From Bacteroidales bacterium (GTDB taxonomy: Bacteria; Bacteroidota; Bacteroidia; Bacteroidales; P3): 64,000 nt of DNA. Location: positions 1 through 64,000 of the forward strand of contig JAFZKV010000001.1 in NCBI GenBank assembly GCA_017551765.1, given 5' to 3'. The position numbers were made by a program, and so were the translations under genes. Numbering within the stretch: position 1 is the first letter of the stretch; each line of letters begins with the position of its first letter. Shown here piece after piece: positions 1 to 64,000 of this stretch. The notes below the pieces were generated by a model, which saw nothing but the letters and a program-made list of their open reading frames with translations, did no database searches and had not been told where the DNA came from.

Positions 1-528
1 ACCGACCACCAGCCACCGGCCTCCAAAGTGAGCCTGCTGGAGTATTTCGGGGGCAGCGACGTGGTGTGGGTGCAGAGCCTGATGATGGTGAGCCAGCGCA
101 TGGACACGCTGATGGACGAGGTGCGCAAGGCCTACATTGATAGTGATAAACGAGGAGTGATGAGTGATGAGTTAGCTGCCGCCCCGAAAAACTCATCACT
201 CATCACTCATCACTCATCACTTTTCCCTCGGCCGAAGCCCGAGGAGCTGTGCTGCACGGCCAACGAGTTCCTGCACAAGCTGCTGGAGCTGAACATTGTG
301 GAGTATGGCAACAGCCACTACTTCTCGCAGGCGGAGACCCTGGAGACCCACAGTGAGCCGCAGCCGGTGCTGGGCAAGCAGTTCGACCTGCTGACCAACA
401 CCCTCGCGCAATATGCCGAGAAGGGCTACAAACTGATTATCACCGTCAGCAACGACAGCCAAGAGAAGCGACTGCACAAAATCCTCGACGAGGATACCCA
501 TGATTTCAATTTTCAATTTTCAATTTAA
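1..528 (+). CDS. mfd: Transcription-repair coupling factor Mfd, N-terminal-side fragment (5' end outside window; broken gene)
   Basis: The frame is open from base 1, so the gene starts upstream of the window. It reads on (TDHQPPASKVSLLEYFGG...) through the UvrB-like part of Mfd and stops at 526-528. The homologous sequence resumes in another frame just downstream (HGFIDHDE..., from about 531). The break coincides with three tandem TTCAATT heptamers at 505-525, which bring in both the TAA stop and a frame change. Two more heptamer tracts lie in this fragment: 1-21 (ACCGACC type) and 155-219 (GAGTGAT copies facing four CTCATCA copies, a 17-bp inverted repeat). Either mfd is a pseudogene here, or a split protein is made, or the read or assembly is wrong. 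The assignment to Mfd rests mainly on the downstream half. Confidence 0.75.
   Translation, partial: TDHQPPASKVSLLEYFGGSDVVWVQSLMMVSQRMDTLMDEVRKAYIDSDKRGVMSDELAAAPKNSSLITHHSSLFPRPKPEELCCTANEFLHKLLELNIVEYGNSHYFSQAETLETHSEPQPVLGKQFDLLTNTLAQYAEKGYKLIITVSNDSQEKRLHKILDEDTHDFNFQFSI
155..219 (+). repeat. Heptamer tract with inverted halves inside mfd
   Basis: GAGTGAT is repeated at 155-168 and four CTCATCA units follow at 192-219. The two halves are complementary over 17 bp (155-171 with 192-208), so the transcript could fold into a hairpin. The tract is translated in frame within Mfd. Confidence 0.85.
505..525 (+). repeat. Three TTCAATT heptamers that break mfd
   Basis: Three exact tandem copies of TTCAATT occupy 505-525 and are followed at once by TAA at 526-528. 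The Mfd reading frame before and after the tract differs. An AT-only tract is out of keeping with the GC-rich gene around it. Confidence 0.9.
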
Positions 529-557
529 GTCATGGCTTCATCGACCACGACGAGTGT

Positions 558-2702
558 GTGCTGTGCTTCACCGACCACGAGATTTTCGAGCGCTACCACA
601 AGTACACGGTGAAGGACCTGCGGGCAACCCACGAGGCCATGACCCTCAAGGAGTTGTTCGAGCTGAAGCCGGGCGACTATGTGACCCACATCGACTATGG
701 CGTGGGACGCTTCAGCGGCCTGGAGAAGGTGACGCAGAACGGCAAGAGCCAGGAGCTGATACGACTGATATACAAGAACAACGACGTCCTGTACATCAGC
801 ATCCACGGGCTGCACAAAATCAGCCGCTACGTGGGCAAGGAGGGTGAGGCGCCGCAGCTGAACCGGCTGGGCAGCAACACCTGGCAGGTGCTCAAACAGA
901 AGACCAAACGGCAGGTGAAGGACATCGCCAAGGACCTCATAGCCCTCTACGCCAAGCGCAAGGCCTCGCGAGGCTTTGCCTTCAGCGCCGACTGTTCGAT
1001 GCAGGAACAGCTGGAAGCCAGCTTCCTCTACGAGGACACGCCCGACCAGCTGAAGGCCACGGTGGCCGTGAAACACGACATGGAGGAGCAGGCGCCGATG
1101 GACCGTCTGGTGTGCGGCGACGTGGGCTTCGGCAAGACCGAGGTGGCCATACGCGCCGCCTTCAAGGCCTGCTGCGACTCGAAGCAGGTGGCTGTGCTGG
1201 TGCCCAGCACGGTGTTGGCCTTCCAGCACTACAACACCTTCAGCGAACGCCTGAAGGACATGCCGGTGCGGGTCGACTACCTGAACCGCTTCCGCACCAC
1301 CAAGGAGAAGAACCAGATATACAAGGACGTGGCCGACGGCAAGATAGACATCCTCATCGGCACCCACGCCATTACAAACAAAGAATTGAAGTTCAAGGAC
1401 CTGGGCCTGCTGATTATCGACGAGGAGCAGAAGTTCGGCGTCAGCGTGAAAGAGAAGCTGAAACAGATGAAGGTGGGTGTGGACTGCCTGACGCTGACGG
1501 CCACCCCCATTCCGCGCACACTGCAGTTCTCGCTGATGGGTGCCCGCGACCTGAGCGTCATACAGACCCCGCCGCCCAACCGGCAGCCCATCGAGACCGA
1601 GCTGAGCGACTTCAGCGAAGAGCTGATACGCGACGCCATCATGTACGAGATGAGCCGTGGCGGACAGACCTTCTTCATCAGCAACCGCGTGGAGAACCTG
1701 CCCGAGATGGCGGGCTTGGTGCAGCGTCTGGTGCCCGACGCACGGGTGGCGATGGCCCACGGCCGCATGGACGGCAAGGAGGCCGAGGAGACGCTGATGA
1801 GCTTCCTGGAGGGCGACATCGACGTGCTGGTGGCCACCAGCATCGTGGAGAACGGCCTGGACATCCCCAACGCCAACACGATGATCATCAACAACGCGCA
1901 GCAGTTCGGCCTCAGTGACCTGCACCAGATGCGCGGCCGCGTGGGACGCTCGAACCGCAAGGCTTTCTGCTACCTGCTCATCCCCTCCTACCTCACCCTG
2001 ACCGACGACGCCCAGCGCCGCCTGCGTGCCATCGAGGAGTTCTCCTCCATCGGCAGCGGCTTCAACATTGCCATGCGCGACCTCGACATACGCGGTGCCG
2101 GCAATATCCTCGGCGCCGAACAGAGCGGCTTCATCAGCGAGGTGGGCTACGACATGTATCACAAGATACTCAACGAGGCCATCGAGGAGCTGAAGGAGAC
2201 CGACTTCAAGGAGCTGTTTGCCGCCGAAGCCGAGGAGAGCAAGGAATATGTGAAGGAGTGCACCATTGAGACCGACCTGGAGGTGCTGCTGCCCGACGAC
2301 TACGTCACCTCGGGCACCGAGCGTCTGGTGCTCTACAAGGAGCTAAATGACTTGACCACCGAAGAGGAGCTGGCCGCCTACCGCAGCCGTCTGCAGGACC
2401 GCTTCGGACCTGTGCCGCCGTGCGTCGACGAGCTGATAGAGACCATCACCCTGCGCCGCATGGCCAAGGAGTTCGGCATCGAGAAGCTGATACTCAAGCA
2501 GGGCCGCATGGTGTGCCACCTGGTGAGCAACCCCGAGAACCCCTTCTACAGCAGCGAGGGCTTCGCCAAGCTGATACGCTACGCGCAGGACAATCCGCGT
2601 CGCGTGCACCTGAAGGAGACGCCCGACCGCCTCAGCCTCAGCATCGACAACATACCCAGCATCACCGCGGCCATCGCACAGATGCGCTCGCTGACAGCAT
2701 AA
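558..2702 (+). CDS. mfd: Transcription-repair coupling factor Mfd, helicase-side fragment
   Basis: Mfd is a superfamily 2 translocase that removes stalled RNA polymerase and recruits UvrA. This 714-residue fragment begins just before the RNA-polymerase-interacting domain (KPGDYVTHIDYGVGRF near residue 38). It carries Walker A GDVGFGKTEV near 190, a DEEQ box near 287, TATPIPRT near 314 and GRVGRSNRKAFCYLL near 460, then the C-terminal Mfd domain. GTG at 558 is simply the first possible start in this frame, which is open back to 504. Alignment with the family shows that real homology begins about nine codons before 558, so this is the 3' part of the gene cut at 505-525 rather than an independent gene. 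It is followed directly by a bidirectional terminator. Confidence 0.9.
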   Translation: MLCFTDHEIFERYHKYTVKDLRATHEAMTLKELFELKPGDYVTHIDYGVGRFSGLEKVTQNGKSQELIRLIYKNNDVLYISIHGLHKISRYVGKEGEAPQLNRLGSNTWQVLKQKTKRQVKDIAKDLIALYAKRKASRGFAFSADCSMQEQLEASFLYEDTPDQLKATVAVKHDMEEQAPMDRLVCGDVGFGKTEVAIRAAFKACCDSKQVAVLVPSTVLAFQHYNTFSERLKDMPVRVDYLNRFRTTKEKNQIYKDVADGKIDILIGTHAITNKELKFKDLGLLIIDEEQKFGVSVKEKLKQMKVGVDCLTLTATPIPRTLQFSLMGARDLSVIQTPPPNRQPIETELSDFSEELIRDAIMYEMSRGGQTFFISNRVENLPEMAGLVQRLVPDARVAMAHGRMDGKEAEETLMSFLEGDIDVLVATSIVENGLDIPNANTMIINNAQQFGLSDLHQMRGRVGRSNRKAFCYLLIPSYLTLTDDAQRRLRAIEEFSSIGSGFNIAMRDLDIRGAGNILGAEQSGFISEVGYDMYHKILNEAIEELKETDFKELFAAEAEESKEYVKECTIETDLEVLLPDDYVTSGTERLVLYKELNDLTTEEELAAYRSRLQDRFGPVPPCVDELIETITLRRMAKEFGIEKLILKQGRMVCHLVSNPENPFYSSEGFAKLIRYAQDNPRRVHLKETPDRLSLSIDNIPSITAAIAQMRSLTA

Positions 2703-2736
2703 AAAAGAAGACGGCCGTTTGGACCGTCTTCTTTTT
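2703..2736. terminator. Bidirectional terminator between mfd and the 2752 gene
   Basis: A ten-pair stem (AAGAAGACGG at 2705-2714 with CCGTCTTCTT at 2724-2733) is flanked by an A-run and a T-run, so it can work for both converging genes. Confidence 0.85.
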
Positions 2737-2751
2737 CTATCTGATGCTTGT

Positions 2752-3804
2752 TTACTGCACGTCCTTCTCGTCGAGGGGCTGGGCCAGGAGGCCGGTGAAC
2801 TGACCGCTACTGTTGAACTCCATGCGGACATACTTCAGGTCACGGCTGCCCTTGACACGCTGGCTGACGACGACATAGGTGTAGGGTTTGGGCTTCTTGC
2901 CGTCGATGGGGTCGCGGTACTTGGAGTTGTATTCATAGACCACCATCTTCTCAATCTTGTAACGCTCGCCGGCGAACTTCTCGGCCAGGTACTTGAGGAT
3001 GCCACTGTTGTAGCGGTCCTTGACCAGGGTCTTGCCGGTCATCAGCGGCTGGTTGTCGCTAATCTTATAGACAGCCTCCATCTTGACCCTCTGGGCGTTG
3101 CTGAAGTAGGCCACAGCGTACTCGTCGTTGCGCAGCACCCACTCGGGGCCGGCGGTGATGCGCTTGCCCATCGCCTTCTTGAAGTGCGCCTCGATGGCCT
3201 CGCTGGGGGTGAACTTCTCCACCTGCGGCTGGTCGACGCGCGGAGCGGGGCGCTGACGCTGGCGGCTGTTCTGCGTGCCGGTCTGCTCGCTCACCTTGTT
3301 CTCGTCCATGTCGGGGTTGTTGCGCGTGTAGTAGTCGCGCTTGACGGCGTCGGGGTCGGGGGCGTTGCTCTTCATCAGCTTTCCACGGCTGTCGAAGATG
3401 AGCTCGCAGTCGTTCTCCGCAATGCCTTTCTTGACAATCATCATGCGGTAGTAGCTGTCGCCGTTCATCTCCTCTACGTAGTCAATGCTCTTGATGCGGT
3501 AGCCCGGGTAGTTGTTGACGAAGTAGGTGTTCATCAGCGTTGGGCACTCCTCAGCTTTGACGGGGAAGGTGCTGTACTGCCAATCGCCACCGGCAGTGAA
3601 ATAGGCGCGACCGTTCTGGCCGTCAATGACCAACTCGGCGATATACTGTCCAGGGGCCTGGTACCAGGTGCGCACCTTATAGCTGTCATAGGTCTTCTCC
3701 AAGGCCAGCAGCACGCTGCGCGGGACAGCCGTCTCCTTGATTTTCGTCTGTGCTCCCGCCATAAGCGGCAGCACCATAAGCATTATCAGAACTATCTTCT
3801 TCAT
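2752..3804 (-). CDS. Secreted PepSY-like-domain protein, function unknown
   Basis: The 350-residue protein has a clear signal peptide (MKKIVLIMLMVLPLMAGAQ, cleavage near residue 19). The first half resembles the periplasmic PepSY-like fold common in Bacteroidota: alternating strands such as WYQAPGQYIAELVIDGQNGR and GYRIKSIDYVEEMNGDSYY. A charged, Gln/Arg-rich linker near residues 165-195 leads to a second domain with the same style of repeats. It starts 45 bp after the purA stop, so the two are probably co-transcribed. I cannot assign a ligand or role. Confidence is high for the gene and low for the domain name. Confidence 0.75.
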   Translation of the reverse strand: MKKIVLIMLMVLPLMAGAQTKIKETAVPRSVLLALEKTYDSYKVRTWYQAPGQYIAELVIDGQNGRAYFTAGGDWQYSTFPVKAEECPTLMNTYFVNNYPGYRIKSIDYVEEMNGDSYYRMMIVKKGIAENDCELIFDSRGKLMKSNAPDPDAVKRDYYTRNNPDMDENKVSEQTGTQNSRQRQRPAPRVDQPQVEKFTPSEAIEAHFKKAMGKRITAGPEWVLRNDEYAVAYFSNAQRVKMEAVYKISDNQPLMTGKTLVKDRYNSGILKYLAEKFAGERYKIEKMVVYEYNSKYRDPIDGKKPKPYTYVVVSQRVKGSRDLKYVRMEFNSSGQFTGLLAQPLDEKDVQ

Positions 3805-3848
3805 ATCTGCGGTGTTTCTTGTTTAGTATCGTTCACTTGTGTTTTCTT

Positions 3849-5141
3849 TCATTTGAACAGCACATCCTTGCGGTCGGGGCTGATACTGACGGCGGCGATG
3901 CGCACGCCCGTCTGCTCCTCGATGGCGGCCAGGTAGTTCTTCAGGTTGGCCGGCAGGGCATTGTATTCGGTGATGCCTGCCAAGCTCTGCTGCCAGCCCT
4001 TGTAGGGGGTGAGTAGGGGTGCTATCTCGACGGTATTGTACTCGAAGGGTATCTCGTCGGTCTTCTGGCCTTCAATTTCGTAGGCGGTGCACATGTTGAC
4101 CGTCTCGAAGTCGTTCATCACGTCGGGCTTGGTGACGTACAGCTCTGTTACGCCGTTAATCATGCAGGCATAGCGCAAGGCCGGCAGGTCTATCCAACCG
4201 CAGCGGCGCGGACGGCCGGTGGTGGCGCCATACTCGTGACCCAACTCGCACAGGCGGCTGCCCGTCTCGTCGAACAGCTCCGTCGGGAAGGGGCCTGCGC
4301 CCACACGGGTGCAGTAGGCCTTGGTGATACCCATCACCTTGCCGATGGTGCTGGGGGCCACACCGAGGCCGGTGCATACGCCGGCGGTGATGGTGTTGCT
4401 GCTGGTAACGAAGGGATAGGTGCCGAAGTCGATGTCGAGCATCATGGCTTGGGCGCCCTCGGCCAACACCTTCTTGTCCTCCTGCAGGCAGCGGTTGATG
4501 AAATACTCGCTGTTCACGAAGCGGAAGCGCTTCAGTGTGGCCAGGCTCTCCATCCACACCTGCTCATACTCGCCCAGCGTCATGCCGTCGATGCGGAACT
4601 GCTCCACGTCGAAACCCATTGCACGGGCCATCAGCAGGTGCTGACGCTTCAGCTGACCGTAGCGCTCGATGAAGTCCTCGGCCAGCATGTCGCCCACGCG
4701 GAGGCCGGTACGGGCAATCTTGTCGGTATAGGCGGGTCCGATGCCCTTCAGCGTACTGCCAATTTTGGCGTTGCCCTTGGCCTGCTCGTTGGCGGCGTCC
4801 ATCATGCGATGGCTCGGCAGGATGAGGTGCGCTTTCTTCGACACCACGAGGTTGCGCGTGGCATCCACACCTTTAGCCGTCAACTCGTCGATTTCCTGAC
4901 GGAAGATGCGGGGCTCAATCAGCACACCGTTGCCTATGAGGTTAATCTTGTCTTCGTGGAAGATACCGCTGGGGATAATGTGCAGCACATGCTTCATGCC
5001 GTTGAATTCCAGCGTATGGCCTGCATTGGGACCTCCCTGGAAACGGGCGATCACATCGTAGCGCGGCGTCAGCACATCAACAATCTTGCCCTTGCCCTCG
5101 TCGCCCCACTGCAGTCCTAAGAGAACATCTATTTTTGTCAT
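3849..5141 (-). CDS. purA: Adenylosuccinate synthetase
   Basis: This enzyme joins IMP and aspartate using GTP, the first committed step from IMP to AMP, in the cytoplasm. The 430-residue length is normal for the family. The N-terminus carries the P-loop-like LQWGDEGKGK, followed by GGPNAGHT near residue 36, the LILPSHRMMD segment and KIGSTLKGIGPAYTDK, and near the C-terminus TGRPRRCGW and VTKPDVM. ATG at 5141 is preceded by a heptamer tract and, further up, by a clear Bacteroidota promoter at 5207-5237. The 3804 gene follows 45 bp downstream. Confidence 0.97.
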   Translation of the reverse strand: MTKIDVLLGLQWGDEGKGKIVDVLTPRYDVIARFQGGPNAGHTLEFNGMKHVLHIIPSGIFHEDKINLIGNGVLIEPRIFRQEIDELTAKGVDATRNLVVSKKAHLILPSHRMMDAANEQAKGNAKIGSTLKGIGPAYTDKIARTGLRVGDMLAEDFIERYGQLKRQHLLMARAMGFDVEQFRIDGMTLGEYEQVWMESLATLKRFRFVNSEYFINRCLQEDKKVLAEGAQAMMLDIDFGTYPFVTSSNTITAGVCTGLGVAPSTIGKVMGITKAYCTRVGAGPFPTELFDETGSRLCELGHEYGATTGRPRRCGWIDLPALRYACMINGVTELYVTKPDVMNDFETVNMCTAYEIEGQKTDEIPFEYNTVEIAPLLTPYKGWQQSLAGITEYNALPANLKNYLAAIEEQTGVRIAAVSISPDRKDVLFK

Positions 5142-5168
5142 TACTTGTTAGTTATCAGTCATTAGCCG
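5141..5168 (-). repeat. Heptamer tract in the purA leader
   Basis: Read on the plus strand, four heptamers (TTACTTG, TTAGTTA, TCAGTCA, TTAGCCG) run back from the start codon. On the coding strand they belong to the same word family as the AACTGAY array at 55903-55930. The purA ATG shares a base with the last unit. Confidence 0.6.
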
Positions 5169-5206
5169 TCGCATGGCATACGCCACCGACCATTCTATTC
5201 GCGGTG

Positions 5207-5237
5207 CAAAGATACAACTTTTTTACATTTCGACAAA
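5207..5237 (-). promoter_or_regulatory. Bacteroidota-type promoter for purA
   Basis: On the minus strand, TTTG (5234-5237) is separated by 19 bp from TATCTTTG (5207-5214). This matches the -33 TTTG / -7 TAnnTTTG consensus used by the Bacteroidota primary sigma factor. It puts the purA start about 60 bp downstream of the likely initiation site. Confidence 0.8.
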
Positions 5238-5243
5238 AAATAT

Positions 5244-6374
5244 TTAATCTTGATGGCTACGGAGCCACTCGCGGTTGAAGCGGTAGAACCACAACTCACA
5301 CCCACTGTCGGGGCCTTTCTCCACATAACAGCCGATGGTGCCGTCGGGCAGGAGGGTCAGCGACGAGTAGACCGAAGGGCCTGCACAGAGGAGCACCGGC
5401 GAGTGCCAACTCTGGCCCTCATCGTTGGAGGTAAAGATACTGACATTCTCGCGTTGCATGCTGTTGGGCACCGAGTGCAGGAGGGTGGTTTCATCCAGCC
5501 GGAACATATCGCCGTTGCAGGCATTGACGGTCACCTCGGGCCAAGTGCCCTGGGTGCCCCAGGTTTCTCCACCATCGGAGGAACGGTTATATCCACGGGC
5601 ACCGCTGCGCCGCACACTGATCAGCACCGTGCCGTCGGCGAGTTCCATCAGCTTGGCCTCGTCGCCCTCAACAAAGGCACATTCGGACACCTGCCAGCTG
5701 AGGCCGTTGTCGTCACTGTAGACCACAAAGTTATCCAACTTCTGCGCATGGCGGCGGCACATGGCGGCGGCGAACATGATACGGCCTGCATGAGGCCCAT
5801 GCCTGAGCCGCAAGCCGTTGCCAGAAGCAAAGAAGGAGGCCTTGTAGTTGCGGCAGGCGCTATTCGTGGCCTGGCTGCCCCACAGCCGTGCGGTGAGGTC
5901 TACAGGCTGGCTCCAGGTGAGGCCTCGGTCGGTGGAGCGTATCGCATAACTGCGCTGGGGCTCCGCCTCGGTGGAGGCCCAGAGGCCATTGCCGCCGACA
6001 AAGACACAGACCACGTCGCCGTTCTCACACTGCACCAAAGCGGCGTCGCCGTAGCCCTGCTTATAGCCGGTGCCCGCAATGAGGGTCTGTGGCTCGCTCC
6101 AAGTGCGGCCCAGGTCGGTGCTGCGGCGGTAGACGATGTCGATGTCCTCCGGCAGGTCCTTATAGCTGTATTTGCGCTTGTCGTTGACCACCAGCAGCGT
6201 GCCGTCGTCGAGACACAGCAACGCTGGTATGCGCCAATTGGCTGAGCCATAGTCGCCAGGCCGGTAAAGGCACACGCTGTCGCAGAAAGGTTGCCGTGCT
6301 GCCTCCGGCGGGGTGCCGGCATTGATGCCTGTCGTCAGCAGAGCCAGCGCTGCCAGAAACAGTATCTTCCACAT
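5244..6374 (-). CDS. Exo-alpha-sialidase (GH33-type neuraminidase), secreted
   Basis: Predicted to remove terminal sialic acid from host or dietary glycans outside the inner membrane. The 376-residue protein begins with a signal peptide (MWKILFLAALALLTTGINAG). It has the WRIPAL motif that carries the first catalytic arginine, and at least five Asp-boxes of the SxDxGxTW type (STDLGRTW, STDRGLTW, SDDNGLSW, SSDGGETW, SNDEGQSW). DEAKLMEL...ISVRRSG and YSSLTLLPDGTIGCYVEKG lie where family members keep acidic, arginine and Tyr/Glu residues. ATG at 6374 was preferred to an earlier in-frame start at 6404 because it begins the signal peptide and lies 2 bp after the preceding stop. No sialic-acid catabolism genes are in the window. 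Confidence 0.9.
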   Translation of the reverse strand: MWKILFLAALALLTTGINAGTPPEAARQPFCDSVCLYRPGDYGSANWRIPALLCLDDGTLLVVNDKRKYSYKDLPEDIDIVYRRSTDLGRTWSEPQTLIAGTGYKQGYGDAALVQCENGDVVCVFVGGNGLWASTEAEPQRSYAIRSTDRGLTWSQPVDLTARLWGSQATNSACRNYKASFFASGNGLRLRHGPHAGRIMFAAAMCRRHAQKLDNFVVYSDDNGLSWQVSECAFVEGDEAKLMELADGTVLISVRRSGARGYNRSSDGGETWGTQGTWPEVTVNACNGDMFRLDETTLLHSVPNSMQRENVSIFTSNDEGQSWHSPVLLCAGPSVYSSLTLLPDGTIGCYVEKGPDSGCELWFYRFNREWLRSHQD

Positions 6375-6376
6375 TA

Positions 6377-6997
6377 TCACTCGTCGCGTTTGGCCTTGAA
6401 CCACTCGACGAACTTGGGCAAGTCGTCCAACGGCTGGAAGCCGGACTTGAAGGGCTCGTCAGGCACAGGCACGGTCTCCATATAGCCGATGAGGGTGGCG
6501 CAGTCAAACTCGCCAATCAGCGCCTCAAGAGTCACATAGACGCCCACCTGGAAGTCTTCATCGGTGGCCGGTAATCGGTGGTCGGTGGTCGGCACGGCGA
6601 TGCGGAGGCCCAGCATCTCGGGCTCCTCCTCGCACTCCAGCTGCTGGAAGTACATCTTGCGGGTGTCGAACACATACTTGTCGAAGCGCACCTTGAGCTC
6701 GGTGCCCATCGGCTGCTTGAAGGCCGTGAACTGCCACCAATCAAGGTCGGGAGCGTTGTCGACCAGCTCGACAACATAGCGGAAGAGGTCTGTGTCGCCC
6801 TCGGCGGTAAAGGTCAGCATGCGGCCGTTGGCGGTGGGCTCGCCCATGTCGAAGGCAAGGCCGTCGCAGTACTTGGTGAGCTGATACTGCAGGGCGTTCA
6901 GCAACTCGTTGCGCTCCTTTTCGTCAAGGTCGTTGAGCATCACCAGCTGCTCGTTGTGGTCCACAAACCACTGCCAAAAAGTCTCTAATTTATTCAT
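6377..6997 (-). CDS. Conserved hypothetical cytoplasmic protein
   Basis: A 206-residue acidic protein without signal peptide or membrane segments, rich in aromatic residues (TFWQWFVDHNEQL at the start, WWQFTAFKQPMGTEL mid-protein, FVEWFKAK at the end). I do not recognise the family. ATG at 6997 is preferred to TTG at 7006: it leaves 5 bp after the murB stop instead of an overlap. Four heptamers at 6563-6590 encode part of PTTDHRLPATDE, which reads like a loop insertion. It sits between murB and the sialidase, probably in one transcript. Confidence 0.7.
   Translation of the reverse strand: MNKLETFWQWFVDHNEQLVMLNDLDEKERNELLNALQYQLTKYCDGLAFDMGEPTANGRMLTFTAEGDTDLFRYVVELVDNAPDLDWWQFTAFKQPMGTELKVRFDKYVFDTRKMYFQQLECEEEPEMLGLRIAVPTTDHRLPATDEDFQVGVYVTLEALIGEFDCATLIGYMETVPVPDEPFKSGFQPLDDLPKFVEWFKAKRDE
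6563..6590 (-). repeat. Four heptamers translated inside the 6377-6997 gene
   Basis: On the plus strand the units are GGTGGCC, GGTAATC, GGTGGTC and GGTGGTC, the same word family as at 27925-27952 and 54522-54549 in intergenic DNA. The reading frame of the gene continues through the tract. Confidence 0.85.
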
Positions 6998-7002
6998 ATC
7001 GT

Positions 7003-8025
7003 TCAAACAATTATCGCTTCAGGTTCGAGGGCGACGCCGAACTGCAGCCGCACGTCGTGCTGTATGGCACGGGCCAGGTCGACCACCTCCTGCCCCGTGC
7101 AGCCGCCGGTGTTGTAGAGCACCAGGGCCTGCTTGGGCCACACGCCGGCGCGGCCGAGGGTCCTGCCCTTCCAGCCGCAACGGTCAATCAGCCAGCCGGC
7201 CGACAACTTATTGCCCGGATATACCGGCATGTCGGGGTACTCCCGCTTCAGGCTGTCAGCCAAAGAGGCATCGACAACGGGGTTCTTGAAGAAGCTGCCG
7301 GCCGAGCCATATTCCTCGGGCCGCGGCAGTTTGCTCCAGCGCAACTCGGTGACCACCTCGCGCATCTGCTGCTGCGAGGGGTCCGCGATGCCGCGACGCT
7401 GCAGCTCGTCGGCCAGGGCCTTGTAGCTGAGGTTGGGCTTGAAGGTGGTGGAGAAACGCAGCTTGACTCGCCAGATGAGCCAGCGGCCCGGCTGCTGCTT
7501 GAAGAGCGAGGTGCGGTAGCCGAAGGCGCACTCCTCGTTGCTGAGGGTGCGGCGCTCGCCGCTGAGCAGGTCGACGGCGTCGACCGTATCCACCAAATCT
7601 TTGATTTCCACCCCGTAGGCACCCACATTCTGCACCACGGCAGCACCGATGTTGCCCGGGATGGCACTGAGGTTCTCGGCACCGTAGTACTTGTAGCCCA
7701 CGCTGATGCGCACCACCTCGTCGGTCAGCATACGGGCGCCGACGGTGAGGTACTTGTACTGCCCGTCGCCGCCGCCCTGGAACACCGCCTCACCTATCTT
7801 GATCAGCGTGCCCTCATAGTCTTTGGTGAAGACAATGTTGCTGCCCTCGCCAATGACCATGTAGGGACCTTGCCGGAAGTCGCTCTTCAACAACTCGTCC
7901 ACGTCGTACATAAAACGGAACGGCTCGTCAAGCGAACTGCCGCGCAGGAACAGGATGCGCCGCGCCTTCACGTCGATGCCGAAGGTGCTGAGCCCTTTGA
8001 GGGAATAGTTCTCATAGATTTCCAT
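7003..8025 (-). CDS. murB: UDP-N-acetylenolpyruvoylglucosamine reductase
   Basis: MurB is a FAD enzyme that reduces UDP-GlcNAc-enolpyruvate to UDP-MurNAc for peptidoglycan. The 340-residue form (start MEIYENYSLKGLSTFGID) has the FAD-binding stretch GEGSNIVFTKDYEGTLIKIG, the family signature NLSAIPGNIGAAVVQNVGAYG, the active-site segment AGSFFKNPVV and the C-terminal SAGWLIDRCGWKG. An upstream start at 8067 would add 14 residues (MQEAIIGRGVRYGD) that the family lacks, so ATG at 8025 is chosen. The next gene starts 5 bp after its stop. Confidence 0.95.
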   Translation of the reverse strand: MEIYENYSLKGLSTFGIDVKARRILFLRGSSLDEPFRFMYDVDELLKSDFRQGPYMVIGEGSNIVFTKDYEGTLIKIGEAVFQGGGDGQYKYLTVGARMLTDEVVRISVGYKYYGAENLSAIPGNIGAAVVQNVGAYGVEIKDLVDTVDAVDLLSGERRTLSNEECAFGYRTSLFKQQPGRWLIWRVKLRFSTTFKPNLSYKALADELQRRGIADPSQQQMREVVTELRWSKLPRPEEYGSAGSFFKNPVVDASLADSLKREYPDMPVYPGNKLSAGWLIDRCGWKGRTLGRAGVWPKQALVLYNTGGCTGQEVVDLARAIQHDVRLQFGVALEPEAIIV

Positions 8026-8112
8026 ATCCCCATAACGCACTCCCCGCCCAATTATTGCTTCTTGCAAGACAATAATCGAGCGGAGAGCGTAAAAGAGTCA
8101 GTCAGCAGATCC

Positions 8113-8673
8113 CTACCACTCCAAATACTCCCACTCCGAGGCGGGCATATACAGGTGGAAGCTCACGCTTGTGCCATCTTTGAGGGTGCCGGACACCTTC
8201 AGCACGGCGGCGTCCTCGTCCTTGGTGGTAGTCAGGGTGCCTTCACTGAAAGCACCGCTGCCTTCATACTCAGCCTCACCAATGGAACCGTTCAGTTCGC
8301 CATCATGGCTGCTTTGGTCAAACGAGACGATGTACTCCACCTCGGAGCTGACACGGAAGAAATATTCACCGCCCTGAGTAAGGTCGAAAGAGCCTGTAGC
8401 GGAAACGTCCGAGACAATGTTGAAAATGGGCGTGCCGTCAGGAAGGGTATCCACAGCGAAGGCGTCGACATAACCACGTCCGTCCTGTGCGATGCTGTAA
8501 TAGCTGTTGATGGCATACACCGTACCGTTGTAGACAAAGGTATTAGCCGCGGCCTCAGTCTGTGTGTTATTGTTGCCGCCGCCATTATCGTCTGTGTTGT
8601 CCTCCTCGCCACAGGCTGTGAATATCATCGCAGCCGCGGCCACAAACATCATAAGAAATTTAGTTGCCTTCAT
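8113..8673 (-). CDS. Surface lipoprotein, paralogue of the 8697-9278 gene
   Basis: 186 residues with signal peptide MKATKFLMMFVAAAAMIFTAC. The lipobox ends in Cys21 and is followed by an Asp/Asn/Gly linker. The body is beta-rich, alternating short polar and aromatic stretches, with SGAFSEGTLTTTKDEDAAVLKVSGTLKDGTSVSFHLY near the C-terminus, a pattern shared with the neighbour (SGTLTTVNDDEGFTLTINGTLLDGRTF). No enzymatic motif. The two genes are 23 bp apart and look like a tandem duplication that has diverged. Confidence 0.8.
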   Translation of the reverse strand: MKATKFLMMFVAAAAMIFTACGEEDNTDDNGGGNNNTQTEAAANTFVYNGTVYAINSYYSIAQDGRGYVDAFAVDTLPDGTPIFNIVSDVSATGSFDLTQGGEYFFRVSSEVEYIVSFDQSSHDGELNGSIGEAEYEGSGAFSEGTLTTTKDEDAAVLKVSGTLKDGTSVSFHLYMPASEWEYLEW

Positions 8674-8696
8674 TGTTGTATCGATTTATGGATTGG

Positions 8697-9278
8697 TTAT
8701 CTATCGTTGCCAATATAACCAATATTCTCTTTGGTGACGAATATTCTTGCAACGAATGTTCTGCCGTCCAGCAGCGTGCCGTTGATGGTCAGGGTGAAGC
8801 CCTCGTCGTCGTTAACGGTGGTAAGGGTACCGCTGGCAAAAAGCGGCGATGCCACCTGATCCCCAGTCTGGGAGTCATAGTGGGATACGTTACCGTAGCC
8901 ACCGCCTTGGCGGATTTCATAATATTCGCCATCCAGGTCGCCCTCATAGCTGAAGCCGTAGTTGCCCTGGGCGTCGAGCGCTGTCGAGAGGTCGATGGTG
9001 GTGCCAATCAACGGCATATCAAGGGTGACCAAGAAATGGCAGCGTTCACATTGAGCCTGCACAAGATAACCGGTGTAGTCCTGCTCATACATCCACACAG
9101 TGCTCTCAACGGCGGCGATGTCGTTGTTGAGGGCAACAATGTTGTTGTCGGACAGCGAGGGGCCATTGTTGCCGCCATTGCCGCCGCCGTTGTCTTCATT
9201 GTTGTTGTCTTTGTCGCACGAGGCTAACATCATCGCGGCCGCAGCCACGAACATCATAAAAAATCTGGTTGTTTTCAT
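8697..9278 (-). CDS. Surface lipoprotein, paralogue of the 8113-8673 gene
   Basis: 193 residues; signal peptide MKTTRFFMMFVAAAAMMLASC with the lipidated Cys at 21, nearly the same as the downstream paralogue. A low-complexity Asn/Gly/Asp linker covers about residues 22-40. The rest is a beta-rich domain holding the pair CERC (near residue 75), absent from the paralogue, and the shared C-terminal SGTLTT...GTLLDGRTF element. Function unknown. Its upstream region is the long spacer that contains repeat-element copy A. Confidence 0.8.
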   Translation of the reverse strand: MKTTRFFMMFVAAAAMMLASCDKDNNNEDNGGGNGGNNGPSLSDNNIVALNNDIAAVESTVWMYEQDYTGYLVQAQCERCHFLVTLDMPLIGTTIDLSTALDAQGNYGFSYEGDLDGEYYEIRQGGGYGNVSHYDSQTGDQVASPLFASGTLTTVNDDEGFTLTINGTLLDGRTFVARIFVTKENIGYIGNDR

Positions 9279-9535
9279 ATTGAAAATGTTTTAAAGGTTA
9301 ATAATCAGAACAATCCCACTCCGTCGCTTTCCAGACGACAGCGTTGGGGGAAAAAAGAAATAGGAAACAAGAGGCTATCTTCCGCCCACCCGTAGGGGGG
9401 GGTGATAATCAACAAGTTACAAGAATTATTAATAAACATATTAAAAATATGTCGGACTAAATTTTTTTTAATAACGTACAGTAAAGCATAATATTGTGCA
9501 GGGCATAAAAAGAAATATTAAAGGAGCGGGTAAAA

Positions 9536-9786
9536 TTATGTCGCGCACGACATAAATAGGAACTCAAAGGGGTACGTGGGAGGGGGTCAGGAGCCGTCAG
9601 GCAGGGGTAAAAATGCCCTAAAACGGCACTTTTACCACCCAAACGGCTGAAAAACACCATACTAAACCCCACCATCTCCGACTTTGCTCCGACTCAAGTC
9701 CGACTATGGTCCGACTGAAGTCCGACAAAAGTCGGACAAAATACGGTGTATGCACGGTGTTGATACGGATATGTCGTGCACGATGT
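9536..9786 (+). repeat. Paired-palindrome element, copy A
   Basis: Left palindrome at 9536-9555 (core TCGCGCACGA, one step from the usual TCGTGCACGA), right palindrome at 9771-9786. Between them lie a near-perfect stem (GGTAAAAATGCC with GGCACTTTTACC at about 9607-9637), then TCCGACT units every 11 bp from about 9677, closing in a GTCCGAC/GTCGGAC hairpin with loop AAAA (9720-9737), and a conserved tail with two CGGTG words. The rest of the 9279-9798 spacer is AT-rich, with a short ACATATT/AATATGT hairpin near 9440; I see no gene in it. Confidence 0.85.
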
Positions 9787-9798
9787 ATTTAAGTAATA

Positions 9799-11205
9799 TT
9801 ACTCCTTGGGACCGGCCTCCTTGCGGGGCTTGCGGAGGGGTGGAATGTAGCCCGGACGGAAGACCTTGAGTTGGGTGGTGAGGAGCACGGCGGCCAAGAG
9901 GGCACCCAACACGTCGCACGTGGTGCAGGTCATCCACACGCCTGTCAGCCCGTCGCCACCCAACGAGACGCGAACGGCGGGAATGATATACATCAGCGGA
10001 ATGAGGAAGAGCACCTGGCGCGAGAGGCTGGTAACTATGGCAATCCACGGTTTGTCAATGGATTGGAAGAACTGCGAGTTGGTGATGGTGAAGGCGATGA
10101 GGGGCATCATGACGTTGAGGTAGCGCATGGCGGGGGTGCCGATGTCGAGCAGGTCGTCGCTGTCGGTGAAGGCCCTCAAGATAAGGCGTGGCAGCACCAT
10201 AGCCAAGAAAGAACCCAGCACACCCACGCTGACGCTGACCTTCATGGTGAGGGTGAAGACGTGGCGCAGGCGGTGGTTGTGGCCGGCGCCGTAGTTGTAG
10301 CCCGCTATGGGCTGCATGCCCTGGCAGAGACCCAGGATGAGCATAACGAGCAGCATGCCATAGGTGTTGACGATGCCATAGGCACCCACGGCAAGGTCGC
10401 CGCCGTAGCGGATGAGCTGACGGTTGAGCAAGGCCACCACGAAGCTGGCGGCGAAGTTCATCAGGAAGGGGCTCATGCCGATGAGCAGCACGTTGCGGAA
10501 GATGTAGAGCTTGGGGGCCCAGATGTGGCGCTTGAAGCGAATAAACGACTTGGGGTCTAGGAAATGCAGGACCGCCACCACACCGGTGGAGAACATAGAG
10601 AGGGTGGTGGCCCAGGCGGCACCGGCGATGCCCCAGCCCAGCACCATGATGAAGAGGGCATCAAGGAAAATGTTGAGCACCGCGCCACCCACCATAATCC
10701 ACATGCTCTTGGTGGGGTAGCCGCTGGCGCGTATGAGGCCGGTGAGGTTGAAGGTCATGGTGGTGAAGAACATGCCCGGAAGCACAATCTGCATATATTC
10801 GCGGGCATAGCTGATGGTGTCCTGCGAGGCTCCGAAGAGCTGCAGGATGCGGTCCATGAAGAGGTAGCCACCGGTGATGAACAGGAAACCGAAGAAGAAA
10901 GTCAGCAGCATGCTATTGCCCAATATCTTCTCGGCCCAACGCACATCCTTGCGACCCAACACGATGCTCATGCGCGAGGAGGCTCCGACGCCCACCAGCG
11001 AGCCGAGGGCATGGATGATGTTCATGAGCGGCAGGGTGATGGCCAAGCCGGCGATGGCCAGCGCGCCCACATACTGCCCCAGGAAGACACGGTCGACGAT
11101 GTTGTAGATAGAGGCCACCACCTGCGTGATGACGGCAGGCAGGGCATACTGCCAGAGAAGGGAGCCTACGGGTTTGGTTTCGAGTTCTAAGGTTCGGTCG
11201 GTCAT
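9799..11205 (-). CDS. MATE-family multidrug/metabolite exporter
   Basis: A 468-residue inner-membrane protein with about twelve hydrophobic segments in two similar halves, the MATE layout. The opening (TKPVGSLLWQYALPAVITQVVASIYNIVDRVFLG) and GALAIAGLAITLPLMNI match the family's first helices. It would use a Na+ or H+ gradient to export cationic compounds; the substrate cannot be read from sequence. Its ATG overlaps the end of the amidohydrolase gene by 4 bp, so it is the last gene of the operon running down from 14747. Repeat copy A ends 15 bp beyond its stop codon. Confidence 0.93.
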   Translation of the reverse strand: MTDRTLELETKPVGSLLWQYALPAVITQVVASIYNIVDRVFLGQYVGALAIAGLAITLPLMNIIHALGSLVGVGASSRMSIVLGRKDVRWAEKILGNSMLLTFFFGFLFITGGYLFMDRILQLFGASQDTISYAREYMQIVLPGMFFTTMTFNLTGLIRASGYPTKSMWIMVGGAVLNIFLDALFIMVLGWGIAGAAWATTLSMFSTGVVAVLHFLDPKSFIRFKRHIWAPKLYIFRNVLLIGMSPFLMNFAASFVVALLNRQLIRYGGDLAVGAYGIVNTYGMLLVMLILGLCQGMQPIAGYNYGAGHNHRLRHVFTLTMKVSVSVGVLGSFLAMVLPRLILRAFTDSDDLLDIGTPAMRYLNVMMPLIAFTITNSQFFQSIDKPWIAIVTSLSRQVLFLIPLMYIIPAVRVSLGGDGLTGVWMTCTTCDVLGALLAAVLLTTQLKVFRPGYIPPLRKPRKEAGPKE

Positions 11206-12410
11206 TGTTTAATTCTGTTGATGAGTGCGCAGAGTGCATTGTAGGCGATGAAGCCGTTGGCCAGCTCGAGGCTGCGTTCGTCGACCATCAGGTTGGCGCG
11301 ATGCAGGTTGCTGAAGGGGGTGCCGGGCTCGTGGATGCCGATGCGGAAATAGCAGGCCGGTATTTTCTGCGCAAAGAAGGCAAAGTCCTCGCTGGTCATG
11401 CGCAGGTCGAGCCACTCGACGTTCTCCTTGCCGATAAAGGCGCAGGCATTGTCGTGCACCTGCTGGGTGCAGGCGTCATCATTGACCACAAAGGGGTAGC
11501 CATAGTCGATGAAGAGGTCGCACTCGGCGCCCATCGCTTCGGCCACACCGGTGCTTATCTTGCGTATCTTCTCGTGTGCCTCGAGGCGCCACTGCTCGTC
11601 AAAGGTGCGGATAATGCCCTCCATCTTGACGGTGTCGGGGATGATGTTGGTGCGGCCGCCCACCTCGGCCATCTTGCCGATGGTGAGCACCGTGGGCATC
11701 ATGGGGGCGGCGTTGCGACTGACCACCTGTTGCAGGGCGATGACGATGTGGCTGGCCACCACGATGGGGTCGACGCTGAGGTGCGGCGTGGCGCCGTGGC
11801 CGCCTTTGCCCTTGACGGTCCAATAGAGTTCGTCGGTCGAGGCCATGTATTTGCCTTTGCGCATGCCCATGCGGCCGTAGTCCATCTCGGGCAGGCAATG
11901 GAAAGAATATATCTCGTTGGGCGTCACCTCGCTGAAGAGGCCGTCGTCCATCATCATGCGGGCACCGCCGGGATACATCTCCTCGCTGGGTTCGAAGATA
12001 AACATCAGGCTGCCGCGCAGCTGGTCCTTGAGCTGGCAAAGTATCTTGGCCGCACCGAGGAGCGAGCAGGTGTGCATGTCATGACCGCAGGCATGCATCA
12101 CGCCTGGGTTTTCGCTGGCGAAAGGCAGGCCTGTGCACTCGGTGATGGGTAGCGCGTCGTAGTCGGCACGAAGGGCCACACAATAGCTATCGGGCTCGAT
12201 GCCGCCACGCAGCATGGCCATCACACCCGTCTTGCCGATGCCTGTACGGGGTTGGAGGCCCATCTCGGTCAGCCGCTCGGCCACAAAAGCCATCGTGCCG
12301 TATTCCTGCTGGCTCAATTCCGGATGGCGGTGCATCCAGCGGCGCCATTCAATCACCTGCTCACGCTGGGCATGGGCCATATTCTTTATTGTCTCAATCA
12401 TATCTTTCAT
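11202..12410 (-). CDS. M20-family amidohydrolase (N-acyl-amino-acid hydrolase type)
   Basis: A metal-dependent hydrolase of 402 residues with the amidohydrolase-branch M20 signatures: MHRHPELSQQEYGT near residue 26, RADYDALPI near 80, MHACGHDMHT near 105 (metal ligands), FEPSEE near 140, and the dimerisation insert KGKGGHGATPHLSVDP. Relatives cleave N-acyl amino acids or hippurate; the substrate is not determined here. Its ATG lies in a heptamer tract that also holds the hydE stop, and its own stop overlaps the MATE start by 4 bp. Confidence 0.93.
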   Translation of the reverse strand: MKDMIETIKNMAHAQREQVIEWRRWMHRHPELSQQEYGTMAFVAERLTEMGLQPRTGIGKTGVMAMLRGGIEPDSYCVALRADYDALPITECTGLPFASENPGVMHACGHDMHTCSLLGAAKILCQLKDQLRGSLMFIFEPSEEMYPGGARMMMDDGLFSEVTPNEIYSFHCLPEMDYGRMGMRKGKYMASTDELYWTVKGKGGHGATPHLSVDPIVVASHIVIALQQVVSRNAAPMMPTVLTIGKMAEVGGRTNIIPDTVKMEGIIRTFDEQWRLEAHEKIRKISTGVAEAMGAECDLFIDYGYPFVVNDDACTQQVHDNACAFIGKENVEWLDLRMTSEDFAFFAQKIPACYFRIGIHEPGTPFSNLHRANLMVDERSLELANGFIAYNALCALINRIKQ

Positions 12411-12423
12411 TTTTCATTTCTCA
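12403..12423 (-). repeat. Three heptamers carrying the hydE stop and the M20 start
   Basis: TCTTTCA, TTTTTCA, TTTCTCA on the plus strand; on the coding strand the words are of the type TGAGAAA/TGAAAAA. The hydE stop (12421-12423) and the amidohydrolase ATG (12408-12410) both fall inside repeat units. Confidence 0.7.
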
Positions 12424-13413
12424 TTTAACGAAGTCGCCGCGGTCGGTGGGCACATCGTAGCCGATGGCCTTCATGCGTGCGCGGATGTCGGCGGCGCTTT
12501 CTGCGGCCTCACTGCCGGTGGAGAGCTTGTTGTTGTAGATGGCATACAGCGCCCTGGTGTCCTGCGGGCTGAGGTTGGGCATCACCACGTTGGCGCCTGC
12601 GTTGACGGCGCGCTCGCGCCCCTGGGGGTGCATGGTGCCGAGGGCGCTGGTGGCAGGCAGCAGCACATGGGGATGCAGGATGCGGATGATGGCCAGCAGG
12701 CGGATGGTCAGCTCGACGCTGCCGGCGGGCATGTGCTCGAAGGGGGTGCCGGCGGCGGGAATGAAGGGGCCGATACCCACCATCTCGGGACGGAAAGTCT
12801 CAATGAACTGCAGGTCTTTCTTAAGGGTTTCCAGCGTCTGATGCGGCGAGCCCACCATAAAGCCCGCGCCCACCTGGAAGCCCAGGTCGCGCAGGTCCTG
12901 CAGACACTGCATACGGTGGTCAAAGCTCATTTCGGCGGGATGCAGACGTCCATAGTGCTCACTATCGGCCGTCTCGTGGCGCAGCAGGTAGCGGTCGGCA
13001 CCGGCCTCGCGCAAGCGACGGAAGCTGTCGCGCCCCCGTTCACCCATCGAGAGGGTGACGGCGCAATCGGGGAAGCGGCGTTTGATTTCCTCGACGATGC
13101 CACAAAGCATATCGTCAGTATACCAGCCGTCCTCGCCGCCCTGCAGCACGAAGGTGCGGAAGCCCAGCCGGTGGCCCTCCTGGCAGCAGGCCAGGATTTG
13201 CTCCTGGGTCAGGCGGTAGCGCTGCACGCGGGCGTCGCGCCGGATGCCGCAGTAGAGGCAGTTGTTCTTGCAGTGGTTGGTTATCTCGATCAGGCCCCGC
13301 ATGAAGACGCGGCGGCCGTAGACCTCGTCGCGCACGCGCCGTGCTTCGGCAAAGAGCTCTTCGGTGGCCACGGGGTCGCTCGTGGTGAGCAGATAGTCAA
13401 CGTCCAGCTTCAT
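12421..13413 (-). CDS. hydE: [FeFe]-hydrogenase H-cluster radical SAM maturase HydE
   Basis: HydE is a radical SAM enzyme that works with HydF and HydG to build the diiron subcluster of [FeFe] hydrogenase. The 330-residue protein has the CxxxCxxC motif as CKNNCLYCG near residue 48, the strand VLQGGEDGWYTDD, RYLLRHETADSEHYGRLHP typical of the HydE branch rather than BioB, and the C-terminal PNLSPQDTRALYAIYNNK. No hydF, hydG or hydrogenase gene is in the window, so HydE is separated from its partners. It overlaps the upstream GH20-like gene by ATGA. Confidence 0.92.
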   Translation of the reverse strand: MKLDVDYLLTTSDPVATEELFAEARRVRDEVYGRRVFMRGLIEITNHCKNNCLYCGIRRDARVQRYRLTQEQILACCQEGHRLGFRTFVLQGGEDGWYTDDMLCGIVEEIKRRFPDCAVTLSMGERGRDSFRRLREAGADRYLLRHETADSEHYGRLHPAEMSFDHRMQCLQDLRDLGFQVGAGFMVGSPHQTLETLKKDLQFIETFRPEMVGIGPFIPAAGTPFEHMPAGSVELTIRLLAIIRILHPHVLLPATSALGTMHPQGRERAVNAGANVVMPNLSPQDTRALYAIYNNKLSTGSEAAESAADIRARMKAIGYDVPTDRGDFVK

Positions 13414-14747
13414 TTAATCACAAATTCATAGACCGAGTCGCGCTCCTGGTCCTTGTAGACGGGCAATATTTTGATGTGGGTGCCACGCTTGAGGTTCATC
13501 GGGCCGATATAGATGGCGCTGCTGCGCGTGGGACGGCTCAGGTCGGTGGTGTAGAAGATGTAAGTGTTGGGCACCTCGGTACCGATGGCAATGTTCATCG
13601 TTTCACCATCTACCCTGCGGACCTCAAACTGCGGCGTGAAGGAACCCTCGCAGTAGTTGTAGCCACGCTGGCCGAGACGCGGCTTGTGTTCCTCCACCTT
13701 GCGGCGGAAACGGCCCCAATCGCGCTTCTCGTCGGGACTCCACAGCACCTCGCTCACCGCCAGCAGACGCGGCAGCAGCATGTATTCTGTCTCGCTTTGG
13801 TTGCCTATACAGTCGGTCAGCAGGCGGGCCTCGCCTCCGGCAACAGGATGCCCGTTGCCACGTGCATCGGCGGCCATCTTCTTGAACGACTCACCCAGAT
13901 AGGCTTTACCCAAGGTCTGCACACCCTCGTTGGCTTCGGGCTGGTAGCGCATGTCGGCCTGATAGCAGTCCAGCGCCCAGCAGTCGTCGGGCATAAGCAC
14001 CACACCGGCACTGTCGCCCTGTGGCAGCGAGTCGTCAACCAACGCCACCTTCACCCCCAGCTCGCCGGCCCACTCCACAAATGCATCCATCTCCTCCCTG
14101 CTGTAGCTTGTCAGCGAATCCACTACCCACAGCAGGCTGTCTTCCGTCCAACGGCCCCCGTCCACACTCAGACGGTTCATCTTGTAGGCCGCCATCGCCT
14201 CCACCACGCGGCGCATCTCCTTGGGCTTCAGCGCACGGCCACTGACATTCAGCAGCAGCCCGCGCCACCCGTAACGCGGATAGTCCAGGATGGTGCACTC
14301 CGGCAGGGTGATAGACGAGTAGATGACGTCCGACGAACTCTGAGGCAGTATCTGGGCCAGCGTCTGGTAGGCATACAGCAGGCCCTTCTCCGTGTTGGCC
14401 GAAAGGCGGATGCCCGTCTGGCGCACCTCAAGCAGATAGCCCTCCCCACCAAGTTCCACATTCATGGTGTCGTACAGCACCAACTCGATGTCGTAGTTCT
14501 CCGACGGCGCCACCAGCTTGGGACGCAGGTGCTGCTGCCTGAGCGACTTCATGATATACTTCACTGTTGCCGAATTCTGACCCACATTCAGCACACTCAC
14601 CTTGGGGTTGGTGTGCAGCGTGAAGGTGCCTTCCTTCTGCACCATGAACACCGGCTCGGGGACAATATCCACCTGGTGCACCGCCACCTGGCGGCCACAA
14701 CCCGCCACCAGCAGCGCCATCAGCACTATCAAGACTTTCCGTTTCAT
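13410..14747 (-). CDS. GH20-like lipoprotein lacking a recognisable catalytic centre
   Basis: 445 residues from ATG at 14747 (signal peptide MKRKVLIVLMALLVAGC, lipidated Cys17); an upstream start at 14837 would put 30 unrelated residues ahead of the signal. The N-terminal domain and YPRYGWRGLLLNVSGRALK match the opening of beta-N-acetylhexosaminidases, and GGEARLLTDCIG...EYMLLPRLLAVSEVLWSP matches the end of their barrel, followed by a C-terminal beta domain. The middle of the barrel is much shorter than normal and I find no Asp-Glu catalytic pair. Probably a glycan-binding relic or a new role; an inactivated enzyme is equally possible. First gene of the hydE operon. Confidence 0.8.
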   Translation of the reverse strand: MKRKVLIVLMALLVAGCGRQVAVHQVDIVPEPVFMVQKEGTFTLHTNPKVSVLNVGQNSATVKYIMKSLRQQHLRPKLVAPSENYDIELVLYDTMNVELGGEGYLLEVRQTGIRLSANTEKGLLYAYQTLAQILPQSSSDVIYSSITLPECTILDYPRYGWRGLLLNVSGRALKPKEMRRVVEAMAAYKMNRLSVDGGRWTEDSLLWVVDSLTSYSREEMDAFVEWAGELGVKVALVDDSLPQGDSAGVVLMPDDCWALDCYQADMRYQPEANEGVQTLGKAYLGESFKKMAADARGNGHPVAGGEARLLTDCIGNQSETEYMLLPRLLAVSEVLWSPDEKRDWGRFRRKVEEHKPRLGQRGYNYCEGSFTPQFEVRRVDGETMNIAIGTEVPNTYIFYTTDLSRPTRSSAIYIGPMNLKRGTHIKILPVYKDQERDSVYEFVIK

Positions 14748-14837
14748 TGCTTTACTTTTCTTTACCCTCCCTAACGACAAAACGGCCAAATTATTATATC
14801 GGATACAATAAAAAAAAGGGCTCCTCGTTATCAACAC

Positions 14838-16322
14838 ATGGCTTCACTCAAGAAATTACTCTCCGACTCCGTCATCTACGGACTGAGCAGCATCGTGGGC
14901 AGGTTCCTCAACTACCTGCTTGTACCCGTCTACACCTACCACATCAGCGCCGCCTCCGGCGGCTACGGCGTAGTGACCAACGTCTACGCCTACACTGCCC
15001 TCCTCCTGGTGATACTCACCTTCGGCATGGAAACGACCTTCTTCTACTACGCCAACCGCGAGGGGCTGGATAGGCGGCGTGTGTTCTGCACGGCCCTGGG
15101 GTCCGTGGGCTCGGTGTGCCTGCTGTTCGTTGCCTTGGTGATGGTGTTCATAGGGCCTATTGCGCAGGGCATGGGCTATCCCGACCATCCGGAATACATA
15201 CGCGCCATGGCGCTGGTGGTGGCCCTCGACGCCTTCCAGGCCATACTCTTCGACCGGCTGCGGCTGGACGGTCGTCCGTGGAAGTTCTTTGCACTGAAAA
15301 TAGGGTTCATACTGCTGACAGTCGCGCTGACACTCTTTATCTTCCTTGTGGCACCGCATTGGAGCCACCTGTCATGGATGGCGTGGTACGACGAGGCCAA
15401 CAACGTGAAGTACATCTTCTACATCAACCTCTTCTGCACTGCCATCATCACCTTCGGATTTGCCAAGGAACTCAAAGATTTTCACCTATCGCTTTTCGAT
15501 TTCCCCCTACTCAAAAGCATGCTCAAGTATGCCTGGCCGCTGCTGTTGTTCGGCATTGTGGGCATCTTCAACCAAGTGGCCGACAAGATACTGCTGCCCA
15601 AACTGCTGCCCGGAGAAGAGGGCAACGTGCAGCTGGGCATATATGGCGCCTGCGTGAAGATTGCCATGCTGATGGCCCTCATCACCCAGGCCTTCCGCTA
15701 CGCCTATGAACCCTTCGTCTTCGGCGGCCAGCGCGATAAGCAGAGCAAGGAGACCCAGGCGCTGGCCACCAAATACTTTGTGATGTTCACCCTGCTGGCC
15801 TTCTTGGCCGTGATGTGCTACATTGAGTTGTTCCAACACTTTGTGGGACCCGACTACCGCGAAGCACTGCCGGCAATACCCATCGTGATGATGGCCGAGA
15901 TTCTGATGGGCATCTACTTCAACCTCTCGTTCTGGTACAAGCTGACAGGCCAGACCTGGTGGGGCGCCGTGATGAGCACCATCGGATGCGTAGTGCTGGT
16001 GGCCATCAACATCGTCTTCGTTCCCCGCATCGGCTACATGGCCTGCGCCTGGGGAGGCCTGGCAGGCTATGGCGTCTGCGTGCTGCTGAGCTATTTCATC
16101 GGCCAAAGGAAGAACCCTGTACCCTACCCTGTCGCCACCATCCTCGGCTACTTCGCCCTAGCCCTGCTCCTCTTCGCCGCCACCCAACTCATCCACCCCG
16201 ACAGCCTCGCGCTTCGTCTGGCCATCAACACCCTGCTGCTGCTCGTCTACGTGGCCGTCGTACTCTACAACGAGCGCGCCCTCCTCAGCCCCATCTTCAA
16301 CAAAATACTGCACCGTAAATGA
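14838..16322 (+). CDS. Oligosaccharide flippase family membrane protein (Wzx/MATE-like)
   Basis: 494 residues with 12-14 hydrophobic segments. The start (MASLKKLLSDSVIYGLSSIVGRFLNYLLVPVYT) and the LTFGMETTFFYYANRE segment match the polysaccharide flippases of Bacteroidota, which move lipid-linked sugars across the inner membrane. Positively charged residues line several helix ends. It diverges from the GH20-like gene, with only about 90 bp between the two starts. Its stop overlaps the next small lipoprotein by 4 bp. Confidence 0.88.
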   Translation: MASLKKLLSDSVIYGLSSIVGRFLNYLLVPVYTYHISAASGGYGVVTNVYAYTALLLVILTFGMETTFFYYANREGLDRRRVFCTALGSVGSVCLLFVALVMVFIGPIAQGMGYPDHPEYIRAMALVVALDAFQAILFDRLRLDGRPWKFFALKIGFILLTVALTLFIFLVAPHWSHLSWMAWYDEANNVKYIFYINLFCTAIITFGFAKELKDFHLSLFDFPLLKSMLKYAWPLLLFGIVGIFNQVADKILLPKLLPGEEGNVQLGIYGACVKIAMLMALITQAFRYAYEPFVFGGQRDKQSKETQALATKYFVMFTLLAFLAVMCYIELFQHFVGPDYREALPAIPIVMMAEILMGIYFNLSFWYKLTGQTWWGAVMSTIGCVVLVAINIVFVPRIGYMACAWGGLAGYGVCVLLSYFIGQRKNPVPYPVATILGYFALALLLFAATQLIHPDSLALRLAINTLLLLVYVAVVLYNERALLSPIFNKILHRK

Positions 16323-16519
16323 AAAAGAAAGCACTGATACCCCTTCTTGCCTTAACATTCCTCTCGCTTACAGCCTGCAAGAAAACCTGCGTGTGCCTCG
16401 GCTACGACCAGCTGGAGCATGAGTTCAGCGAGGAGCAGGTCGACGCCATCGACGGCAACTGCAGCAACATGCGCAACTATCCCGTCCCCAACCACTACTC
16501 CGTATGCAATTGGGAATGA
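16319..16519 (+). CDS. Very small Cys-rich lipoprotein
   Basis: 66 residues; signal peptide MKKKALIPLLALTFLSLTAC followed at once by KKTCVCLGYD, so the lipid-bearing cysteine is trailed by a CxC pair. Two other tiny lipoproteins in this window (23978-24232 and 24238-24483) show the same order: lipobox Cys, a few Lys/Gln, then CxC. Four further residues are Cys or Trp near the end (DGNCSN, SVCNWE). No known function. It overlaps both neighbours (ATGA junctions), so it is firmly part of this operon. Confidence 0.75.
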   Translation: MKKKALIPLLALTFLSLTACKKTCVCLGYDQLEHEFSEEQVDAIDGNCSNMRNYPVPNHYSVCNWE

Positions 16520-17418
16520 GCCCTTGCACCCTCTGTCCGCGGACATGCGGCGTGGACCGCACCGCCACACGCGGCTTCTGCGGAGCCCCCGACACCCTGC
16601 AGGTCAGCGCCGTATGCCTCCATCGCGGCGAGGAACCCCCAATCAACCCCATTGTCAACGTCTTTTTCACCCACTGCAGCCTACAGTGCATCTATTGCCA
16701 GAACCACCAGATTAGCCGAAGCGAAAAGACAAAAACGAAAAGCGAAACATACAGTATAGACGACTTGGCCGACCAAATCGTTCATCACTTATCACTCATC
16801 GCTCATCACTCCTCCCCCCTTCTCGGCTTCGTCACCGCCGCGCACTACACCCCTTACATTCCGCTCATCCTCAACGCCGTGCACCAGCGGGGACTACATC
16901 CCGTCACCGTCTACAACAGCAGTGGCTACGAGTCGGTCGACTCGCTCCGCACCCTCGAGGGTCTCATCGACATCTACCTGCCCGACCTCAAATATATGGA
17001 CCCGCAGCTGGCCTACGCCTACAGCCAGGCCGCCGACTATCCGCAGGTGGCCACCCGTGCCATCCGCGAGATGCGGCGCCAGGTGGGCGGTGGCCTCAAA
17101 GTGGGTGTCGATGGCAAAGCCTACCGCGGCCTCATCGTCCGCCACCTCGTCCTCCCGGGAGCGGTAGACAACTCGCTCGCCTGCCTCGAATGGCTGGCCG
17201 ACGAGTTCCCCTTCGGGCTCCACCTGGCACTCATGGCGCAGTATTTCCCTCCGTGCGAGGGACTTCCGGCACCGCTCAACCGCACAATCACCTCCGAGGA
17301 GTATGCCGCCGTGGTGACCCGCGCCGAAGAACTCGGACTCACCGACGGATGGATACAAGAGTTTGAGGCCCAGAACAATTACCGTCCCGACTTCACACGT
17401 CAAAACCCATTCGAATGA
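16516..17418 (+). CDS. Radical SAM protein of the PflX type (COG1313-like)
   Basis: 300 residues. An N-terminal cysteine cluster (SPCTLCPRTCGVDR, GFCGAP) precedes the radical SAM motif FFTHCSLQCIYCQN near residue 55, the architecture of PflX-like pyruvate formate-lyase-activating homologues. VYNSSGYES and IDIYLPDLKYMD are also typical of that family. Its protein target is unknown. ATG at 16516 (ATGA overlap with the lipoprotein stop) is preferred to ATG at 16504. Two heptamer tracts (16721-16748 and 16781-16815, 63 bp together) are translated in frame between the SAM cluster and the barrel and encode KTKTKSETY and HHLSLIAHHSS, residues that look inserted. Confidence 0.88.
   Translation: MSPCTLCPRTCGVDRTATRGFCGAPDTLQVSAVCLHRGEEPPINPIVNVFFTHCSLQCIYCQNHQISRSEKTKTKSETYSIDDLADQIVHHLSLIAHHSSPLLGFVTAAHYTPYIPLILNAVHQRGLHPVTVYNSSGYESVDSLRTLEGLIDIYLPDLKYMDPQLAYAYSQAADYPQVATRAIREMRRQVGGGLKVGVDGKAYRGLIVRHLVLPGAVDNSLACLEWLADEFPFGLHLALMAQYFPPCEGLPAPLNRTITSEEYAAVVTRAEELGLTDGWIQEFEAQNNYRPDFTRQNPFE
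16721..16815 (+). repeat. Two heptamer tracts inside the PflX-type gene
   Basis: First tract: GCGAAAA, GACAAAA, ACGAAAA, GCGAAAC (16721-16748), related to the GAAAAGC family. Second tract: TTCATCA, CTTATCA, CTCATCG, CTCATCA, CTCCTCC (16781-16815), related to the CTCATCA family in mfd. Nine units total 63 bp, which keeps the frame. Confidence 0.75.
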
Positions 17419-18002
17419 AATACAAGCTCGACATTGAGGAAAACCAGGTCGACTTCGAGGATTGGGCCTTTCTTCTTTTCCACACTCCCGCCCCCGCCCA
17501 CCTCTTCGCCGACAGCCTCAACCAACTCTACGACTGCAGTTTGACGCGCATCGACAACCTCTCCCTTGCCGGTGCCGAGTGGCCTTTTTTCCACCACGAC
17601 GACCCCGTGCGCCACCTCAAATACTTCCTCGCCGAACGCCCCGCCTCGGCAGTCGCCGCCCCTTGGGAACCTGGCGACAAACTGCTGGCCATCAGGGGCG
17701 AAAGCGCAGCCTATGTAGCCGAGGACATCTATGCCGACTTCACCGAGCCCGCCACAGTCGACCCCGCCGACCTGCTGGCTCGCCAACATGCCGACCTCAT
17801 CGACGAACTGCTCGCCGGCTTCACCATGGTCAGCCTCCTCAACCTCGACTCAGAACTCCCCAAACGCTCCGCGGCGGCCAAACAGCGCCTGCTGGTGTCA
17901 CAATTCTGTTCCGACCTGCTGGAATACATTGATTGCCACCACTTAGACCTCTCGGATGACGAGCGGCGTCTGCTACCCGAAGTCCGTACCATGTCCGACT
18001 GA
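17415..18002 (+). CDS. Hypothetical protein
   Basis: 195 residues, acidic, no signal peptide or membrane segment. It opens MKYKLDIEENQVDFEDWAFLLFHTP and has an alpha-helical C-terminal half with many Leu and Asp. I considered the IPExxxVDY family because of its size and genomic setting, but the diagnostic motifs are not there. It overlaps the PflX-type gene by 4 bp (ATGA). The last codons (EVRTMSD and stop) are made from the first units of the TCCGACT repeat, so its C-terminus may have been rewritten by that repeat. Confidence 0.7.
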   Translation: MKYKLDIEENQVDFEDWAFLLFHTPAPAHLFADSLNQLYDCSLTRIDNLSLAGAEWPFFHHDDPVRHLKYFLAERPASAVAAPWEPGDKLLAIRGESAAYVAEDIYADFTEPATVDPADLLARQHADLIDELLAGFTMVSLLNLDSELPKRSAAAKQRLLVSQFCSDLLEYIDCHHLDLSDDERRLLPEVRTMSD

Positions 18003-18098
18003 AGTCCGACTCATGTCCGACTGATGTCCGACTTTTGTCGGACATCAGTCGGACAAAACACGGAGAAAAGTCGGAGGAGTGTCGGAGTAAAATGGGTG
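17995..18098 (+). repeat. TCCGACT array, copy E (no flanking palindromes)
   Basis: TCCGACT units recur every 11 bp and then turn into AGTCGGA units. The turn forms a perfect 19-bp stem at 18014-18032 with 18037-18055 and a TTTT loop. Downstream come isolated GTCGGA words up to about 18090. Neither outer TCGTGCACGA palindrome is present, unlike copies A-D. It sits between the 18002 stop and the pepD promoter. Confidence 0.85.
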
Positions 18099-18136
18099 TC
18101 AATAATGGGTACTTTGGGTGGGGTGCAAAATCTTTT

Positions 18137-18168
18137 TTTGCAAAATCAAATATTTCTTCGTACATTTG
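18137..18168 (+). promoter_or_regulatory. Bacteroidota-type promoter for pepD
   Basis: TTTG (18137-18140), 20 bp, TACATTTG (18161-18168). The expected start of transcription is near 18175, about 40 bp before the pepD ATG. Confidence 0.85.
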
Positions 18169-18215
18169 CACTCTCTTTATGATTAGAAATGTATTAATTA
18201 ATAATAACAACGCTT

Positions 18216-19673
18216 ATGACAATTAAAGACCTTGAACCCAAAGAGTTGTGGAGCAATTTCTACTCCCTCACCCGTCAGCCGCGCCCCTCGAAACACGAGG
18301 AGAAAGTGCGTAATTTCTTAGTTGACTGGGCCAAAAAGAACAAAATTGCCTGCCGCGTGGACGGCGTGGGCAACGTCATCCTGAGCAAGCCCGCCACCAA
18401 GGGCATGGAAAAGGTGCACCCCGTGGTGCTGCAGGCCCACATGGACATGGTGCCCCAGGCACGTGCCGGCAAGAAGCACGACTTTGAAAAAGACCCCATC
18501 GAGACCAAGATTGTCGGTGATTGGGTCTATGCCTGCGACACCACCCTCGGCGCCGACGACGGCATGGGCGTGGCCGCCATCATGGCTGTCTTCGCCAGCA
18601 AGACCGTCAAGCACGGTCCACTCGAGGCCCTCATCACCACCGACGAAGAGACCGGCATGACCGGTGCCTTTGGCCTGAAGAAAGGCGAACTGCACGGCGA
18701 CTACCTGCTGAACCTCGACAGCGAGACCGAGGGCGAGCTCTACGTGGGTTGCGCCGGCGGTATCGATGCCGCCATCAGCATCCCCTACGCCACCGAGAAA
18801 GCCCCCAAAGGCTTGGTGGCCTATAAGCTCACCATCGGAGGCCTGAAGGGAGGCCACAGCGGCATGGAAATCAACACCGGCCGCGCCAACGCCAACAAGC
18901 TGCTGTTCCGTCACCTGCGCTGGGTGGCCGAATGTGGCATCCGTCTCATCAGCATCGAGGGCGGCAATATGCGCAACGCCATCCCCCGCGACGCCGAGGC
19001 CGTCATCGCCATGCCCAAGGAGCACGAAGGCTGCATCCTCAAGGAGTTTGACAAAGTGGCCGGCTGGGTGAAGAAAGAACTCGCTGCCGTGGAGCCCGAC
19101 TTCTTCATGAAATACGAGAAGGTGCGCATGAACCCCACCGTCATCAACGAAGAGGGCACGCAGAAGATTATCAACCTCATGATGGTGGCCCCCAACGGTG
19201 TTATCCGCATGAGCAAGGACATGGAAGGCCTCGTGGAGACCTCGCTGAACCTGGCCATCGCCAAAACCACCGCAGCCAAGAAGTTCGTCGTCTACGCCCT
19301 CTTGCGCTCCAGCGTTGACACCGCCAAGGAAGCCCTCGCCGAACGCCTCGTCTGCCTGGCCGAGCTGGCCGGCGGCAAGTGCCAACTCAGCGGCGCCTAC
19401 CCCGGATGGAAGCCCAACATGCAGAGCCAGCTGCTCAAGACCATGAAGGCCACCTACAAGAAACTCTACAAGAAGGAGCCCGCCGTCATGGCCATCCACG
19501 CCGGATTGGAGTGCGGCCTGCTCGGCGGCAAATACCCCGACATGGAGATGATCAGCTTCGGTCCCACGCTGCAGAGCCCCCACAGCCCCGACGAGCGTTG
19601 CAACATTCCCAGCGCCAAGAAGTTCTACGACTACCTCCTGGCCGTGCTGGAAGCCATCCCCGTCAAAAAGTAA
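18216..19673 (+). CDS. pepD: Cytosolic non-specific dipeptidase (aminoacyl-histidine dipeptidase, M20C)
   Basis: A dinuclear-metal peptidase of 485 residues that splits dipeptides in the cytoplasm. Metal-site motifs are QAHMDMVPQ near residue 79, TTLGADDGMGVA near 113, TTDEETGMTGAF near 144, LDSE near 168 and the C-terminal HAGLECGLL. GGLKGGHSGMEINTGRAN is the lid-domain signature. It has its own promoter (18137-18168) and a strong terminator just after the stop, so it is a single-gene unit. Confidence 0.97.
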   Translation: MTIKDLEPKELWSNFYSLTRQPRPSKHEEKVRNFLVDWAKKNKIACRVDGVGNVILSKPATKGMEKVHPVVLQAHMDMVPQARAGKKHDFEKDPIETKIVGDWVYACDTTLGADDGMGVAAIMAVFASKTVKHGPLEALITTDEETGMTGAFGLKKGELHGDYLLNLDSETEGELYVGCAGGIDAAISIPYATEKAPKGLVAYKLTIGGLKGGHSGMEINTGRANANKLLFRHLRWVAECGIRLISIEGGNMRNAIPRDAEAVIAMPKEHEGCILKEFDKVAGWVKKELAAVEPDFFMKYEKVRMNPTVINEEGTQKIINLMMVAPNGVIRMSKDMEGLVETSLNLAIAKTTAAKKFVVYALLRSSVDTAKEALAERLVCLAELAGGKCQLSGAYPGWKPNMQSQLLKTMKATYKKLYKKEPAVMAIHAGLECGLLGGKYPDMEMISFGPTLQSPHSPDERCNIPSAKKFYDYLLAVLEAIPVKK

Positions 19674-19689
19674 AATTTACTGATAAAAG

Positions 19690-19721
19690 AAAAGGCGGTG
19701 TTCGATGAACACCGCCTTTTT
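19690..19721. terminator. Bidirectional terminator after pepD
   Basis: A 13-14-bp stem (AAAGGCGGTGTTC with GAACACCGCCTTT, loop GAT) is flanked by A and T runs between the converging pepD and 19724 genes. Confidence 0.9.
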
Positions 19722-19723
19722 GT

Positions 19724-21547
19724 TTATAGCCCGATGACGAGCTTGATTTTCTCAATGTTGCTCTCGCGCTTGAGGAGGGTCTCGGCGCTGTCGGCGTCGT
19801 GGCTGGAGCGCACCAGGCGGATGAAGGCCTCCTGCATCTCGATGATGTAGTCGCTCTGGCGACCGTAGCGGCGCAGGTCCTCGATGTTGGTAATCTCAGA
19901 AAGGCCGCTGTAGGCTTTCATCATGCGCTTGTAGGCCTTGCGGATGTTGCTGTAGGGCAGGTCACGGTCGAGAATAATCTTCTCGTTTTCCTTAATCTTC
20001 TCCTGCTTGTGCAAGGTGGTCAAGCATAACTGTTGCATCTCGATGTGGGCACGCAGCACGTCGAGCCAGCTGCGGCCGCGCTCAACGGTGTAGAACGACG
20101 GTCTGAGGTCGGCCTGCTTGCGCAGGAGGCGGTAGCCGTTGGAGAGGATATTGTCGGTCTTCTTGCCTGCCGTGAGGCTGTCGTCATTGACAATGATGGC
20201 GCGGCGCATATCGAGTCCGTCAAGGTAGCATTGCTGCACGTTGCTCACCTCCTCAAGTTGCGTGTCGTAGAGGTCGGCGCCGGTCGGTTCCTTGAACGAG
20301 GGCAGCGGACGCAGGTGGTCCTTGGCATCGCGGTAGGCCGACACAACATCGGCGAAGTTCTTCTGTGCCATGATGGTGTCGGTGCGGCGGCTGAGGTCTT
20401 CCAGGAGTGGATAGAGGTCTTGGTAGCGCTGCTGGGCGGCGATGAAGTCCTCCAGGTTCTGGATGAAGAGGAGGCTCTCGGCGTTGGTAGTGAAGGCAGG
20501 CAGCTGGTCGACCGTCTTCAGCACGTCGCGGTAGGAGGCGTTGAAGTCGCGGTACTTCTTGCCGTAGAGGGTGGCAATGGCCTCGCTGCCGGCGGCGATG
20601 TTGTGGCGCAGGTCGATGGTCTGCAGGTAGCGTTGCTGCACATTGATGATGACGCGCATGCGGCCGGTGTATTCCTCATATTCTTTGACGTCGGCGAAGG
20701 AGACGGGGACGTTGGTGTGCTTGAAGACTTTGGAGTAGCTGCGGTAGATGTCGGAGTGTTCTTTGTCGCAACGCACTTTGAGGATGTTCTTGAAGTTTTC
20801 TATCTGGTAGGGCAGCGAGTTGTTGCCGAGCACGTTTTCGAGCAGGTCGTTCTGGAAGGCGTTGAGCTGGTCGAGGCGGTCGATGCTTTCGTCGGTGGCG
20901 TTACCCACCGAAAGGTCATACTTGTTGTAGACCATCAGGTAACTATAGTAGAGGTCCTTCAGCTGCTTGAGCTTGTTCTTGTCGGTGATGCCGGCACCGT
21001 CGCAGCCGGTGATGATGGCGCGGTGGTGCAGTTCGATGCTGGCGCGCAGGTCGGAGGCTATGCGGTTGCGTTCCTCCTGCTGGCGGCGTGCCTCTTCGAT
21101 GGCGCGCTGACGCGCGGCTTCTTTCTCGGCCTCGATGCGCTGCTGCTCCAGGCGGCTGTATTTGATGCTCATGCGTCCCATCAGCTCGGCGAAGCGGCGC
21201 AGGCGGTACTCATAGATGGCGTAGTCGGCCAGCACGGTGTTGGAGTCGAGCCAGATGAGACTGTCGCGGAAGGTGTAGTCGTTCTCGATGGAGGCAAGCA
21301 CTTTCTGAGCCTTGGTGCGCAGGGAGACGCAGAGGTTGGTAAGCGCTACATACTCCTGCGGCTGGTTGTCGAGGTGGCGCATGGCCTCAGCGGTGTCGTT
21401 GACCCAGAGGGTGTCGAGACCGTAGTTGCCCACGATGTCGCCCACGCTAAGCACGGTGGGTGCTGGCGGCGGGGTTGCTTTCTTCGGCTTCTGCGCCATC
21501 GCCACGACAGGCAACAGCAGCATGACGACTATAAGGATTCGTTTCAT
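19724..21547 (-). CDS. Secreted coiled-coil protein, function unknown
   Basis: 607 residues; signal peptide MKRILIVVMLLLPVVAMAQ followed by a Lys/Pro-rich linker. Almost all of the rest is predicted alpha-helix, with a strong coiled-coil stretch near residues 130-170 (SRLEQQRIEAEKEAARQRAI...) and long spans of charged heptads. No catalytic motif, transmembrane segment or sorting domain is visible. It starts 21 bp after the PurF-like gene, so they may share a transcript, but I see no functional link. Family not recognised. Confidence 0.75.
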   Translation of the reverse strand: MKRILIVVMLLLPVVAMAQKPKKATPPPAPTVLSVGDIVGNYGLDTLWVNDTAEAMRHLDNQPQEYVALTNLCVSLRTKAQKVLASIENDYTFRDSLIWLDSNTVLADYAIYEYRLRRFAELMGRMSIKYSRLEQQRIEAEKEAARQRAIEEARRQQEERNRIASDLRASIELHHRAIITGCDGAGITDKNKLKQLKDLYYSYLMVYNKYDLSVGNATDESIDRLDQLNAFQNDLLENVLGNNSLPYQIENFKNILKVRCDKEHSDIYRSYSKVFKHTNVPVSFADVKEYEEYTGRMRVIINVQQRYLQTIDLRHNIAAGSEAIATLYGKKYRDFNASYRDVLKTVDQLPAFTTNAESLLFIQNLEDFIAAQQRYQDLYPLLEDLSRRTDTIMAQKNFADVVSAYRDAKDHLRPLPSFKEPTGADLYDTQLEEVSNVQQCYLDGLDMRRAIIVNDDSLTAGKKTDNILSNGYRLLRKQADLRPSFYTVERGRSWLDVLRAHIEMQQLCLTTLHKQEKIKENEKIILDRDLPYSNIRKAYKRMMKAYSGLSEITNIEDLRRYGRQSDYIIEMQEAFIRLVRSSHDADSAETLLKRESNIEKIKLVIGL

Positions 21548-21568
21548 GTATTTCTGGTTTGGAAATTG

Positions 21569-22981
21569 TCATTTGTCGCCGTAGGAGCTGGCATCAAAGC
21601 AGTGTGTGCAGATGCTCTCCTTGGGCAGGCCGATGGCGGCGCAGACGTCGTCAACGGTGTTGAACTTGAGGGTGTCCACGCCCACATGCTGGCGGATGAC
21701 CTCGACCATACGGGCATATTCGGGGGTGGTGTGGTCGTGGTAGGCCTCCAGGTTGCGCACGGTGCCGCCCTCGAGTTCCTCGATGACGCGGCGGGTGATG
21801 AGCTCGCGGTCGGTCTTGCTCTCGCTGAAGTTGAGGAACGTGCAGCCGTGGACCAGCGGCGGACAGCTGATGCGGACGTGCACCTTCTTGGCGCCATAGT
21901 CGTAGAGCATCTTCACATTGTCGCGCAACTGTGTGCCGCGCACGATAGAGTCGTCGCAGAAGACCACCTCCTTACCTTGCAGCATGGCACGGCTGGGGAT
22001 GAGCTTCATCTTGGCCACCAGGAAACGGTCATCCTGGCTGACCGGCATGAAGCTGCGGCTCCAGGTGGGGGTGTATTTCAGCAAGCCGCGCTTGTAGGGT
22101 ATCTGACGTCCGTTGCTGTAGCCGAGGGCCATACCGATGCCGCTGTCGGGGATGGGGCTGACGAAGTCGGGCGTGATGTCGTCGCGCTCGCCCATCAGGC
22201 GGCCCAAGTTGTAGCGCACCTCTTCGGCATTGATGCCTTCATATTCGGTGCAGGGATAGCCATAGTAAATCCACAGGAAAGAGCAAATCTGGTTCTTCTG
22301 CTCGGCGGGACGCAACACCTTGATGCCACCGTCAACGCTGACCTTCAACACCTCGCCAGGGCCCACAAAACGGCAGGTCTCGTAGCCGAGGTTGACATAG
22401 GAGTGGCTCTCGGAGGCCACAGCGTAGTCGTTGCCGCGGCGGCCGATGACGATGGGCGTGCGGCCATAACGGTCACGGGCGGCGATGATGCCGTCGGGCG
22501 TGAGGATAATCATGCTGCAGGACCCCTTGACGCTGTTGTACACATTCTCAATGCCACTGACGAAGTCGTCGCCCTGCGAGATGAGCAAGGCCACCAACTC
22601 GGTGGGGTTGGTGCGGCCGATGCTGAGGTCGGTAAACTGCTGGTGCTTGTCCAGGCAATCCTGCTCAAGGTCGGCAATGTTGTTGATTTTCGACACCGTG
22701 GCGATGGCGAAACGGCCCAGATGCGAATTGACCATCACCGGCTGCGCTTCGGTGTCGCTGATGACACCGATACCCACGTTACCCTTCATCTCCGGCAGGT
22801 CCTTGGAGAACTTGGGGCGGAAATGCGAGTTCTGGATGTTGTGAATGTTCTGATGGGCCTGCAGGCCGTCGAAGGTAGCCAGGCCGGCACGCTTGGTGCC
22901 AAGATGCGAATGATAATCTGTTCCGTAGAACAAATCGGAGATACAAGGGCGTTCACTGACGACGCCAAAGAAACCACTCAT
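21569..22981 (-). CDS. PurF-like amidophosphoribosyltransferase homologue lacking the N-terminal cysteine
   Basis: 470 residues with a class II glutamine-amidotransferase domain fused to a phosphoribosyltransferase domain, as in PurF. The PRPP-binding loop is intact (EVVFCDDSIVRGTQL near residue 345) and so is GYSNGRQIPYKRGLLKYTPTWSRSF. The protein begins MSGFFGVVSERPC, however: the catalytic Cys that normally follows the initiator Met is replaced by Ser-Gly. It may use free ammonia, bind glutamine without cleaving it, or act as a regulator. As I recall, Bacteroidota genomes often carry this second PurF-type gene beside a canonical one, which is not in this window. Confidence 0.85.
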   Translation of the reverse strand: MSGFFGVVSERPCISDLFYGTDYHSHLGTKRAGLATFDGLQAHQNIHNIQNSHFRPKFSKDLPEMKGNVGIGVISDTEAQPVMVNSHLGRFAIATVSKINNIADLEQDCLDKHQQFTDLSIGRTNPTELVALLISQGDDFVSGIENVYNSVKGSCSMIILTPDGIIAARDRYGRTPIVIGRRGNDYAVASESHSYVNLGYETCRFVGPGEVLKVSVDGGIKVLRPAEQKNQICSFLWIYYGYPCTEYEGINAEEVRYNLGRLMGERDDITPDFVSPIPDSGIGMALGYSNGRQIPYKRGLLKYTPTWSRSFMPVSQDDRFLVAKMKLIPSRAMLQGKEVVFCDDSIVRGTQLRDNVKMLYDYGAKKVHVRISCPPLVHGCTFLNFSESKTDRELITRRVIEELEGGTVRNLEAYHDHTTPEYARMVEVIRQHVGVDTLKFNTVDDVCAAIGLPKESICTHCFDASSYGDK

Positions 22982-23059
22982 GTTTTTTTGTTTTAAATGA
23001 TATTATAATATATTGAATTTGTATCGTTTGTCAGCACTTATCACCATACTGTTAAAGTG

Positions 23060-23067
23060 CAAAGATA
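23060..23067 (-). promoter_or_regulatory. Putative -7 box for the PurF-like gene
   Basis: TATCTTTG on the minus strand with the familiar GTGCAAAGATAC context also seen at purA. I find no good TTTG at the -33 spacing. It lies about 80 bp before the start codon. Confidence 0.5.
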
Positions 23068-23118
23068 CAAAATAATCGAGAAACAGATATAAAAACTTAC
23101 TAACAGCGTAGTAAACAA

Positions 23119-23988
23119 TCAGCGCAGGAAACCCGCAATCTCTTTCTCGTTGATATTGCGGTAATGGTAGGTAACCACCGGCACCCCGTTGTCAAGCAAA
23201 AGAATGAGAGGGCGCTGGCCATAGGTAATCTGCAAAAAGAGGGCGTCTGGCAACTCCTGTGGCTCGTAGTAATGGATGGCGGCGGAATCCAGATGATGGC
23301 GAGAGGCTATGGACGAGAGCTTTTCCCTGGCCATGCGGCACATAGGGCAACCCGGTGTCACAAAAGCTACCAGCTGATGACCCTCCGCAAGGCCCTCTTC
23401 CGCCAGCGCACCGCCAGGCGACAAAGTCTCCTCAAGCAGCACCTTGTCATAGCGGCACTCCTCCGGACCTGCCCACCAATTGTCGGGCACCGAGATGCAG
23501 AAGACCGCCACAAACGAAGCTAGAACAAAAAGAATAGAGAAGAATACAGATAGTTTAGATAATCTAGATGTTCTATATAATCTAGAAAATTTAGAAAGAA
23601 GCAACACCAGCACTATCAGCACTGCGTTCTTCAGCAGCGACTGTGCAGGGCTCAAGTCCGCCAAGCGCCCGAAACACTGACAGGAATCGGTACGGCCCAC
23701 AAGCGCCGCATAGCAGAGGAACAGCGAAAAGAAGAGCAGCATGGCCAACGCCAGCAGCTGTACCCACCGCGCCCACCAACCGAGAGCGAGAAACAAGCCC
23801 ACAAGGAACTCGACAGCAATACACATTCGCGCCACCAGATAACTGGCGTTCAGCGAAAAGAAACCATAAGAAAAGACATACAGCTCGAAGTCGTCGATGG
23901 CTAACAACTTCGCCACAGCCGACACCATGAACACCGCCGCCAGCAGGAGGCGCAGCACAAGGACGGCTACCGGCCGCTTACTCGGCAT
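23119..23988 (-). CDS. MauE/DoxX-like membrane protein with C-terminal thioredoxin-like domain
   Basis: 289 residues. The N-terminal half has four or five membrane helices and the DSCQCFGRLADLS motif typical of MauE-type redox proteins. After another hydrophobic segment, the C-terminal periplasmic half has AFVTPGCPMCRMAREKL, a CPMC redox pair in a thioredoxin-like setting. Together they suggest transfer of reducing equivalents across the membrane to periplasmic thiols, by analogy with MauE/DsbD-like systems. Nine 9-bp repeats (23521-23601) encode the LSKFSRLYRTSRLSKLSVF stretch between helices. It lies downstream of two Cys-rich lipoproteins, which might be clients (inference). Confidence 0.82.
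   Translation of the reverse strand: MPSKRPVAVLVLRLLLAAVFMVSAVAKLLAIDDFELYVFSYGFFSLNASYLVARMCIAVEFLVGLFLALGWWARWVQLLALAMLLFFSLFLCYAALVGRTDSCQCFGRLADLSPAQSLLKNAVLIVLVLLLSKFSRLYRTSRLSKLSVFFSILFVLASFVAVFCISVPDNWWAGPEECRYDKVLLEETLSPGGALAEEGLAEGHQLVAFVTPGCPMCRMAREKLSSIASRHHLDSAAIHYYEPQELPDALFLQITYGQRPLILLLDNGVPVVTYHYRNINEKEIAGFLR
23521..23601 (-). repeat. 9-bp tandem repeat inside the MauE-like gene
   Basis: Nine degenerate 9-mers such as AGATAATCT, AGATGTTCT, ATATAATCT and AGAAAATTT run in frame (three codons each). The tract is much more AT-rich than the gene. Confidence 0.7.
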
Positions 23989-24232
23989 AGTCGCGGCACT
24001 TTACCTTGTGCACCTCGGTACGGCGCAGCGTGTAGTTGCCATTCTCGTCACGGTCTTTCACCTCAATGGCCATCTCCACAATGTCGCTGCATTTCATGCC
24101 GCCATCGACCACCAGCACCTTCAGCAGACCGTCGTCGGGCACATCCGTAGTAACGCACTTGCACTGCTTGTCCTTGGCACATCCGGCCAGCGACAGCACC
24201 ACAATCATCAGGGGTAGTATCTTCTTTTTCAT
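23978..24232 (-). CDS. Very small Cys-rich lipoprotein
   Basis: 84 residues from ATG at 24232; a TTG at 24241 is a less likely start. Signal peptide MKKKILPLMIVVLSLAGC is followed by AKDKQCKCVTTDV, repeating the pattern lipobox Cys then CxC. The remainder (LLKVLVVDGGMKCSDIVEMAIEVKDRDENGNY) resembles the next gene upstream, so they are likely paralogues. It overlaps the MauE-like gene by 11 bp. Confidence 0.75.
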   Translation of the reverse strand: MKKKILPLMIVVLSLAGCAKDKQCKCVTTDVPDDGLLKVLVVDGGMKCSDIVEMAIEVKDRDENGNYTLRRTEVHKVKCRDYAE

Positions 24233-24237
24233 AGCGT

Positions 24238-24483
24238 TCAATCTTTAAAGATGCTGTCGATGCCAAACTCATAACCCGTGCACACCAGCGAGTCGACCTC
24301 CAGGCTGTCGAGGGCGGTATGGTACTGATAGAGCGAAATCTGCTCGCACTCACCGCGGTCTATCTTGATAATGCGCACATTCTGTGTGCCGCGCACCGAA
24401 CAGCGGCAGGTCTTCTGCTTGTTGCACCCCACCACCGAAATCAGCAGCAGTGCAGCCGAAAGACATAGTATTTTACGTTTCAT
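24238..24483 (-). CDS. Very small Cys-rich lipoprotein
   Basis: 81 residues; signal peptide MKRKILCLSAALLLISVVGC then NKQKTCRCSVRGT, again lipobox Cys followed by CxC. A later GECEQISLYQY corresponds to MKCSDIVEMAI in the neighbour. Function unknown. It lies 2 bp after the ftsK stop, so it is very probably in the ftsK transcript. Confidence 0.75.
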   Translation of the reverse strand: MKRKILCLSAALLLISVVGCNKQKTCRCSVRGTQNVRIIKIDRGECEQISLYQYHTALDSLEVDSLVCTGYEFGIDSIFKD

Positions 24484-24485
24484 AA

Positions 24486-26966
24486 CTATAATGTTTTCAA
24501 TAACTCTTCAAGACTGACCTCATCGTGGATGAGCACGTCGCGCGGCTTGCTGCCGTTACTTGGTCCCACAATGCCGGCAGCCTCCAGCTGGTCAATGATG
24601 CGGCCCGCACGGTTGTAGCCCAGCTGCAACTTGCGCTGCAGCAACGATGTGCTGCCGAACTGCGAACTCACCACCAGCCGCGCCGCATCCTTGAAGTACT
24701 CGTCGATATGCTTGGCGTCGAAATCTTTGTTCGGCTCCTCGTTCTCGTCCAGATACTCGGGCAACTCGAAGCCCTCCGGATAGCCGCGCTGCTCGCCGAT
24801 GAACTTCACCAGGCGCTCAATCTCCGGCGTATCAATCAAGGCACACTGCAGGCGCACCATATCCTTGCCTGCCAGCGAAATCAGCATATCGCCGCGCCCA
24901 ATCAGCTGCTGAGCGCCACCGGTGTCGAGGATGGTCTTGCTGTCGATGCCGCTAGTGACGCGGAAAGCCACACGCGCAGGGAAGTTGGCCTTGATGGTGC
25001 CCGTGATGATATTCGTCGTGGGGCGCTGGGTGGCGATAATCAGGTGGATACCCACCGCACGTGCCAGCTGTGCCAGACGTGCAATCGGCAGCTCCACCTC
25101 CTTGCCGGCCGTCATAATCAGGTCGCCGAACTCGTCAATCACCACCACGATATAGGGCAGGTAGCGGTGGCCGTGTTCGGGGTTGAGCATGCGCTTGCAG
25201 AACTTCTCGTTGTATTCCGTGATCTTCCTCACCTTGGCCTGCTTCAGCAGGTCGTAGCGGCTGTCCATTTCGATGCAGAGCGAGTTGAGGGTGCGCACCA
25301 CCTTCTTCACGTCGGTGATGACGGCCTCCTCCTCGTCGGGCATCTTGGCCAGGTAGTGCCGGTCGAGGGCCGAGTAGAGGCTGAACTCCACCTTCTTGGG
25401 GTCCACCAGCACCAACTTCAGTTCCGACGGATGCTTCTTATACAATAGTGAAGCCAGCACCGCATTGAGGCCCACACTCTTACCCGTACCCGTGGCACCC
25501 GCCATCAGCAGGTGGGGCATCTTGGCCAGGTCGGTCACGAAGGGCTCGTTGCTGATGGTCTTGCCGAAAGCCACCGGCAGCTCCATCTTGGCGTCGGTGA
25601 AAGCGGGACTCTCGAGCATGGTCTTCATGCTTACAATCTGCGGCTTGGCGTTGGGCACCTCAATGCCGATGTTGCTCTCGCCCGGAATGGGGGCGATGAT
25701 ACGTATGCCGAGGGCCGCCAGGCTCAGCGCAATGTCGTTCTCCAGCCCCTTGATTTTACTGATGCGCACGCCGGGGGCGGGCTTTATCTTATATAGCGTC
25801 ACCGTCGGTCCCGGGGTGGCGGTAATCTCCGTAATCTCAATGCCGTAGTCGTTCAGCGTCTGTACGATGCGGTCCTTATTGGCTATCAGCTCCTCCTTGC
25901 TGACCTTCACGTTCTTCACCTCCGAGTCCTCCAGCAGATCGGTCTGCGGCATCTGGTAGTCTCGCAGGTCGAGGTGCGGGTCGTAGGGCTCGTCGAGGCC
26001 GTAGTGCTGACGATAGTCGTCGGGCTCGAGTTCCTCGGCCTCTTCGGAGTCTTCTGATTCCTCGGAACACTCAGATTTGTCGGAGGCATCGCCGTTCTCG
26101 TCGATGGTGAAGGTAATCTCCTCGGGGCTCTGTCCCTGTGCCTTGGCGTTGATGCGGGCAAACTCGTCGTCGATGCTAAAGGCGGGCTCCTCGTCAATCG
26201 GCAAGTCGATTTCGGCAGGCTGCTGGAAGAGCTTCATAGCCTCCTCGTCGAAAAGGGCCTCTCCGCTCTCCACTTTCGGCTCTCCGCCGTCCACTTTCCT
26301 CTCTCCACTCTCCACTTCCGTGTGGTCGGTAGCCACATCCACCAGCTCGCGCTCCACGGCCTGCACAGCCTTCTTCATGTCCACCTTGGGCAGTTTCACC
26401 TCGGGCAACTTCACCTCGGGCAGCTCCATCTTGTGCACCAGCACCAGGAAGAGCACCGCAAGGAAAAGCAGTATCACCAGCGTCCACCAGCTCAGCCAGC
26501 GGTGCAGCGGCTCGGACATCTGCACACCGATGATTCCAGCGTAGCTCTCAAAATTCCCACTATCCACCCACTCGCTAATAAAGCCCAGCGTCAGGCTCAG
26601 CCACAGCATCCAGAACAGCGTGCTGCCGAAGGTCTTCCACCACGGCATCACCACCACGTCCCACAGCCGCATGCCGTAGACGAAGAACAGCAGCGCGAAG
26701 CCCAGCGAACCGAGGCCGAACAGGTTGGTGGTGAAGAACTCGGCCACACCGTGACCGGCGGCGCCCAGCCAGCCTCCGCGGCCTGTGGTGGCGTAATAGC
26801 CCACCATCGCTATCACCAGAAAGATGGAGAAAAGCACATACAGCGCACCGCGGATGTGCGCGAAGCGCTTGCTGCGCAGGAAAGCGACAAAACCGTCGCC
26901 GCGCTTGCGCGGTGCGGTCTTGCCCTTCTTAGTCTTAGTAGTTTTTTTACTCTTGGAGGCGGCCAC
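24486..26966 (-). CDS. ftsK: DNA translocase FtsK/SpoIIIE
   Basis: An inner-membrane, septum-located ATPase that pumps chromosome ends during division. 826 residues from GTG at 26966: a Lys-rich N-terminus, four membrane helices (about 35-180), an acidic variable linker (about 190-350), the translocase with GATGTGKSVGLN (Walker A, near 490) and VVVIDEFGDLI (Walker B), ATQRPTTNIITG, and a C-terminal winged-helix gamma domain (LLQRKLQLGYNRAGRIIDQLE). Nine heptamers (26259-26321) are translated within the linker and encode EVESGERKVDGGEPKVESGE. The upstream gene's stop is 42 bp away, across another heptamer tract. Confidence 0.96.
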   Translation of the reverse strand: MAASKSKKTTKTKKGKTAPRKRGDGFVAFLRSKRFAHIRGALYVLFSIFLVIAMVGYYATTGRGGWLGAAGHGVAEFFTTNLFGLGSLGFALLFFVYGMRLWDVVVMPWWKTFGSTLFWMLWLSLTLGFISEWVDSGNFESYAGIIGVQMSEPLHRWLSWWTLVILLFLAVLFLVLVHKMELPEVKLPEVKLPKVDMKKAVQAVERELVDVATDHTEVESGERKVDGGEPKVESGEALFDEEAMKLFQQPAEIDLPIDEEPAFSIDDEFARINAKAQGQSPEEITFTIDENGDASDKSECSEESEDSEEAEELEPDDYRQHYGLDEPYDPHLDLRDYQMPQTDLLEDSEVKNVKVSKEELIANKDRIVQTLNDYGIEITEITATPGPTVTLYKIKPAPGVRISKIKGLENDIALSLAALGIRIIAPIPGESNIGIEVPNAKPQIVSMKTMLESPAFTDAKMELPVAFGKTISNEPFVTDLAKMPHLLMAGATGTGKSVGLNAVLASLLYKKHPSELKLVLVDPKKVEFSLYSALDRHYLAKMPDEEEAVITDVKKVVRTLNSLCIEMDSRYDLLKQAKVRKITEYNEKFCKRMLNPEHGHRYLPYIVVVIDEFGDLIMTAGKEVELPIARLAQLARAVGIHLIIATQRPTTNIITGTIKANFPARVAFRVTSGIDSKTILDTGGAQQLIGRGDMLISLAGKDMVRLQCALIDTPEIERLVKFIGEQRGYPEGFELPEYLDENEEPNKDFDAKHIDEYFKDAARLVVSSQFGSTSLLQRKLQLGYNRAGRIIDQLEAAGIVGPSNGSKPRDVLIHDEVSLEELLKTL
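26259..26321 (-). repeat. Nine heptamers in the ftsK linker
   Basis: Plus-strand units include CTCTCCG, CTCTCCA, CTTTCGG, CCGTCCA and CTTTCCT, coding-strand type AGTGGAG/AGCGGAG. Nine units are 63 bp, so 21 codons. The same words occur in the sugar transferase gene at 56492-56526. Confidence 0.85.
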
Positions 26967-26967
26967 C

Positions 26968-27009
26968 TTGAAAATTTAAACTTTAAACCTTCAACTTTAA
27001 TCTTTCATC
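26968..27009 (-). repeat. Six heptamers filling the gap before ftsK
   Basis: TTGAAAA, TTTAAAC, TTTAAAC, CTTCAAC, TTTAATC, TTTCATC on the plus strand fill nearly the whole gap between the 27008 stop and the ftsK GTG. The stop codon of the upstream gene overlaps the last unit. Confidence 0.8.
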
Positions 27010-27757
27010 ACTCGCCCTGCAGGAGTTCGATGGCATCATGGATTTCGGTGCCGAGGGTCTCCAATTCCTCCTCGCTCAACGTCTCGTAGCCGTCGGGCAG
27101 CAGGAAGTCGGTCTCCTTCACCTTGCCCTTCACAATCTCGGTGGCGGTATAGGTGATGGCGCGGCCCTCGCCGGCATCCATCGTGCACTCCAGCGGCATA
27201 CCCTTGATGCCACCGAAGAGTACGTTGATCCTCGGACCAATCTCGTCGCTGTACCACATCGTCATCGGATGGTCCACACCCTCCTCGTCATAGGTGTGGC
27301 GGATCATCTTCTTGGCCGTCATGCCGGCCACCTGCTTGGTCTCGCTCGGAATGTACTCATAGTAGAAATGCCCGGGCTCGGTGTCGGGAATATCCACACT
27401 GTCAAAGTCGCTCGCCTTGGCCTCACCCTTCACCAGCAACTTGCCGTCGCCCTGATAGGTAAACTCGAAACCCTCGCCGCGCAAAGCATTGAGATACATG
27501 CTGTAATTCACACACTGCGTCGTCTTCAGGCCCTGTATCAGGATGGCGTCGGAGCCCTGTGTGAAAATGACACTCTTGGTGAACATGTCATCGCCCGACA
27601 CCTTGATTTCGGCGCTGCGCGTCTCCTCGCGAAGCTCCACAGGCACCTCGCCGGTCGACTCCACTTTGTACTTCACAACGCCCTTGAACGTGTTCTGGGC
27701 CATCAAGCCGCCGGTAGCAAACAGGACTGCGGCCGCCAAAAGAATGGTTCTCTTCAT
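27008..27757 (-). CDS. Secreted protein, DUF4412/GLPGLI-like
   Basis: 249 residues from ATG at 27757; an earlier start at 27808 would add 17 polar residues before the signal peptide MKRTILLAAAVLFATGGLMAQ. The body is a beta-rich domain (FKGVVKYKVESTGEVPVE..., TAKKMIRHTYDEEGVDHPMTMWYSDEIG) reminiscent of the small secreted DUF4412/GLPGLI families of Bacteroidota, some of which have a LolA-like fold. That is of interest because lolA often neighbours ftsK, but I cannot claim LolA function. It is the first gene of the ftsK transcript, and repeat copy B lies upstream. Confidence 0.7.
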   Translation of the reverse strand: MKRTILLAAAVLFATGGLMAQNTFKGVVKYKVESTGEVPVELREETRSAEIKVSGDDMFTKSVIFTQGSDAILIQGLKTTQCVNYSMYLNALRGEGFEFTYQGDGKLLVKGEAKASDFDSVDIPDTEPGHFYYEYIPSETKQVAGMTAKKMIRHTYDEEGVDHPMTMWYSDEIGPRINVLFGGIKGMPLECTMDAGEGRAITYTATEIVKGKVKETDFLLPDGYETLSEEELETLGTEIHDAIELLQGE

Positions 27758-27867
27758 GATATTGTCTATTTTATTATTTTCAATTAAATAAGTATAAGCA
27801 AGTAACACATTATTTCATATTTTATTGTGTCCGCCACTATTTTTTTTCAAACCTTGACTCACCACCC

Positions 27868-27895
27868 CATCACTCATCACCTATCACTCATCACC
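27868..27895. repeat. Four heptamers next to copy B
   Basis: CATCACT, CATCACC, TATCACT, CATCACC. Same word family as in mfd (192-219) and the PflX-type gene, here in noncoding DNA. Confidence 0.85.
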
Positions 27896-27899
27896 CCAA

Positions 27900-28198
27900 A
27901 AATAGGTCGTGCACGACCTATTTAGGTAATCGGTAGCCGGTAGTCGGTGGGCGGAATTGACAAAAACCGCCCCTCCAATCGCCGTTTTACCGCCCACCGA
28001 CTACCGGTTACCGACCACCAACCACCTAAAAACCACTATATCAGAGCGCAATACCACCCCCGTGGGTCGTGTTGCCGCCCCACCCCCTCCGACTCTGCTC
28101 CGACTCATGTCCGACTCAACTCCGACTAATGTCCGACCGCAGTCGGACAAAACACGTTCCATCTACGGTGTCGCTGCGAATATGTCGTGCACGACATA
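27900..28198 (+). repeat. Paired-palindrome element, copy B
   Basis: The left boundary is a perfect 24-bp palindrome (27900-27923, core TCGTGCACGA) and the right one a perfect 18-bp palindrome (28181-28198). The cores are 278 bp apart. Inside, two heptamer tracts (27925-27952 and 27992-28026) face each other as an inverted repeat. Then TCCGACT recurs every 11 bp from about 28087 and closes in a GTCCGAC/GTCGGAC hairpin (about 28131-28147). The element occupies most of the spacer between the divergent 27757 and 28462 genes. Confidence 0.9.
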
Positions 28199-28218
28199 AA
28201 TCTGTTTTTTGCAACCTC

Positions 28219-28290
28219 CCCGCTGCGCGGTAATCCATAAATCTTATCAATTAATTTTGGATTGTTGGATTACGCCGCAGGCGGGAGATA
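28219..28290. repeat. GC-rich inverted motif upstream of a promoter
   Basis: CCCCGCTGCGCGGTAATCC and, about 30 bp on, GGATTACGCCGCAGGCGGG form an imperfect inverted repeat. Related words occur at 29903-29961, also just before a promoter. Confidence 0.65.
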
Positions 28291-28316
28291 TAAAACCGGC
28301 GGGAGATAAAAAAATA

Positions 28317-28348
28317 TTTGCGTATGTCGGATAATGTTAGTACTTTTG
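28317..28348 (+). promoter_or_regulatory. Bacteroidota-type promoter for the T9SS cargo gene
   Basis: TTTG (28317-28320), 20 bp, TACTTTTG (28341-28348). The leader to the ATG at 28462 is about 105 bp. The sequence between the boxes resembles the promoter at 29975-30006. Confidence 0.85.
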
Positions 28349-28461
28349 CAGCAGATTTCGCCCCAATCGTTAAATAAAGTTAAAAATGCGTTAAGAAATG
28401 GGCAGATTTTGGAGGGTTGTACGTCTATAGGACATATCAAGGGAATAAAGACATCAACATT

Positions 28462-29745
28462 ATGAAAAAAATTCATGACACGGTTTTGATTTTTTTGATG
28501 CTTTGTTGCTGCACGCCAGCACAGGCGCAGTTTGACAACAGGTCTCGTATGTATGATATTGTGACAGATATCGATACGTTCTATCTCTTTTCCAACCCTA
28601 AGCCCTGTTTTGAAGAGGGTGACTATGATTGGATAGGGGCGCATTCAGGGATGTTGCTGCAGGAATATGTAGCTCTTGACACGGTGACCGTTTACGGCGT
28701 GGCAGTCACATTTGATAATTATACCGGCTTGATGCCTGCAACCGACAATACCTTCCAGGCTTGGTTGTTTAAGTGTGATGGGCTATCTTATTCCACAGTA
28801 AGTACTCAATATTATGAGTTTCGTCCTGTCGACTCTGTTACGCTAAATCGCTCACATCCGCGTTTCTGCTGGTTCTATTATGAGGATACTTGCAACAAGG
28901 AAAACTGTTTTACGGCTCCCTGCTACGAATTCTATTTTGATACACCGCAGCAAATCAACCGGATGAAAGATACGTTCTATGTTGGTCGTTTTGAGGGGAT
29001 GTCAAGTTATTATGTGGAGAGGGATTATGGTCCAAGATATAACAGTTCGCTCCCAAGCCATATTTATGCTCCTTCCACAATAGATCCGACTGTGTACGAT
29101 TCATATACTATAGTGGATGGAAACCATCATAAGCGGTGGGGATGGGCTTTCCCTATTATCGGTTTTAGGTGCGGGCCTATACAGCAACTCTTCCTTGATG
29201 CCTATACGGGCGACAGCGCGGTGGTGCGCTGGCGCCAAGTGGAGGAGGGTACTCTGTATAATGTGCGCTTGACGGGTGAGGACGGAAGCGACACGGCGTT
29301 TGTTATTTCAGATACCACGTATACGTTCACCCCGTTGTCGGATAGCGTCCGCTACACGGCAATGGTGCGCAAGCAGTGCCACTATGCCACCTCGAACTAC
29401 GACACAACGGTTTATGGCGAATGGAAGACCGTCTCTTTCGGCACCACCATTATTGATACTACCATAGCAGACACCACGGGTGTTGATACGGTGGGCATTG
29501 CACGGCCCGATGTGGAGGGATTTTCATTGGTTCCCAATCCGACCAGCGGGGCGGTGCTGCTGACTGCCGAGGCTGACCTGACGGGCGTGGAGGTCTACAC
29601 CTCCGCCGGCGTGCCGTTCCGGCGCCTGCCGGCATCGGGACGCACAGTGCGCTTCGACACCTCAACCTGGCCTGCGGGCACCTATCTGCTGACGGTGAGC
29701 ACCGCGCAAGGCATTGTTACTCGACGCCTAACGGTGACGCGGTAA
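28462..29745 (+). CDS. Secreted protein with T9SS type A C-terminal sorting domain
   Basis: 427 residues from ATG at 28462 (signal peptide MKKIHDTVLIFLMLCCCTPAQA; the ATG fits the promoter better than an upstream start at 28417). Residues about 25-245 are an unfamiliar Cys- and aromatic-rich domain (CFEEGDYDWIG, CWFYYEDTCNKENCF). Residues about 250-330 look like a fibronectin type III module. The last 80 residues (FSLVPNPTSGAVLL ... FDTSTWPAGTYLLTV ... RRLTVTR) are a classic type A sorting domain, so the protein should cross the outer membrane by the type IX system. The first two thirds are clearly more AT-rich than the sorting domain. Confidence 0.88.
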   Translation: MKKIHDTVLIFLMLCCCTPAQAQFDNRSRMYDIVTDIDTFYLFSNPKPCFEEGDYDWIGAHSGMLLQEYVALDTVTVYGVAVTFDNYTGLMPATDNTFQAWLFKCDGLSYSTVSTQYYEFRPVDSVTLNRSHPRFCWFYYEDTCNKENCFTAPCYEFYFDTPQQINRMKDTFYVGRFEGMSSYYVERDYGPRYNSSLPSHIYAPSTIDPTVYDSYTIVDGNHHKRWGWAFPIIGFRCGPIQQLFLDAYTGDSAVVRWRQVEEGTLYNVRLTGEDGSDTAFVISDTTYTFTPLSDSVRYTAMVRKQCHYATSNYDTTVYGEWKTVSFGTTIIDTTIADTTGVDTVGIARPDVEGFSLVPNPTSGAVLLTAEADLTGVEVYTSAGVPFRRLPASGRTVRFDTSTWPAGTYLLTVSTAQGIVTRRLTVTR

Positions 29746-29756
29746 AACACACCAAG

Positions 29757-29888
29757 ACACACTCCTCCACCACCGCTTCGCGGCGGTCCCCCTCCCCTAA
29801 CGTTAGGGGAGGAGTCAGATAGTAAATGCCCTCTCCCAGCTGCTCCCCTAAGTTAGGGGAGCTGTCACGCAGTGACTGAGGAGTGTGT
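29757..29888. repeat. MITE-like nested palindrome cluster
   Basis: Outer 11-bp inverted arms (ACACACTCCTC at 29757-29767 and its complement at 29878-29888) enclose a CCGC/GCGG hairpin (about 29774-29785), a perfect 22-bp palindrome with half CCTCCCCTAAC (29791-29812), a 10-bp stem GCTCCCCTAA/TTAGGGGAGC (29842-29862) and a small TCAC/GTGA hairpin. No open frame. It directly follows the T9SS cargo gene. Confidence 0.75.
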
Positions 29889-29902
29889 TAGATTTACAGG
29901 AT

Positions 29903-29961
29903 TTCCGCGCAGCGGGGAGCATAAAAACAGGATTTCCGGATTACCGCCGCAGGCGGGGAGC
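29903..29961. repeat. GC-rich repeat words before the 30028 gene
   Basis: CCGCGCAGCGGGGAGCA and, after GGATTTCCGGATTA, CCGCCGCAGGCGGGGAGCA. These match the words at 28219-28290 and again precede a promoter by only about 14 bp. Confidence 0.65.
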
Positions 29962-29974
29962 AAATAAAGATTTA

Positions 29975-30006
29975 TTTGCACGTATCGGATTTTCTTCGTA
30001 CTTTTG
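29975..30006 (+). promoter_or_regulatory. Bacteroidota-type promoter for the PgpH-like gene
   Basis: TTTG (29975-29978), 20 bp, TACTTTTG (29999-30006). It rules out a start at 30004 for the gene below, since that codon lies inside the -7 box. Confidence 0.88.
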
Positions 30007-30027
30007 CATTTTGTTATTGTGAAGCCT

Positions 30028-32037
30028 ATGAACAATATACTGACGTCGGCCGCAAAGCATTTGTCACTGATTTACAGAATTGTGGCAATGCTGATAACGG
30101 CCATGCTGATTGTGGTACTGTTCCCCCACACGCGCCACGGTGAGCACTATGACTACAAGGTGGGGGCCGTTTGGCGCGGCGCCGACCTGGTGGCACCGTA
30201 TGATTTCGCGGTGATGCTGACGGCCGACGAGACCCGTGCGGCCGAGGAGGCCGAGCGGCAGAAAGCGATGCTCTACTACCGCGAGGACTCGAGCGCGAGG
30301 GACGTGGCCCTGACCCGTCTGGAGCGGATGGGCCACACGCTGACGGCGGGCGAGAAACGCGCGCTGCGCCGGCAGATGGACAGTGTGTACCGCATCGGTT
30401 ATCTGGAGCTGCCTGCCGACGTGAACGATATGGACAACCACTCGGTGGTGGTGATGCGCGGAGCGGTGGGCAGCATGCACCGCAGCCGCGAGTTCATCAA
30501 CGCCCTGGACCTTGAGCCGGGCCTGCTGCGCGACAGCCTGCTGCAGCCCAACCTGGTGCTGGACGCGGCGCGGACGACGCTGGAGCTGGACAGCCGCCTG
30601 TCACAGTTGAGCCACACGAGCCAGATGGTGATGGCTGGCGACCGCATCATTGCCAAGGGCGAGGAGGTGACGGTTGAGAAGGGCCAGATCATCAAGTCGC
30701 TGGAGGCCGAAAACGACCGCCGCTTCTCTGAGAAATACAGCCTCTGGGGCCAGATGTGGGGCCAGCTGCTGCTGGCGGTGATTGCCTTCGTGGCCCTCTA
30801 TATGTTCCTAAAAAACACACGCCACCCTATTCTGGAGGACGACCGCAAGGTGCTGTTCGTGATGCTGCTGATACTGCTGATGTCGGCGGTGGTGGCGCTG
30901 GTGGTGAGGGTAAACCCTGAATGGGTGCTGCTGGTGCCGCTGTGCATCGTGCCCATCTTGATGCGCGTCTTCTTCGACATGCGCGTGGCGCTGTATATCC
31001 ACCTGACCACGGTGATTATCCTGGCCAACCTAGTGCCCAACTCGTTCGAGTTCATCTTCTACCAGCTGGTTACAGGTATGATGAGCATCATCGCGGTGCG
31101 CAACCTGGAGCGCCGCAGCCAATTCTTTGTGCTGGCGCTGGTTATCTTCCTTTGCTACTCGTTCATCTACACTGCCGGCGTGCTGAGCCAGGACACCAAC
31201 CTGCTGTCGCTCAGCGCCGACAAATACCTGATGTTCTTCCTCAACGCCATCCTCACCCTGCTGGCCTACCCGCTGATTTACCTGTTCGAGAAGCTGTTCG
31301 GCATCACCACCAACCTGACGTTGCTCGAACTGAGCAGCACCAACACGCCGGCGCTGCGCGAGTTGAGCCGCCGCGCGCCAGGCACATTCCAGCACTCGAT
31401 GCAGGTGGCGAATATTGCCGAGGACCTGATGAACGAAATAGATGGCGACGCGCTGCTGGCGAAGGTAGGCGCACTGTATCACGACATAGGCAAGGTGAAC
31501 AATCCGCTGTACTTCACCGAGAACCAGAACTCGGGCTTCAACCCCCACAACGAGTTGGACTATGTGGAGAGCGCCGAAATCATCACGTCGCACGTGACGG
31601 ACGGCCTTGAGTTGGCTCGCAAATACCACCTGCCGGCCGAGGTGCAGGACTTCATCCGCACGCACCACGGTACAACCTACACGGGCTACTTCTACGCGAA
31701 AGAGCTGGAGCGTCATCCCGACGGCGGCTTCGAAACGGCGCGCTTCCGCTACCCTGGGCCACGCCCCTACAGCCGTGAGACGGCGGTGGTGATGATTGTG
31801 GACACCGTGGAGGCGGCGCTGCGGAGCCTGAAGAACCACACAAAAGAGGAGACGGATGCAATGGTGGACCGCCTGATTGACAGCAAAATCAGCGCGGGGC
31901 AGCTGGACAACTGCCCACTGACCTACGGTGACATTGCCCGCATACGCAAATTCCTCAAGGATAAGATGATGAGCATCTACCACGTGCGGGTGGAGTACCC
32001 GACAGTGAAGGATGGAAAACAAACAAGTGAAAAGTAA
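30028..32037 (+). CDS. 7TM-HD domain protein, PgpH-like cyclic-dinucleotide phosphohydrolase
   Basis: 669 residues from ATG at 30028. One N-terminal membrane helix, a large extracytoplasmic region (about 40-245), seven membrane helices (about 250-450), then a cytoplasmic HD domain with HSMQVANIAEDL, GALYHDIGKVNNP and HVTDGLELARKYHLP. In the PgpH family this domain hydrolyses cyclic di-AMP; I see no diadenylate cyclase in the window. The last residues TSEK and the stop lie within a heptamer tract that runs up to the yfhO-like ATG, so the pair is probably co-transcribed. Confidence 0.92.
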   Translation: MNNILTSAAKHLSLIYRIVAMLITAMLIVVLFPHTRHGEHYDYKVGAVWRGADLVAPYDFAVMLTADETRAAEEAERQKAMLYYREDSSARDVALTRLERMGHTLTAGEKRALRRQMDSVYRIGYLELPADVNDMDNHSVVVMRGAVGSMHRSREFINALDLEPGLLRDSLLQPNLVLDAARTTLELDSRLSQLSHTSQMVMAGDRIIAKGEEVTVEKGQIIKSLEAENDRRFSEKYSLWGQMWGQLLLAVIAFVALYMFLKNTRHPILEDDRKVLFVMLLILLMSAVVALVVRVNPEWVLLVPLCIVPILMRVFFDMRVALYIHLTTVIILANLVPNSFEFIFYQLVTGMMSIIAVRNLERRSQFFVLALVIFLCYSFIYTAGVLSQDTNLLSLSADKYLMFFLNAILTLLAYPLIYLFEKLFGITTNLTLLELSSTNTPALRELSRRAPGTFQHSMQVANIAEDLMNEIDGDALLAKVGALYHDIGKVNNPLYFTENQNSGFNPHNELDYVESAEIITSHVTDGLELARKYHLPAEVQDFIRTHHGTTYTGYFYAKELERHPDGGFETARFRYPGPRPYSRETAVVMIVDTVEAALRSLKNHTKEETDAMVDRLIDSKISAGQLDNCPLTYGDIARIRKFLKDKMMSIYHVRVEYPTVKDGKQTSEK

Positions 32038-32050
32038 AAAGTGAAAACAA
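32023..32050 (+). repeat. Four heptamers joining the PgpH-like and YfhO-like genes
   Basis: ACAAGTG, AAAAGTA, AAAAGTG, AAAACAA. The upstream stop (32035-32037) is inside the tract and the next ATG begins on the base after it. Confidence 0.8.
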
Positions 32051-34504
32051 ATGAATAAGAAAGTTTGGGTACATATCGGAATTATCGTGGGCATGTTTGC
32101 AGTGGCCTGCATCTACCTCTCCCCTGCCCTGAGCGGCAAAGTGATACGCCAAGGCGATATACAGAAGGCCGACGCGATGTCGTATCAGCAGCGCATGGAG
32201 AAAGAGCAGACCGGCACCATACCCAATTGGGCACGGTCGATGTTCAGCGGCATGCCGGGCTATCAGATTGTCGCCAACCAGCAGAAATCGGTATTCCAAC
32301 CTGTCAGGAACACGTTGATCATGCGGCACATCGGGCTGGAACGCAACATCGGAGTGCTTTTCCTCTACCTGATTGGCTTCTACCTGGCCATGCTGGCCTT
32401 CGGCGCGAGTCCCTGGCTGGCGCTGGTGGGCGCCCTGGGGTTCGGCTTGGGCAGCTACAACCTGATCATCATCGAAGCAGGCCATATCACCAAGGCATGG
32501 GCCATCAGCATGATGGCGCCCATCTTTGCCGGTATGATTATGCTCCTGAAGGCGAAAAAGAAGAAAGAGTGGCTCTGGGGTGGATTGCTGTTCACGCTGG
32601 CATTGATACTGCAGATTTCGTTCAACCACATTCAGATTACGTTCTATACCGCCCTGGGCTGCGTCATCATGGGAATAAGCTATCTCATATATGCCATTAT
32701 CCAGAAACAGTTTCCTTCCTTCATGGCGAAAGTGGGCGTGGTGCTCATTGGCGCCGCGCTGGCTTTCGGCTGCAATGCGCGCCTGCTGCTGGTCAACGAA
32801 GAGTATGCCCAATACACCATGCGTGGCGGCGACGAGTTGACCGTAACACCCGACGACCTGTACAATGAGCATACCGAAACTGCCGCACAAAACACAGCCA
32901 CAGGACTCAGCATTGACTACGCCTACAGCTGGAGCTACGGCATTGGTGAGACCTATACGCTGTTGGTGCCTGGCGCAATGGGCGGCGGCAGCGGTGAGAA
33001 GGTGAGCACCGAATCATCATTCTACAAGACCTTCCGCAGCCAGCAGGCGCCGCTCTATTGGGGCGACCAGCCCTTCACGTCGGGACCGGTCTACTTCGGT
33101 GCCATTATCATACTGCTCTTTATCATGGGCCTGCTGGTCACCCGAGGCCCCGAGCGTTGGTGGCTGCTGGCGGCCACACTGCTGGCCATAGTCCTCTCTT
33201 GGGGCCGCAACCTGATGGGCGTCAACGAATGGATTTTCACCCATGTACCTTTCTACAACAAGTTCCGCACTCCGTCGATGGCGCTGGTGCTGGCCAATGT
33301 CAGTATGGCCATCCTGGCGGTGCTGACACTGAAGGAGGTGTTTGCCACCGACCGTGACCGCAAGCGCATCAACCGTGGCCTCTACATCGCCACAGGTGCT
33401 CTTACAACACTGATTTTGGTAGTGATGGTGGCCTCGGGGTCGTTCAGCTACAGTGGTGTCGGCGACCAACAGATGGCAGCCCAATATGGCTCCCAATGGG
33501 ATTTGATATTCAGCACCCTTGCCGCCGACCGCGCGGCGCTGCTACACAGCGACTCGTGGCGCTCGCTGATATTCATCCTTCTTGCGGCAGTGGTATTGTG
33601 GCTCTACAACAACGACAAACTGAAGAAAGCCGGCATTGCCGTCGCCCTGCTGGGCGCAATGGTGGTCGTAGACTTGTGGGGTATTGACCGCCGCTACCTG
33701 AATAATGATAACTTCACAGAAGAGCGCAAATTAGAGTTGCGCCACGACCAATGGGACTATGACATTGACGAGTTGGCAACCCGCTATGGAGACCACGACT
33801 ACCGCGTACTCAATCTGGCGGTGAACACCTACAACGACTCCAAGCCCTCGGCTTTCCACAACCAAGTGGGAGGTTATAGTGCCGCAAAACTCAGCCGCTA
33901 TCAAAACCTCATTGACTTCTACCTCGGCCGCCATATCAATCCTCGTGTGCTGGCCATGCTCAACACCCGCTACGTGGTGCTGCAGAACGGTCAGGTGCAG
34001 CGCAATCCCGACGCGCTGGGCAACTGCTGGTTTGTTCGCGACATGAAAGCCGTAGGCAATCCAAATGAGGAAATTTTGGCACTGAATAGTATTGACCCCG
34101 CCCTAACGGCTGTGGTTGACACAAGCATGTGGAAAGTAACAAATGGTGAGTGGGCTGTGGACAGCACAGCAACCATAGCCTTGGAGCCCACCACGCCCAA
34201 CTCCGCCGACTATCTAAAATACGTGAGCCACAGCAACAGCGAACAGTTGGCCGTATTTAGCGAAATTCATTATAAGCCCGATTGGTTCGCCTACATCGAC
34301 GGGAAGCCAGCCGAATACATCCGCGCCAACTATGTGCTGCGCGCCATGATAGTTCCCGCCGGAGACCACGTCATCGAGTTTAGGAACGAGGCTCCACGGA
34401 TGCACCAGCTCGACAACTACACGTTAGTCTTCTCAATCATCACATTGCTGATAATGCTTGGTAGTATTGTGTTATTTTACATACCCAAAAAGAAACAACA
34501 ATAA
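32051..34504 (+). CDS. YfhO-family integral membrane protein
   Basis: 817 residues with about a dozen membrane helices and large extracytoplasmic parts. The start (MNKKVWVHIGIIVGMFAVACIYLSPALSGKVIRQGD), the IPNWARSMFSGMPGYQIVA segment and the C-terminal HYKPDWFAYIDGKPAEYIRAN are characteristic of the Bacteroidota YfhO group. YfhO of Firmicutes glycosylates lipoteichoic acid, so a sugar-transfer role in the envelope is likely but unproven here. It ends at a perfect palindromic terminator. Confidence 0.9.
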   Translation: MNKKVWVHIGIIVGMFAVACIYLSPALSGKVIRQGDIQKADAMSYQQRMEKEQTGTIPNWARSMFSGMPGYQIVANQQKSVFQPVRNTLIMRHIGLERNIGVLFLYLIGFYLAMLAFGASPWLALVGALGFGLGSYNLIIIEAGHITKAWAISMMAPIFAGMIMLLKAKKKKEWLWGGLLFTLALILQISFNHIQITFYTALGCVIMGISYLIYAIIQKQFPSFMAKVGVVLIGAALAFGCNARLLLVNEEYAQYTMRGGDELTVTPDDLYNEHTETAAQNTATGLSIDYAYSWSYGIGETYTLLVPGAMGGGSGEKVSTESSFYKTFRSQQAPLYWGDQPFTSGPVYFGAIIILLFIMGLLVTRGPERWWLLAATLLAIVLSWGRNLMGVNEWIFTHVPFYNKFRTPSMALVLANVSMAILAVLTLKEVFATDRDRKRINRGLYIATGALTTLILVVMVASGSFSYSGVGDQQMAAQYGSQWDLIFSTLAADRAALLHSDSWRSLIFILLAAVVLWLYNNDKLKKAGIAVALLGAMVVVDLWGIDRRYLNNDNFTEERKLELRHDQWDYDIDELATRYGDHDYRVLNLAVNTYNDSKPSAFHNQVGGYSAAKLSRYQNLIDFYLGRHINPRVLAMLNTRYVVLQNGQVQRNPDALGNCWFVRDMKAVGNPNEEILALNSIDPALTAVVDTSMWKVTNGEWAVDSTATIALEPTTPNSADYLKYVSHSNSEQLAVFSEIHYKPDWFAYIDGKPAEYIRANYVLRAMIVPAGDHVIEFRNEAPRMHQLDNYTLVFSIITLLIMLGSIVLFYIPKKKQQ

Positions 34505-34538
34505 TAGATAGGGCGGTCAATTGACCGCCCTATCTATT
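34503..34538. terminator. Perfect 36-bp palindromic terminator
   Basis: An 18-bp stem without mismatch or spacer (half: AATAGATAGGGCGGTCAA) exactly spans the gap between two converging genes: it starts in the stop codon of one and ends in the stop codon of the other. Confidence 0.9.
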
Positions 34539-35551
34539 CATACTGTTGGTTTTGTCATTTTGACATACTTTGGCAATAGCCAAAGTGCCGTTCTCGGGCA
34601 CTTTCGCACAAGCTGCATCATGGCTTTGGGAGCGATATGGTTGCGATAATAGGTATTGGTTGCAAAATCGGGCACCTGCCTATCCAACTCTGCCATTATC
34701 TCCGCCAGCACCTCACGCTGAGGCTCCGAAGTGTTGTATATATAGTTGAGTACCGACGAGAGGCATCCTTTCTTAATATAGATATAATCCACCTCGGATT
34801 TGAATTCTTCATAGACTCCACATTTCTTGGCATAATCCATCAAATGTCCAAAGACCGCCAAGCGTTTTTGATACTTGGTAGTATTTTTGGTAGTCACCAC
34901 CGAACCAGGACGGATAAGGTAATGGTAGAACGGCTTGTCAACTCGTGCAATGGTCTTTGCAGTTAAAAGATTACAAGCCACAAAGTAACTATCGTCAGCA
35001 GAGCGCTCTTCCGGATAGCGAATTGCATTATTCTCTATCTGCTCACGACGGTATATAAAAGTCCAGAAATATGAGACATAATTGGCAAGAAAGTGAACGC
35101 GTTTGGCATGAGCAAACTCACCTGGCTCCACCTCAGGGCTTCGCAGTATCTCAGAGGGTTTATCATTCAAATAATCTTTCGATGCCTGACAATAACAAAG
35201 ATCCGCCCCACCCTGTCTCTTAGCCTCATTATACAACTCTTCAAACATATTGGGTTCCACCCAGTCGTCACTATCCACAAATGCAATATACTCGCCTTCA
35301 GATTGAGGAATAGCGAAGTTACGAGCCATACCAGCACCCATATTATGCTCCGGCTTAAGAAAACGAAACTGTCCTTCGCGAGGATGGCCTGCGATGGTCT
35401 GTTTTACAAGTTCAATACTATTATCGGGTCCATGGTCATCAACATATATAAATTCCATGTCATCGAGTGTCTGTGCCAACAAACTCTCCGTGCACTTGAC
35501 AATGTATTGCGCCACGCCATAAACGGGCAGAATAACTGATACTTTTACCAT
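34538..35551 (-). CDS. Family 2 glycosyltransferase
   Basis: 337 residues with a GT-A fold. Nucleotide-sugar binding is shown by VSVILPVYG at the start and FIYVDDHGPDNSIELV near residue 33. The metal-binding site is FVDSDDWVEP near 92. The C-terminal half is helical and less conserved, as in transferases that make surface polysaccharides. The donor could be UDP-galactofuranose made by the next gene (inference). Base composition is more AT-rich than the housekeeping genes around it. Confidence 0.9.
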   Translation of the reverse strand: MVKVSVILPVYGVAQYIVKCTESLLAQTLDDMEFIYVDDHGPDNSIELVKQTIAGHPREGQFRFLKPEHNMGAGMARNFAIPQSEGEYIAFVDSDDWVEPNMFEELYNEAKRQGGADLCYCQASKDYLNDKPSEILRSPEVEPGEFAHAKRVHFLANYVSYFWTFIYRREQIENNAIRYPEERSADDSYFVACNLLTAKTIARVDKPFYHYLIRPGSVVTTKNTTKYQKRLAVFGHLMDYAKKCGVYEEFKSEVDYIYIKKGCLSSVLNYIYNTSEPQREVLAEIMAELDRQVPDFATNTYYRNHIAPKAMMQLVRKCPRTALWLLPKYVKMTKPTV

Positions 35552-35567
35552 ATTGTATTGAGATGTA

Positions 35568-36680
35568 TTATTTATTATTTAACCACGGATGATTGAGCAC
35601 TTCGGCCACCACTTTATCCATATCATAGTATTTATACTCTGCCAGACGACCACCAAAACTAACATTACTTTCGGCAGCAGCGAGAGCCTTATACTGCTCA
35701 GCAAGTGCATTATTACGGTCATTGTTGATAGGATAATAGGGTTCGGAGCCTTCATGCCATTGCTCGGAATATTCATAACTTACCACCGTATCAGGCTGCT
35801 TGCCAAACTCGAAATGCTTGTGCTCAATAATGCGAGTATATGGGGTCTCACGGTCAGTGTAGTTGAACACAGCGTTACCCTGGAAGTTTTCTACACCCCG
35901 CAGCAACTGATGGTCAAATCGTACAGTGCGAAATTCCAGCTTACCTAACTTGTAGTCAAAATATGCATCTAATGGCCCTGTATATAGTACTCTGTCGGCC
36001 ATGTCCAGATATTCTTCTTTCTTGACCAGGAGATCCTCGCCAAGGCGCACCTCTATTCCATCTAGAAGGCGATTAAACACCTGTGTATAGCCGCCCACAG
36101 GTATGCCTTGGTGGGGGTCGTTGAAATAATTATTATCAAAGGTAAAGCGTAATGGCAATCGACGTAACACAAAGGCAGGTATTTCTGTCGCAGGCATACC
36201 CCACTGCTTCTCCGAGTATCCCTTCACCAATTTTTCATAAATGTCACGGCCTCCAAGTTTCATACCTTGTTCCTCAAGGTTACGTGGTTCTACAATAGTG
36301 GCGTATTGTGCCCGCTGTTCTGCAATACGTTGGCGTGCATCGTTTGGAGTAATAACATCTGGCCACAATTTACAGAACGTGTTCATATTAAACGGCAAGT
36401 TATATAACGTGCCCTTATAATTGGCAATAGGCGAATTGACATAATGGTTGAACTCGCAGAACTGTTGCATATATTGCCATACTCCTTCATCGCTTGTATG
36501 GAAGATGTGAGCACCGTACCAATGCACATTAATGCCGGCCACTTCCTTGGTATAGCAGTTGCCACCAACATGGTCTCTCTTTTCAATAACAAGACAACGC
36601 TTTCCTCGTTGCTTCATCTCGTGGGCGAAGACACTTCCATAAAGGCCAGCACCCACAATGATATAATCGTATTGTTTCAT
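35568..36680 (-). CDS. glf: UDP-galactopyranose mutase
   Basis: A flavoenzyme that converts UDP-galactopyranose to UDP-galactofuranose. The 370-residue length is standard. The N-terminal FAD site is DYIIVGAGLYGSVFA, followed by EKRDHVGGNCYT, HWYGAHIFHTSDEGVWQY and VKGYSEKQWG. The C-terminal part has RVLYTGPLDAYFDYKLGKLEFRT. It indicates that this strain puts galactofuranose in a surface polymer. Flanked closely by two transferases on the same strand. Confidence 0.96.
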   Translation of the reverse strand: MKQYDYIIVGAGLYGSVFAHEMKQRGKRCLVIEKRDHVGGNCYTKEVAGINVHWYGAHIFHTSDEGVWQYMQQFCEFNHYVNSPIANYKGTLYNLPFNMNTFCKLWPDVITPNDARQRIAEQRAQYATIVEPRNLEEQGMKLGGRDIYEKLVKGYSEKQWGMPATEIPAFVLRRLPLRFTFDNNYFNDPHQGIPVGGYTQVFNRLLDGIEVRLGEDLLVKKEEYLDMADRVLYTGPLDAYFDYKLGKLEFRTVRFDHQLLRGVENFQGNAVFNYTDRETPYTRIIEHKHFEFGKQPDTVVSYEYSEQWHEGSEPYYPINNDRNNALAEQYKALAAAESNVSFGGRLAEYKYYDMDKVVAEVLNHPWLNNK

Positions 36681-36686
36681 AGCACA

Positions 36687-37994
36687 CTAACTGTTGATTA
36701 ATTTTTCAATCTCGTAAATAATTTTCTCCGACGGCATCATTCCATCAATCGGCTGCAGATATTTTTCAAAAAAAGCCTGTCGTTGTTCCCTCATTGGATC
36801 GTTGCCGTAGACAACTACATCTGTAAGAAACTTTTCTATCGACTCACGCGTGACTCCATGATAATGGCATTCAAATGACTTGATTCCGAAAAGTCCAAAA
36901 CGCTCGTGAGCTATAGACTCATCAGCAAGATACATCACAGGCTTGTGCGTGAAAAGATACTCGGTAGTAAAAGAACCACTGTCGTGAATCATTGCATCAG
37001 AGGTTAGGAACAGGTCAACATAGGAAGATTCTTCCAATTGAGTATTCTCCCCTGATGCCCATTTGGCATAATACTCATCTGTTTTTTCTTTGCCCCACAA
37101 CAACTGTAACTTGAACTTCAAAAGTTGATGAGGCTTGAACACAAATTGCACTTGCTCTTTATATTTGTCAGCAAGTTCAAGCATATCGTTGCATACAGAA
37201 AGGAATGTCGAGCCCTCGATAGTCTCATCAACAGTATGATGAGGTGCCCATATTACTTTCTTCTTCTCATTTACCTGAGGCTTCCATTTGTAGGTTGGGT
37301 GATAATCATTCCTAAGAAACACTTCAGTGCCCGGATAACCCGTCACCACAACATTCTCACCTTTGTTGCGCGCATACTGGGCAGCAAGTTGCCTATGGAT
37401 GTCCGTCTCAACGAAATGAAGACCAACAAGGTTATCAAATAGCAAATCATATGTTACCTTGTACATTTTTAACGAACTGAACCCATACGGGACATAACAG
37501 GTGAGCCTGTCACGGAAATGATAAACAAAATAGCGTGGCAAATGATCCTTGTATGGAGACGAGAAGAAAACAATGTCAGGATCGAGGGTAGTCTTCACAT
37601 CGAGCCATTTATCACATTTGCCGTCATATGGAATCACATATTCAAAACCCTTACTTTCGACAAAACGTCTCGTCCACTCCAAAGTCGCATCGACCTCACT
37701 TTTGATAAAACCTTTGTATATGGAATACGGATAGATTACCACATAGGGGTGAAAACGGGGATTCTTTTCCATCGCTTGGAACAGATAGTCACACTTCCAC
37801 ATACCGGGGATTGTAAGGAAAAACGCCACCTCTAACCTCTTTTTGCCATGCAACCGATGTGCCGCTGCTTTCTGGCTCATTCTGAACCTCCGCACATACC
37901 ATCGAGACACTATTGGCACATGGCTCCGTATAACATCCTTATAAGCCCACACTAACCGTAGCTTATATTTTAAGGAATGATCTGGTGATTTCAT
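36687..37994 (-). CDS. CDP-glycerol:poly(glycerophosphate) glycerophosphotransferase-like protein
   Basis: 435 residues resembling TagB/TagF-type transferases: DYLFQAMEKNPRFHPYVVIYP in the N-terminal half, KKKVIWAPHHTVDETIEGSTF, FVFKPHQLLK, and the nucleotide-binding end YVDLFLTSDAMIHDSGSFTTEYLFTHKPVMYL. The family transfers glycerol- or ribitol-phosphate from CDP donors. Together with the cytidylyltransferase domains encoded at 40045-41391 and 41622-42314, it points to a polyol-phosphate decorated glycan. No membrane helix is visible. Likely the promoter-proximal gene of the minus-strand glycan operon. Confidence 0.85.
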   Translation of the reverse strand: MKSPDHSLKYKLRLVWAYKDVIRSHVPIVSRWYVRRFRMSQKAAAHRLHGKKRLEVAFFLTIPGMWKCDYLFQAMEKNPRFHPYVVIYPYSIYKGFIKSEVDATLEWTRRFVESKGFEYVIPYDGKCDKWLDVKTTLDPDIVFFSSPYKDHLPRYFVYHFRDRLTCYVPYGFSSLKMYKVTYDLLFDNLVGLHFVETDIHRQLAAQYARNKGENVVVTGYPGTEVFLRNDYHPTYKWKPQVNEKKKVIWAPHHTVDETIEGSTFLSVCNDMLELADKYKEQVQFVFKPHQLLKFKLQLLWGKEKTDEYYAKWASGENTQLEESSYVDLFLTSDAMIHDSGSFTTEYLFTHKPVMYLADESIAHERFGLFGIKSFECHYHGVTRESIEKFLTDVVVYGNDPMREQRQAFFEKYLQPIDGMMPSEKIIYEIEKLINS

Positions 37995-38478
37995 TTAATG
38001 CTCTCCTATATCGTTCAAATTAACCCTCGAGAAAAAAACACAAACAACATTGTTACTACCATATACACAATCACTAACACTCGGATTACAATTCTAATTT
38101 CTATATGCAAATATATAAAAAAAATTTATAATAATAAAAATAATTTTGCACCAATGACAGCATACGTAATTACAATCCTCCCCTACATACCACCAACACG
38201 CGCACAACATAGCTTTTACACCTCTAAAACCGGATAATGTATTGTGTCTTCTTTTGGGAGATATTTCACCATAATCATCATGTTTTGGATCTCGAGACAT
38301 CGTTTGTCCATTTGAGCCCACTCGCATTACCCGAAAGATGGAGAATGGTTTTTTAATAGTAAATCAGACACTTATATTCTATAAAAAAAAAGATGCAAAA
38401 TTTTTCATGTCAAATAAAAAAAAACATGTATTTTTGCATTTAAATAATCAACAACAAACAGCCATATAATATGTAATC
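37995..38478. other. AT-rich spacer between the two arms of the glycan locus
   Basis: No convincing gene. Three possible -7 boxes are seen: CAAATATA at 38108-38115 (minus, for the 37994 gene), TAATTTTG at 38141-38148 (plus) and TATTTTTG at 38429-38436 (plus, about 40 bp before the GNAT ATG). None has a good TTTG at -33. A short minus-strand frame in the middle looks unlike any family I know. Confidence 0.5.
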
Positions 38479-38982
38479 ATGCGAGACAACAATCTTTTTC
38501 TAAAACAGTTGTCGCCCTCTGATGGAGAGGCTTGTTATTTGATGTTGCAGCATATTGAAAAAGAGGAAAACGCATTTACGAATCCAGTGAAGGGGATGAC
38601 GTTTGTGGAATACAAGGAATGGTTGAAGGAGCAGGACGACTGGTCAAGGGGCGAAAAACTTCCAGCCGGATATGTAGGTCAAACGATATACTGGCTGTGG
38701 GATGGTAACATCCCTGTGGGTATAGGGAAAATTCGCCAGGCACTTACTGAGAAGTCACGGGCTTTGGGAGGGAATATCGGCTATGCCGTTTCGTCTGAAT
38801 TCAGAGGACGGGGCTATGGGAGTGCGCTTTTGAGGGAATTGTTGCTGAAGGCGGACGAGATGGGAGTAACGGAGCGGATACTGACTGTGGAAAAGTATAA
38901 TTATTCGTCAAGAAGGATCATTGAGAAAAACGGGGGGGTGATATTTGATGAGAATGATTCACGTTGGTTCTTTCGTTTTTGA
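38479..38982 (+). CDS. GNAT-family N-acetyltransferase
   Basis: 167 residues. The acetyl-CoA binding signature is present (GNIGYAVSSEFRGRGYGSALLRELL near residue 98), followed by VTERILTVEKYNYSSRRIIEKNGG, the usual motif B region. The substrate is unknown; in a glycan locus an amino-sugar or aminoacyl residue is plausible. It ends 2 bp before the aminotransferase ATG. Low GC relative to the rest of the window. Confidence 0.9.
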   Translation: MRDNNLFLKQLSPSDGEACYLMLQHIEKEENAFTNPVKGMTFVEYKEWLKEQDDWSRGEKLPAGYVGQTIYWLWDGNIPVGIGKIRQALTEKSRALGGNIGYAVSSEFRGRGYGSALLRELLLKADEMGVTERILTVEKYNYSSRRIIEKNGGVIFDENDSRWFFRF

Positions 38983-38984
38983 CT

Positions 38985-40043
38985 ATGAAGTATTACGTTA
39001 ATAAAAATATTCAGAACACCCCTCGGGTTTTCCCGATGCAAGGTCGCGGCAAGTATCATCGCTACGATGCAAATGAGAATCCGGAGGGTTTGCCACTTGA
39101 TTTTGTCAATTCAGTATTGATGGACCTAACGCCGGAGTATCTTGCGATGTATCCTGAGCCAGAAAGACTGATTGAAAAATATGCTGATTATATTGGCATC
39201 AACAAGGAGAATGTGTATTGTACGAATGGCTCAGACCATGGGATACGAGTACTCCTGGAGACGTTTGGGGAGCCTGGAAAGGAAGTGGTGACGGTATCGC
39301 CCTCGTTTGAAATCTACTGGGTCTGCTGTAGTCTACTGGGTCTGAAGCACAAGCCTGTGCAGTACTGCGAGGATTTCTCGATGCCCGTGGAAAAGATACT
39401 TGACGCCATATCTTCCGACACACGGGTGATTGTTCTACTGAATCCCAATAGCCCAATTGGGAATCTTTATTCGGACGATGATGTTCAGAGGGTGATTAAC
39501 AGGTCAAAGGATGTTGGAGCGGTTGTGATTCTGGATGAGGCGTACCACTATTTCTATGACAAGACATTTTTGCGTTTTGCGATGGAGAATGAGAACGTCA
39601 TTTTGCTGCGCACTTTCAGCAAACTGATGTCTATTGCAGGTTGTCGCGTGGGAATGGTAATCGGTGACAAGGAATTGATCCATTGGGTACGCAATTCACG
39701 GTTAGCGTATGAGGTCAATAGCGTAGGATTGCTTTTTGCCGAACGCATTTTGGATCGACCTGATATTATCAATGGATTGATAAAAAAAGAAAAGGACGGA
39801 AAAGATTTTTTGATCGGTGAACTGAAGAGTCGAGGATATTGGTACATGGATTGTCACGGAAACTATGTACTGATTCGGCCTAAACACGATGCCCATTTGG
39901 TGGCACGGCGTTTGGCCGAGGAGAAAAAAACACTGGTTCATCCGTACGGAAATACCATATTGAAAGATTTGTTGCGCGTTACTGTTGGTTCTGTTGATGC
40001 CATGAAAATTTTTGCCGTGGCATTTTTTGAAGTTGATAGCTAA
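38985..40043 (+). CDS. Histidinol-phosphate-aminotransferase-like PLP enzyme
   Basis: 352 residues from ATG at 38985. Fold type I aminotransferase motifs: RYDANENPEGLP near the start, YCTNGSDHGIRVLLE, LNPNSPIGN, VVILDEAYHYF, and the PLP lysine in RTFSKLMSIAGCRVGMVIG. It resembles HisC, but it sits in a glycan locus between a GNAT and a cytidylyltransferase fusion, so it more likely makes an amino-alcohol or amino-acid-derived building block; a decarboxylase-like activity cannot be excluded. Confidence 0.85.
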   Translation: MKYYVNKNIQNTPRVFPMQGRGKYHRYDANENPEGLPLDFVNSVLMDLTPEYLAMYPEPERLIEKYADYIGINKENVYCTNGSDHGIRVLLETFGEPGKEVVTVSPSFEIYWVCCSLLGLKHKPVQYCEDFSMPVEKILDAISSDTRVIVLLNPNSPIGNLYSDDDVQRVINRSKDVGAVVILDEAYHYFYDKTFLRFAMENENVILLRTFSKLMSIAGCRVGMVIGDKELIHWVRNSRLAYEVNSVGLLFAERILDRPDIINGLIKKEKDGKDFLIGELKSRGYWYMDCHGNYVLIRPKHDAHLVARRLAEEKKTLVHPYGNTILKDLLRVTVGSVDAMKIFAVAFFEVDS

Positions 40044-40044
40044 A

Positions 40045-41391
40045 ATGAAAAAAGTAATAACATACGGTACTTACGACCTATTTCACTATGGGCACCTACG
40101 CCTGCTGGAACGGGCCAAGGCATTGGGGGATTACCTAATTGTCGGTGTTACCGCCGACGGCTTCGACCGTGCTCGAGGGAAGATAAATGTGCAACAATCG
40201 TTGATAGAACGGATGGAGGCCGTGAGAGCAACGGGTATTGCCGATGAGGTTATTGTGGAAGAATATGAGGGACAAAAGATTGACGACATCATGCGTTATG
40301 GTGTTGACATTTTCGCTATTGGTAGTGACTGGAAAGGATATTTTGACTATCTGAATGAGTATTGCAAAGTAGTATACCTAGAAAGGACAGCAGGTGTTTC
40401 TAGTTCGGAACTACGGTCGGAAGAACGGGAGATAAAGCTTGGGCTGGTGGGAGACCTACAGTTCCTCAATAAATTCGAGAAAGAGAGCCATTATGTAAAT
40501 GGCATCAACATTGTAGGCCTATACACTACACCTGGCAATGCGGAAGAACTTAACGAATTATTAAAGACCCTGCCATGTGTAACGAGAGACTATGAAGAAT
40601 TGCTCTCTACCGTTGATGCCGTGTATATTCTTTCAAAACCGCAAGATCACTATCAACACATAAAAGCAGCACTCGAAAAAGGGAAGCATGTTCTGTGTGA
40701 AGCCCCTATCGCTTTGTCTGTAAAAGATTGGACCGAATTAAACGTATTGGCAAAAGACAAAGGATGTATTCTGATGGATGCCATTCGAACCGCATACTCG
40801 ACTGCATACTACAGGTTGCGACTACTTGTAAAAAGTGGCCGTATAGGCAAGGTTGTATCCGTAGATGCATCGTGCACCAGCCTTCGTGATAATGATATCA
40901 GTCTCGACGAAAGGCAAAACAAATGGAATAGCATCTGCACATGGGGTCCCTACGCGATGCTACCCATATTCCAACTTCTGGGAGTAAACTACAAGCAACG
41001 GACAATTGTATCGCACATTGAGAGCGAAGTTTCAATGTACGACTCATTCACCAAAATAGATTTCATATACCCCGACGCTGTTGCTTCTATCAAAGTTGGA
41101 AAAGGTGTAAAGACAGAAGGTGAATTAATTATATCTGGCACGACGGGCTATGTGTATGTACCTGCTCCCTGGTGGAAAACTGACTATTTTGAAATAAGAC
41201 GAGAAGACACAACCCAAAACAGACGATACTTCTATCAACTCGACGGGGAAGGTATTCGCTACGAGTTAGTATCATTCATCAAAGCCATTCACGATGGCAA
41301 AAACTATTCATACATTGACGACAGCACATCAAAAGCTTTCGTACAAATCATTGAAGATTACTTCCACGGGAAAGATATAACCAGAATCTGA
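40045..41391 (+). CDS. Fusion: TagD-like cytidylyltransferase + Gfo/Idh/MocA oxidoreductase
   Basis: 448 residues from ATG at 40045, one base after the preceding stop. Residues 1-about 130 are a glycerol-3-phosphate cytidylyltransferase-type domain (TYGTYDLFHYGHLRLLERAK with the HxGH motif, GSDWKGYF, and the C-terminal EYCKVVYLERTAGVSSSELR). From about 135 on comes an oxidoreductase of the Gfo/Idh/MocA type (KLGLVGDLQFLNKF in the NAD(P) position, GKHVLCEAPIAL near 225 with the usual Lys replaced by Ala-Pro). The fused enzyme could make a CDP-activated polyol and oxidise or reduce a sugar in one protein. The missing Lys in the EKP-like motif casts doubt on standard catalysis. Confidence 0.85.
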   Translation: MKKVITYGTYDLFHYGHLRLLERAKALGDYLIVGVTADGFDRARGKINVQQSLIERMEAVRATGIADEVIVEEYEGQKIDDIMRYGVDIFAIGSDWKGYFDYLNEYCKVVYLERTAGVSSSELRSEEREIKLGLVGDLQFLNKFEKESHYVNGINIVGLYTTPGNAEELNELLKTLPCVTRDYEELLSTVDAVYILSKPQDHYQHIKAALEKGKHVLCEAPIALSVKDWTELNVLAKDKGCILMDAIRTAYSTAYYRLRLLVKSGRIGKVVSVDASCTSLRDNDISLDERQNKWNSICTWGPYAMLPIFQLLGVNYKQRTIVSHIESEVSMYDSFTKIDFIYPDAVASIKVGKGVKTEGELIISGTTGYVYVPAPWWKTDYFEIRREDTTQNRRYFYQLDGEGIRYELVSFIKAIHDGKNYSYIDDSTSKAFVQIIEDYFHGKDITRI

Positions 41392-41409
41392 CATTATTTA
41401 TTCATTTCT

Positions 41410-41580
41410 CATTGCACGACCACTCTCATGTTTGGGCAGTGTTTTTCTTCATCCATATCCTCCGCATATGGTTTTTTCTATTTCTATCTTCACCTTCCGC
41501 TACAGCAATTTTGGTGCCGGGCATATATTTTCGGACCACAATACCATTCCTGTTCCCCATCCCATGAAACACGCACCCGC
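41410..41580 (-). pseudogene. Remnant of a second ispD/tarI-like gene (3' end only)
   Basis: Read on the minus strand, about 41470-41550 gives VVRKYMPGTKIAVAEGEDRN, almost the same as VVRKYMPSTKIYVVEGLEKN near the end of the intact gene at 41622-42314. A one-base frame change then gives PYAEDMDEEKHCPNM and a stop at 41410-41412, matching the family ending (ITFAEDLL). Nothing upstream of this piece aligns. It is therefore a truncated relic left by recombination or gene replacement. Confidence 0.7.
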
Positions 41581-41621
41581 TTGCCTTCAAACAGCCTCAA
41601 CATTCATCGTTATTCCATGCC

Positions 41622-42314
41622 TTACAACAAATCCTCAGCAAAGGTTATCTTACGGTTTTTCTCCAATCCTTCCACCACATATATCTTGGTACTGGGCATG
41701 TATTTGCGGACAACGCCGCAGTCGTCGGTGGCCTGGAACATGGGGTCCTGGAGGGCGCGTTGGTAAGCATCGCGAATAAGGGGCAGTCGGAAGGCCTGCG
41801 GGGTTTGGGCTCGCCACATCAGACGCCGTTCCGGGATGCGGGCCACAAAACGTCCCACATCATTCTCGGTGATATCCGGATGCACCTCCCATACAGTGTC
41901 AGTGCTCGGCACCGCCACTCCCACAGCCTCATGAGTCCGCAAAGCGTCAACCACATGGTCGACAATCTGCATCGAGACCATCGGCCGTGCCGCGTCATGC
42001 AGTAGCAAATTGGTGTCATCAGGATAGTCAATATAAGCCATAATGGCGTTGAGGGAGGACATATAGCGCTCCGAGCCGCCATCAATCACCTTGGTCATTT
42101 TACCCCAATGATTGCGGCCGATGATGCGTTCCATCTCGTCTCGCCAATCAGGATGCACCACTACCGCCACTTCATCAATGGCCGAATGGCCGTTGAACAC
42201 CTCAATCGAATACTCTATCACGGCACGTCCTGACAACTGCAGAAACTGCTTAGGCACAGGCGAACCAAATCGGCTGCCGGTACCACCCGCCAAGACCACC
42301 GCAATATTTTTCAT
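41622..42314 (-). CDS. ispD: IspD/TarI-family cytidylyltransferase
   Basis: 230 residues. Signature motifs: VVLAGGTGSRFGSPVPKQFL at the start (CTP binding), HDAARPMVS near residue 104, VPSTDTVWEV, RRLMWRAQTPQAFRL, and the C-terminal KITFAEDLL. The family makes either CDP-methylerythritol (IspD, isoprenoid precursors) or CDP-ribitol (TarI). The neighbouring CDP-polyol transferase favours TarI-like use, but this may also be the only IspD. It overlaps the next upstream gene by 4 bp. Confidence 0.85.
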   Translation of the reverse strand: MKNIAVVLAGGTGSRFGSPVPKQFLQLSGRAVIEYSIEVFNGHSAIDEVAVVVHPDWRDEMERIIGRNHWGKMTKVIDGGSERYMSSLNAIMAYIDYPDDTNLLLHDAARPMVSMQIVDHVVDALRTHEAVGVAVPSTDTVWEVHPDITENDVGRFVARIPERRLMWRAQTPQAFRLPLIRDAYQRALQDPMFQATDDCGVVRKYMPSTKIYVVEGLEKNRKITFAEDLL

Positions 42315-42796
42315 TTCTTCTGCCTATAAATCAACACAAACAAGCCGCACCAGAGGACTACGGCACCAAGCTGCAGCCACCAGACGGTGCCTACCAGCAC
42401 GGCGGGGGCTATCACTAAAGCCTTGAGGAGGTAGTAGATCACCTTGCCGGCCAACACAGCCGTAAGCACGGCCGGCAACGCTGCCCAACGGCGCGAGAGC
42501 ACACCGAAGAGCGTGGCCACCGTGGCCAACTCAGCCATCATGCAGACCATCTTCGGGGCCGCAGGCATACCGGTGACAAGGCACGACACCAAAGGCATCA
42601 GCACTGCCAACAGCAGCGCATTGCGCCAATCGCGTCCCAGCAGCAGACCTGCCAAAAGCAACGCCAACATGGGGTTGAGCATATACAGCGGCACCGCCAG
42701 CAGATGCGACACCGTGGGTATCAGGCAGGCCGCCCCCACAAGAGCCACATCCGTCAGCGCCAGACGCACTATCTTATTGCTTTTTATATTCTCCAT
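42311..42796 (-). CDS. Small polytopic membrane protein, ECF-transporter S-component-like
   Basis: 161 residues with five or six hydrophobic helices and few polar residues. The alternation of Ala/Leu/Val helices with short loops and its size match substrate-binding (S) components of ECF vitamin transporters, but there is no motif that fixes the ligand, and no ATPase genes are nearby. It overlaps the ispD-like start by ATGA, so the two are translationally coupled. Could also be an unrelated small membrane protein. Confidence 0.6.
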   Translation of the reverse strand: MENIKSNKIVRLALTDVALVGAACLIPTVSHLLAVPLYMLNPMLALLLAGLLLGRDWRNALLLAVLMPLVSCLVTGMPAAPKMVCMMAELATVATLFGVLSRRWAALPAVLTAVLAGKVIYYLLKALVIAPAVLVGTVWWLQLGAVVLWCGLFVLIYRQKK

Positions 42797-42833
42797 AATT
42801 ATAATATTTAAACCAATAACTCCACCAAGCCGC

Positions 42834-42894
42834 TTTTATTGTGCCCACGCGAAAATATTTCCACACCAGCACAATAAAACGCTCATTTTCGCGT
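42834..42894. promoter_or_regulatory. Two interleaved perfect inverted repeats
   Basis: TTTTATTGTGC (42834-42844) pairs with 42869-42879, while ACGCGAAAAT (42847-42856) pairs with 42885-42894. The order A-B-A'-B' allows a pseudoknot in RNA, or two overlapping operator sites in DNA. It lies between the divergent 42796 and 42919 starts. Confidence 0.7.
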
Positions 42895-42918
42895 AATAGG
42901 AAGAAAATGTCACATCGC

Positions 42919-43950
42919 ATGAAAAAGAACATCCTCTTTTTGGCCGCACTGATGCTCCTCAGCCTCTGCGCCACAGCCCAGAACAAGATTGACAATCAAG
43001 GCCGCCGTCAAGGCCATTGGATCCGTACCGACAAAGACGGCACCAAGATCTACGAGGGCGACTTCATCGACGGCCAGGAAACCGGAACCTTCCTTTACTA
43101 CTACCCCGACGGAACACTCCGCATCCGCAACACCTACACCGAACCCGGCGTGCGCTGCGACCATGAGGCCTACGACGAGAAAGGCCACCTGCTGGTCCGC
43201 GGCCACTACGACCGCCGCAACCGCGACGGCCTCTGGCAATTCTACTCCGAGGACGGCCGTCTGGTCAAGGAAGCCAACTACCGCATGGGCATCAAGGATG
43301 GCCTCCACGTCATCTACACCCAGACGGGCGACACCGCCGAGGTGACCCATTGGAGTAACAACCACCGCCACGGCCGCTGGTGGAAACGCATCGGCACCAA
43401 CGGCTACATCACAGGCACCTATGTCAACGGCGGCCTCGAGGGCAAGCTGGTCGAATTCGACGAGCAAGGGCTTGTACGCCGCGTAGGCAACTACAAGGAC
43501 GGCCTCAAACACGGCAGCTACTACTACTATGAGCAAGGCAAGGTGACCATCGACGAGCGCTGGGAGCACGGTATGATGGCCGACCGCAAGGTGCGCCTGC
43601 TCACCCCCGATGAGGAATTTGTCTCCATCCACGACATTGTCTGCCTCACCCCGCAAGGCAAAAGCAAAGTAATCCTTGTCTTCAGCGACGGCAGCAAGAA
43701 GGTCAGCCTCGAGAGCGCCGACCTCCTCTACGAGCGCATCGGCGACGAACTCTTCGACTGCGCCAACCGCAAGAGCCGCGTCATGGTAGCCCGCCGTGCA
43801 GTGCAGGGTCTCGGCAAGGACGCCGAAGAGCGCGACATACTGCTTCTCGAGCCACAACCCGACTTCCCCATCTTCCCCGACGAGGACGGCATCAAGATGG
43901 TGCGCAGCCGTCAATACGACGACGAGCCTGCCTTGAAAGAGAAGGAATAG
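42919..43950 (+). CDS. Secreted MORN-repeat protein (YwqK-like)
   Basis: 343 residues from ATG at 42919, which begins the signal peptide MKKNILFLAALMLLSLCATAQ; earlier starts at 42841 and 42907 add charged residues. Seven or so MORN-type repeats follow (QGRRQGHWIRTDKDG, YEGDFIDGQETGTFLYYYPDG, RNRDGLWQFYSEDGRL, KDGLHVIYTQTGD, RHGRWW, KHGSYYYYEQGK). The last 110 residues are a different, unrecognised domain. Such proteins are sometimes annotated as antitoxins, but a signal peptide argues against that. No partner gene is evident. Confidence 0.85.
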   Translation: MKKNILFLAALMLLSLCATAQNKIDNQGRRQGHWIRTDKDGTKIYEGDFIDGQETGTFLYYYPDGTLRIRNTYTEPGVRCDHEAYDEKGHLLVRGHYDRRNRDGLWQFYSEDGRLVKEANYRMGIKDGLHVIYTQTGDTAEVTHWSNNHRHGRWWKRIGTNGYITGTYVNGGLEGKLVEFDEQGLVRRVGNYKDGLKHGSYYYYEQGKVTIDERWEHGMMADRKVRLLTPDEEFVSIHDIVCLTPQGKSKVILVFSDGSKKVSLESADLLYERIGDELFDCANRKSRVMVARRAVQGLGKDAEERDILLLEPQPDFPIFPDEDGIKMVRSRQYDDEPALKEKE

Positions 43951-43954
43951 GCAC

Positions 43955-44087
43955 AAAAATGAAGCAGCCCCAAGACCGGGGCCGCCTCAACCATTAAACA
44001 CTATTACAAATCCCAAATTTAGAAGGTATTCGGGCAACCTTTTGTTATTGATTTCGAGGAAAAAACCATAAAAAAATCCCCGAAACC
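43955..44087 (-). ncRNA. Candidate small RNA (about 130 nt) or micro-ORF transcript
   Basis: A full-consensus promoter on the minus strand (TTTG 44121-44124, 19 bp, TATCTTTG 44094-44101) points away from mtaB into the 190-bp spacer. A hairpin at 43964-43985 followed by UUCAUUUUUG ends the unit. In the minus-strand RNA the stem GCGGCCCC/GGGGCUGC is fully paired through a G-U wobble, whereas the plus-strand RNA would have an A-C mismatch, so the minus strand is the functional one. The unit contains one 16-codon frame (44019-44069, MVFSSKSITKGCPNTF). Confidence 0.6.
43961..43988 (-). terminator. Terminator of the candidate small RNA
   Basis: Eight-pair stem (one G-U in the minus-strand RNA) followed by UUCAUUUUU. 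It stands just beyond the stop of the convergent MORN gene. Confidence 0.65.
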
Positions 44088-44093
44088 ACATGG

Positions 44094-44124
44094 CAAAGAT
44101 ACAACATTTTTTTTATCCGGCAAA
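44094..44124 (-). promoter_or_regulatory. Bacteroidota-type promoter for the candidate small RNA
   Basis: TTTG (44121-44124) and TATCTTTG (44094-44101) at 19-bp spacing, the same arrangement as the purA promoter. No annotated minus-strand gene lies downstream. Confidence 0.75.
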
Positions 44125-44139
44125 ATTTTTTCAAAAAAA

Positions 44140-45336
44140 GTGACCGTCTCCGCCCACACCCTCGGCTGCAAACTCAACTTCGCCGAAACCTCCGACACCC
44201 TGCGCCGCCTTGCCGCCGAAGGCCACACCATCGTTCCCTGGGGCCAGCGGGCCGACCTCTACCTCATCAACACCTGCACCGTCACCGCCGTAGCCGAAAA
44301 GAAATGCCGCGCCGCCATCCGTCAGGCCCACCGCCTCAACCCCGGCGCCCAGATTGTGGTCATGGGCTGCTTCGCACAGGTGGCTGCCGAGGAAATCAGC
44401 AAGTTACCAGGTGTCACCCAAGTGCTGGGCAACGACAGCAAGCGCCTCCTCTCCTACTCCGGCGAGGACCGCACGCGCATCTTCTTCAAAATACAGGACG
44501 GCTGCGACTACTTCTGCACCTACTGCGCCATCCCCTACGCCCGCGGCCGCTCGCGCTCGGCCACCATCGAGGAGACCCTCTGCATGGCCCGTCGCATCGC
44601 CGACAAGGGTGCCAAAGAGATGGTGCTCACCGGCGTCAACACCGGCACCTTCGGTCAGCAGCACGGAGAATCTTTTTTAGAACTTCTAAAACAATTAGAT
44701 AAATTAGAAGGCATCCTCCGTTACCGCATTTCAAGTATCGAACCCAACCTGCTCACCGACGACATCATCGACTTCGTGGCCCACAGCCGCGCCTTCCTGC
44801 CCCACTTCCACATCCCCCTCCAGGCCGGCTCCGACCACGTACTCCAGCTCATGCACCGTCGCTACGACACCGCCCTATATCGCGACAAACTACTGAAAAT
44901 CAAATCTGTCATGCCCGATGCCTGCATCGCCGCCGACGTGATGGCGGGCTTCAACGGCGAAAGCGAGGAAGAGTTCGCCAAAGTACTCAGTTTCATTGAC
45001 TCGCTGCCCATCTCCTACCTCCACGTCTTCACCTACAGCGACCGCCCCGGCACCGCCGCCTTGAAGCTGGGCGAGAAAGTGCCCGTCAGCGTGCGACACG
45101 AGCACACCGCCCGTCTGCTCGAGCTCAGCGAGTGCAAACACAAAGCCTTCATCGACAGCCAGCTGGGGAAAACACGCCCCGTCCTCTGGGAATCCACACA
45201 GCATGGCGGTACCATGCAGGGGTGGACCGACAACTACATCCGCGTCGGCCGACCCTACGACCCCTCGAAAGTCAACACCGTGGAGGAGGTGACACTCACC
45301 GCCGCGAACACAATAAAAGAGGCCGCCTCAGACTGA
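44140..45336 (+). CDS. mtaB: tRNA t6A37 C2-methylthiotransferase
   Basis: MtaB converts t6A to ms2t6A at position 37 of tRNAs reading ANN codons, using two iron-sulfur clusters. 398 residues from GTG at 44140. The N-terminal MTTase domain begins HTLGCKLNFAETSDTL and holds NTCTVTAVAEKKCR and VMGCFAQV (cluster cysteines). The radical SAM motif is CDYFCTYCAIPYARGRSRS near residue 122. SIEPNL and HIPLQAGSDHVLQLMHRRY follow, and the C-terminus is TRAM-like. An AT-rich 9-bp periodic stretch (44669-44704) encodes LELLKQLDKLE at a position that is conserved in relatives. No plus-strand promoter was found close to the start. Confidence 0.95.
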   Translation: MTVSAHTLGCKLNFAETSDTLRRLAAEGHTIVPWGQRADLYLINTCTVTAVAEKKCRAAIRQAHRLNPGAQIVVMGCFAQVAAEEISKLPGVTQVLGNDSKRLLSYSGEDRTRIFFKIQDGCDYFCTYCAIPYARGRSRSATIEETLCMARRIADKGAKEMVLTGVNTGTFGQQHGESFLELLKQLDKLEGILRYRISSIEPNLLTDDIIDFVAHSRAFLPHFHIPLQAGSDHVLQLMHRRYDTALYRDKLLKIKSVMPDACIAADVMAGFNGESEEEFAKVLSFIDSLPISYLHVFTYSDRPGTAALKLGEKVPVSVRHEHTARLLELSECKHKAFIDSQLGKTRPVLWESTQHGGTMQGWTDNYIRVGRPYDPSKVNTVEEVTLTAANTIKEAASD

Positions 45337-45351
45337 AGCGGCCTCTTTTGT
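45315..45351. terminator. Bidirectional terminator between mtaB and aqpZ
   Basis: A 12-bp stem (AAAAGAGGCCGC with GCGGCCTCTTTT) with an 11-base loop that contains the mtaB stop codon. A and T runs on both sides. Confidence 0.9.
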
Positions 45352-45369
45352 TTTGGCTTGACAAAGCAA

Positions 45370-46101
45370 TCAATCCTTCTTGCAGCACTTCTTGCAGCAG
45401 CAGTCGCCGCAGACGAGCTTGTAGAACAGGCCGGCCAAAGCGGCGCCCACCAGCGGGGCCACGATGAAGAGCCACAGCTGACTGCAGGCACTCCAGGTGG
45501 TGCAGTCGCTGAAGATGGCCTGGCTGATGCTGCGGGCGGGGTTGACGCTGGTGTTGGTCAGCGGGATGGAGACCAGGTGTATGAGCGTCAGCGTGAGGCC
45601 GATAGCCAATCCGGCAGCCTTGGTGTTGCTGCGCTCGTCGGTGGCACCGAGAATGACCATCAGGAAGACGAAGGTCAGCACAGCCTCGACGATAAAGGCT
45701 CCAATCCAGCCGATATTGAGGTAGCCCTCACCGGCGGCAGCCTGGAAATCAGCGCCGAAGCCGTTGGCGGCAAAGACGCCCGTGTGGCCCATGCCGGCGG
45801 CAGTCCACACAGCATACAACACGGCACCGGCAACAACGGCGCCCACAATCTGGCTCACCCAATAGAGGAGCATGTCCTTGAAACTCATACGGCCATTGAC
45901 CCACACGCCGAACGAGACGGCGGGGTTGAGATGCGCGCCGCTGACGTGGCCAATGCCGTAGGCCATAGCAATGACAGTGAGGCCGAAAGCGATGGCCACA
46001 CCGAGGAAACCGACGTGTCCGAACAGCGCGGTGCCGCAGCCGCCCAGAACCAGCACGAAGGTACCGAAACCTTCTGCCAACATCTTGTTACAAATCTTCA
46101 T
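45370..46101 (-). CDS. aqpZ: Aquaporin Z-type water channel
   Basis: 243 residues, six membrane helices plus the two half-helices with NPA motifs (SGAHLNPAVSFG near residue 60 and TSVNPARSI near 190). GCGTALF and the FGLTVIAMAYGIGHVSG segment match AqpZ rather than glycerol facilitators. The C-terminus is unusual: six cysteines in ten residues (CGDCCCKKCC), which should lie in the cytoplasm and could bind metal or sense redox state. Single gene with terminators on both sides. Confidence 0.95.
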   Translation of the reverse strand: MKICNKMLAEGFGTFVLVLGGCGTALFGHVGFLGVAIAFGLTVIAMAYGIGHVSGAHLNPAVSFGVWVNGRMSFKDMLLYWVSQIVGAVVAGAVLYAVWTAAGMGHTGVFAANGFGADFQAAAGEGYLNIGWIGAFIVEAVLTFVFLMVILGATDERSNTKAAGLAIGLTLTLIHLVSIPLTNTSVNPARSISQAIFSDCTTWSACSQLWLFIVAPLVGAALAGLFYKLVCGDCCCKKCCKKD

Positions 46102-46193
46102 AATATTATAGTTTTAGTTGGTTAGTATTTGTTCAGATTAACGCAAATTAACAAAACTTATTGTGCCACGGGGATATTTTTTTGCATCTATTT

Positions 46194-46465
46194 ATGTCGT
46201 GCACGACCTAATTGTATCAAGACCGTGTCAGCACCGTAAGTACACCGCCTTTTCTCCGACTGCAGTCGGACTTCGGTCGGACCACACTCGGACTTGAGTC
46301 GGAGCAGAATCGAAGAAAATAGGGTTTTATACACTAAACCACAGCGACTTAGGGCGAATTTACCGTAATACAGCCGTATTTGGGCACAGAAAAGGGGGCC
46401 TCCGATGCCGGAAGCCCCCGTTGTATAAACTCTAAAATATCCTATTTATATCGTGCACGACATAA
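46194..46465 (-). repeat. Paired-palindrome element, copy C (inverted)
   Basis: Palindromes at 46194-46209 and 46446-46465, cores 254 bp apart. The TCCGACT array (about 46255-46305) runs in the opposite sense to copies A and B; its hairpin is TCCGACTGCAGTCGGA at 46255-46270. The right palindrome ends one base before the proS stop codon and the proS terminator lies inside the element. Fills most of the 46102-46466 spacer; I see no gene there. Confidence 0.85.
46390..46419 (-). terminator. Terminator of proS
   Basis: GGGGGCUUCC pairs with GGAGGCCCCC (one G-U) around a six-base loop, then UUUUCUG, on the minus strand. About 50 bp after the proS stop. Confidence 0.8.
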
Positions 46466-46466
46466 T

Positions 46467-47939
46467 TTAGTAACTGCGGGCGAAGACGACGCGGCGATGG
46501 CTGGGCTTGCCGCTGTAGATGCACTTGCCCTCCTCCTCGACGGCGTCGTAGGGGATGCAGCGGATGGTGGCCTTGGTCTCCTCCTTGATGCGCTCCTCGG
46601 TCTCGGCGGTGCCGTCCCAATGGCAGAGCAGGAAGCCGTTCTTCTCAATCTCGACCTTGAAGTCTTCCCATGTGTCGACCTTGCGGGTCATCGAGGCGCG
46701 GAAGTCGGCGGCCTTCTTGAAGAGGTTGGCCTGGATGGTCTCCATAAGCTCGTAGACGTGGTCGGCGATACCCTCGATAGGCATGGTGATTTTCTCCAGC
46801 GTGTCGCGGCGGCAGACCTCGCAGGTGCCGTTCTCCAGGTCGCGCGGACCGATGGCGAGGCGCACGGGGACGCCCTTGAACTCGTACTCGTTGAACTTCC
46901 AGCCGGGCTTGTATTCGGGGCGGTTGTCGTATTTCACCACAAGACCCTTGGCTTCGAGGGCTTTCACGATGGGAGCGATGTGCTCGTCGAGCTGGCGCTG
47001 CTGCTCGTCGCTCTTGCAGATGGGCACGATGGCCACGTGGATGGGGGCCAGACGCGGCGGCAGCACGAGGCCGTTGTCGTCGCTGTGGGTCATGATGAGG
47101 GCACCCATCAGACGGGTGCTGACGCCCCACGAGGTGGCCCAGACATACTCGAGCTGGTTCTGCTTGTTAAGGAACTGCACCTCGAAGGCCTTGGCGAAGT
47201 TCTGACCGAGGAAGTGGCTGGTGCCGGCCTGGAGGGCCTTGCCGTCCTGCATCATGGCCTCGATGCAGAGGGTGTCGAGGGCGCCGGCGAAGCGCTCGTT
47301 GGGGCTCTTGTGGCCCTTGATGACGGGCACAGCCATGTATTGCTCCGCAAAGTCGCCGTAGACTTCAAGCATGCGGCGCGCCTCCTCCTCGGCCTCCTCG
47401 CGGGTGGCGTGGGCGGTGTGGCCTTCCTGCCACAGGAACTCGGCGGTGCGGAGGAACATGCGGGTGCGCATCTCCCAGCGCACGACGTTGGCCCATTGGT
47501 TGCAGAGGATGGGCAGGTCGCGGTAGGACTTGATCCAATTCTTATAGGTGCTCCAGATGATGGTCTCGGAGGTGGGTCGCACAACAAGCTCTTCCTCGAG
47601 CTTGGCGTTGGGGTCGACCACCACGCCGCTGCCGTCGGGGGCGTTCATCAGGCGGTGGTGCGTCACCACGGCGCACTCCTTGGCAAACCCCTCCACATGC
47701 TCGGCCTCGCGGCTGAGGAAGGACTTGGGGATGAAGAGCGGGAAATAAGCGTTGACGTGGCCGGTGGCCTTGAACATGCTGTCGAGTTGGTGCTGCATCT
47801 TCTCCCAGATGGCGTAGCCGTAGGGTTTTATCACCATGCAGCCGCGGACGGCGCTCTGCTCGGCGAGGTCGGCGCGCACCACAAGTTCATTGTACCATTC
47901 GGAGTAGTTTTCACTGCGTTTAGGAAAGTCTTTTGCCAT
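46467..47939 (-). CDS. proS: Prolyl-tRNA synthetase, ProS type 3 (archaeal/eukaryal type)
   Basis: Class II synthetase charging tRNA-Pro. 490 residues, the length of the short form without the bacterial editing insertion. Motif 2 is [29 protein letters not shown] near residue 150, preceded by [24 protein letters not shown]. The anticodon-binding domain follows ([58 protein letters not shown]), then the C-terminal zinc-like domain ending FARSY. ATG at 47939 lies about 55 bp from a likely start of transcription. Confidence 0.96.
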
Positions 47940-47976
47940 ATTTTTATTTTATCTCTTATACAATAAACAGCGTAAT

Positions 47977-48867
47977 ATGCCGTTTTCAAAAACGATTGCA
48001 AAATTACAGAAAAAAACGCACGTGGTGAAATCTTTTCTCAAGATAATAGGCAAACAACTGATACTCATCGTCTTTTTAGGCACCCTCATTACAGGTGCAA
48101 AGGCGCAGGTGAAGTTGACGGTGGACACCTTGGAGTGCCATATTGTCAGTTTTTCGGTCGGGATGCTGGCACCCGCATGGGGTGCGCACACCGGCGGGAT
48201 GCCCAACGGAAGCATGTCGGACCTGTACAAGTCGCCCTACATCGACTTCGGCCTGGAGTGGAACTACAAGTACCAGAACAATTGGATGCTCGCCTTCGAC
48301 GCCGACTTGTGGTTCGGCGGGTCGAGCGACAACCTGCAGCAACGCGAAGTTCGCATGGGCAACGTGTACACCCACGGCGGGTACGCCATGAGTTGGGGCG
48401 GCTACGACGGAGTGGTGACGGCCTACAATCGAGGTATCGCCGCGCGGCCGGGAGTGGCCAAGATTATCACCGTGCTGCCCAAGAACCCCAACTCGGGCAT
48501 CCTGGTGAAGCTCAGCGGCGGCTGGTTCATGCAGAAGACCGTCTTCACCCAGGACTTCAACCAAACACCCGTGCCGCAGCTCAGCGGCAACTACGCCAAG
48601 CTCTATGACCACCTGCGCAACGGGGCCATACTCACCGAAAGCATCGGCTTCGTGTACATGAGCAACTACTCCTCCTACGTCAATGTCAAACTCACCTTCG
48701 ACCTGAGCCAATGCTGGAGCTGGTCCTCGCGCCCCTACACCATCGACAACCTGATGGGGCTCAGCGGCAAGGACCACAACACCTACTTCGACCTGCTCTA
48801 CGGCTTCCGGCTCACCTGGATGTTCCCCTTCACGGGCAAGACCACCTATGACTATTACTATTATTGA
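47977..48867 (+). CDS. Predicted outer-membrane protein, function unknown
   Basis: 296 residues. A long basic N-region precedes the hydrophobic signal QLILIVFLGTLITGAKAQ; GTG codons at 48022 or 48025 would give a more normal signal peptide, and the minus-strand proS promoter lies inside the first codons, so the true start may be later than ATG at 47977. The mature part is rich in alternating aromatic strands (YIDFGLEWNYKYQNNWMLAFDADLWFGG) and ends in a Tyr run (KTTYDYYYY), as expected for a beta-barrel. It lies 12 bp before waaA. Confidence 0.75.
   Translation: MPFSKTIAKLQKKTHVVKSFLKIIGKQLILIVFLGTLITGAKAQVKLTVDTLECHIVSFSVGMLAPAWGAHTGGMPNGSMSDLYKSPYIDFGLEWNYKYQNNWMLAFDADLWFGGSSDNLQQREVRMGNVYTHGGYAMSWGGYDGVVTAYNRGIAARPGVAKIITVLPKNPNSGILVKLSGGWFMQKTVFTQDFNQTPVPQLSGNYAKLYDHLRNGAILTESIGFVYMSNYSSYVNVKLTFDLSQCWSWSSRPYTIDNLMGLSGKDHNTYFDLLYGFRLTWMFPFTGKTTYDYYYY
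47999..48006 (-). promoter_or_regulatory. Putative -7 box for proS
   Basis: TAATTTTG on the minus strand, about 60 bp before the proS ATG, with TTTC (one mismatch to TTTG) 20 bp further up. Confidence 0.5.
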
Positions 48868-48879
48868 TTTAGCAAGAAT

Positions 48880-50118
48880 ATGAGACTTCTTTACTCCATA
48901 GGAATTCTGCTGTACTCGTTCGGAGTCCGCCTGGCGGCCTTCTTCGGGCACGCCAAAGCACGCCAGATGGTGCGCGGCTGGCTCAACACACCGTTCTCCG
49001 AGTACCGCTTCCCGTTCTACAATCGTCCCACGGTATGGTTCCACGCCTCAAGCCTGGGCGAGTTCGAGCAGGCGCGACCCGTCATGGAGCGCTACCGCCA
49101 ACTGCACCCCGACCACCGCATCCTGCTGACCTTCTTCTCCCCCTCGGGCTTCGAGGTGAGAAAGAACTATGAGGGTGCCGACGCGGTGTGCTACCTGCCG
49201 CCCGACACGCTGAAGAACGCGCGCCAGCTGGTGGCAGTGGTGCACCCTGTGGCGGTCTTCTTCGTCAAGTATGACTTCTGGTTCAACTACCTGCACGAGC
49301 TGCGCGACAAGAATGTCCCCATCTACCTCTTCTCGGCCATCTTCCGCCCACAACAGTATTTCTTCCGTCCCTGGGGCCGTTGGTACCTGCAGAAACTGCG
49401 CGACTGCTACCGCCACATCTTTGTGCAGGATGAGGCCAGCATGCAACTGCTGCAACAACACGGCGTAACCCGTTGCTCCATTGCGGGCGACACCCGCTTC
49501 GACCGCGTGCACCAGATTGCCCAATCGGCCGAAGGCAACGCCGTGGTGGAGGAATTCCTCAAGGGCTACAGGGGCAAAGTGCTCGTTTGCGGCAGCACAT
49601 GGCTGCCCGACGAGAAAATACTCGCCAAAGCCAGCAGCAACACCTGGTGGCCTGAGCGGGTCATCATGGCGCCACACGTCATCAGCGAGGAGCACCTCAA
49701 GCAGATAGAAACACTCTTCCCCGATAGCGTAAGATACTCCAGCTTATCCAAAGAGCCCAAAGCCGCCAAAGTTCTTATCATCGACAACATCGGCATGCTG
49801 GCCAAACTCTACCGCTATGCCGACGTGGCCTATATCGGCGGCGGCTTCGGCGTAGGCATACACAATATATTGGAGGCCGTCACCTTCGGCAAGCCCGTCA
49901 TCTTTGGCCCCAACTATAGGAAGTTCAAGGAGGCGCGCGACATCATCGCCCGTGGCGGCGGCTGGTCCGTCAAGAGTTGTAAAGAGCTGACCACCGGCTG
50001 TCTGGACCGCCTATTGACCGACCCCGACGCCTACAGCACAGCCTCGCAAGCCTGCCGTGAATACATGGAGGAGAACCTCGGAAGCACCGACATCATCATC
50101 CGCACTGTTGAAAGCTAA
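48880..50118 (+). CDS. waaA: 3-deoxy-D-manno-octulosonic acid (Kdo) transferase
   Basis: Adds Kdo to lipid A at the inner membrane. 412 residues with an N-terminal membrane anchor (YSIGILLYSFGVRLAAFFGHAKAR), a family signature WFHASSLGEFEQARPVMERY (catalytic Glu in GEFEQ), LTFFSPSGFEVRKNYEGADAVCYLPPD, KYDFWFNYLHELRD and, in the C-terminal domain, YIGGGFGVGIHNILEAVTFGKPVIFGPNYRKFKEA. Confirms a Gram-negative envelope with Kdo-containing LPS or lipooligosaccharide. The tamL frame begins before its stop. Confidence 0.96.
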   Translation: MRLLYSIGILLYSFGVRLAAFFGHAKARQMVRGWLNTPFSEYRFPFYNRPTVWFHASSLGEFEQARPVMERYRQLHPDHRILLTFFSPSGFEVRKNYEGADAVCYLPPDTLKNARQLVAVVHPVAVFFVKYDFWFNYLHELRDKNVPIYLFSAIFRPQQYFFRPWGRWYLQKLRDCYRHIFVQDEASMQLLQQHGVTRCSIAGDTRFDRVHQIAQSAEGNAVVEEFLKGYRGKVLVCGSTWLPDEKILAKASSNTWWPERVIMAPHVISEEHLKQIETLFPDSVRYSSLSKEPKAAKVLIIDNIGMLAKLYRYADVAYIGGGFGVGIHNILEAVTFGKPVIFGPNYRKFKEARDIIARGGGWSVKSCKELTTGCLDRLLTDPDAYSTASQACREYMEENLGSTDIIIRTVES

Positions 50119-52468
50119 AGCGCCACATATCATCCTCCTCATCCTTGCCACGAGCCTCTTCACCTCGTGCTACACCTACCGCTACATGGACGAGGGAGAG
50201 CATGTGCTCTATCACAACGAGTTCGACATCAAGATGGCCGACAGCAGCGCCGTCACCTCTGAAGTGAAAGATGCCCTGAAGAACGTGCAGACCTACAGCT
50301 TTCAGAAGCCCAACACCCGCTTCCTCGGCATCAAGCCCTTGCGCATCGGCATGGCCATCTACGGCATCGCCAATCCCAAAGACAAGTCAATCGTGGGTCG
50401 CTATTTCCGCACCCTGGGACAGGCCCCTGTAGTATACGATGCCGAACGAGCCCAGCGCACCACCCAGCAACTGCAACAACTGCTGCAATCGAAGGGCTGC
50501 TTCAACTCCACCGTCACCTTCGACACCCTGAAACTCACCAAGCACAACATCACCGTCGGCTACCATATCGCCGCCTCGCCACGCTACACCATCGATGAGG
50601 TAGTCTACCGCACCGAGAACCACGGCGTCGACAGCCTGCTGCGCCTCTGGAGCCCTGCCGCCCTCATCCGTGCCGGACAGCCCTACGACCAAGACAATAT
50701 TGCTGCCGAGCGCGCACGCATTGTCAACAACCTGCGCGAAACGGGCTACTACCACGCCACCGGCGACCTCGTCACCTTCATGGTCGACACCACCTACTCC
50801 TCCAACCAACTCAGCATCGACGTGCTCGTAGACGGCCGCAACCTGCAAGTCTACCACATCAACAACATCTACATCTACCCCAACCCCACCACCAGCGGCC
50901 AGAACGACACACTCATCCACACCTACTTCACGCCGCGCAACCACATCGACTATAAGTTCGTCTACTCCGAGCCCATGACGCTACACCCCCAGACCATCAG
51001 CCGCGCCATGATGCTCTTCCCCGGCATGACCTACCGCCCGCGCTACATCACCAACACCTACAACTCGCTGCTCTCGCTGCGCAACTTCAAGTACATCAAC
51101 GTAGACTTCAGCGAGTCGCCTTCCTCGACCGACACCCTGCCGCTGGTCGACGCCCATGTGCGCCTCATCAACGCCACCCAGCAGCGCCTCTCTCTCTCGC
51201 TCGAACTCACCAATGCCTCGCCCCTCGGTGGCAGCGACAGCGGCAACTTCTTCCTCGGCGGCAACCTCGGCGTGGAAACCTCGCTCGAATACCAGCACAA
51301 GAACCTCTTCGGCGGCGCCGAACTGCTGCGCGTCAAAGGCTCGCTGCTCCTCGAACTGCCGAAGCTCAACCTCGGCAGCGCCAGCGGCAGCCTGCACAAC
51401 GACTTCTCGGCCTTTGAGGCCACGCTCGACGCCACACTCGACATGCCCGTCTTCCTCATCCCCTTCTCCGAGCAATTCATCGTCTGGCAACGCTCCAAGC
51501 CCCACACCCTCCTAAGCGTCGGCGGCAGCTACCAATACCGCTACTACTTTGAGCGCATCCTCGCCAACACTTCCTTCGGTTACTCCTGGAGCCACTCCCG
51601 CACCGCCTCCAACCAGGTGTTGCCCATCGAGCTCACCTTCGTCCGCATGCTTTCTGTCGACGAAAGCTTCGCCGCACGCATGAACCGACTCAACGACCTG
51701 CGCCTCAAATACCAATACAGCAGCCACTTCATCATGGACGCGCGCTACGACTACACCTACTCCAACCAGCAATACGGCACCCGCAACAACTTCCACGCGC
51801 TGCACTTCAGCGTCGAGAGCGCGGGCAACCTGCTGGCCGGCATCGGCACCCTCGCGTCGGCACCCATCGACGAGAACGGCGTGCAGCAAATCTTCGGCGT
51901 CCCCTACTCGCAATACATACGCCTGGGCGGCGAATGGACCCGCTACCGCTATGTCGGCAGTAAAAGCACCCTCGTGGCCCGTCTCCTTATCGGCGCCGGA
52001 CTGCCTTATGGCAACTCCATCTCCATGCCCTACGAGAAAAGCTTCTTCGGCGGCGGCCCCACCACCATGCGCGCCTGGCAGCTGCGGCGCCTCGGACCTG
52101 GCAGCTACACCGCCGGTGGCGACCTGCTCGAGCGCGTGGGCGACCTGCAGCTCATCCTCAACCTCGAAAGCCGCTTCCCCATCGTCAGCATCTTTGAAGG
52201 CGCTCTCTTTACCGACATCGGCAACGTATGGCTCTTCAACGCCTCGGAAGAGTACCGCGATGGTGAAATCAAATGGAACAGCCTCCCCTCCGAACTCGCC
52301 GTCGGCGTAGGTCTCGGACTCCGCGTCAACGTCTCCATCGCCACCCTCCGCGTCGACTTCGCCATACCGCTCTACGACCCAGGCTACTCCGACGACCTCC
52401 GCTGGCGTCCGGCCCATTGGGGCTTCAACCAAATCGTTACCAACTTCGGCATCAACTACCCCTTCTAA
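50108..52468 (+). CDS. tamL: Omp85-family lipoprotein, TamL-type
   Basis: 786 residues from TTG at 50108, chosen because it starts a lipoprotein signal (KAKAPHIILLILATSLFTSC) and overlaps waaA by only 11 bp; there is no ATG nearby. Cys21 is the lipid site. POTRA-like domains fill the first 380 residues. A 16-strand barrel follows (ELTNASPLGG..., EYQHKNLFGGAELLRVKGSL) with the Omp85 signature KSFFGGGPTTMRAWQLRRLGPG near residue 645 and the terminal aromatic INYPF. In Bacteroidota, lipid-modified TamA homologues (TamL) act with TamB in outer-membrane biogenesis. No tamB is in the window. Confidence 0.88.
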   Translation: MKAKAPHIILLILATSLFTSCYTYRYMDEGEHVLYHNEFDIKMADSSAVTSEVKDALKNVQTYSFQKPNTRFLGIKPLRIGMAIYGIANPKDKSIVGRYFRTLGQAPVVYDAERAQRTTQQLQQLLQSKGCFNSTVTFDTLKLTKHNITVGYHIAASPRYTIDEVVYRTENHGVDSLLRLWSPAALIRAGQPYDQDNIAAERARIVNNLRETGYYHATGDLVTFMVDTTYSSNQLSIDVLVDGRNLQVYHINNIYIYPNPTTSGQNDTLIHTYFTPRNHIDYKFVYSEPMTLHPQTISRAMMLFPGMTYRPRYITNTYNSLLSLRNFKYINVDFSESPSSTDTLPLVDAHVRLINATQQRLSLSLELTNASPLGGSDSGNFFLGGNLGVETSLEYQHKNLFGGAELLRVKGSLLLELPKLNLGSASGSLHNDFSAFEATLDATLDMPVFLIPFSEQFIVWQRSKPHTLLSVGGSYQYRYYFERILANTSFGYSWSHSRTASNQVLPIELTFVRMLSVDESFAARMNRLNDLRLKYQYSSHFIMDARYDYTYSNQQYGTRNNFHALHFSVESAGNLLAGIGTLASAPIDENGVQQIFGVPYSQYIRLGGEWTRYRYVGSKSTLVARLLIGAGLPYGNSISMPYEKSFFGGGPTTMRAWQLRRLGPGSYTAGGDLLERVGDLQLILNLESRFPIVSIFEGALFTDIGNVWLFNASEEYRDGEIKWNSLPSELAVGVGLGLRVNVSIATLRVDFAIPLYDPGYSDDLRWRPAHWGFNQIVTNFGINYPF

Positions 52469-52529
52469 AAGCGAAAAGTGAAAAGTGAAAAGCGAAAAGT
52501 GAAAAGCGAAAAGTGAAAAGCGAAAAGTG
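52467..52529 (+). repeat. Nine heptamers linking tamL stop to the next start
   Basis: AAAAGCG and AAAAGTG alternate in nine exact units (63 bp). The array starts inside the tamL stop codon and ends with the GTG start codon of the EamA-type gene. Confidence 0.95.
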
Positions 52530-53414
52530 AAAAAGCCACTCATCTACATAGTGCTGGTGCTCAGCACCATCTTCTGGGGCATCAGTTTCATCATGACCAA
52601 GGAGCTCTTCCTCAGCGAAGAGCACATCACCGTCACCATCCTCATCACCCTGCGCCTGGCCATCGCCTCGCTGGTGATGGTGCCCGTGCTGCTGTTGACG
52701 GGCCACATGGAGCGTGTGCGCAAAGAAGACCTCAAGTGGTTCCTCCTGCTGGCGCTCTGCGAGCCCTTCATCTACAACCTATGCGAAACCAGCGGCGTGC
52801 AACTCGTCAGCGGCTCGCTGGCCTCGGTCATCGTGGCCACCATTCCCCTCTTCGTCCCCTTCGGCATGTGGCTGGGCTACCGCAAACGGATACACCTGCC
52901 GCTACTCATCGGCGTAGTGCTTTCACTCGTGGGCGTGGGCGTGATGCTCATCGGCGGCGACGGCCTGACAGGCAACGCCAAAGGACTGCTGTTCCTCAGC
53001 GGCGCCGTCTTCATCGCTGTGGTCTACACGCTTATCCTGGTGAAGATTGTAGACCACTACAATCCCGTCACCATCACCACCTATCAAAACCTTATCGGAC
53101 TTGTATACTACCTGCCGCTGATGCTGCTCACCGACGGCAGCCGCCTGCCGCTCCTCTCGTGGAGCCCCAAGATGCTCCTCCTGCTGCTCACCCTCGGCAT
53201 CTGCTGCTCCACCCTCGCCTACGTCTTCTACAACATCGGCGTGCGCCGCCTCGGCGCCTCCGAGGCCTGCATCTTCAACAACGCCATCCCTGTCTTCTCG
53301 CTCCTGGCCGCCGTACTCATCGGACAGGAGACCTTCAGCTGGCTCAAGGTGGCCGGCATCGTCATCGTCATCTCCGGCGTCGCTATCGCGCAGTATCAGC
53401 CTCGGGAAACTTAG
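52527..53414 (+). CDS. EamA/DMT-superfamily transporter
   Basis: 295 residues with ten membrane helices in two homologous halves, the drug/metabolite transporter layout. STIFWGISFIMTKELFL near residue 15 and TLGICCSTLAYVFYNIGVRRLGASEACIFNNAIPVFSLLAAVLIGQE in the second half are typical EamA sequences. Substrate unknown. The GTG start is the last codon of a heptamer array, and the stop region overlaps the converging phosphoesterase gene by 32 bp, which is tight packing for converging genes. Confidence 0.92.
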   Translation: MKKPLIYIVLVLSTIFWGISFIMTKELFLSEEHITVTILITLRLAIASLVMVPVLLLTGHMERVRKEDLKWFLLLALCEPFIYNLCETSGVQLVSGSLASVIVATIPLFVPFGMWLGYRKRIHLPLLIGVVLSLVGVGVMLIGGDGLTGNAKGLLFLSGAVFIAVVYTLILVKIVDHYNPVTITTYQNLIGLVYYLPLMLLTDGSRLPLLSWSPKMLLLLLTLGICCSTLAYVFYNIGVRRLGASEACIFNNAIPVFSLLAAVLIGQETFSWLKVAGIVIVISGVAIAQYQPRET

Positions 53415-53892
53415 GAAAGTCCATGATTTCCAGCTCACAGGGCTGCGGATTGAGGGCAAAGCGCACCAGCGTGCAGCTCTTGTGGAACCCCGACCGGCCA
53501 GCGGCCCCGGGATTGATGTGCAGGAAGTTGTAGTCCTTGTCGTACATCACTTTCAGTATGTGGCTGTGACCGCAGACGAAGAGGTCGGGCCGCGACAACT
53601 CCAGCGTGCGGCGCAGCGCCACAGGATAGTGACCTGGCCAGCCGCCGATGTGCATCATCAGCACCCGCAGCCCCTCCACCTCGAAAAACAGTTGTTCCTC
53701 AAGCTCATAGTGCAGCGCGAAGCTGTCGCAGTTGCCATAGACGGCGCGCACCGTTTTCCAGGCGCGCAACTCCTCCAGCACCCCGGGCCCCAGGTCGCCG
53801 GCATGCCACAGCTCGTCGCAGTCCTTGAAGAAAGTATACACCTGCGGCGCCACCACCCCATGCGTATCGCTCAAAACACCAATGCGTTTCAT
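53383..53892 (-). CDS. YfcE/MJ0936-type metallophosphoesterase
   Basis: 169 residues from ATG at 53892; the frame is open further up, but there it is only a shadow of the HATPase gene. Dinuclear-metal motifs: GVLSDTHGVV (DxH), WHAGDLG (GD), VYGNCD (GNxD), MMHIGGWPGH and VCGHSHIL (GHxH). Related enzymes cleave phosphodiesters in vitro; the natural substrate is unclear. It overlaps the HATPase gene by ATGA, so a two-gene unit is likely. Confidence 0.92.
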   Translation of the reverse strand: MKRIGVLSDTHGVVAPQVYTFFKDCDELWHAGDLGPGVLEELRAWKTVRAVYGNCDSFALHYELEEQLFFEVEGLRVLMMHIGGWPGHYPVALRRTLELSRPDLFVCGHSHILKVMYDKDYNFLHINPGAAGRSGFHKSCTLVRFALNPQPCELEIMDFPKFPEADTAR

Positions 53893-54437
53893 TCGTTGGC
53901 GTGGATTTCCTTCAGGTTCTCGGCAATCATCTCCTTGAGGTAGTTGATGATGTGTATGTCGTTCATCGACATGCCGTCCAGCGCCTCCTTCAACTCGTCG
54001 GTGTCGAGCACAAACTCGTCCTCGTCGGTGCGGTAGGTAATAATGAAATGGATGTCCTCGTGAGCCGACAGCAGCATCACCAGCGTACCCGGCAGGTCGC
54101 CCATCGGCGGACGGTCCCAATTGTTGTGCTCGAACCAGAACTCGAGACGAGTGCCCACACCCACCTCGCTGGTCAGCTTCATGCCACCGCCGCACTTCTC
54201 GGTGTTCATCTTGATCAGCGGCAGGCCCAGGCCCACCTTGCGGGTCGTGCGACTCGTGGTGTAGGGGTCAGTCACCTTGGCCAGGAACTCGGGGCTCATG
54301 CCCTTGCCGTTGTCCTCGATAGCGAAGTGGAAGTCATTGTTTTTCAGACTGTCCACAATAGTCAGTTTAATATCCTTTGCATTGGCCGCCGTGGAGTTCT
54401 CCATCAGGTCGTAGACGTGCATCGCAAGTTCCTTCAT
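53889..54437 (-). CDS. HATPase_c (GHKL) ATP-binding protein, stand-alone
   Basis: 182 residues with a histidine-kinase-like ATP-binding domain but no dimerisation or sensor domain: N-box HVYDLMENSTAANAK near residue 8, G1 IEDNGKGMSPEFL near 40, and G2 RKVGLGLPLIKMNTEKCGG near 65. The C-terminal 70 residues are a separate acidic domain with a regulatory look. Similar stand-alone ATPases are found near [FeFe]-hydrogenase genes in some anaerobes, which is of note given hydE at 12421, though the two are far apart. A -7 box (TATCTTTG) lies 31 bp upstream. Confidence 0.85.
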   Translation of the reverse strand: MKELAMHVYDLMENSTAANAKDIKLTIVDSLKNNDFHFAIEDNGKGMSPEFLAKVTDPYTTSRTTRKVGLGLPLIKMNTEKCGGGMKLTSEVGVGTRLEFWFEHNNWDRPPMGDLPGTLVMLLSAHEDIHFIITYRTDEDEFVLDTDELKEALDGMSMNDIHIINYLKEMIAENLKEIHANE

Positions 54438-54467
54438 AGCAATATCGTTTTTTTAAACTTCGCGGTG

Positions 54468-54475
54468 CAAAGATA
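54468..54475 (-). promoter_or_regulatory. Putative -7 box for the HATPase gene
   Basis: TATCTTTG on the minus strand in a GCGGTGCAAAGATAC context like that of purA. No convincing TTTG at -33. Confidence 0.5.
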
Positions 54476-54558
54476 CGAAAAAAATCGGTAACCGCTAATC
54501 GGCCGTCGGCGCACCCCCTTCCCGACCACCGGCCACCAACCACCGGCCACCCATTTAC

Positions 54559-54847
54559 ATCGTGCACGACCTATTCGTATCGGCACCGTATCTGCACCAT
54601 ATCAACACCGCCTTTTGTCCGACTGCAGTCGGACTTCAGTCGGACCATACTCGGACTTGAGTCGGACCACAGTCGGAGTTGGTGCGGGACGACCTACCCG
54701 TTAACATGTTTATAACATGATTATTAACACTATCAATTGCCATCAACACCCGTTTTTGTCCAACAGAAGGCCGTTTTAGGGGCTATTCAGAGGTCGAACT
54801 GACCACCGACTACCGGCCACCGACCACCCATTTACATCGTGCACGAC
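54559..54847 (-). repeat. Paired-palindrome element, copy D (inverted)
   Basis: Core TCGTGCACGA at 54560-54569 and 54837-54846, 277 bp apart. Each is preceded by a four-heptamer tract (54522-54549 and 54801-54828) and by CCCATTTACATCGTGCACGA, so the two ends are direct repeats. The TCCGACT array runs on the minus strand, with its hairpin GTCCGACTGCAGTCGGAC at 54617-54634. An AT-rich patch with AACATG words fills 54700-54740. The rest of the 54438-54992 spacer shows no gene. Confidence 0.88.
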
Positions 54848-54992
54848 CTATTTTTCAACTCCACATTATCCATAAATAATTTTCAACCAAATGGCAATTT
54901 GCATAAAATATTTTCCCCTTTTTTATATAATACATACTTTTTATTGCATTTTGGCGTTAAGAGTTTTATTATTTTAAAAAGGAAAACAATAC

Positions 54993-55901
54993 GTGAAAAA
55001 ACATCTGATACTACCCCTGCTGGCCATCGCGGCGTTGCTGGCCAACAGCTGCCAGAAAGACGAGTTCACCGAGCCGTCGTTCATCCACTTGGAGTCCATC
55101 ATACTGCAGCCCAACGACAACCACCTGCTGTTCAACGACCCGGGCATGCTCACCAGCGACATTGTGGCGGCCTATGTGGTGGCCCACCGGCCAGGGGCGT
55201 CGAAGGTGGACACCATCGGTCTGTTCGAGCTGCCGTTCACGGTGCCCATCCTTTACCAGGGCGAGCTGGACTATATCGAGTTCTACCCAGCCGTACAGCA
55301 GAGCGGCAGCTCGCTGGCGTTGCCGTTCTACACGTTCTATCACCGCATACGCCACGAGGGCGGCACCCTCGTGAAAGACGCCACGCTGGACTTCGGCACC
55401 GACACCACCACCTACAACCTGACGCGCGAGGACATGCGCCTGTTTGTGCCCTTCGAGCCGCCGGCAAGCGACATCTACTTCGACTCGGTGATGCAGTGGG
55501 CCACCGGCGCCACGGCCGACGCCTGCACGGGTCAGGGCTACGGCTATGTGCATGTGACGGCGGACCGCAGCTATGTGGACTTCGCGCTGGAGCCCACGAT
55601 TACCGTCACCGACCCCACCAAGCTGGTGTACCTGGAGCTGGACACCCGCAGCGACATGGATTTCGAGGTGTATATGAACTCGCGCTACGACTCGGGCAGC
55701 GCCATCGACAAACAGTCGGTGATGGTGGTGCGCAAGTCGTCGACTTGGAAGCACCTGTACATCAACCTGGGCAAGACCTGGGCCTATTTCAATCATTACA
55801 AAGACTTCACGCTGTCGTTCTCGGCCCTGAACGAGGACGGCATCGAGGGCGACATACGGCTCGACAATGTGCGTGTGTTGACCACGAGCGTGGTGCTATA
55901 G
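54993..55901 (+). CDS. Lipoprotein, function unknown
   Basis: 302 residues from GTG at 54993; signal peptide MKKHLILPLLAIAALLANSC, lipid site Cys20, then QKDEFTEPS. The rest is predicted beta-rich: a first domain to about residue 150 (ILYQGELDYIEFYPAVQ), then a second of galactose-binding or jelly-roll appearance (YLELDTRSDMDFEVYMNSRYDSGSAI...WKHLYINLGKTWAYFNHYKDFTLSFSALNEDG). Probably an outer-membrane lipoprotein that binds a ligand; no enzyme motif. It is joined to the sugar transferase gene by a heptamer array and may be co-expressed. Confidence 0.8.
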   Translation: MKKHLILPLLAIAALLANSCQKDEFTEPSFIHLESIILQPNDNHLLFNDPGMLTSDIVAAYVVAHRPGASKVDTIGLFELPFTVPILYQGELDYIEFYPAVQQSGSSLALPFYTFYHRIRHEGGTLVKDATLDFGTDTTTYNLTREDMRLFVPFEPPASDIYFDSVMQWATGATADACTGQGYGYVHVTADRSYVDFALEPTITVTDPTKLVYLELDTRSDMDFEVYMNSRYDSGSAIDKQSVMVVRKSSTWKHLYINLGKTWAYFNHYKDFTLSFSALNEDGIEGDIRLDNVRVLTTSVVL

Positions 55902-55902
55902 A

Positions 55903-55930
55903 AACTGACAACTGATAACTGACAACTGAT
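55903..55930 (+). repeat. Four heptamers that create the next start codon
   Basis: AACTGAC, AACTGAT, AACTGAC, AACTGAT. The array begins one base after the 55901 stop and its last two bases are the A and T of the following ATG. Confidence 0.95.
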
Positions 55931-57362
55931 GGAAAAGAGACAAACAGCCAAATATATTGTCTGCGACACCCTGTCGGCCATGCTGGCGTGGGCGGCGCTT
56001 TTCGTCTTCCGCAAGACGGTGCTCGAAGCCGACGGATGGGAGGGACTGCGACAGGTGTTCAACGACTCGCACTTCTGGATAGGCCTGCTGGTGGTCACCG
56101 CAGGCTGGCTGGCGCTCTACACGATACAGGGCATGTACCGCAACGTGCTGCGGCGGGCCCGACTGAAAGAGCTGCTCGAGACGCTGATTGCCACCGTGCT
56201 GGGCGTGGTGGTGATTTTCTTCGTGCTGCTCATCGACGACGAGATGCCCTCCTACCGCAACCACTACGCCTCGTTTCTCTTCCTGCTGGCGGTGCATTTC
56301 ACGCTGACCTACATTCCCCGCCTGCTCATCACCACGCAAACCGTGGGGCGCGTGCACAACCGCAGCATAGGTTTCCCGACGCTGATGGTCGGCACCGGCC
56401 GCAAGGCGCTGCAGACCTACCTCGACCTTGAGAACCAGGAGACCTACTCGGGCGAATTGTTTGTGGGTTGCATCGACGTGGCGGAGGGCGCGCGGAAAGC
56501 GGAGAGCGAAGAGCAAGGGGTGGAGAAGGTGATGCCCTGCCTGGGCAAGCTGGACAACCTGCGCGAGGTGGTGGAGCGCCACAACGTGGAGGAGGTGATT
56601 ATCGCCGTTGAGGACGAGGATCGTAGCCGCGTGAACGAGCTGCTACGGGCTGTGGACGAGGCAGGCGACATGATTATCAAAATCACCCCCGACGCCCGCG
56701 ACCTGATGGTGGGCTCCATCAAGCAGGAGAGCATCTTCCACTCGCCGCTGATAGTGATCAACAACCGTCTGATGGACGAGTGGCAGTACTCGCTGAAGCG
56801 CATCTTCGACATCTTCATCTCGCTGGTGGCGCTGGTGGTGCTGTCGCCTGTCTTCCTCGTAACGGCGCTGATAGTGAAACTCACCACCCCTGGGCCCGTG
56901 TTCTACGCCCAGGAGCGCATAGGCTACCACGGCAAGCCGTTCAAGATGCACAAGTTCCGCTCGATGTATGTCGACGCCGAAGAGAGCGGCCCCGCGCTGA
57001 GCAAGGACAACGACCCCCGCATCACCCCCTTTGGACGCTTCATGCGCAAGGTGAGGCTGGACGAGATACCGCAGTTCTACAATGTGCTGAAAGGCACGAT
57101 GAGCCTGGTGGGGCCCCGCCCCGAGCGGCAATTCTACATTGACCAGATTGTGAAGCGCGCACCCGAATACCTGTTGCTGCAGCGCGTGAAACCCGGCATC
57201 ACTTCGTGGGGCCAGGTAAAATACGGCTATGCGTCGACGGTGGACGAGATGGTGGAGCGCCTGCGCTACGACCTGCTGTACCTCGACAACATGTCGCTCA
57301 GCACCGACCTGAAGATACTCCTCTACACGGTGATTATCATCATACAAGGACGGGGTAAATGA
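55929..57362 (+). CDS. Polyprenyl-phosphate sugar-1-phosphate transferase (WbaP/WcaJ type)
   Basis: Starts exopolysaccharide or O-unit synthesis by moving a hexose-1-phosphate to undecaprenyl phosphate. 477 residues: four N-terminal membrane helices, a cytoplasmic Rossmann-like domain (about 135-260), and the catalytic domain at the C-terminus with LKRIFDIFISLVALVVLSP, FYAQERIGYHGKPFKMHKFRSM, RLDEIPQFYNVLKGTMSLVGPRPE and KPGITSWGQVKYGYAST. Heptamers at 56492-56526 are translated inside the Rossmann-like domain (about residues 188-200). The ATG is formed by the last unit of the upstream array; the stop begins the next array. Confidence 0.93.
   Translation: MEKRQTAKYIVCDTLSAMLAWAALFVFRKTVLEADGWEGLRQVFNDSHFWIGLLVVTAGWLALYTIQGMYRNVLRRARLKELLETLIATVLGVVVIFFVLLIDDEMPSYRNHYASFLFLLAVHFTLTYIPRLLITTQTVGRVHNRSIGFPTLMVGTGRKALQTYLDLENQETYSGELFVGCIDVAEGARKAESEEQGVEKVMPCLGKLDNLREVVERHNVEEVIIAVEDEDRSRVNELLRAVDEAGDMIIKITPDARDLMVGSIKQESIFHSPLIVINNRLMDEWQYSLKRIFDIFISLVALVVLSPVFLVTALIVKLTTPGPVFYAQERIGYHGKPFKMHKFRSMYVDAEESGPALSKDNDPRITPFGRFMRKVRLDEIPQFYNVLKGTMSLVGPRPERQFYIDQIVKRAPEYLLLQRVKPGITSWGQVKYGYASTVDEMVERLRYDLLYLDNMSLSTDLKILLYTVIIIIQGRGK
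56492..56526 (+). repeat. Five heptamers inside the sugar transferase gene
   Basis: CGCGGAA, AGCGGAG, AGCGAAG, AGCAAGG, GGTGGAG; the AGCGGAG word is shared with the ftsK linker array. Encodes the charged stretch ARKAESEEQGVEK. Confidence 0.7.
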
Positions 57363-57410
57363 AAAGTGAAAAGCGAAAAGTGAAAAATGAAAAATGAAAA
57401 GTGAAAAATA
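57362..57410 (+). repeat. Seven heptamers before the FKBP gene
   Basis: AAAAGTG, AAAAGCG, AAAAGTG, AAAAATG, AAAAATG, AAAAGTG, AAAAATA. It starts in the stop codon of the sugar transferase gene and ends one base before the FKBP ATG. Confidence 0.92.
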
Positions 57411-57411
57411 T

Positions 57412-58119
57412 ATGAAACAGAGATTACTGATTGGGGCGCTGGCGCTACTGTTGCTGGCTGCCTGCGGAGAGAAGAGCAAGGCTCCACGGCTGGAGAACAT
57501 GAACGACACCCTCTCGTGGGTTATGGGCGAGAACCTGGGCCTGGCGCTGGACCAAATGGAGAGCTTCCAACTCGACTACAACCTGGTGATGCAGGCCATG
57601 AAGCACACCCTCGACGACAAAGAGCAGCCCCTCAGCGACAGCGCCTTCCACGACATGATGAACTACATCATCTTCATGCAGCAGCAAGAGGCGCTGCGCA
57701 AGGCCGAGGGCAACAAGACGATGGTGGACCGTCAGCAGGAGGCCTATTTCGCCAACCTGGAAAAGGAGAACCCCAACGTCAAGAAGCATCCTGCAGGCTT
57801 CTACTATGAAGTGTTGAAACAGGGCAAGGGACGCACGGCGGAAGTGGGCCTGCGCGTCAGTTTCGACTACCGCAGCTTCCTGATGTTCAGCGGCGAGGCC
57901 TACGACCAGACCTACGGCAAGCGCGACCCCATACTGCATGTGGTGGGCAAGCCGATGTTCCCGGGCCTGATTGCCGGCATGCAGTTGATGAACGAGGGCA
58001 GCATCTACCGCTTCTACTTCCCTTATCAGCTGGCTTTCGGCGAACGCGGCTCGGACCCGATACCCGGCTTCACCCCTTTTATCTACGAGGTGGAACTGCA
58101 CAAGATTTACAACGACTAA
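57412..58119 (+). CDS. FKBP-type peptidyl-prolyl isomerase lipoprotein
   Basis: 235 residues from ATG at 57412 (signal MKQRLLIGALALLLLAAC; a start at 57394 would lie in the repeat array). After the lipidated Cys18, a helical dimerisation domain covers about residues 25-120 (NMNDTLSWVMGENLGLALD), as in Mip/FkpA proteins. The FKBP domain follows (GFYYEVLKQGKGRTAEVG ... YDQTYGKRDPILHVVGKPMFPGLIAGMQLMNEGSIYRFYFPYQLAFGERG). It would help fold secreted proteins in the periplasm. Confidence 0.92.
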   Translation: MKQRLLIGALALLLLAACGEKSKAPRLENMNDTLSWVMGENLGLALDQMESFQLDYNLVMQAMKHTLDDKEQPLSDSAFHDMMNYIIFMQQQEALRKAEGNKTMVDRQQEAYFANLEKENPNVKKHPAGFYYEVLKQGKGRTAEVGLRVSFDYRSFLMFSGEAYDQTYGKRDPILHVVGKPMFPGLIAGMQLMNEGSIYRFYFPYQLAFGERGSDPIPGFTPFIYEVELHKIYND

Positions 58120-58137
58120 CATAAAAGCTACAACATC

Positions 58138-59577
58138 ATGGTATCATTCATTATTGCTGTCATATTGCTGGTACTCGGCTACCTGCTTTATTCCAAGGTG
58201 GTGGAACGCATCCTCGGCGTTGACACGCAACGCACCACGCCCGCCGTGGCGCACCCCGACGGAGTGGACTATGTGCCCATGAAACCGTGGCGCATCTTCC
58301 TCATCCAATTCCTCAACATTGCCGGCGTGGGCCCCATCTGCGGCGCCATCATGGGCGCACAGTTCGGCACCGCCTCGTTCCTCTGGATTGTCTTCGGCTG
58401 CATCTTCGCCGGTGCGGTGCATGACTTCATCGCCGGCTTCATCAGCATCCGTCAAGACGGCGCCTCGCTGCCCGAGATACACGGCAAGTACCTGGGCAAC
58501 GGCATGAAGCAGTTTATGCGTGGCTTCACGGTGCTGCTGATGATTTTGGTGGGCGCCGTGTTTGTGAACACGCCCGCCGTGCTGCTCAACCAAAACTTCA
58601 CTCCCGATTGGAATATCTTCATCTGGGTGGGCATCATTTTCGCCTACTACCTGCTGGCCACCCTGCTGCCCATCGACAAGGTGATTGGCAAGATTTACCC
58701 CATCTTCGGCATCCTGCTGCTGGCTATGGCCGTGGCCATTGTGGTAGCCTTCGTGGTCTACCGTGTGCCGATACCCGAGTTGTGGCAGGGAATGGAAAAC
58801 CGCCACCCGCAGGCCGCCACCAACCCCATCTTCCCCATGATGTTCATCTCCATTGCCTGCGGCGCCATCAGCGGCTTCCACGCCACACAAAGCCCCCTTA
58901 TGGCCCGCTGCATGGTCAACGAGAAGCAGGCACGCCCCATCTTCTACGGCGCCATGATTACCGAAGGCGTGGTGGCCTTGATTTGGGCTGCTGCCGCCGC
59001 CTATTTCTTCCACGACAAGCCCGAGCTATGCATGGGCAAGAGCGGTAACGACATGGTGGGCGTCATCGCCAACGAGTGGTTCCCCAAGGTCATCGCCGTC
59101 ATCTGCATCCTCGGTGTCATCAGCGCGGCAGTCACCAGCGGCGACACCGCCCTGCGCTCGGCGCGCCTCATCGTGGCAGACTTCATGCATGTGGACCAGA
59201 AACCTGTGCCCAAGCGCTTGCTGGTGGCCCTGCCGGTATTCCTGCTGGCCGCCGCCCTGCTGGTCTTTTCGCTGGTCGACAAAGAGGGCTTCCAGGTCAT
59301 CTGGCGCTACTTCTCCTGGGCCAACCAATTCCTGGCTATGGTCACCCTGTGGGCCGTCACCGTGTTCCTCTCGCGCCATCTGCCTGGCAAAGCCTGGTAT
59401 TGGATCACCCTCATCCCTGCCCTCTTCATGAGCATGGTGACCATCAGTTTCCTTCTGGTGGCTCAAAAGGAAGGGCTCGGCAGCGTGTTGCCGCGTCCAC
59501 TCGGCTACGCCATCGCCGCCGTCATCACGCTGGCACTCGGCACCCTCTTCTTTGTCCGTAAAAACAGAACAAAATAA
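58138..59577 (+). CDS. cstA: Carbon starvation protein A (CstA) family peptide/pyruvate transporter
   Basis: 479 residues, the short form common in anaerobes (the E. coli protein is about 700). Twelve or more membrane helices. Signatures: GVDYVPMKPWRIFLIQFLNIAGVGPICGAIMGAQFG near residue 40, SIRQDGASLPEIHGKYLG near 102, and ISGFHATQSPLMARC near 245. CstA imports peptides or pyruvate when carbon is short. It starts 18 bp after the FKBP gene and is followed closely by the VWA gene. Confidence 0.95.
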   Translation: MVSFIIAVILLVLGYLLYSKVVERILGVDTQRTTPAVAHPDGVDYVPMKPWRIFLIQFLNIAGVGPICGAIMGAQFGTASFLWIVFGCIFAGAVHDFIAGFISIRQDGASLPEIHGKYLGNGMKQFMRGFTVLLMILVGAVFVNTPAVLLNQNFTPDWNIFIWVGIIFAYYLLATLLPIDKVIGKIYPIFGILLLAMAVAIVVAFVVYRVPIPELWQGMENRHPQAATNPIFPMMFISIACGAISGFHATQSPLMARCMVNEKQARPIFYGAMITEGVVALIWAAAAAYFFHDKPELCMGKSGNDMVGVIANEWFPKVIAVICILGVISAAVTSGDTALRSARLIVADFMHVDQKPVPKRLLVALPVFLLAAALLVFSLVDKEGFQVIWRYFSWANQFLAMVTLWAVTVFLSRHLPGKAWYWITLIPALFMSMVTISFLLVAQKEGLGSVLPRPLGYAIAAVITLALGTLFFVRKNRTK

Positions 59578-59580
59578 CCC

Positions 59581-60930
59581 ATGCGTAGGCTCCTCATATT
59601 GCTGCTGCTGACGGTGTTCGCCACCGCCGCCGTTGCCCAACAGCCCGACAAAACAAGGCTGCTGCTCATCATGGACTGCTCCAACAGCATGTGGGACCAT
59701 TGGCAGAGCAACAGCAAAATCAAGGTCACCCAGCAGGTGCTGCTGTCGTTCCTGGATTCTATTTCCAAGCAGCACGATGTGGATGTGGCCCTGCGCGTCT
59801 TCGGCCACCTCAACAAGGAACAGTTCGGCACACGCCTCGAGGTACCTTTCGGCGAAGACAATATCTACCGCCTGCAGAGCAAGATAAAGACCCTTGTGCC
59901 GCAGGGCGGATGCACGGCGGCAGCGGCACTCACCGATGCGCTCAGCGACTTCCCCGCCACGGGCTCCAGCCGCAACCTGATACTTATCATCACCGACGGC
60001 ATGGACGACTGCGACGCCGAGATATGCGACGTGGCGCGTCAGGTGCAGCTCAGCGGCGTGGTGGTGCAAACCTTCGTGCTCTGCATCGGCAATGGCTCGG
60101 CCTCCTACGCCTCCTGCGCCGGCAGCGTCTTCCCTGTGCCTCGCGAGGAAGAGTTCTCAAAAACACTCTACGACATCTTCCGTCTCAGCGGCAAGAAGGC
60201 CAAGGTGGTCCTCAATGTGCTGGGGACCGACGGCAGCCTCTACGAGGCCGAGCACCCTGTAGCCTTCTACGACCACCGCACCGGCGTCATCCGCCAGAGC
60301 ACCATCTACAGCGTCGACGGCAAGTTGAAGCCCGACACCCTGCTGATGGACCCGCTGATGACCTACGACATGAGCGTTTTCACCCACCCGCCACTACGCC
60401 GCGAGGCCATGCAGTTCAGCATTGACCGCGTGAACAACATCGACATCACCGTCAGCGAAGGCACCCTCAAGGTGCAGTACAGCGGCCAGCGCCCGCAATG
60501 GACGCAGACGTCGGTAGACGTCATCGTGCGCCGTGCCGGTAGCGGCGAACGAGTGGCAGCGCAAGAGGTCGGCGAGGTGGGACAATATCTCGCCGGCCGC
60601 TATGACGTGGAGGTGCAGACCTTACCCGTCACCATCCTGCGCAATGTAGAGGTGCGCGGCAATGCCGCCACCGAGCTCTCGGTGCCCATGCCCGGCATGC
60701 TGGTGCTCAGCAAGCCCAAGGGCATCACCACCGGCGCTATCTTCAAGCTCAACGACGGCAACGTAGAATTTACCACTGACCTCAACCCCAGCACCGCCGG
60801 CGAACGCCTCCTGCTCCAGCCCGGCCAGTACGAGGTCGTCCTCCACCCCCAGAACGCCACCAAATACGACAAAGTGCAGACCAAACGTTTTGTGATAGAA
60901 AGCAGCCAGACCACGAAGATACAATTCTAA
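59581..60930 (+). CDS. Secreted von Willebrand factor A domain protein
   Basis: 449 residues. Signal peptide MRRLLILLLLTVFATAAVAQ. The VWA domain occupies about residues 24-200, with the metal-ion-dependent adhesion site DCSNS at LLLIMDCSNSMW, then GGCTAAAALTDAL and LILIITDGMDD. The C-terminal half has three or four beta-sandwich-like modules. Likely a periplasmic or surface binding protein. It starts 3 bp after the cstA stop and its stop is 1 bp before the next ATG. Confidence 0.88.
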   Translation: MRRLLILLLLTVFATAAVAQQPDKTRLLLIMDCSNSMWDHWQSNSKIKVTQQVLLSFLDSISKQHDVDVALRVFGHLNKEQFGTRLEVPFGEDNIYRLQSKIKTLVPQGGCTAAAALTDALSDFPATGSSRNLILIITDGMDDCDAEICDVARQVQLSGVVVQTFVLCIGNGSASYASCAGSVFPVPREEEFSKTLYDIFRLSGKKAKVVLNVLGTDGSLYEAEHPVAFYDHRTGVIRQSTIYSVDGKLKPDTLLMDPLMTYDMSVFTHPPLRREAMQFSIDRVNNIDITVSEGTLKVQYSGQRPQWTQTSVDVIVRRAGSGERVAAQEVGEVGQYLAGRYDVEVQTLPVTILRNVEVRGNAATELSVPMPGMLVLSKPKGITTGAIFKLNDGNVEFTTDLNPSTAGERLLLQPGQYEVVLHPQNATKYDKVQTKRFVIESSQTTKIQF

Positions 60931-60931
60931 G

Positions 60932-61717
60932 ATGAAAAAAGCACTCCTGACAACAGCACTCCTCTGTGCGGTAGCGATGACGGCTGCGGCACAGACCAAT
61001 ATCCGTGTGGAGGAAATGGATAGTATTCGTGTGGAGTACTATAACGACAGCCGCTCGTTCGACTTTTTGATTCTTCATGAGGGAACTTCCATGCAGGGCA
61101 TGGAATACATTGACGACAAATGGGAAGAGGCTCTTGACGATACAACTGCTGCCCATCTCCTGCAACTGGTAAAAGCCGCTTATTTCGACAAAGGACCGAT
61201 AGATAGAACCATCGGCGAGGGTTATACCGACGGTGACGTTGTTCGCATTAAGGCGTATTCCAAGGACAAACTGATATATGAGAGTTTCATCACTTCCGAA
61301 ACCGAGTATGAATTCACGCCCGAGTATGAGGCTATGCTCAAATGGATGAAATCGCTATTCAATCATTTCCAAATCCGACACACACGGTATCCGTCCGAGA
61401 TAATAATGCTTGCCGAGGACTTGGATTTGGAGACAATCATTAGAGTCTCACCAGAGCTGTTTGACGAATGGCAACTTGACACAGTAAGGCTTGATGATAT
61501 TGAATATTATAGACTCCGAGTGGATTTGGAAAAGGAAACCGCAAAATACACGCCGTGCAACGGGTGCGGTATCGATGTCCGAGGAAAGCTTATTCTGAAA
61601 TACTACAACCACACAGAGACGATATATTACAACGAGACTGCTATGTACCGGAATGGTGAGTATTACAAAATCCAAACAGGCTTCCCCAGAAGATTGAAAA
61701 GATACAAAGAACAATAA
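60932..61717 (+). CDS. Secreted hypothetical protein
   Basis: 261 residues; signal peptide MKKALLTTALLCAVAMTAAAQ. The mature protein is acidic and mixed alpha/beta, with a CNGCG motif near residue 210 (KYTPCNGCGIDVRGKLILKYYN). I do not recognise the family. From about 60990 on, the gene is clearly more AT-rich than the cstA and VWA genes, which hints at a separate origin. Only one base separates it from the VWA gene. Confidence 0.72.
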   Translation: MKKALLTTALLCAVAMTAAAQTNIRVEEMDSIRVEYYNDSRSFDFLILHEGTSMQGMEYIDDKWEEALDDTTAAHLLQLVKAAYFDKGPIDRTIGEGYTDGDVVRIKAYSKDKLIYESFITSETEYEFTPEYEAMLKWMKSLFNHFQIRHTRYPSEIIMLAEDLDLETIIRVSPELFDEWQLDTVRLDDIEYYRLRVDLEKETAKYTPCNGCGIDVRGKLILKYYNHTETIYYNETAMYRNGEYYKIQTGFPRRLKRYKEQ

Positions 61718-61733
61718 ATAAAAACAAATAACA

Positions 61734-62948
61734 ATGACCCACTACGAAAACAAATCAAGCAAAGAGTTGCGCGCCGGCATGGGCGAGGGCCTGGTAGAGG
61801 CTGGCCGCAAGAATGAGAATGTCGTCGCCCTGAGCGCCGACGTGAAAGGCAGCGTCAAGATGGACGGCTTCGCCAAGGAGTTCCCCGAGCGCTTCATCCA
61901 GTGTGGCATCGCCGAGGCCAACATGGTCGGCATCGCCGCCGGCCTCTCGCTCTGCGGCAAGGTGCCCTTCATCGGAGGCTTCGCCGAGTTCGTCACCGGC
62001 CGCGTCTACGACCAGATACGCCAGGTGGTGTGCTACTCGAACAAGAACGTGAAAATCTGCGGCTCCCACGCCGGCATCTCCCTCGGCGAGGACGGCGCCA
62101 CCCACCAGACCATGGAGGACATCGCCCTCATGAAGGTGCTGCCCAACATGACCGTGCTCGTGCCCGCCGACTTTAACCAGGCCAAGGCCGCCACTCTGGC
62201 CGCCGCCGAGCACGTCGGCCCCGTCTACCTCCGCCTCGGCCGATCCAAGATGCCCTGCTTCCTGCCGGAAGGACAAAAATTCGAAATCGGCAAGGCCCAG
62301 CTGCTGAGCGAGGGCAAGGACGTGACCCTCTTCGCCTGCGGTCACCTCGTATGGGAAGCCCTGCAGGCCGCCGAGATGCTCGAGAAGGTCGGCATCAGCT
62401 GCGAAGTCATCAACATCCACACCATCAAGCCGCTCGACGTGGAGGCCGTCGTGGCCAGCGCCCACAAGACCGGTGCCGTCGTCACCTGCGAGGAGCACCT
62501 CTTCAACGGCGGCCTCGGCGACAGCATCGCCCAGACGCTCGCCCTCCGCTGCCCCACGCCCATGGAGTACGTCGCCGTGGACGATAAGTTCGGCGAGAGC
62601 GGCACCCCCGACGAGATGCTCACCAACTACCACCTCCGCGCCGCCGACATCATGGCCAAGGTCTACGCCGTCCTGCAGCGCAAGCCCGACGCCCCCAAGC
62701 AGCGCTATTGCCAGAGCTGCGGCATGCCGCTGACCGACGAGGTGGTGAGCGACAACCCCGACTACTGCAAGTACTGCTTTGCCGACGGCCACTTCACCCA
62801 GGAGTGCACCATGGAGCAGATGGTCGACTTCTGCGTCCAGTTCGTCGACGAGTTCAACAAGAACACGGGCAATCACCTCACCGCCGACGAGTACCGCCAG
62901 CAGCTCCTGCAATACTTCCCGCTGCTCAAGCGCTGGCAGAAGCAGTAA
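61734..62948 (+). CDS. Transketolase C-terminal-half protein fused to a zinc ribbon
   Basis: 404 residues. Residues 1-about 315 equal the C-terminal subunit of split transketolases (pyrimidine-binding plus C-domain): LRAGMGEGLVEAGRKNENVVALSADV, QCGIAEANMVGIAAGLSLCGKVPFIGGF, SHAGISLGEDGATHQTMEDIALMKVLP, and EHLFNGGLGDSIAQTLA. Residues about 325-404 are a different module: YCQSCGMPLTDE...DYCKYCFADGHFTQECTMEQMVDFC, the putative zinc-ribbon family that usually stands alone. The N-terminal (thiamine-diphosphate) subunit is not next to it. Without that half the protein cannot do transketolase chemistry alone. Confidence 0.88.
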   Translation: MTHYENKSSKELRAGMGEGLVEAGRKNENVVALSADVKGSVKMDGFAKEFPERFIQCGIAEANMVGIAAGLSLCGKVPFIGGFAEFVTGRVYDQIRQVVCYSNKNVKICGSHAGISLGEDGATHQTMEDIALMKVLPNMTVLVPADFNQAKAATLAAAEHVGPVYLRLGRSKMPCFLPEGQKFEIGKAQLLSEGKDVTLFACGHLVWEALQAAEMLEKVGISCEVINIHTIKPLDVEAVVASAHKTGAVVTCEEHLFNGGLGDSIAQTLALRCPTPMEYVAVDDKFGESGTPDEMLTNYHLRAADIMAKVYAVLQRKPDAPKQRYCQSCGMPLTDEVVSDNPDYCKYCFADGHFTQECTMEQMVDFCVQFVDEFNKNTGNHLTADEYRQQLLQYFPLLKRWQKQ

Positions 62949-62979
62949 CCAACTCATACCTTTCAACGGCACTTCTCGG

Positions 62980-63033
62980 GTCGTTCTTTGGTCGTTCTTT
63001 GGAAAAAAGCAAAGAACGACCAAAGAACGACCA
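62980..63033. repeat. Long hairpin made of 11-bp repeats
   Basis: Two GTCGTTCTTTG units followed, after GAAAAAAG, by their complements (CAAAGAACGAC twice) give a 23-bp perfect stem. There is no T-run after it, so a simple terminator is unlikely. Confidence 0.85.
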
Positions 63034-63084
63034 TACATCAACCAAAGAAAAACAGGAACCACCATATTAATACCCGGACAGACA

Positions 63085-63447
63085 ATGAAGAAGATATTGC
63101 TCCTCTGCGCCGCCCTCCTCGTCTTCACCGCTATGACTGGCTGCAAGAGAGGAAACCCCACTGATGGGACAATGGTCATTTATCCAAAATGCGGACTCCA
63201 GACCGACACAATAGCAATTGACTCGACATATCTCCCATGGTGTGCAATTGTGACGCTCAAAGGATACACACAAGACTCTCTTTTTCTCTCGTTTGGGGAC
63301 GGCAGTTTCTGGAAGTTTAAACTAATCGGGAACATTGATACAACCTATCAAAACGACTGGTACGATGAATTATTACCTGTCACATATCATACCAAAACAA
63401 CAAACGATGGTGACAGTCTGATTATCAAATATAGTTTTGGTGTATAA
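63085..63447 (+). CDS. Small lipoprotein, function unknown
   Basis: 120 residues from ATG at 63085: signal peptide MKKILLLCAALLVFTAMTGC with the lipidated Cys20, then KRGNPTDGTMVIYPKCGLQTDTIAID. The rest is a short beta-rich domain (WCAIVTLKGYTQDSLFLSFGDGSFWKFKLIG). The frame is open upstream to 62779, but that part only shadows the transketolase gene. AT-rich relative to neighbours. No family recognised. Confidence 0.72.
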   Translation: MKKILLLCAALLVFTAMTGCKRGNPTDGTMVIYPKCGLQTDTIAIDSTYLPWCAIVTLKGYTQDSLFLSFGDGSFWKFKLIGNIDTTYQNDWYDELLPVTYHTKTTNDGDSLIIKYSFGV

Positions 63448-63453
63448 TAGAAC

Positions 63454-64000
63454 ATGAACATAGCAGTCTTCTGCGGCTCCGGATTGCCGGGCGACAGCCG
63501 CATCACCAAAGCCGCCGAGACCCTCGGCCGCCGCCTCGCCGAGGACGGGCATACGCTCATCTATGGCGGCAGCAATCTTGGCCTGATGGGTGTCGTGAGC
63601 GGCGCCGCCCTCGCCCAAGGCGGCCACGTCGTGGGCGTCATCCCCACGCTCTTCAGCGAGGAGATAATCCGCTCGCAGCCCGTCACCGAGCTCGTCCGCG
63701 TCCGCAGCATGGCTGAGCGCAAGGAATACATCATCGCCTGCAGCGACGCCTTCGTCGCCCTCCCCGGCGGCATCGGCACCCTCGACGAGGTGCTGGAGGT
63801 TATGGTGGCCAACCAGCTGGGGCTGGTGCGCGACCGAAGTGGAGCGAACCTGCCCCAGGGCAAGCCGATGTACCTCTTGAACCTCGACGGCTTCTTCAAC
63901 CCCTTCCTCGAGCAGCTCCGCCAGATGCACCAGATGGGCTTCGTCCGCGCCGGCGGCGAGGCATCGCTGCACGCGGTAGCCTCCACAGAAGAACTGTTTT
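63454..64000 (+). CDS. LOG-family (TIGR00730) nucleotide phosphoribohydrolase, 3' end beyond window
   Basis: The frame is open from ATG at 63454 to the last base (182 codons), so the gene is cut by the window edge. It begins MNIAVFCGSGLPGDSRITKAAETLGRRLAEDGHTLIYGGSNLGLMGVVS and carries the family motif PGGIGTLDEVLEV near residue 108 together with MAERKEYI near 88. Relatives release the base from nucleoside monophosphates (plant LOG activates cytokinins); in bacteria the role is often unclear. Starts 6 bp after the small lipoprotein gene. Confidence 0.92.
   Translation, partial: MNIAVFCGSGLPGDSRITKAAETLGRRLAEDGHTLIYGGSNLGLMGVVSGAALAQGGHVVGVIPTLFSEEIIRSQPVTELVRVRSMAERKEYIIACSDAFVALPGGIGTLDEVLEVMVANQLGLVRDRSGANLPQGKPMYLLNLDGFFNPFLEQLRQMHQMGFVRAGGEASLHAVASTEELF

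Follow-up and report, generated by a model that had tools for sequence, protein, structure and literature searches.

Dispersed intergenic repeats of a Bacteroidales genome may combine paired OhrR-type operators with a helically phased array

Background

Dispersed bacterial repeats are usually regarded as junk or as relics of mobile elements. BIMEs are dispersed intergenic repeats, for which mosaic replacement between copies is known, and to our knowledge neither BIME/REP nor CIR repeats carry paired repressor operators or an 11-bp grid of anchors. Direct repeats of 11 bp are characteristic of parC-type centromeres, which are bound by ParR and belong to a plasmid locus with partition genes; the units that we describe here resemble them in having 11-bp repeats, but are dispersed, gene-free and framed by operator-like sites.

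Among described systems, BrickBuilt of Porphyromonas gingivalis is a MITE with a 23-nt repeat, 19 copies and small terminal inverted repeats that have been compared with IS ends (PMC4596501). Like BrickBuilt, the present units occur in Bacteroidales, are intergenic and dispersed, and hold a tandem repeat within a bounded element, whereas their repeat unit is 11 bp and their ends are different, and neither operator ends nor 11-bp phasing appear in the portion of the BrickBuilt description drawn on here (PMC4596501). Correia elements of Neisseria, according to the excerpted account, are dispersed repeats with a site for IHF (a DNA-bending host protein) that alters a neighbouring operon (PMC10969869); the units are likewise dispersed repeats, with paired repressor operators around an 11-bp array in place of the IHF site. 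The same source lists Caulobacter CIR, and also REP, as intergenic repeats (PMC10969869), a property shared by BIME/REP, CIR and the units alike. As regards regulators, sites of the OhrR family are described, in the section of the source used here, as AATT-N-AATT, and OspR of Pseudomonas aeruginosa as controlling gpx (PMC4999210).

We analysed a stretch of 64,000 nucleotides (the window) from contig 92 of a Bacteroidales metagenome-assembled genome (MAG) of 1.92 Mb (148 contigs, 90% complete; G000), together with a sister species of about 91% identity (G093) and further genomes of the genus and beyond. By proS, the nearest named relatives of the host are ruminant-gut Bacteroidales MAGs, and the proS of Candidatus Colimorpha merdihippi is an 85% match. 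On balance, we lean towards reading the repeats of this genome as redox-switchable looping or insulating cassettes, in which paired OhrR-type operators would stand around a phased, protein-binding array. No description of the element, or of a TCGTGCACGA operator in bacteria, was found in the open-access literature by title and start of abstract. To judge by the available portions of the published descriptions, this suggests a new form of dispersed regulatory repeat, uniting paired repressor operators with a helically phased array, a combination absent from BrickBuilt, Correia elements, CIR and BIMEs as described.

Layout of the units in the window

The original prediction, made from the letters of the window, placed four copies of one palindrome-array-palindrome plan (A to D) in it, and all four were found at the places given, with no gene in their interiors. 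It also called all four intergenic, which stands for A to D; a fifth array (E) is not strictly intergenic, since it overlaps the stop codon of an open reading frame. The features are as follows.

9541 to 9550, forward strand: copy A, core of first palindrome (TCGCGCACGA, one mismatch)
9677 to 9736, forward strand: copy A, phased array, TCCG anchors at 9677, 9688, 9699, 9710 and 9721, closing in TCCGACAAAAGTCGGA
9737 to 9773, forward strand: copy A, mirrored right arm with CGGTG words near the 11-bp grid (by eye)
9774 to 9783, forward strand: copy A, core of second palindrome
17994 to 18075, forward strand: palindrome-free array E, whose left and right 11-bp units are near-symmetric and which overlaps the stop codon ending the open reading frame at 17415-18002
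27907 to 27916, forward strand: copy B, first palindrome
28088 to 28147, forward strand: copy B, array, anchors at 28088, 28099, 28110, 28121 and 28132, closing in GTCGGA
28148 to 28184, forward strand: copy B, mirrored right arm (by eye)
28185 to 28194, forward strand: copy B, second palindrome
46451 to 46460, reverse strand: copy C, first palindrome, 6 bp beyond the proS stop codon
46390 to 46419, reverse strand: terminator-like hairpin and T run directly downstream of proS, within the interval of copy C (by eye)
46255 to 46303, reverse strand: copy C, array with 4 anchors
46197 to 46206, reverse strand: copy C, second palindrome
54837 to 54846, reverse strand: copy D, first palindrome
54618 to 54677, reverse strand: copy D, array with 5 anchors
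54560 to 54569, reverse strand: copy D, second palindrome

From core start to core start the copies measure 233 (A), 278 (B), 254 (C) and 277 bp (D), with five anchors in A, B and D and four in C. At up to one mismatch the window holds 9 palindromes, against 2.87 expected (100 shuffles, largest value 8). A relaxed core finds 13 window sites, and TA at ±8/9 is present on both sides in the 8 sites of copies A to D and on neither side in the remaining 5. The three-unit TCCGA-type pattern matches 29 times against 0 expected, and three TCCG words at a period of 11 occur 17 times, against one at most for every other period from 6 to 20; across 14 loci (243 kb) of close relatives the 11-bp period is not outstanding (6 occurrences, where period 7 has 8 and periods 6 and 14 have 5 apiece). 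The genes flanking A to D encode a MATE transporter, an aquaporin, ProS, an ATPase-domain protein and four proteins without a Pfam match, and no peroxide theme was apparent among these window neighbours, which counts against the operator reading.

Other repeats occupy the same spaces. Repeats of 7 bp lie in intergenic parts of the window (180-234, 6561-6586, 16783-16823, 27868-27894, 52448-52554 and 57343-57421) in the flavours ATCACTC, GTGAAAA and GGTCGGT, with TTGTCAG at other loci; GGTCGGT-like and TTGTCAG words also compose the left module of many units, and by a loose word search follow the second palindrome in up to 17 of 47 G000 units. A separate dispersed inverted repeat, CCTCCCCGC...GGCGGGAG with GGATTACG words, adjoins units, at 28213-28290 in the window and in the left flanks of L013, L045, L054 and L058.

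Copy number and genomic position

A search across the genome and its genus found the motif at many loci besides A to D and E, as predicted for a dispersed element with conserved ends, and no Rfam family matched in the window at gathering score, so that the match to a known RNA family that the original prediction took as a possible refutation did not appear. In G000 the palindrome pattern occurs 260 times (both strands, four gap lengths counted) and the backward pattern 0 times. The stretches around the listed places yielded at least 51 distinct palindrome-to-palindrome units, each with an array (47 at first, and 51 once further stretches and a looser core were added), as well as 8 arrays, E included, without these palindromes. 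Units are 243-388 bp long, mostly 287-288 or 276-277 bp, L010 being an irregular copy of 388 bp, and commonly run in the order first palindrome, variable left module, array, mirrored tail, second palindrome.

By a simple gene caller the units are intergenic, with palindromes at least 78 bp (left) and 54 bp (right) from a gene start and from 1 bp upwards from a gene end. Nearly all G000 units lie upstream of at least one gene. By eye no recognisable promoter was seen at the palindromes except at marR, which tells against the operator reading. Gene context could be resolved for 37 of 47 units, leaving 10, and was divergent in 19, tandem in 15 and convergent in 3. In the intergenic background (the window plus three G093 stretches, units included), divergent spaces make up 5203 of 17041 bp (31%), convergent spaces 1300 of 17041 bp (8%) and tandem spaces 62%. 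An excess of divergent contexts is possible; an orientation bias towards genes, or a depletion of convergent sites, was rejected on comparison of the 3 convergent units among the 37 resolved with their share of this background.

The palindrome and an OhrR-like regulator

Across 67 distinct units of G000 and G093, 133 of 134 palindrome sites fit TANRTCGYGCRCGAYNTA, and TA stands at positions 8/9 in all 268 halves of these sites; the core had been chosen at up to one mismatch, with no selection for the TA. The palindrome arms have complementary dinucleotides at 43 of these 134 sites, whereas shuffling gives 30.0, with a count as high in 5 of 5000 shuffles; either a hairpin or a symmetric dimer site would produce this.

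A search for the core with TAAAT across 121 genomes of the genus gave 89 matches in G000, 84 in G093 and one each in five others. That of G135 lies within an array unit, that of G137 belongs to a pair of palindromes 289 bp apart, and those of G095, G109 and G128 belong to pairs 78-79 bp apart, which in G095 and G128 precede a glutathione peroxidase gene adjoining a MarR gene. The G095 MarR protein has a Pfam MarR match; its gene is followed by a radical-SAM gene (L210 5244-6341). With this protein as query, and thus independently of the palindrome, a search of six genomes (G000, G093, G012, G135, G137 and G009) returned one gene in each, and in all six TCGTnnACGA is found at the promoter of marR or of its ferritin/glutathione peroxidase operon, one site falling right after a TTTGCA box.

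Details of these sites point both ways. The first operator in G012, G135, G137 and G009 is TCGTGAACGA, whose centre is GA and which differs from the element cores, and most operators outside G000 and G093 have A/T at ±6 where units mostly have G/C, which speaks against the operator reading. On the other side, G135 has the 18-mer TAGATCGTGCACGATCTA two times at its operon and again at both ends of its unit, operators and units of G012 share the TCGCGCACGA form, and the marR promoters of G000 and G093 are themselves units of the palindrome-array-palindrome type. Judged from the letters, the palindrome looks like a repressor operator.

The regulator also resembles the OhrR/OspR type of MarR protein. 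That of G093 is closest in the PDB to OhrR (1z91, E 3.6e-33, and 1z9c; also 2pfb/2pex), and two Cys residues are retained in all eight proteins aligned, the N-terminal one in LDNQxCF and another close to the C-terminus; both have a redox role in OhrR. Palindromic sites stand at its own promoter, and in 4 of the 6 genomes its gene lies directly downstream of a gene that is glutathione peroxidase-like by sequence, a link to this enzyme also described for OspR, which controls gpx (PMC4999210). In G000 and G093 it is not beside such a gene, and at least 102 framed sites contrast with a few for OhrR/OspR. Against the NCBIfam OhrR model NF052638, whose name points to Vibrio, the G095 protein scores 130 bits, below the cut-off of 200. 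The published core AATT-N-AATT was not matched, the core here being TCGTGCACGA, and since this differs from the core quoted in the portion of the source used (PMC4999210), the regulator here would have its own specificity.

The neighbourhood of the gene varies. The ohrR-like gene is followed by a gene for an unknown protein of 128 residues in G000 and G093 (L257, L258), and in G000 faces a SpoU methylase gene. Genes with an N-terminus like that of the G095 radical-SAM gene follow marR in G009, G012, G137 and G135 (L253-L256), and are not seen there in G000 or G093.

Conservation, empty sites and mobility

Copies A, B and D and array E have counterparts at the matching places of G093, while C is not comparable there because synteny breaks after proS. 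In all, 15 G000 loci correspond to a G093 site that also carries a unit; these sites were located through units, so the count is silent on absences. Nine of the 15 look like true orthologs (body identity 0.86-0.95), implying that those insertions are older than the split of the two species; five have body identities of just 0.77-0.82 despite matching flanks, and the fifteenth is a duplicate of one of these five. Within this group of five, the body of B is largely replaced relative to G093, and the unit own17 is mosaic: its outer parts are identical, and its middle has diverged.

Substitutions between the sister species are unevenly spread. In the nine orthologs, changes amount to 0/180 positions in the TCCG anchors, 34/360 in array spacers, 5/180 in palindrome cores, 16/251 in palindrome arms and 35/298 in the mirrored tail, with 14-17% in the flanks. 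For the five low-identity loci the corresponding figures are 0/100 (anchors), 22/200 (spacers), 0/100 (cores), 20/139 (arms) and 9/150 (tail), with 8-27% in the flanks. Pooled, 0 of 280 anchor positions changed against 56 of 560 spacer positions. By these counts it is the left anchors that are exceptional; the mirrored arm is no more conserved than the spacers (35/298 and 9/150 changed), a result that tells against our preferred reading.

The original prediction had named non-autonomous mobile elements among its possibilities, and the most serious competitor of the operator reading is of this kind: a MITE-like repeat, whose palindromes would be ends moved by an unseen transposase and whose phasing and repeats would be structural by-products. 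The units are short, gene-free, many-copy and intergenic, as MITEs are; the copies in G000 have defined ends and, at different loci, reach 94% similarity. Moreover, empty sites do occur in relatives. Copy C is absent in L104 and L095, in both of which proS adjoins the aquaporin gene at a spacing of about 165 and 135 bp respectively (365 bp here), with a terminator-like hairpin after proS even in these element-free loci (by eye). In the region of D, the matched neighbours are separated by at most 167 bp in G012 and 214 bp in G009 against 555 bp here, although the left neighbour is just 48-49% identical and the gene pair is thus perhaps not strictly orthologous. No target duplication was seen, the empty-site alignments of C and D being too diverged for a junction reading; among elements present only in G093, L188 gave no flank match in G000 and L186 a partial match without a unit. 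Several observations sit poorly with the palindromes as transposon ends: they stand at marR promoters of species that have no array between them, C and L174 of G093 each enclose a terminator-like hairpin, the anchors are unchanged at all 280 positions, and the nine ortholog-like loci predate the species split. We regard a purely mobile repeat as unlikely, while the units may have spread as a MITE, which is compatible with their reading as operators.

Three related candidates were rejected. An autonomous transposon found no support, as no pair of palindromes 1-4 kb apart occurs among the first 100 places listed (the palindromic ends being self-symmetric, inverted and direct arrangements cannot be distinguished). 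Phage or plasmid carriage was dismissed on 0 matches of the palindrome pattern and 1 of the array pattern (L209) in viral contigs, and an invertible switch on the interior orientation being kept in six ortholog pairs and the 15 loci being paired in one orientation.

Helical phasing and the RNA alternative

The original prediction took the 11-bp period as a sign of protein binding along one face of the helix, and this idea gains from the finding that palindromes and anchors share a common 11-bp grid. The distance from the first palindrome to the first anchor leaves a residue of 3-5 modulo 11 in 46/51 units of G000, 19/20 of G093, 8/8 of G012 and 2/2 of G137, though in 0/1 of G135 (value 7); that from the last anchor to the second palindrome leaves 8-10 in 50/51, 20/20, 8/8, 1/2 (G137) and 1/1 (G135). 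Individual pairs of left and right phases are 4/9 (A), 5/9 (B), 3/9 (C) and 4/9 (D), and 3/9 and 2/9 in the marR units. Copy C keeps its phase despite the terminator-like hairpin in its interval, and the left intervals of G012 range from 15 to 201 bp and are mutually unlike by eye.

With each value counted once, a Rayleigh test at 11 bp gives p values of 4.8e-5 (24 values) and 1.4e-3 (12) for palindrome-anchor distances and 8.8e-5 (25 values) for palindrome-to-palindrome distances. When periods of 7-16 bp are scanned, these sets score best at 10.75-11.0 bp; the seven palindrome distances of G012 alone favour 15.75 bp, with 11.0 close behind. Distances to gene ends, taken as a control, are not phased in this way (p 0.29-0.97). 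In G012, G137 and G135 together, a window of three residues takes in 10 of the 11 left phases, as did 28 of 200,000 random draws; without a repeated distance it takes in 9 of 10 (116 of 200,000 draws). Arithmetic puts both palindrome centres about 1 bp off the phase of the TCCG centres. These counts are not independent, as copies within a genome are related; the 11-bp period was picked after a scan, and slippage by 11-bp units could be the source of part of the phasing.

The phasing bears on a second alternative, namely that the units are structural RNAs or transcription terminators, with TCCGAC/GTCGGA hairpins acting in transcripts. The arrays do fold strongly (-34 to -58 kcal/mol, calculated without a shuffle control) and are directional, with a regular left half and a degenerate right; four arrays without palindromes (E, L226, L227 and L173) lie directly against a stop codon, and L173 also has a T run (by eye), and the complementary palindrome arms would suit a hairpin as well as a dimer site. 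Phasing between palindromes and anchors across unlike intervening DNA is, however, not expected of separate hairpins, the framed units face genes in every arrangement, and the window has no Rfam match. The RNA option is consequently disfavoured, and we consider it distinctly improbable.

The array as a repeat of the genus

The pattern (TCCG-N7)x3-TCCG is present in 61 of the 121 genus genomes (34 of the 62 good ones), and 26 genomes have at least 10 overlapping matches, with a maximum of 305; the reversed control pattern is found in 20 of 121, at least 10 times in four (G003, G086, G129 and G135). The 7-nt spacer is genome-specific and repeated at many loci (TCCGAGGATGG, TCCGTCTCACC and TCCGTGTCATC, for example, with TCCGACTCAAG in G000). 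A stricter TCCGAC pattern occurs in 10 of the 121 genus genomes and, in the order, in the window's own genome only among 393, while 66 loci of more distant Bacteroidota (1.16 Mb) contain 0 three-unit TCCG arrays of period 11. The mirrored arm that follows the array is degenerate, and the contrast with the regular left half gives the array a direction. As the array occurs in more genus genomes than the palindrome frame, the units look like an older array repeat that pre-existed and acquired repressor operators later, in some species.

A general nucleoid or chromosome-organising repeat of BIME type, bound by an architectural protein and resembling OhrR operators by convergence, would suit a genus-wide array with 11-bp anchors and genome-specific spacers, and also the mosaic replacement between copies, but seems the least probable of the alternatives given that the palindrome matches marR-promoter sites of several species, down to species-specific detail in G135, and that arrays alone leave the framing sites unexplained.

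Further arrays were noted in passing. The reversed control, (GCCT-N7)x3-GCCT, has 224 matches in G135 and 103 in G129, and there may be a second 11-bp repeat with another word in the genus. In G137 the palindrome pair 289 bp apart (L214 3755-4075) lacks a TCCG array and in its place has CTTAC/CCTAC words arrayed at 11-bp spacing (minus strand; by eye), so the palindrome frame may be able to hold arrays with other anchors. At about 960-1100 of L223 an array lies between two direct copies of another imperfect palindrome, TGACAAAATGGCAGTC, and a similar sequence is found near an array in G079 (L249). Many arrays, with or without palindromes, are directly preceded by a short motif resembling CTGATACTTAGCACC or CTGTAAATCAGCACC (L061, L068, L073, L074, L078, L062, L218 and L220).

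A proposed redox-switchable operator array

Three features lead us to favour proteins on DNA over RNA: anchors that stay constant while the spacers drift, a symmetric site that also occurs at the ohrR-type promoter, and an 11-bp grid on which palindromes and anchors both lie. In the operator-array reading, each copy would be a compact nucleoprotein platform, in which two operators for a peroxide-sensing OhrR/MarR-type repressor (TANRTCGYGCRCGAYNTA) frame usually four to five TCCG anchors 11 bp apart. An OhrR-like protein would bind both palindromes, while the anchors would be occupied, along a single helix face, by another protein or by OhrR itself; the bound proteins may jointly bend or loop the 233-378 bp between the operators. 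Oxidation of the sensor would release the complex, so that many intergenic sites could switch together, with silencing, insulation or local chromosome folding as the conceivable output.

A bolder version, which we find doubtful though worth stating, is that one OhrR-type repressor that senses peroxide has come to act as an architectural switch for the whole chromosome. Some fifty two-operator wrapping or looping units per genome, built on the older phased array, would then be assembled when the sensor is reduced and jointly lost on its oxidation, and the regulator's own promoter, being itself a unit, would close a feedback loop; in G000 and G093, the two species in which most sites were seen, its gene would have lost its place beside glutathione peroxidase.

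Here a family of repeats is connected, from sequence alone, with a named regulator and with a physical constraint, namely placement of operators and anchors on the same helix face at about 11 bp per turn. If the operator reading is true, the units would offer a clear example from bacteria of repressor operators spread through a genome by a repeat. Two questions become testable as a result: what binds the TCCG anchors, which are numerous in 26 of 121 genomes of the genus with spacers specific to each genome, and whether redox state may reshape a chromosome through one sensor.
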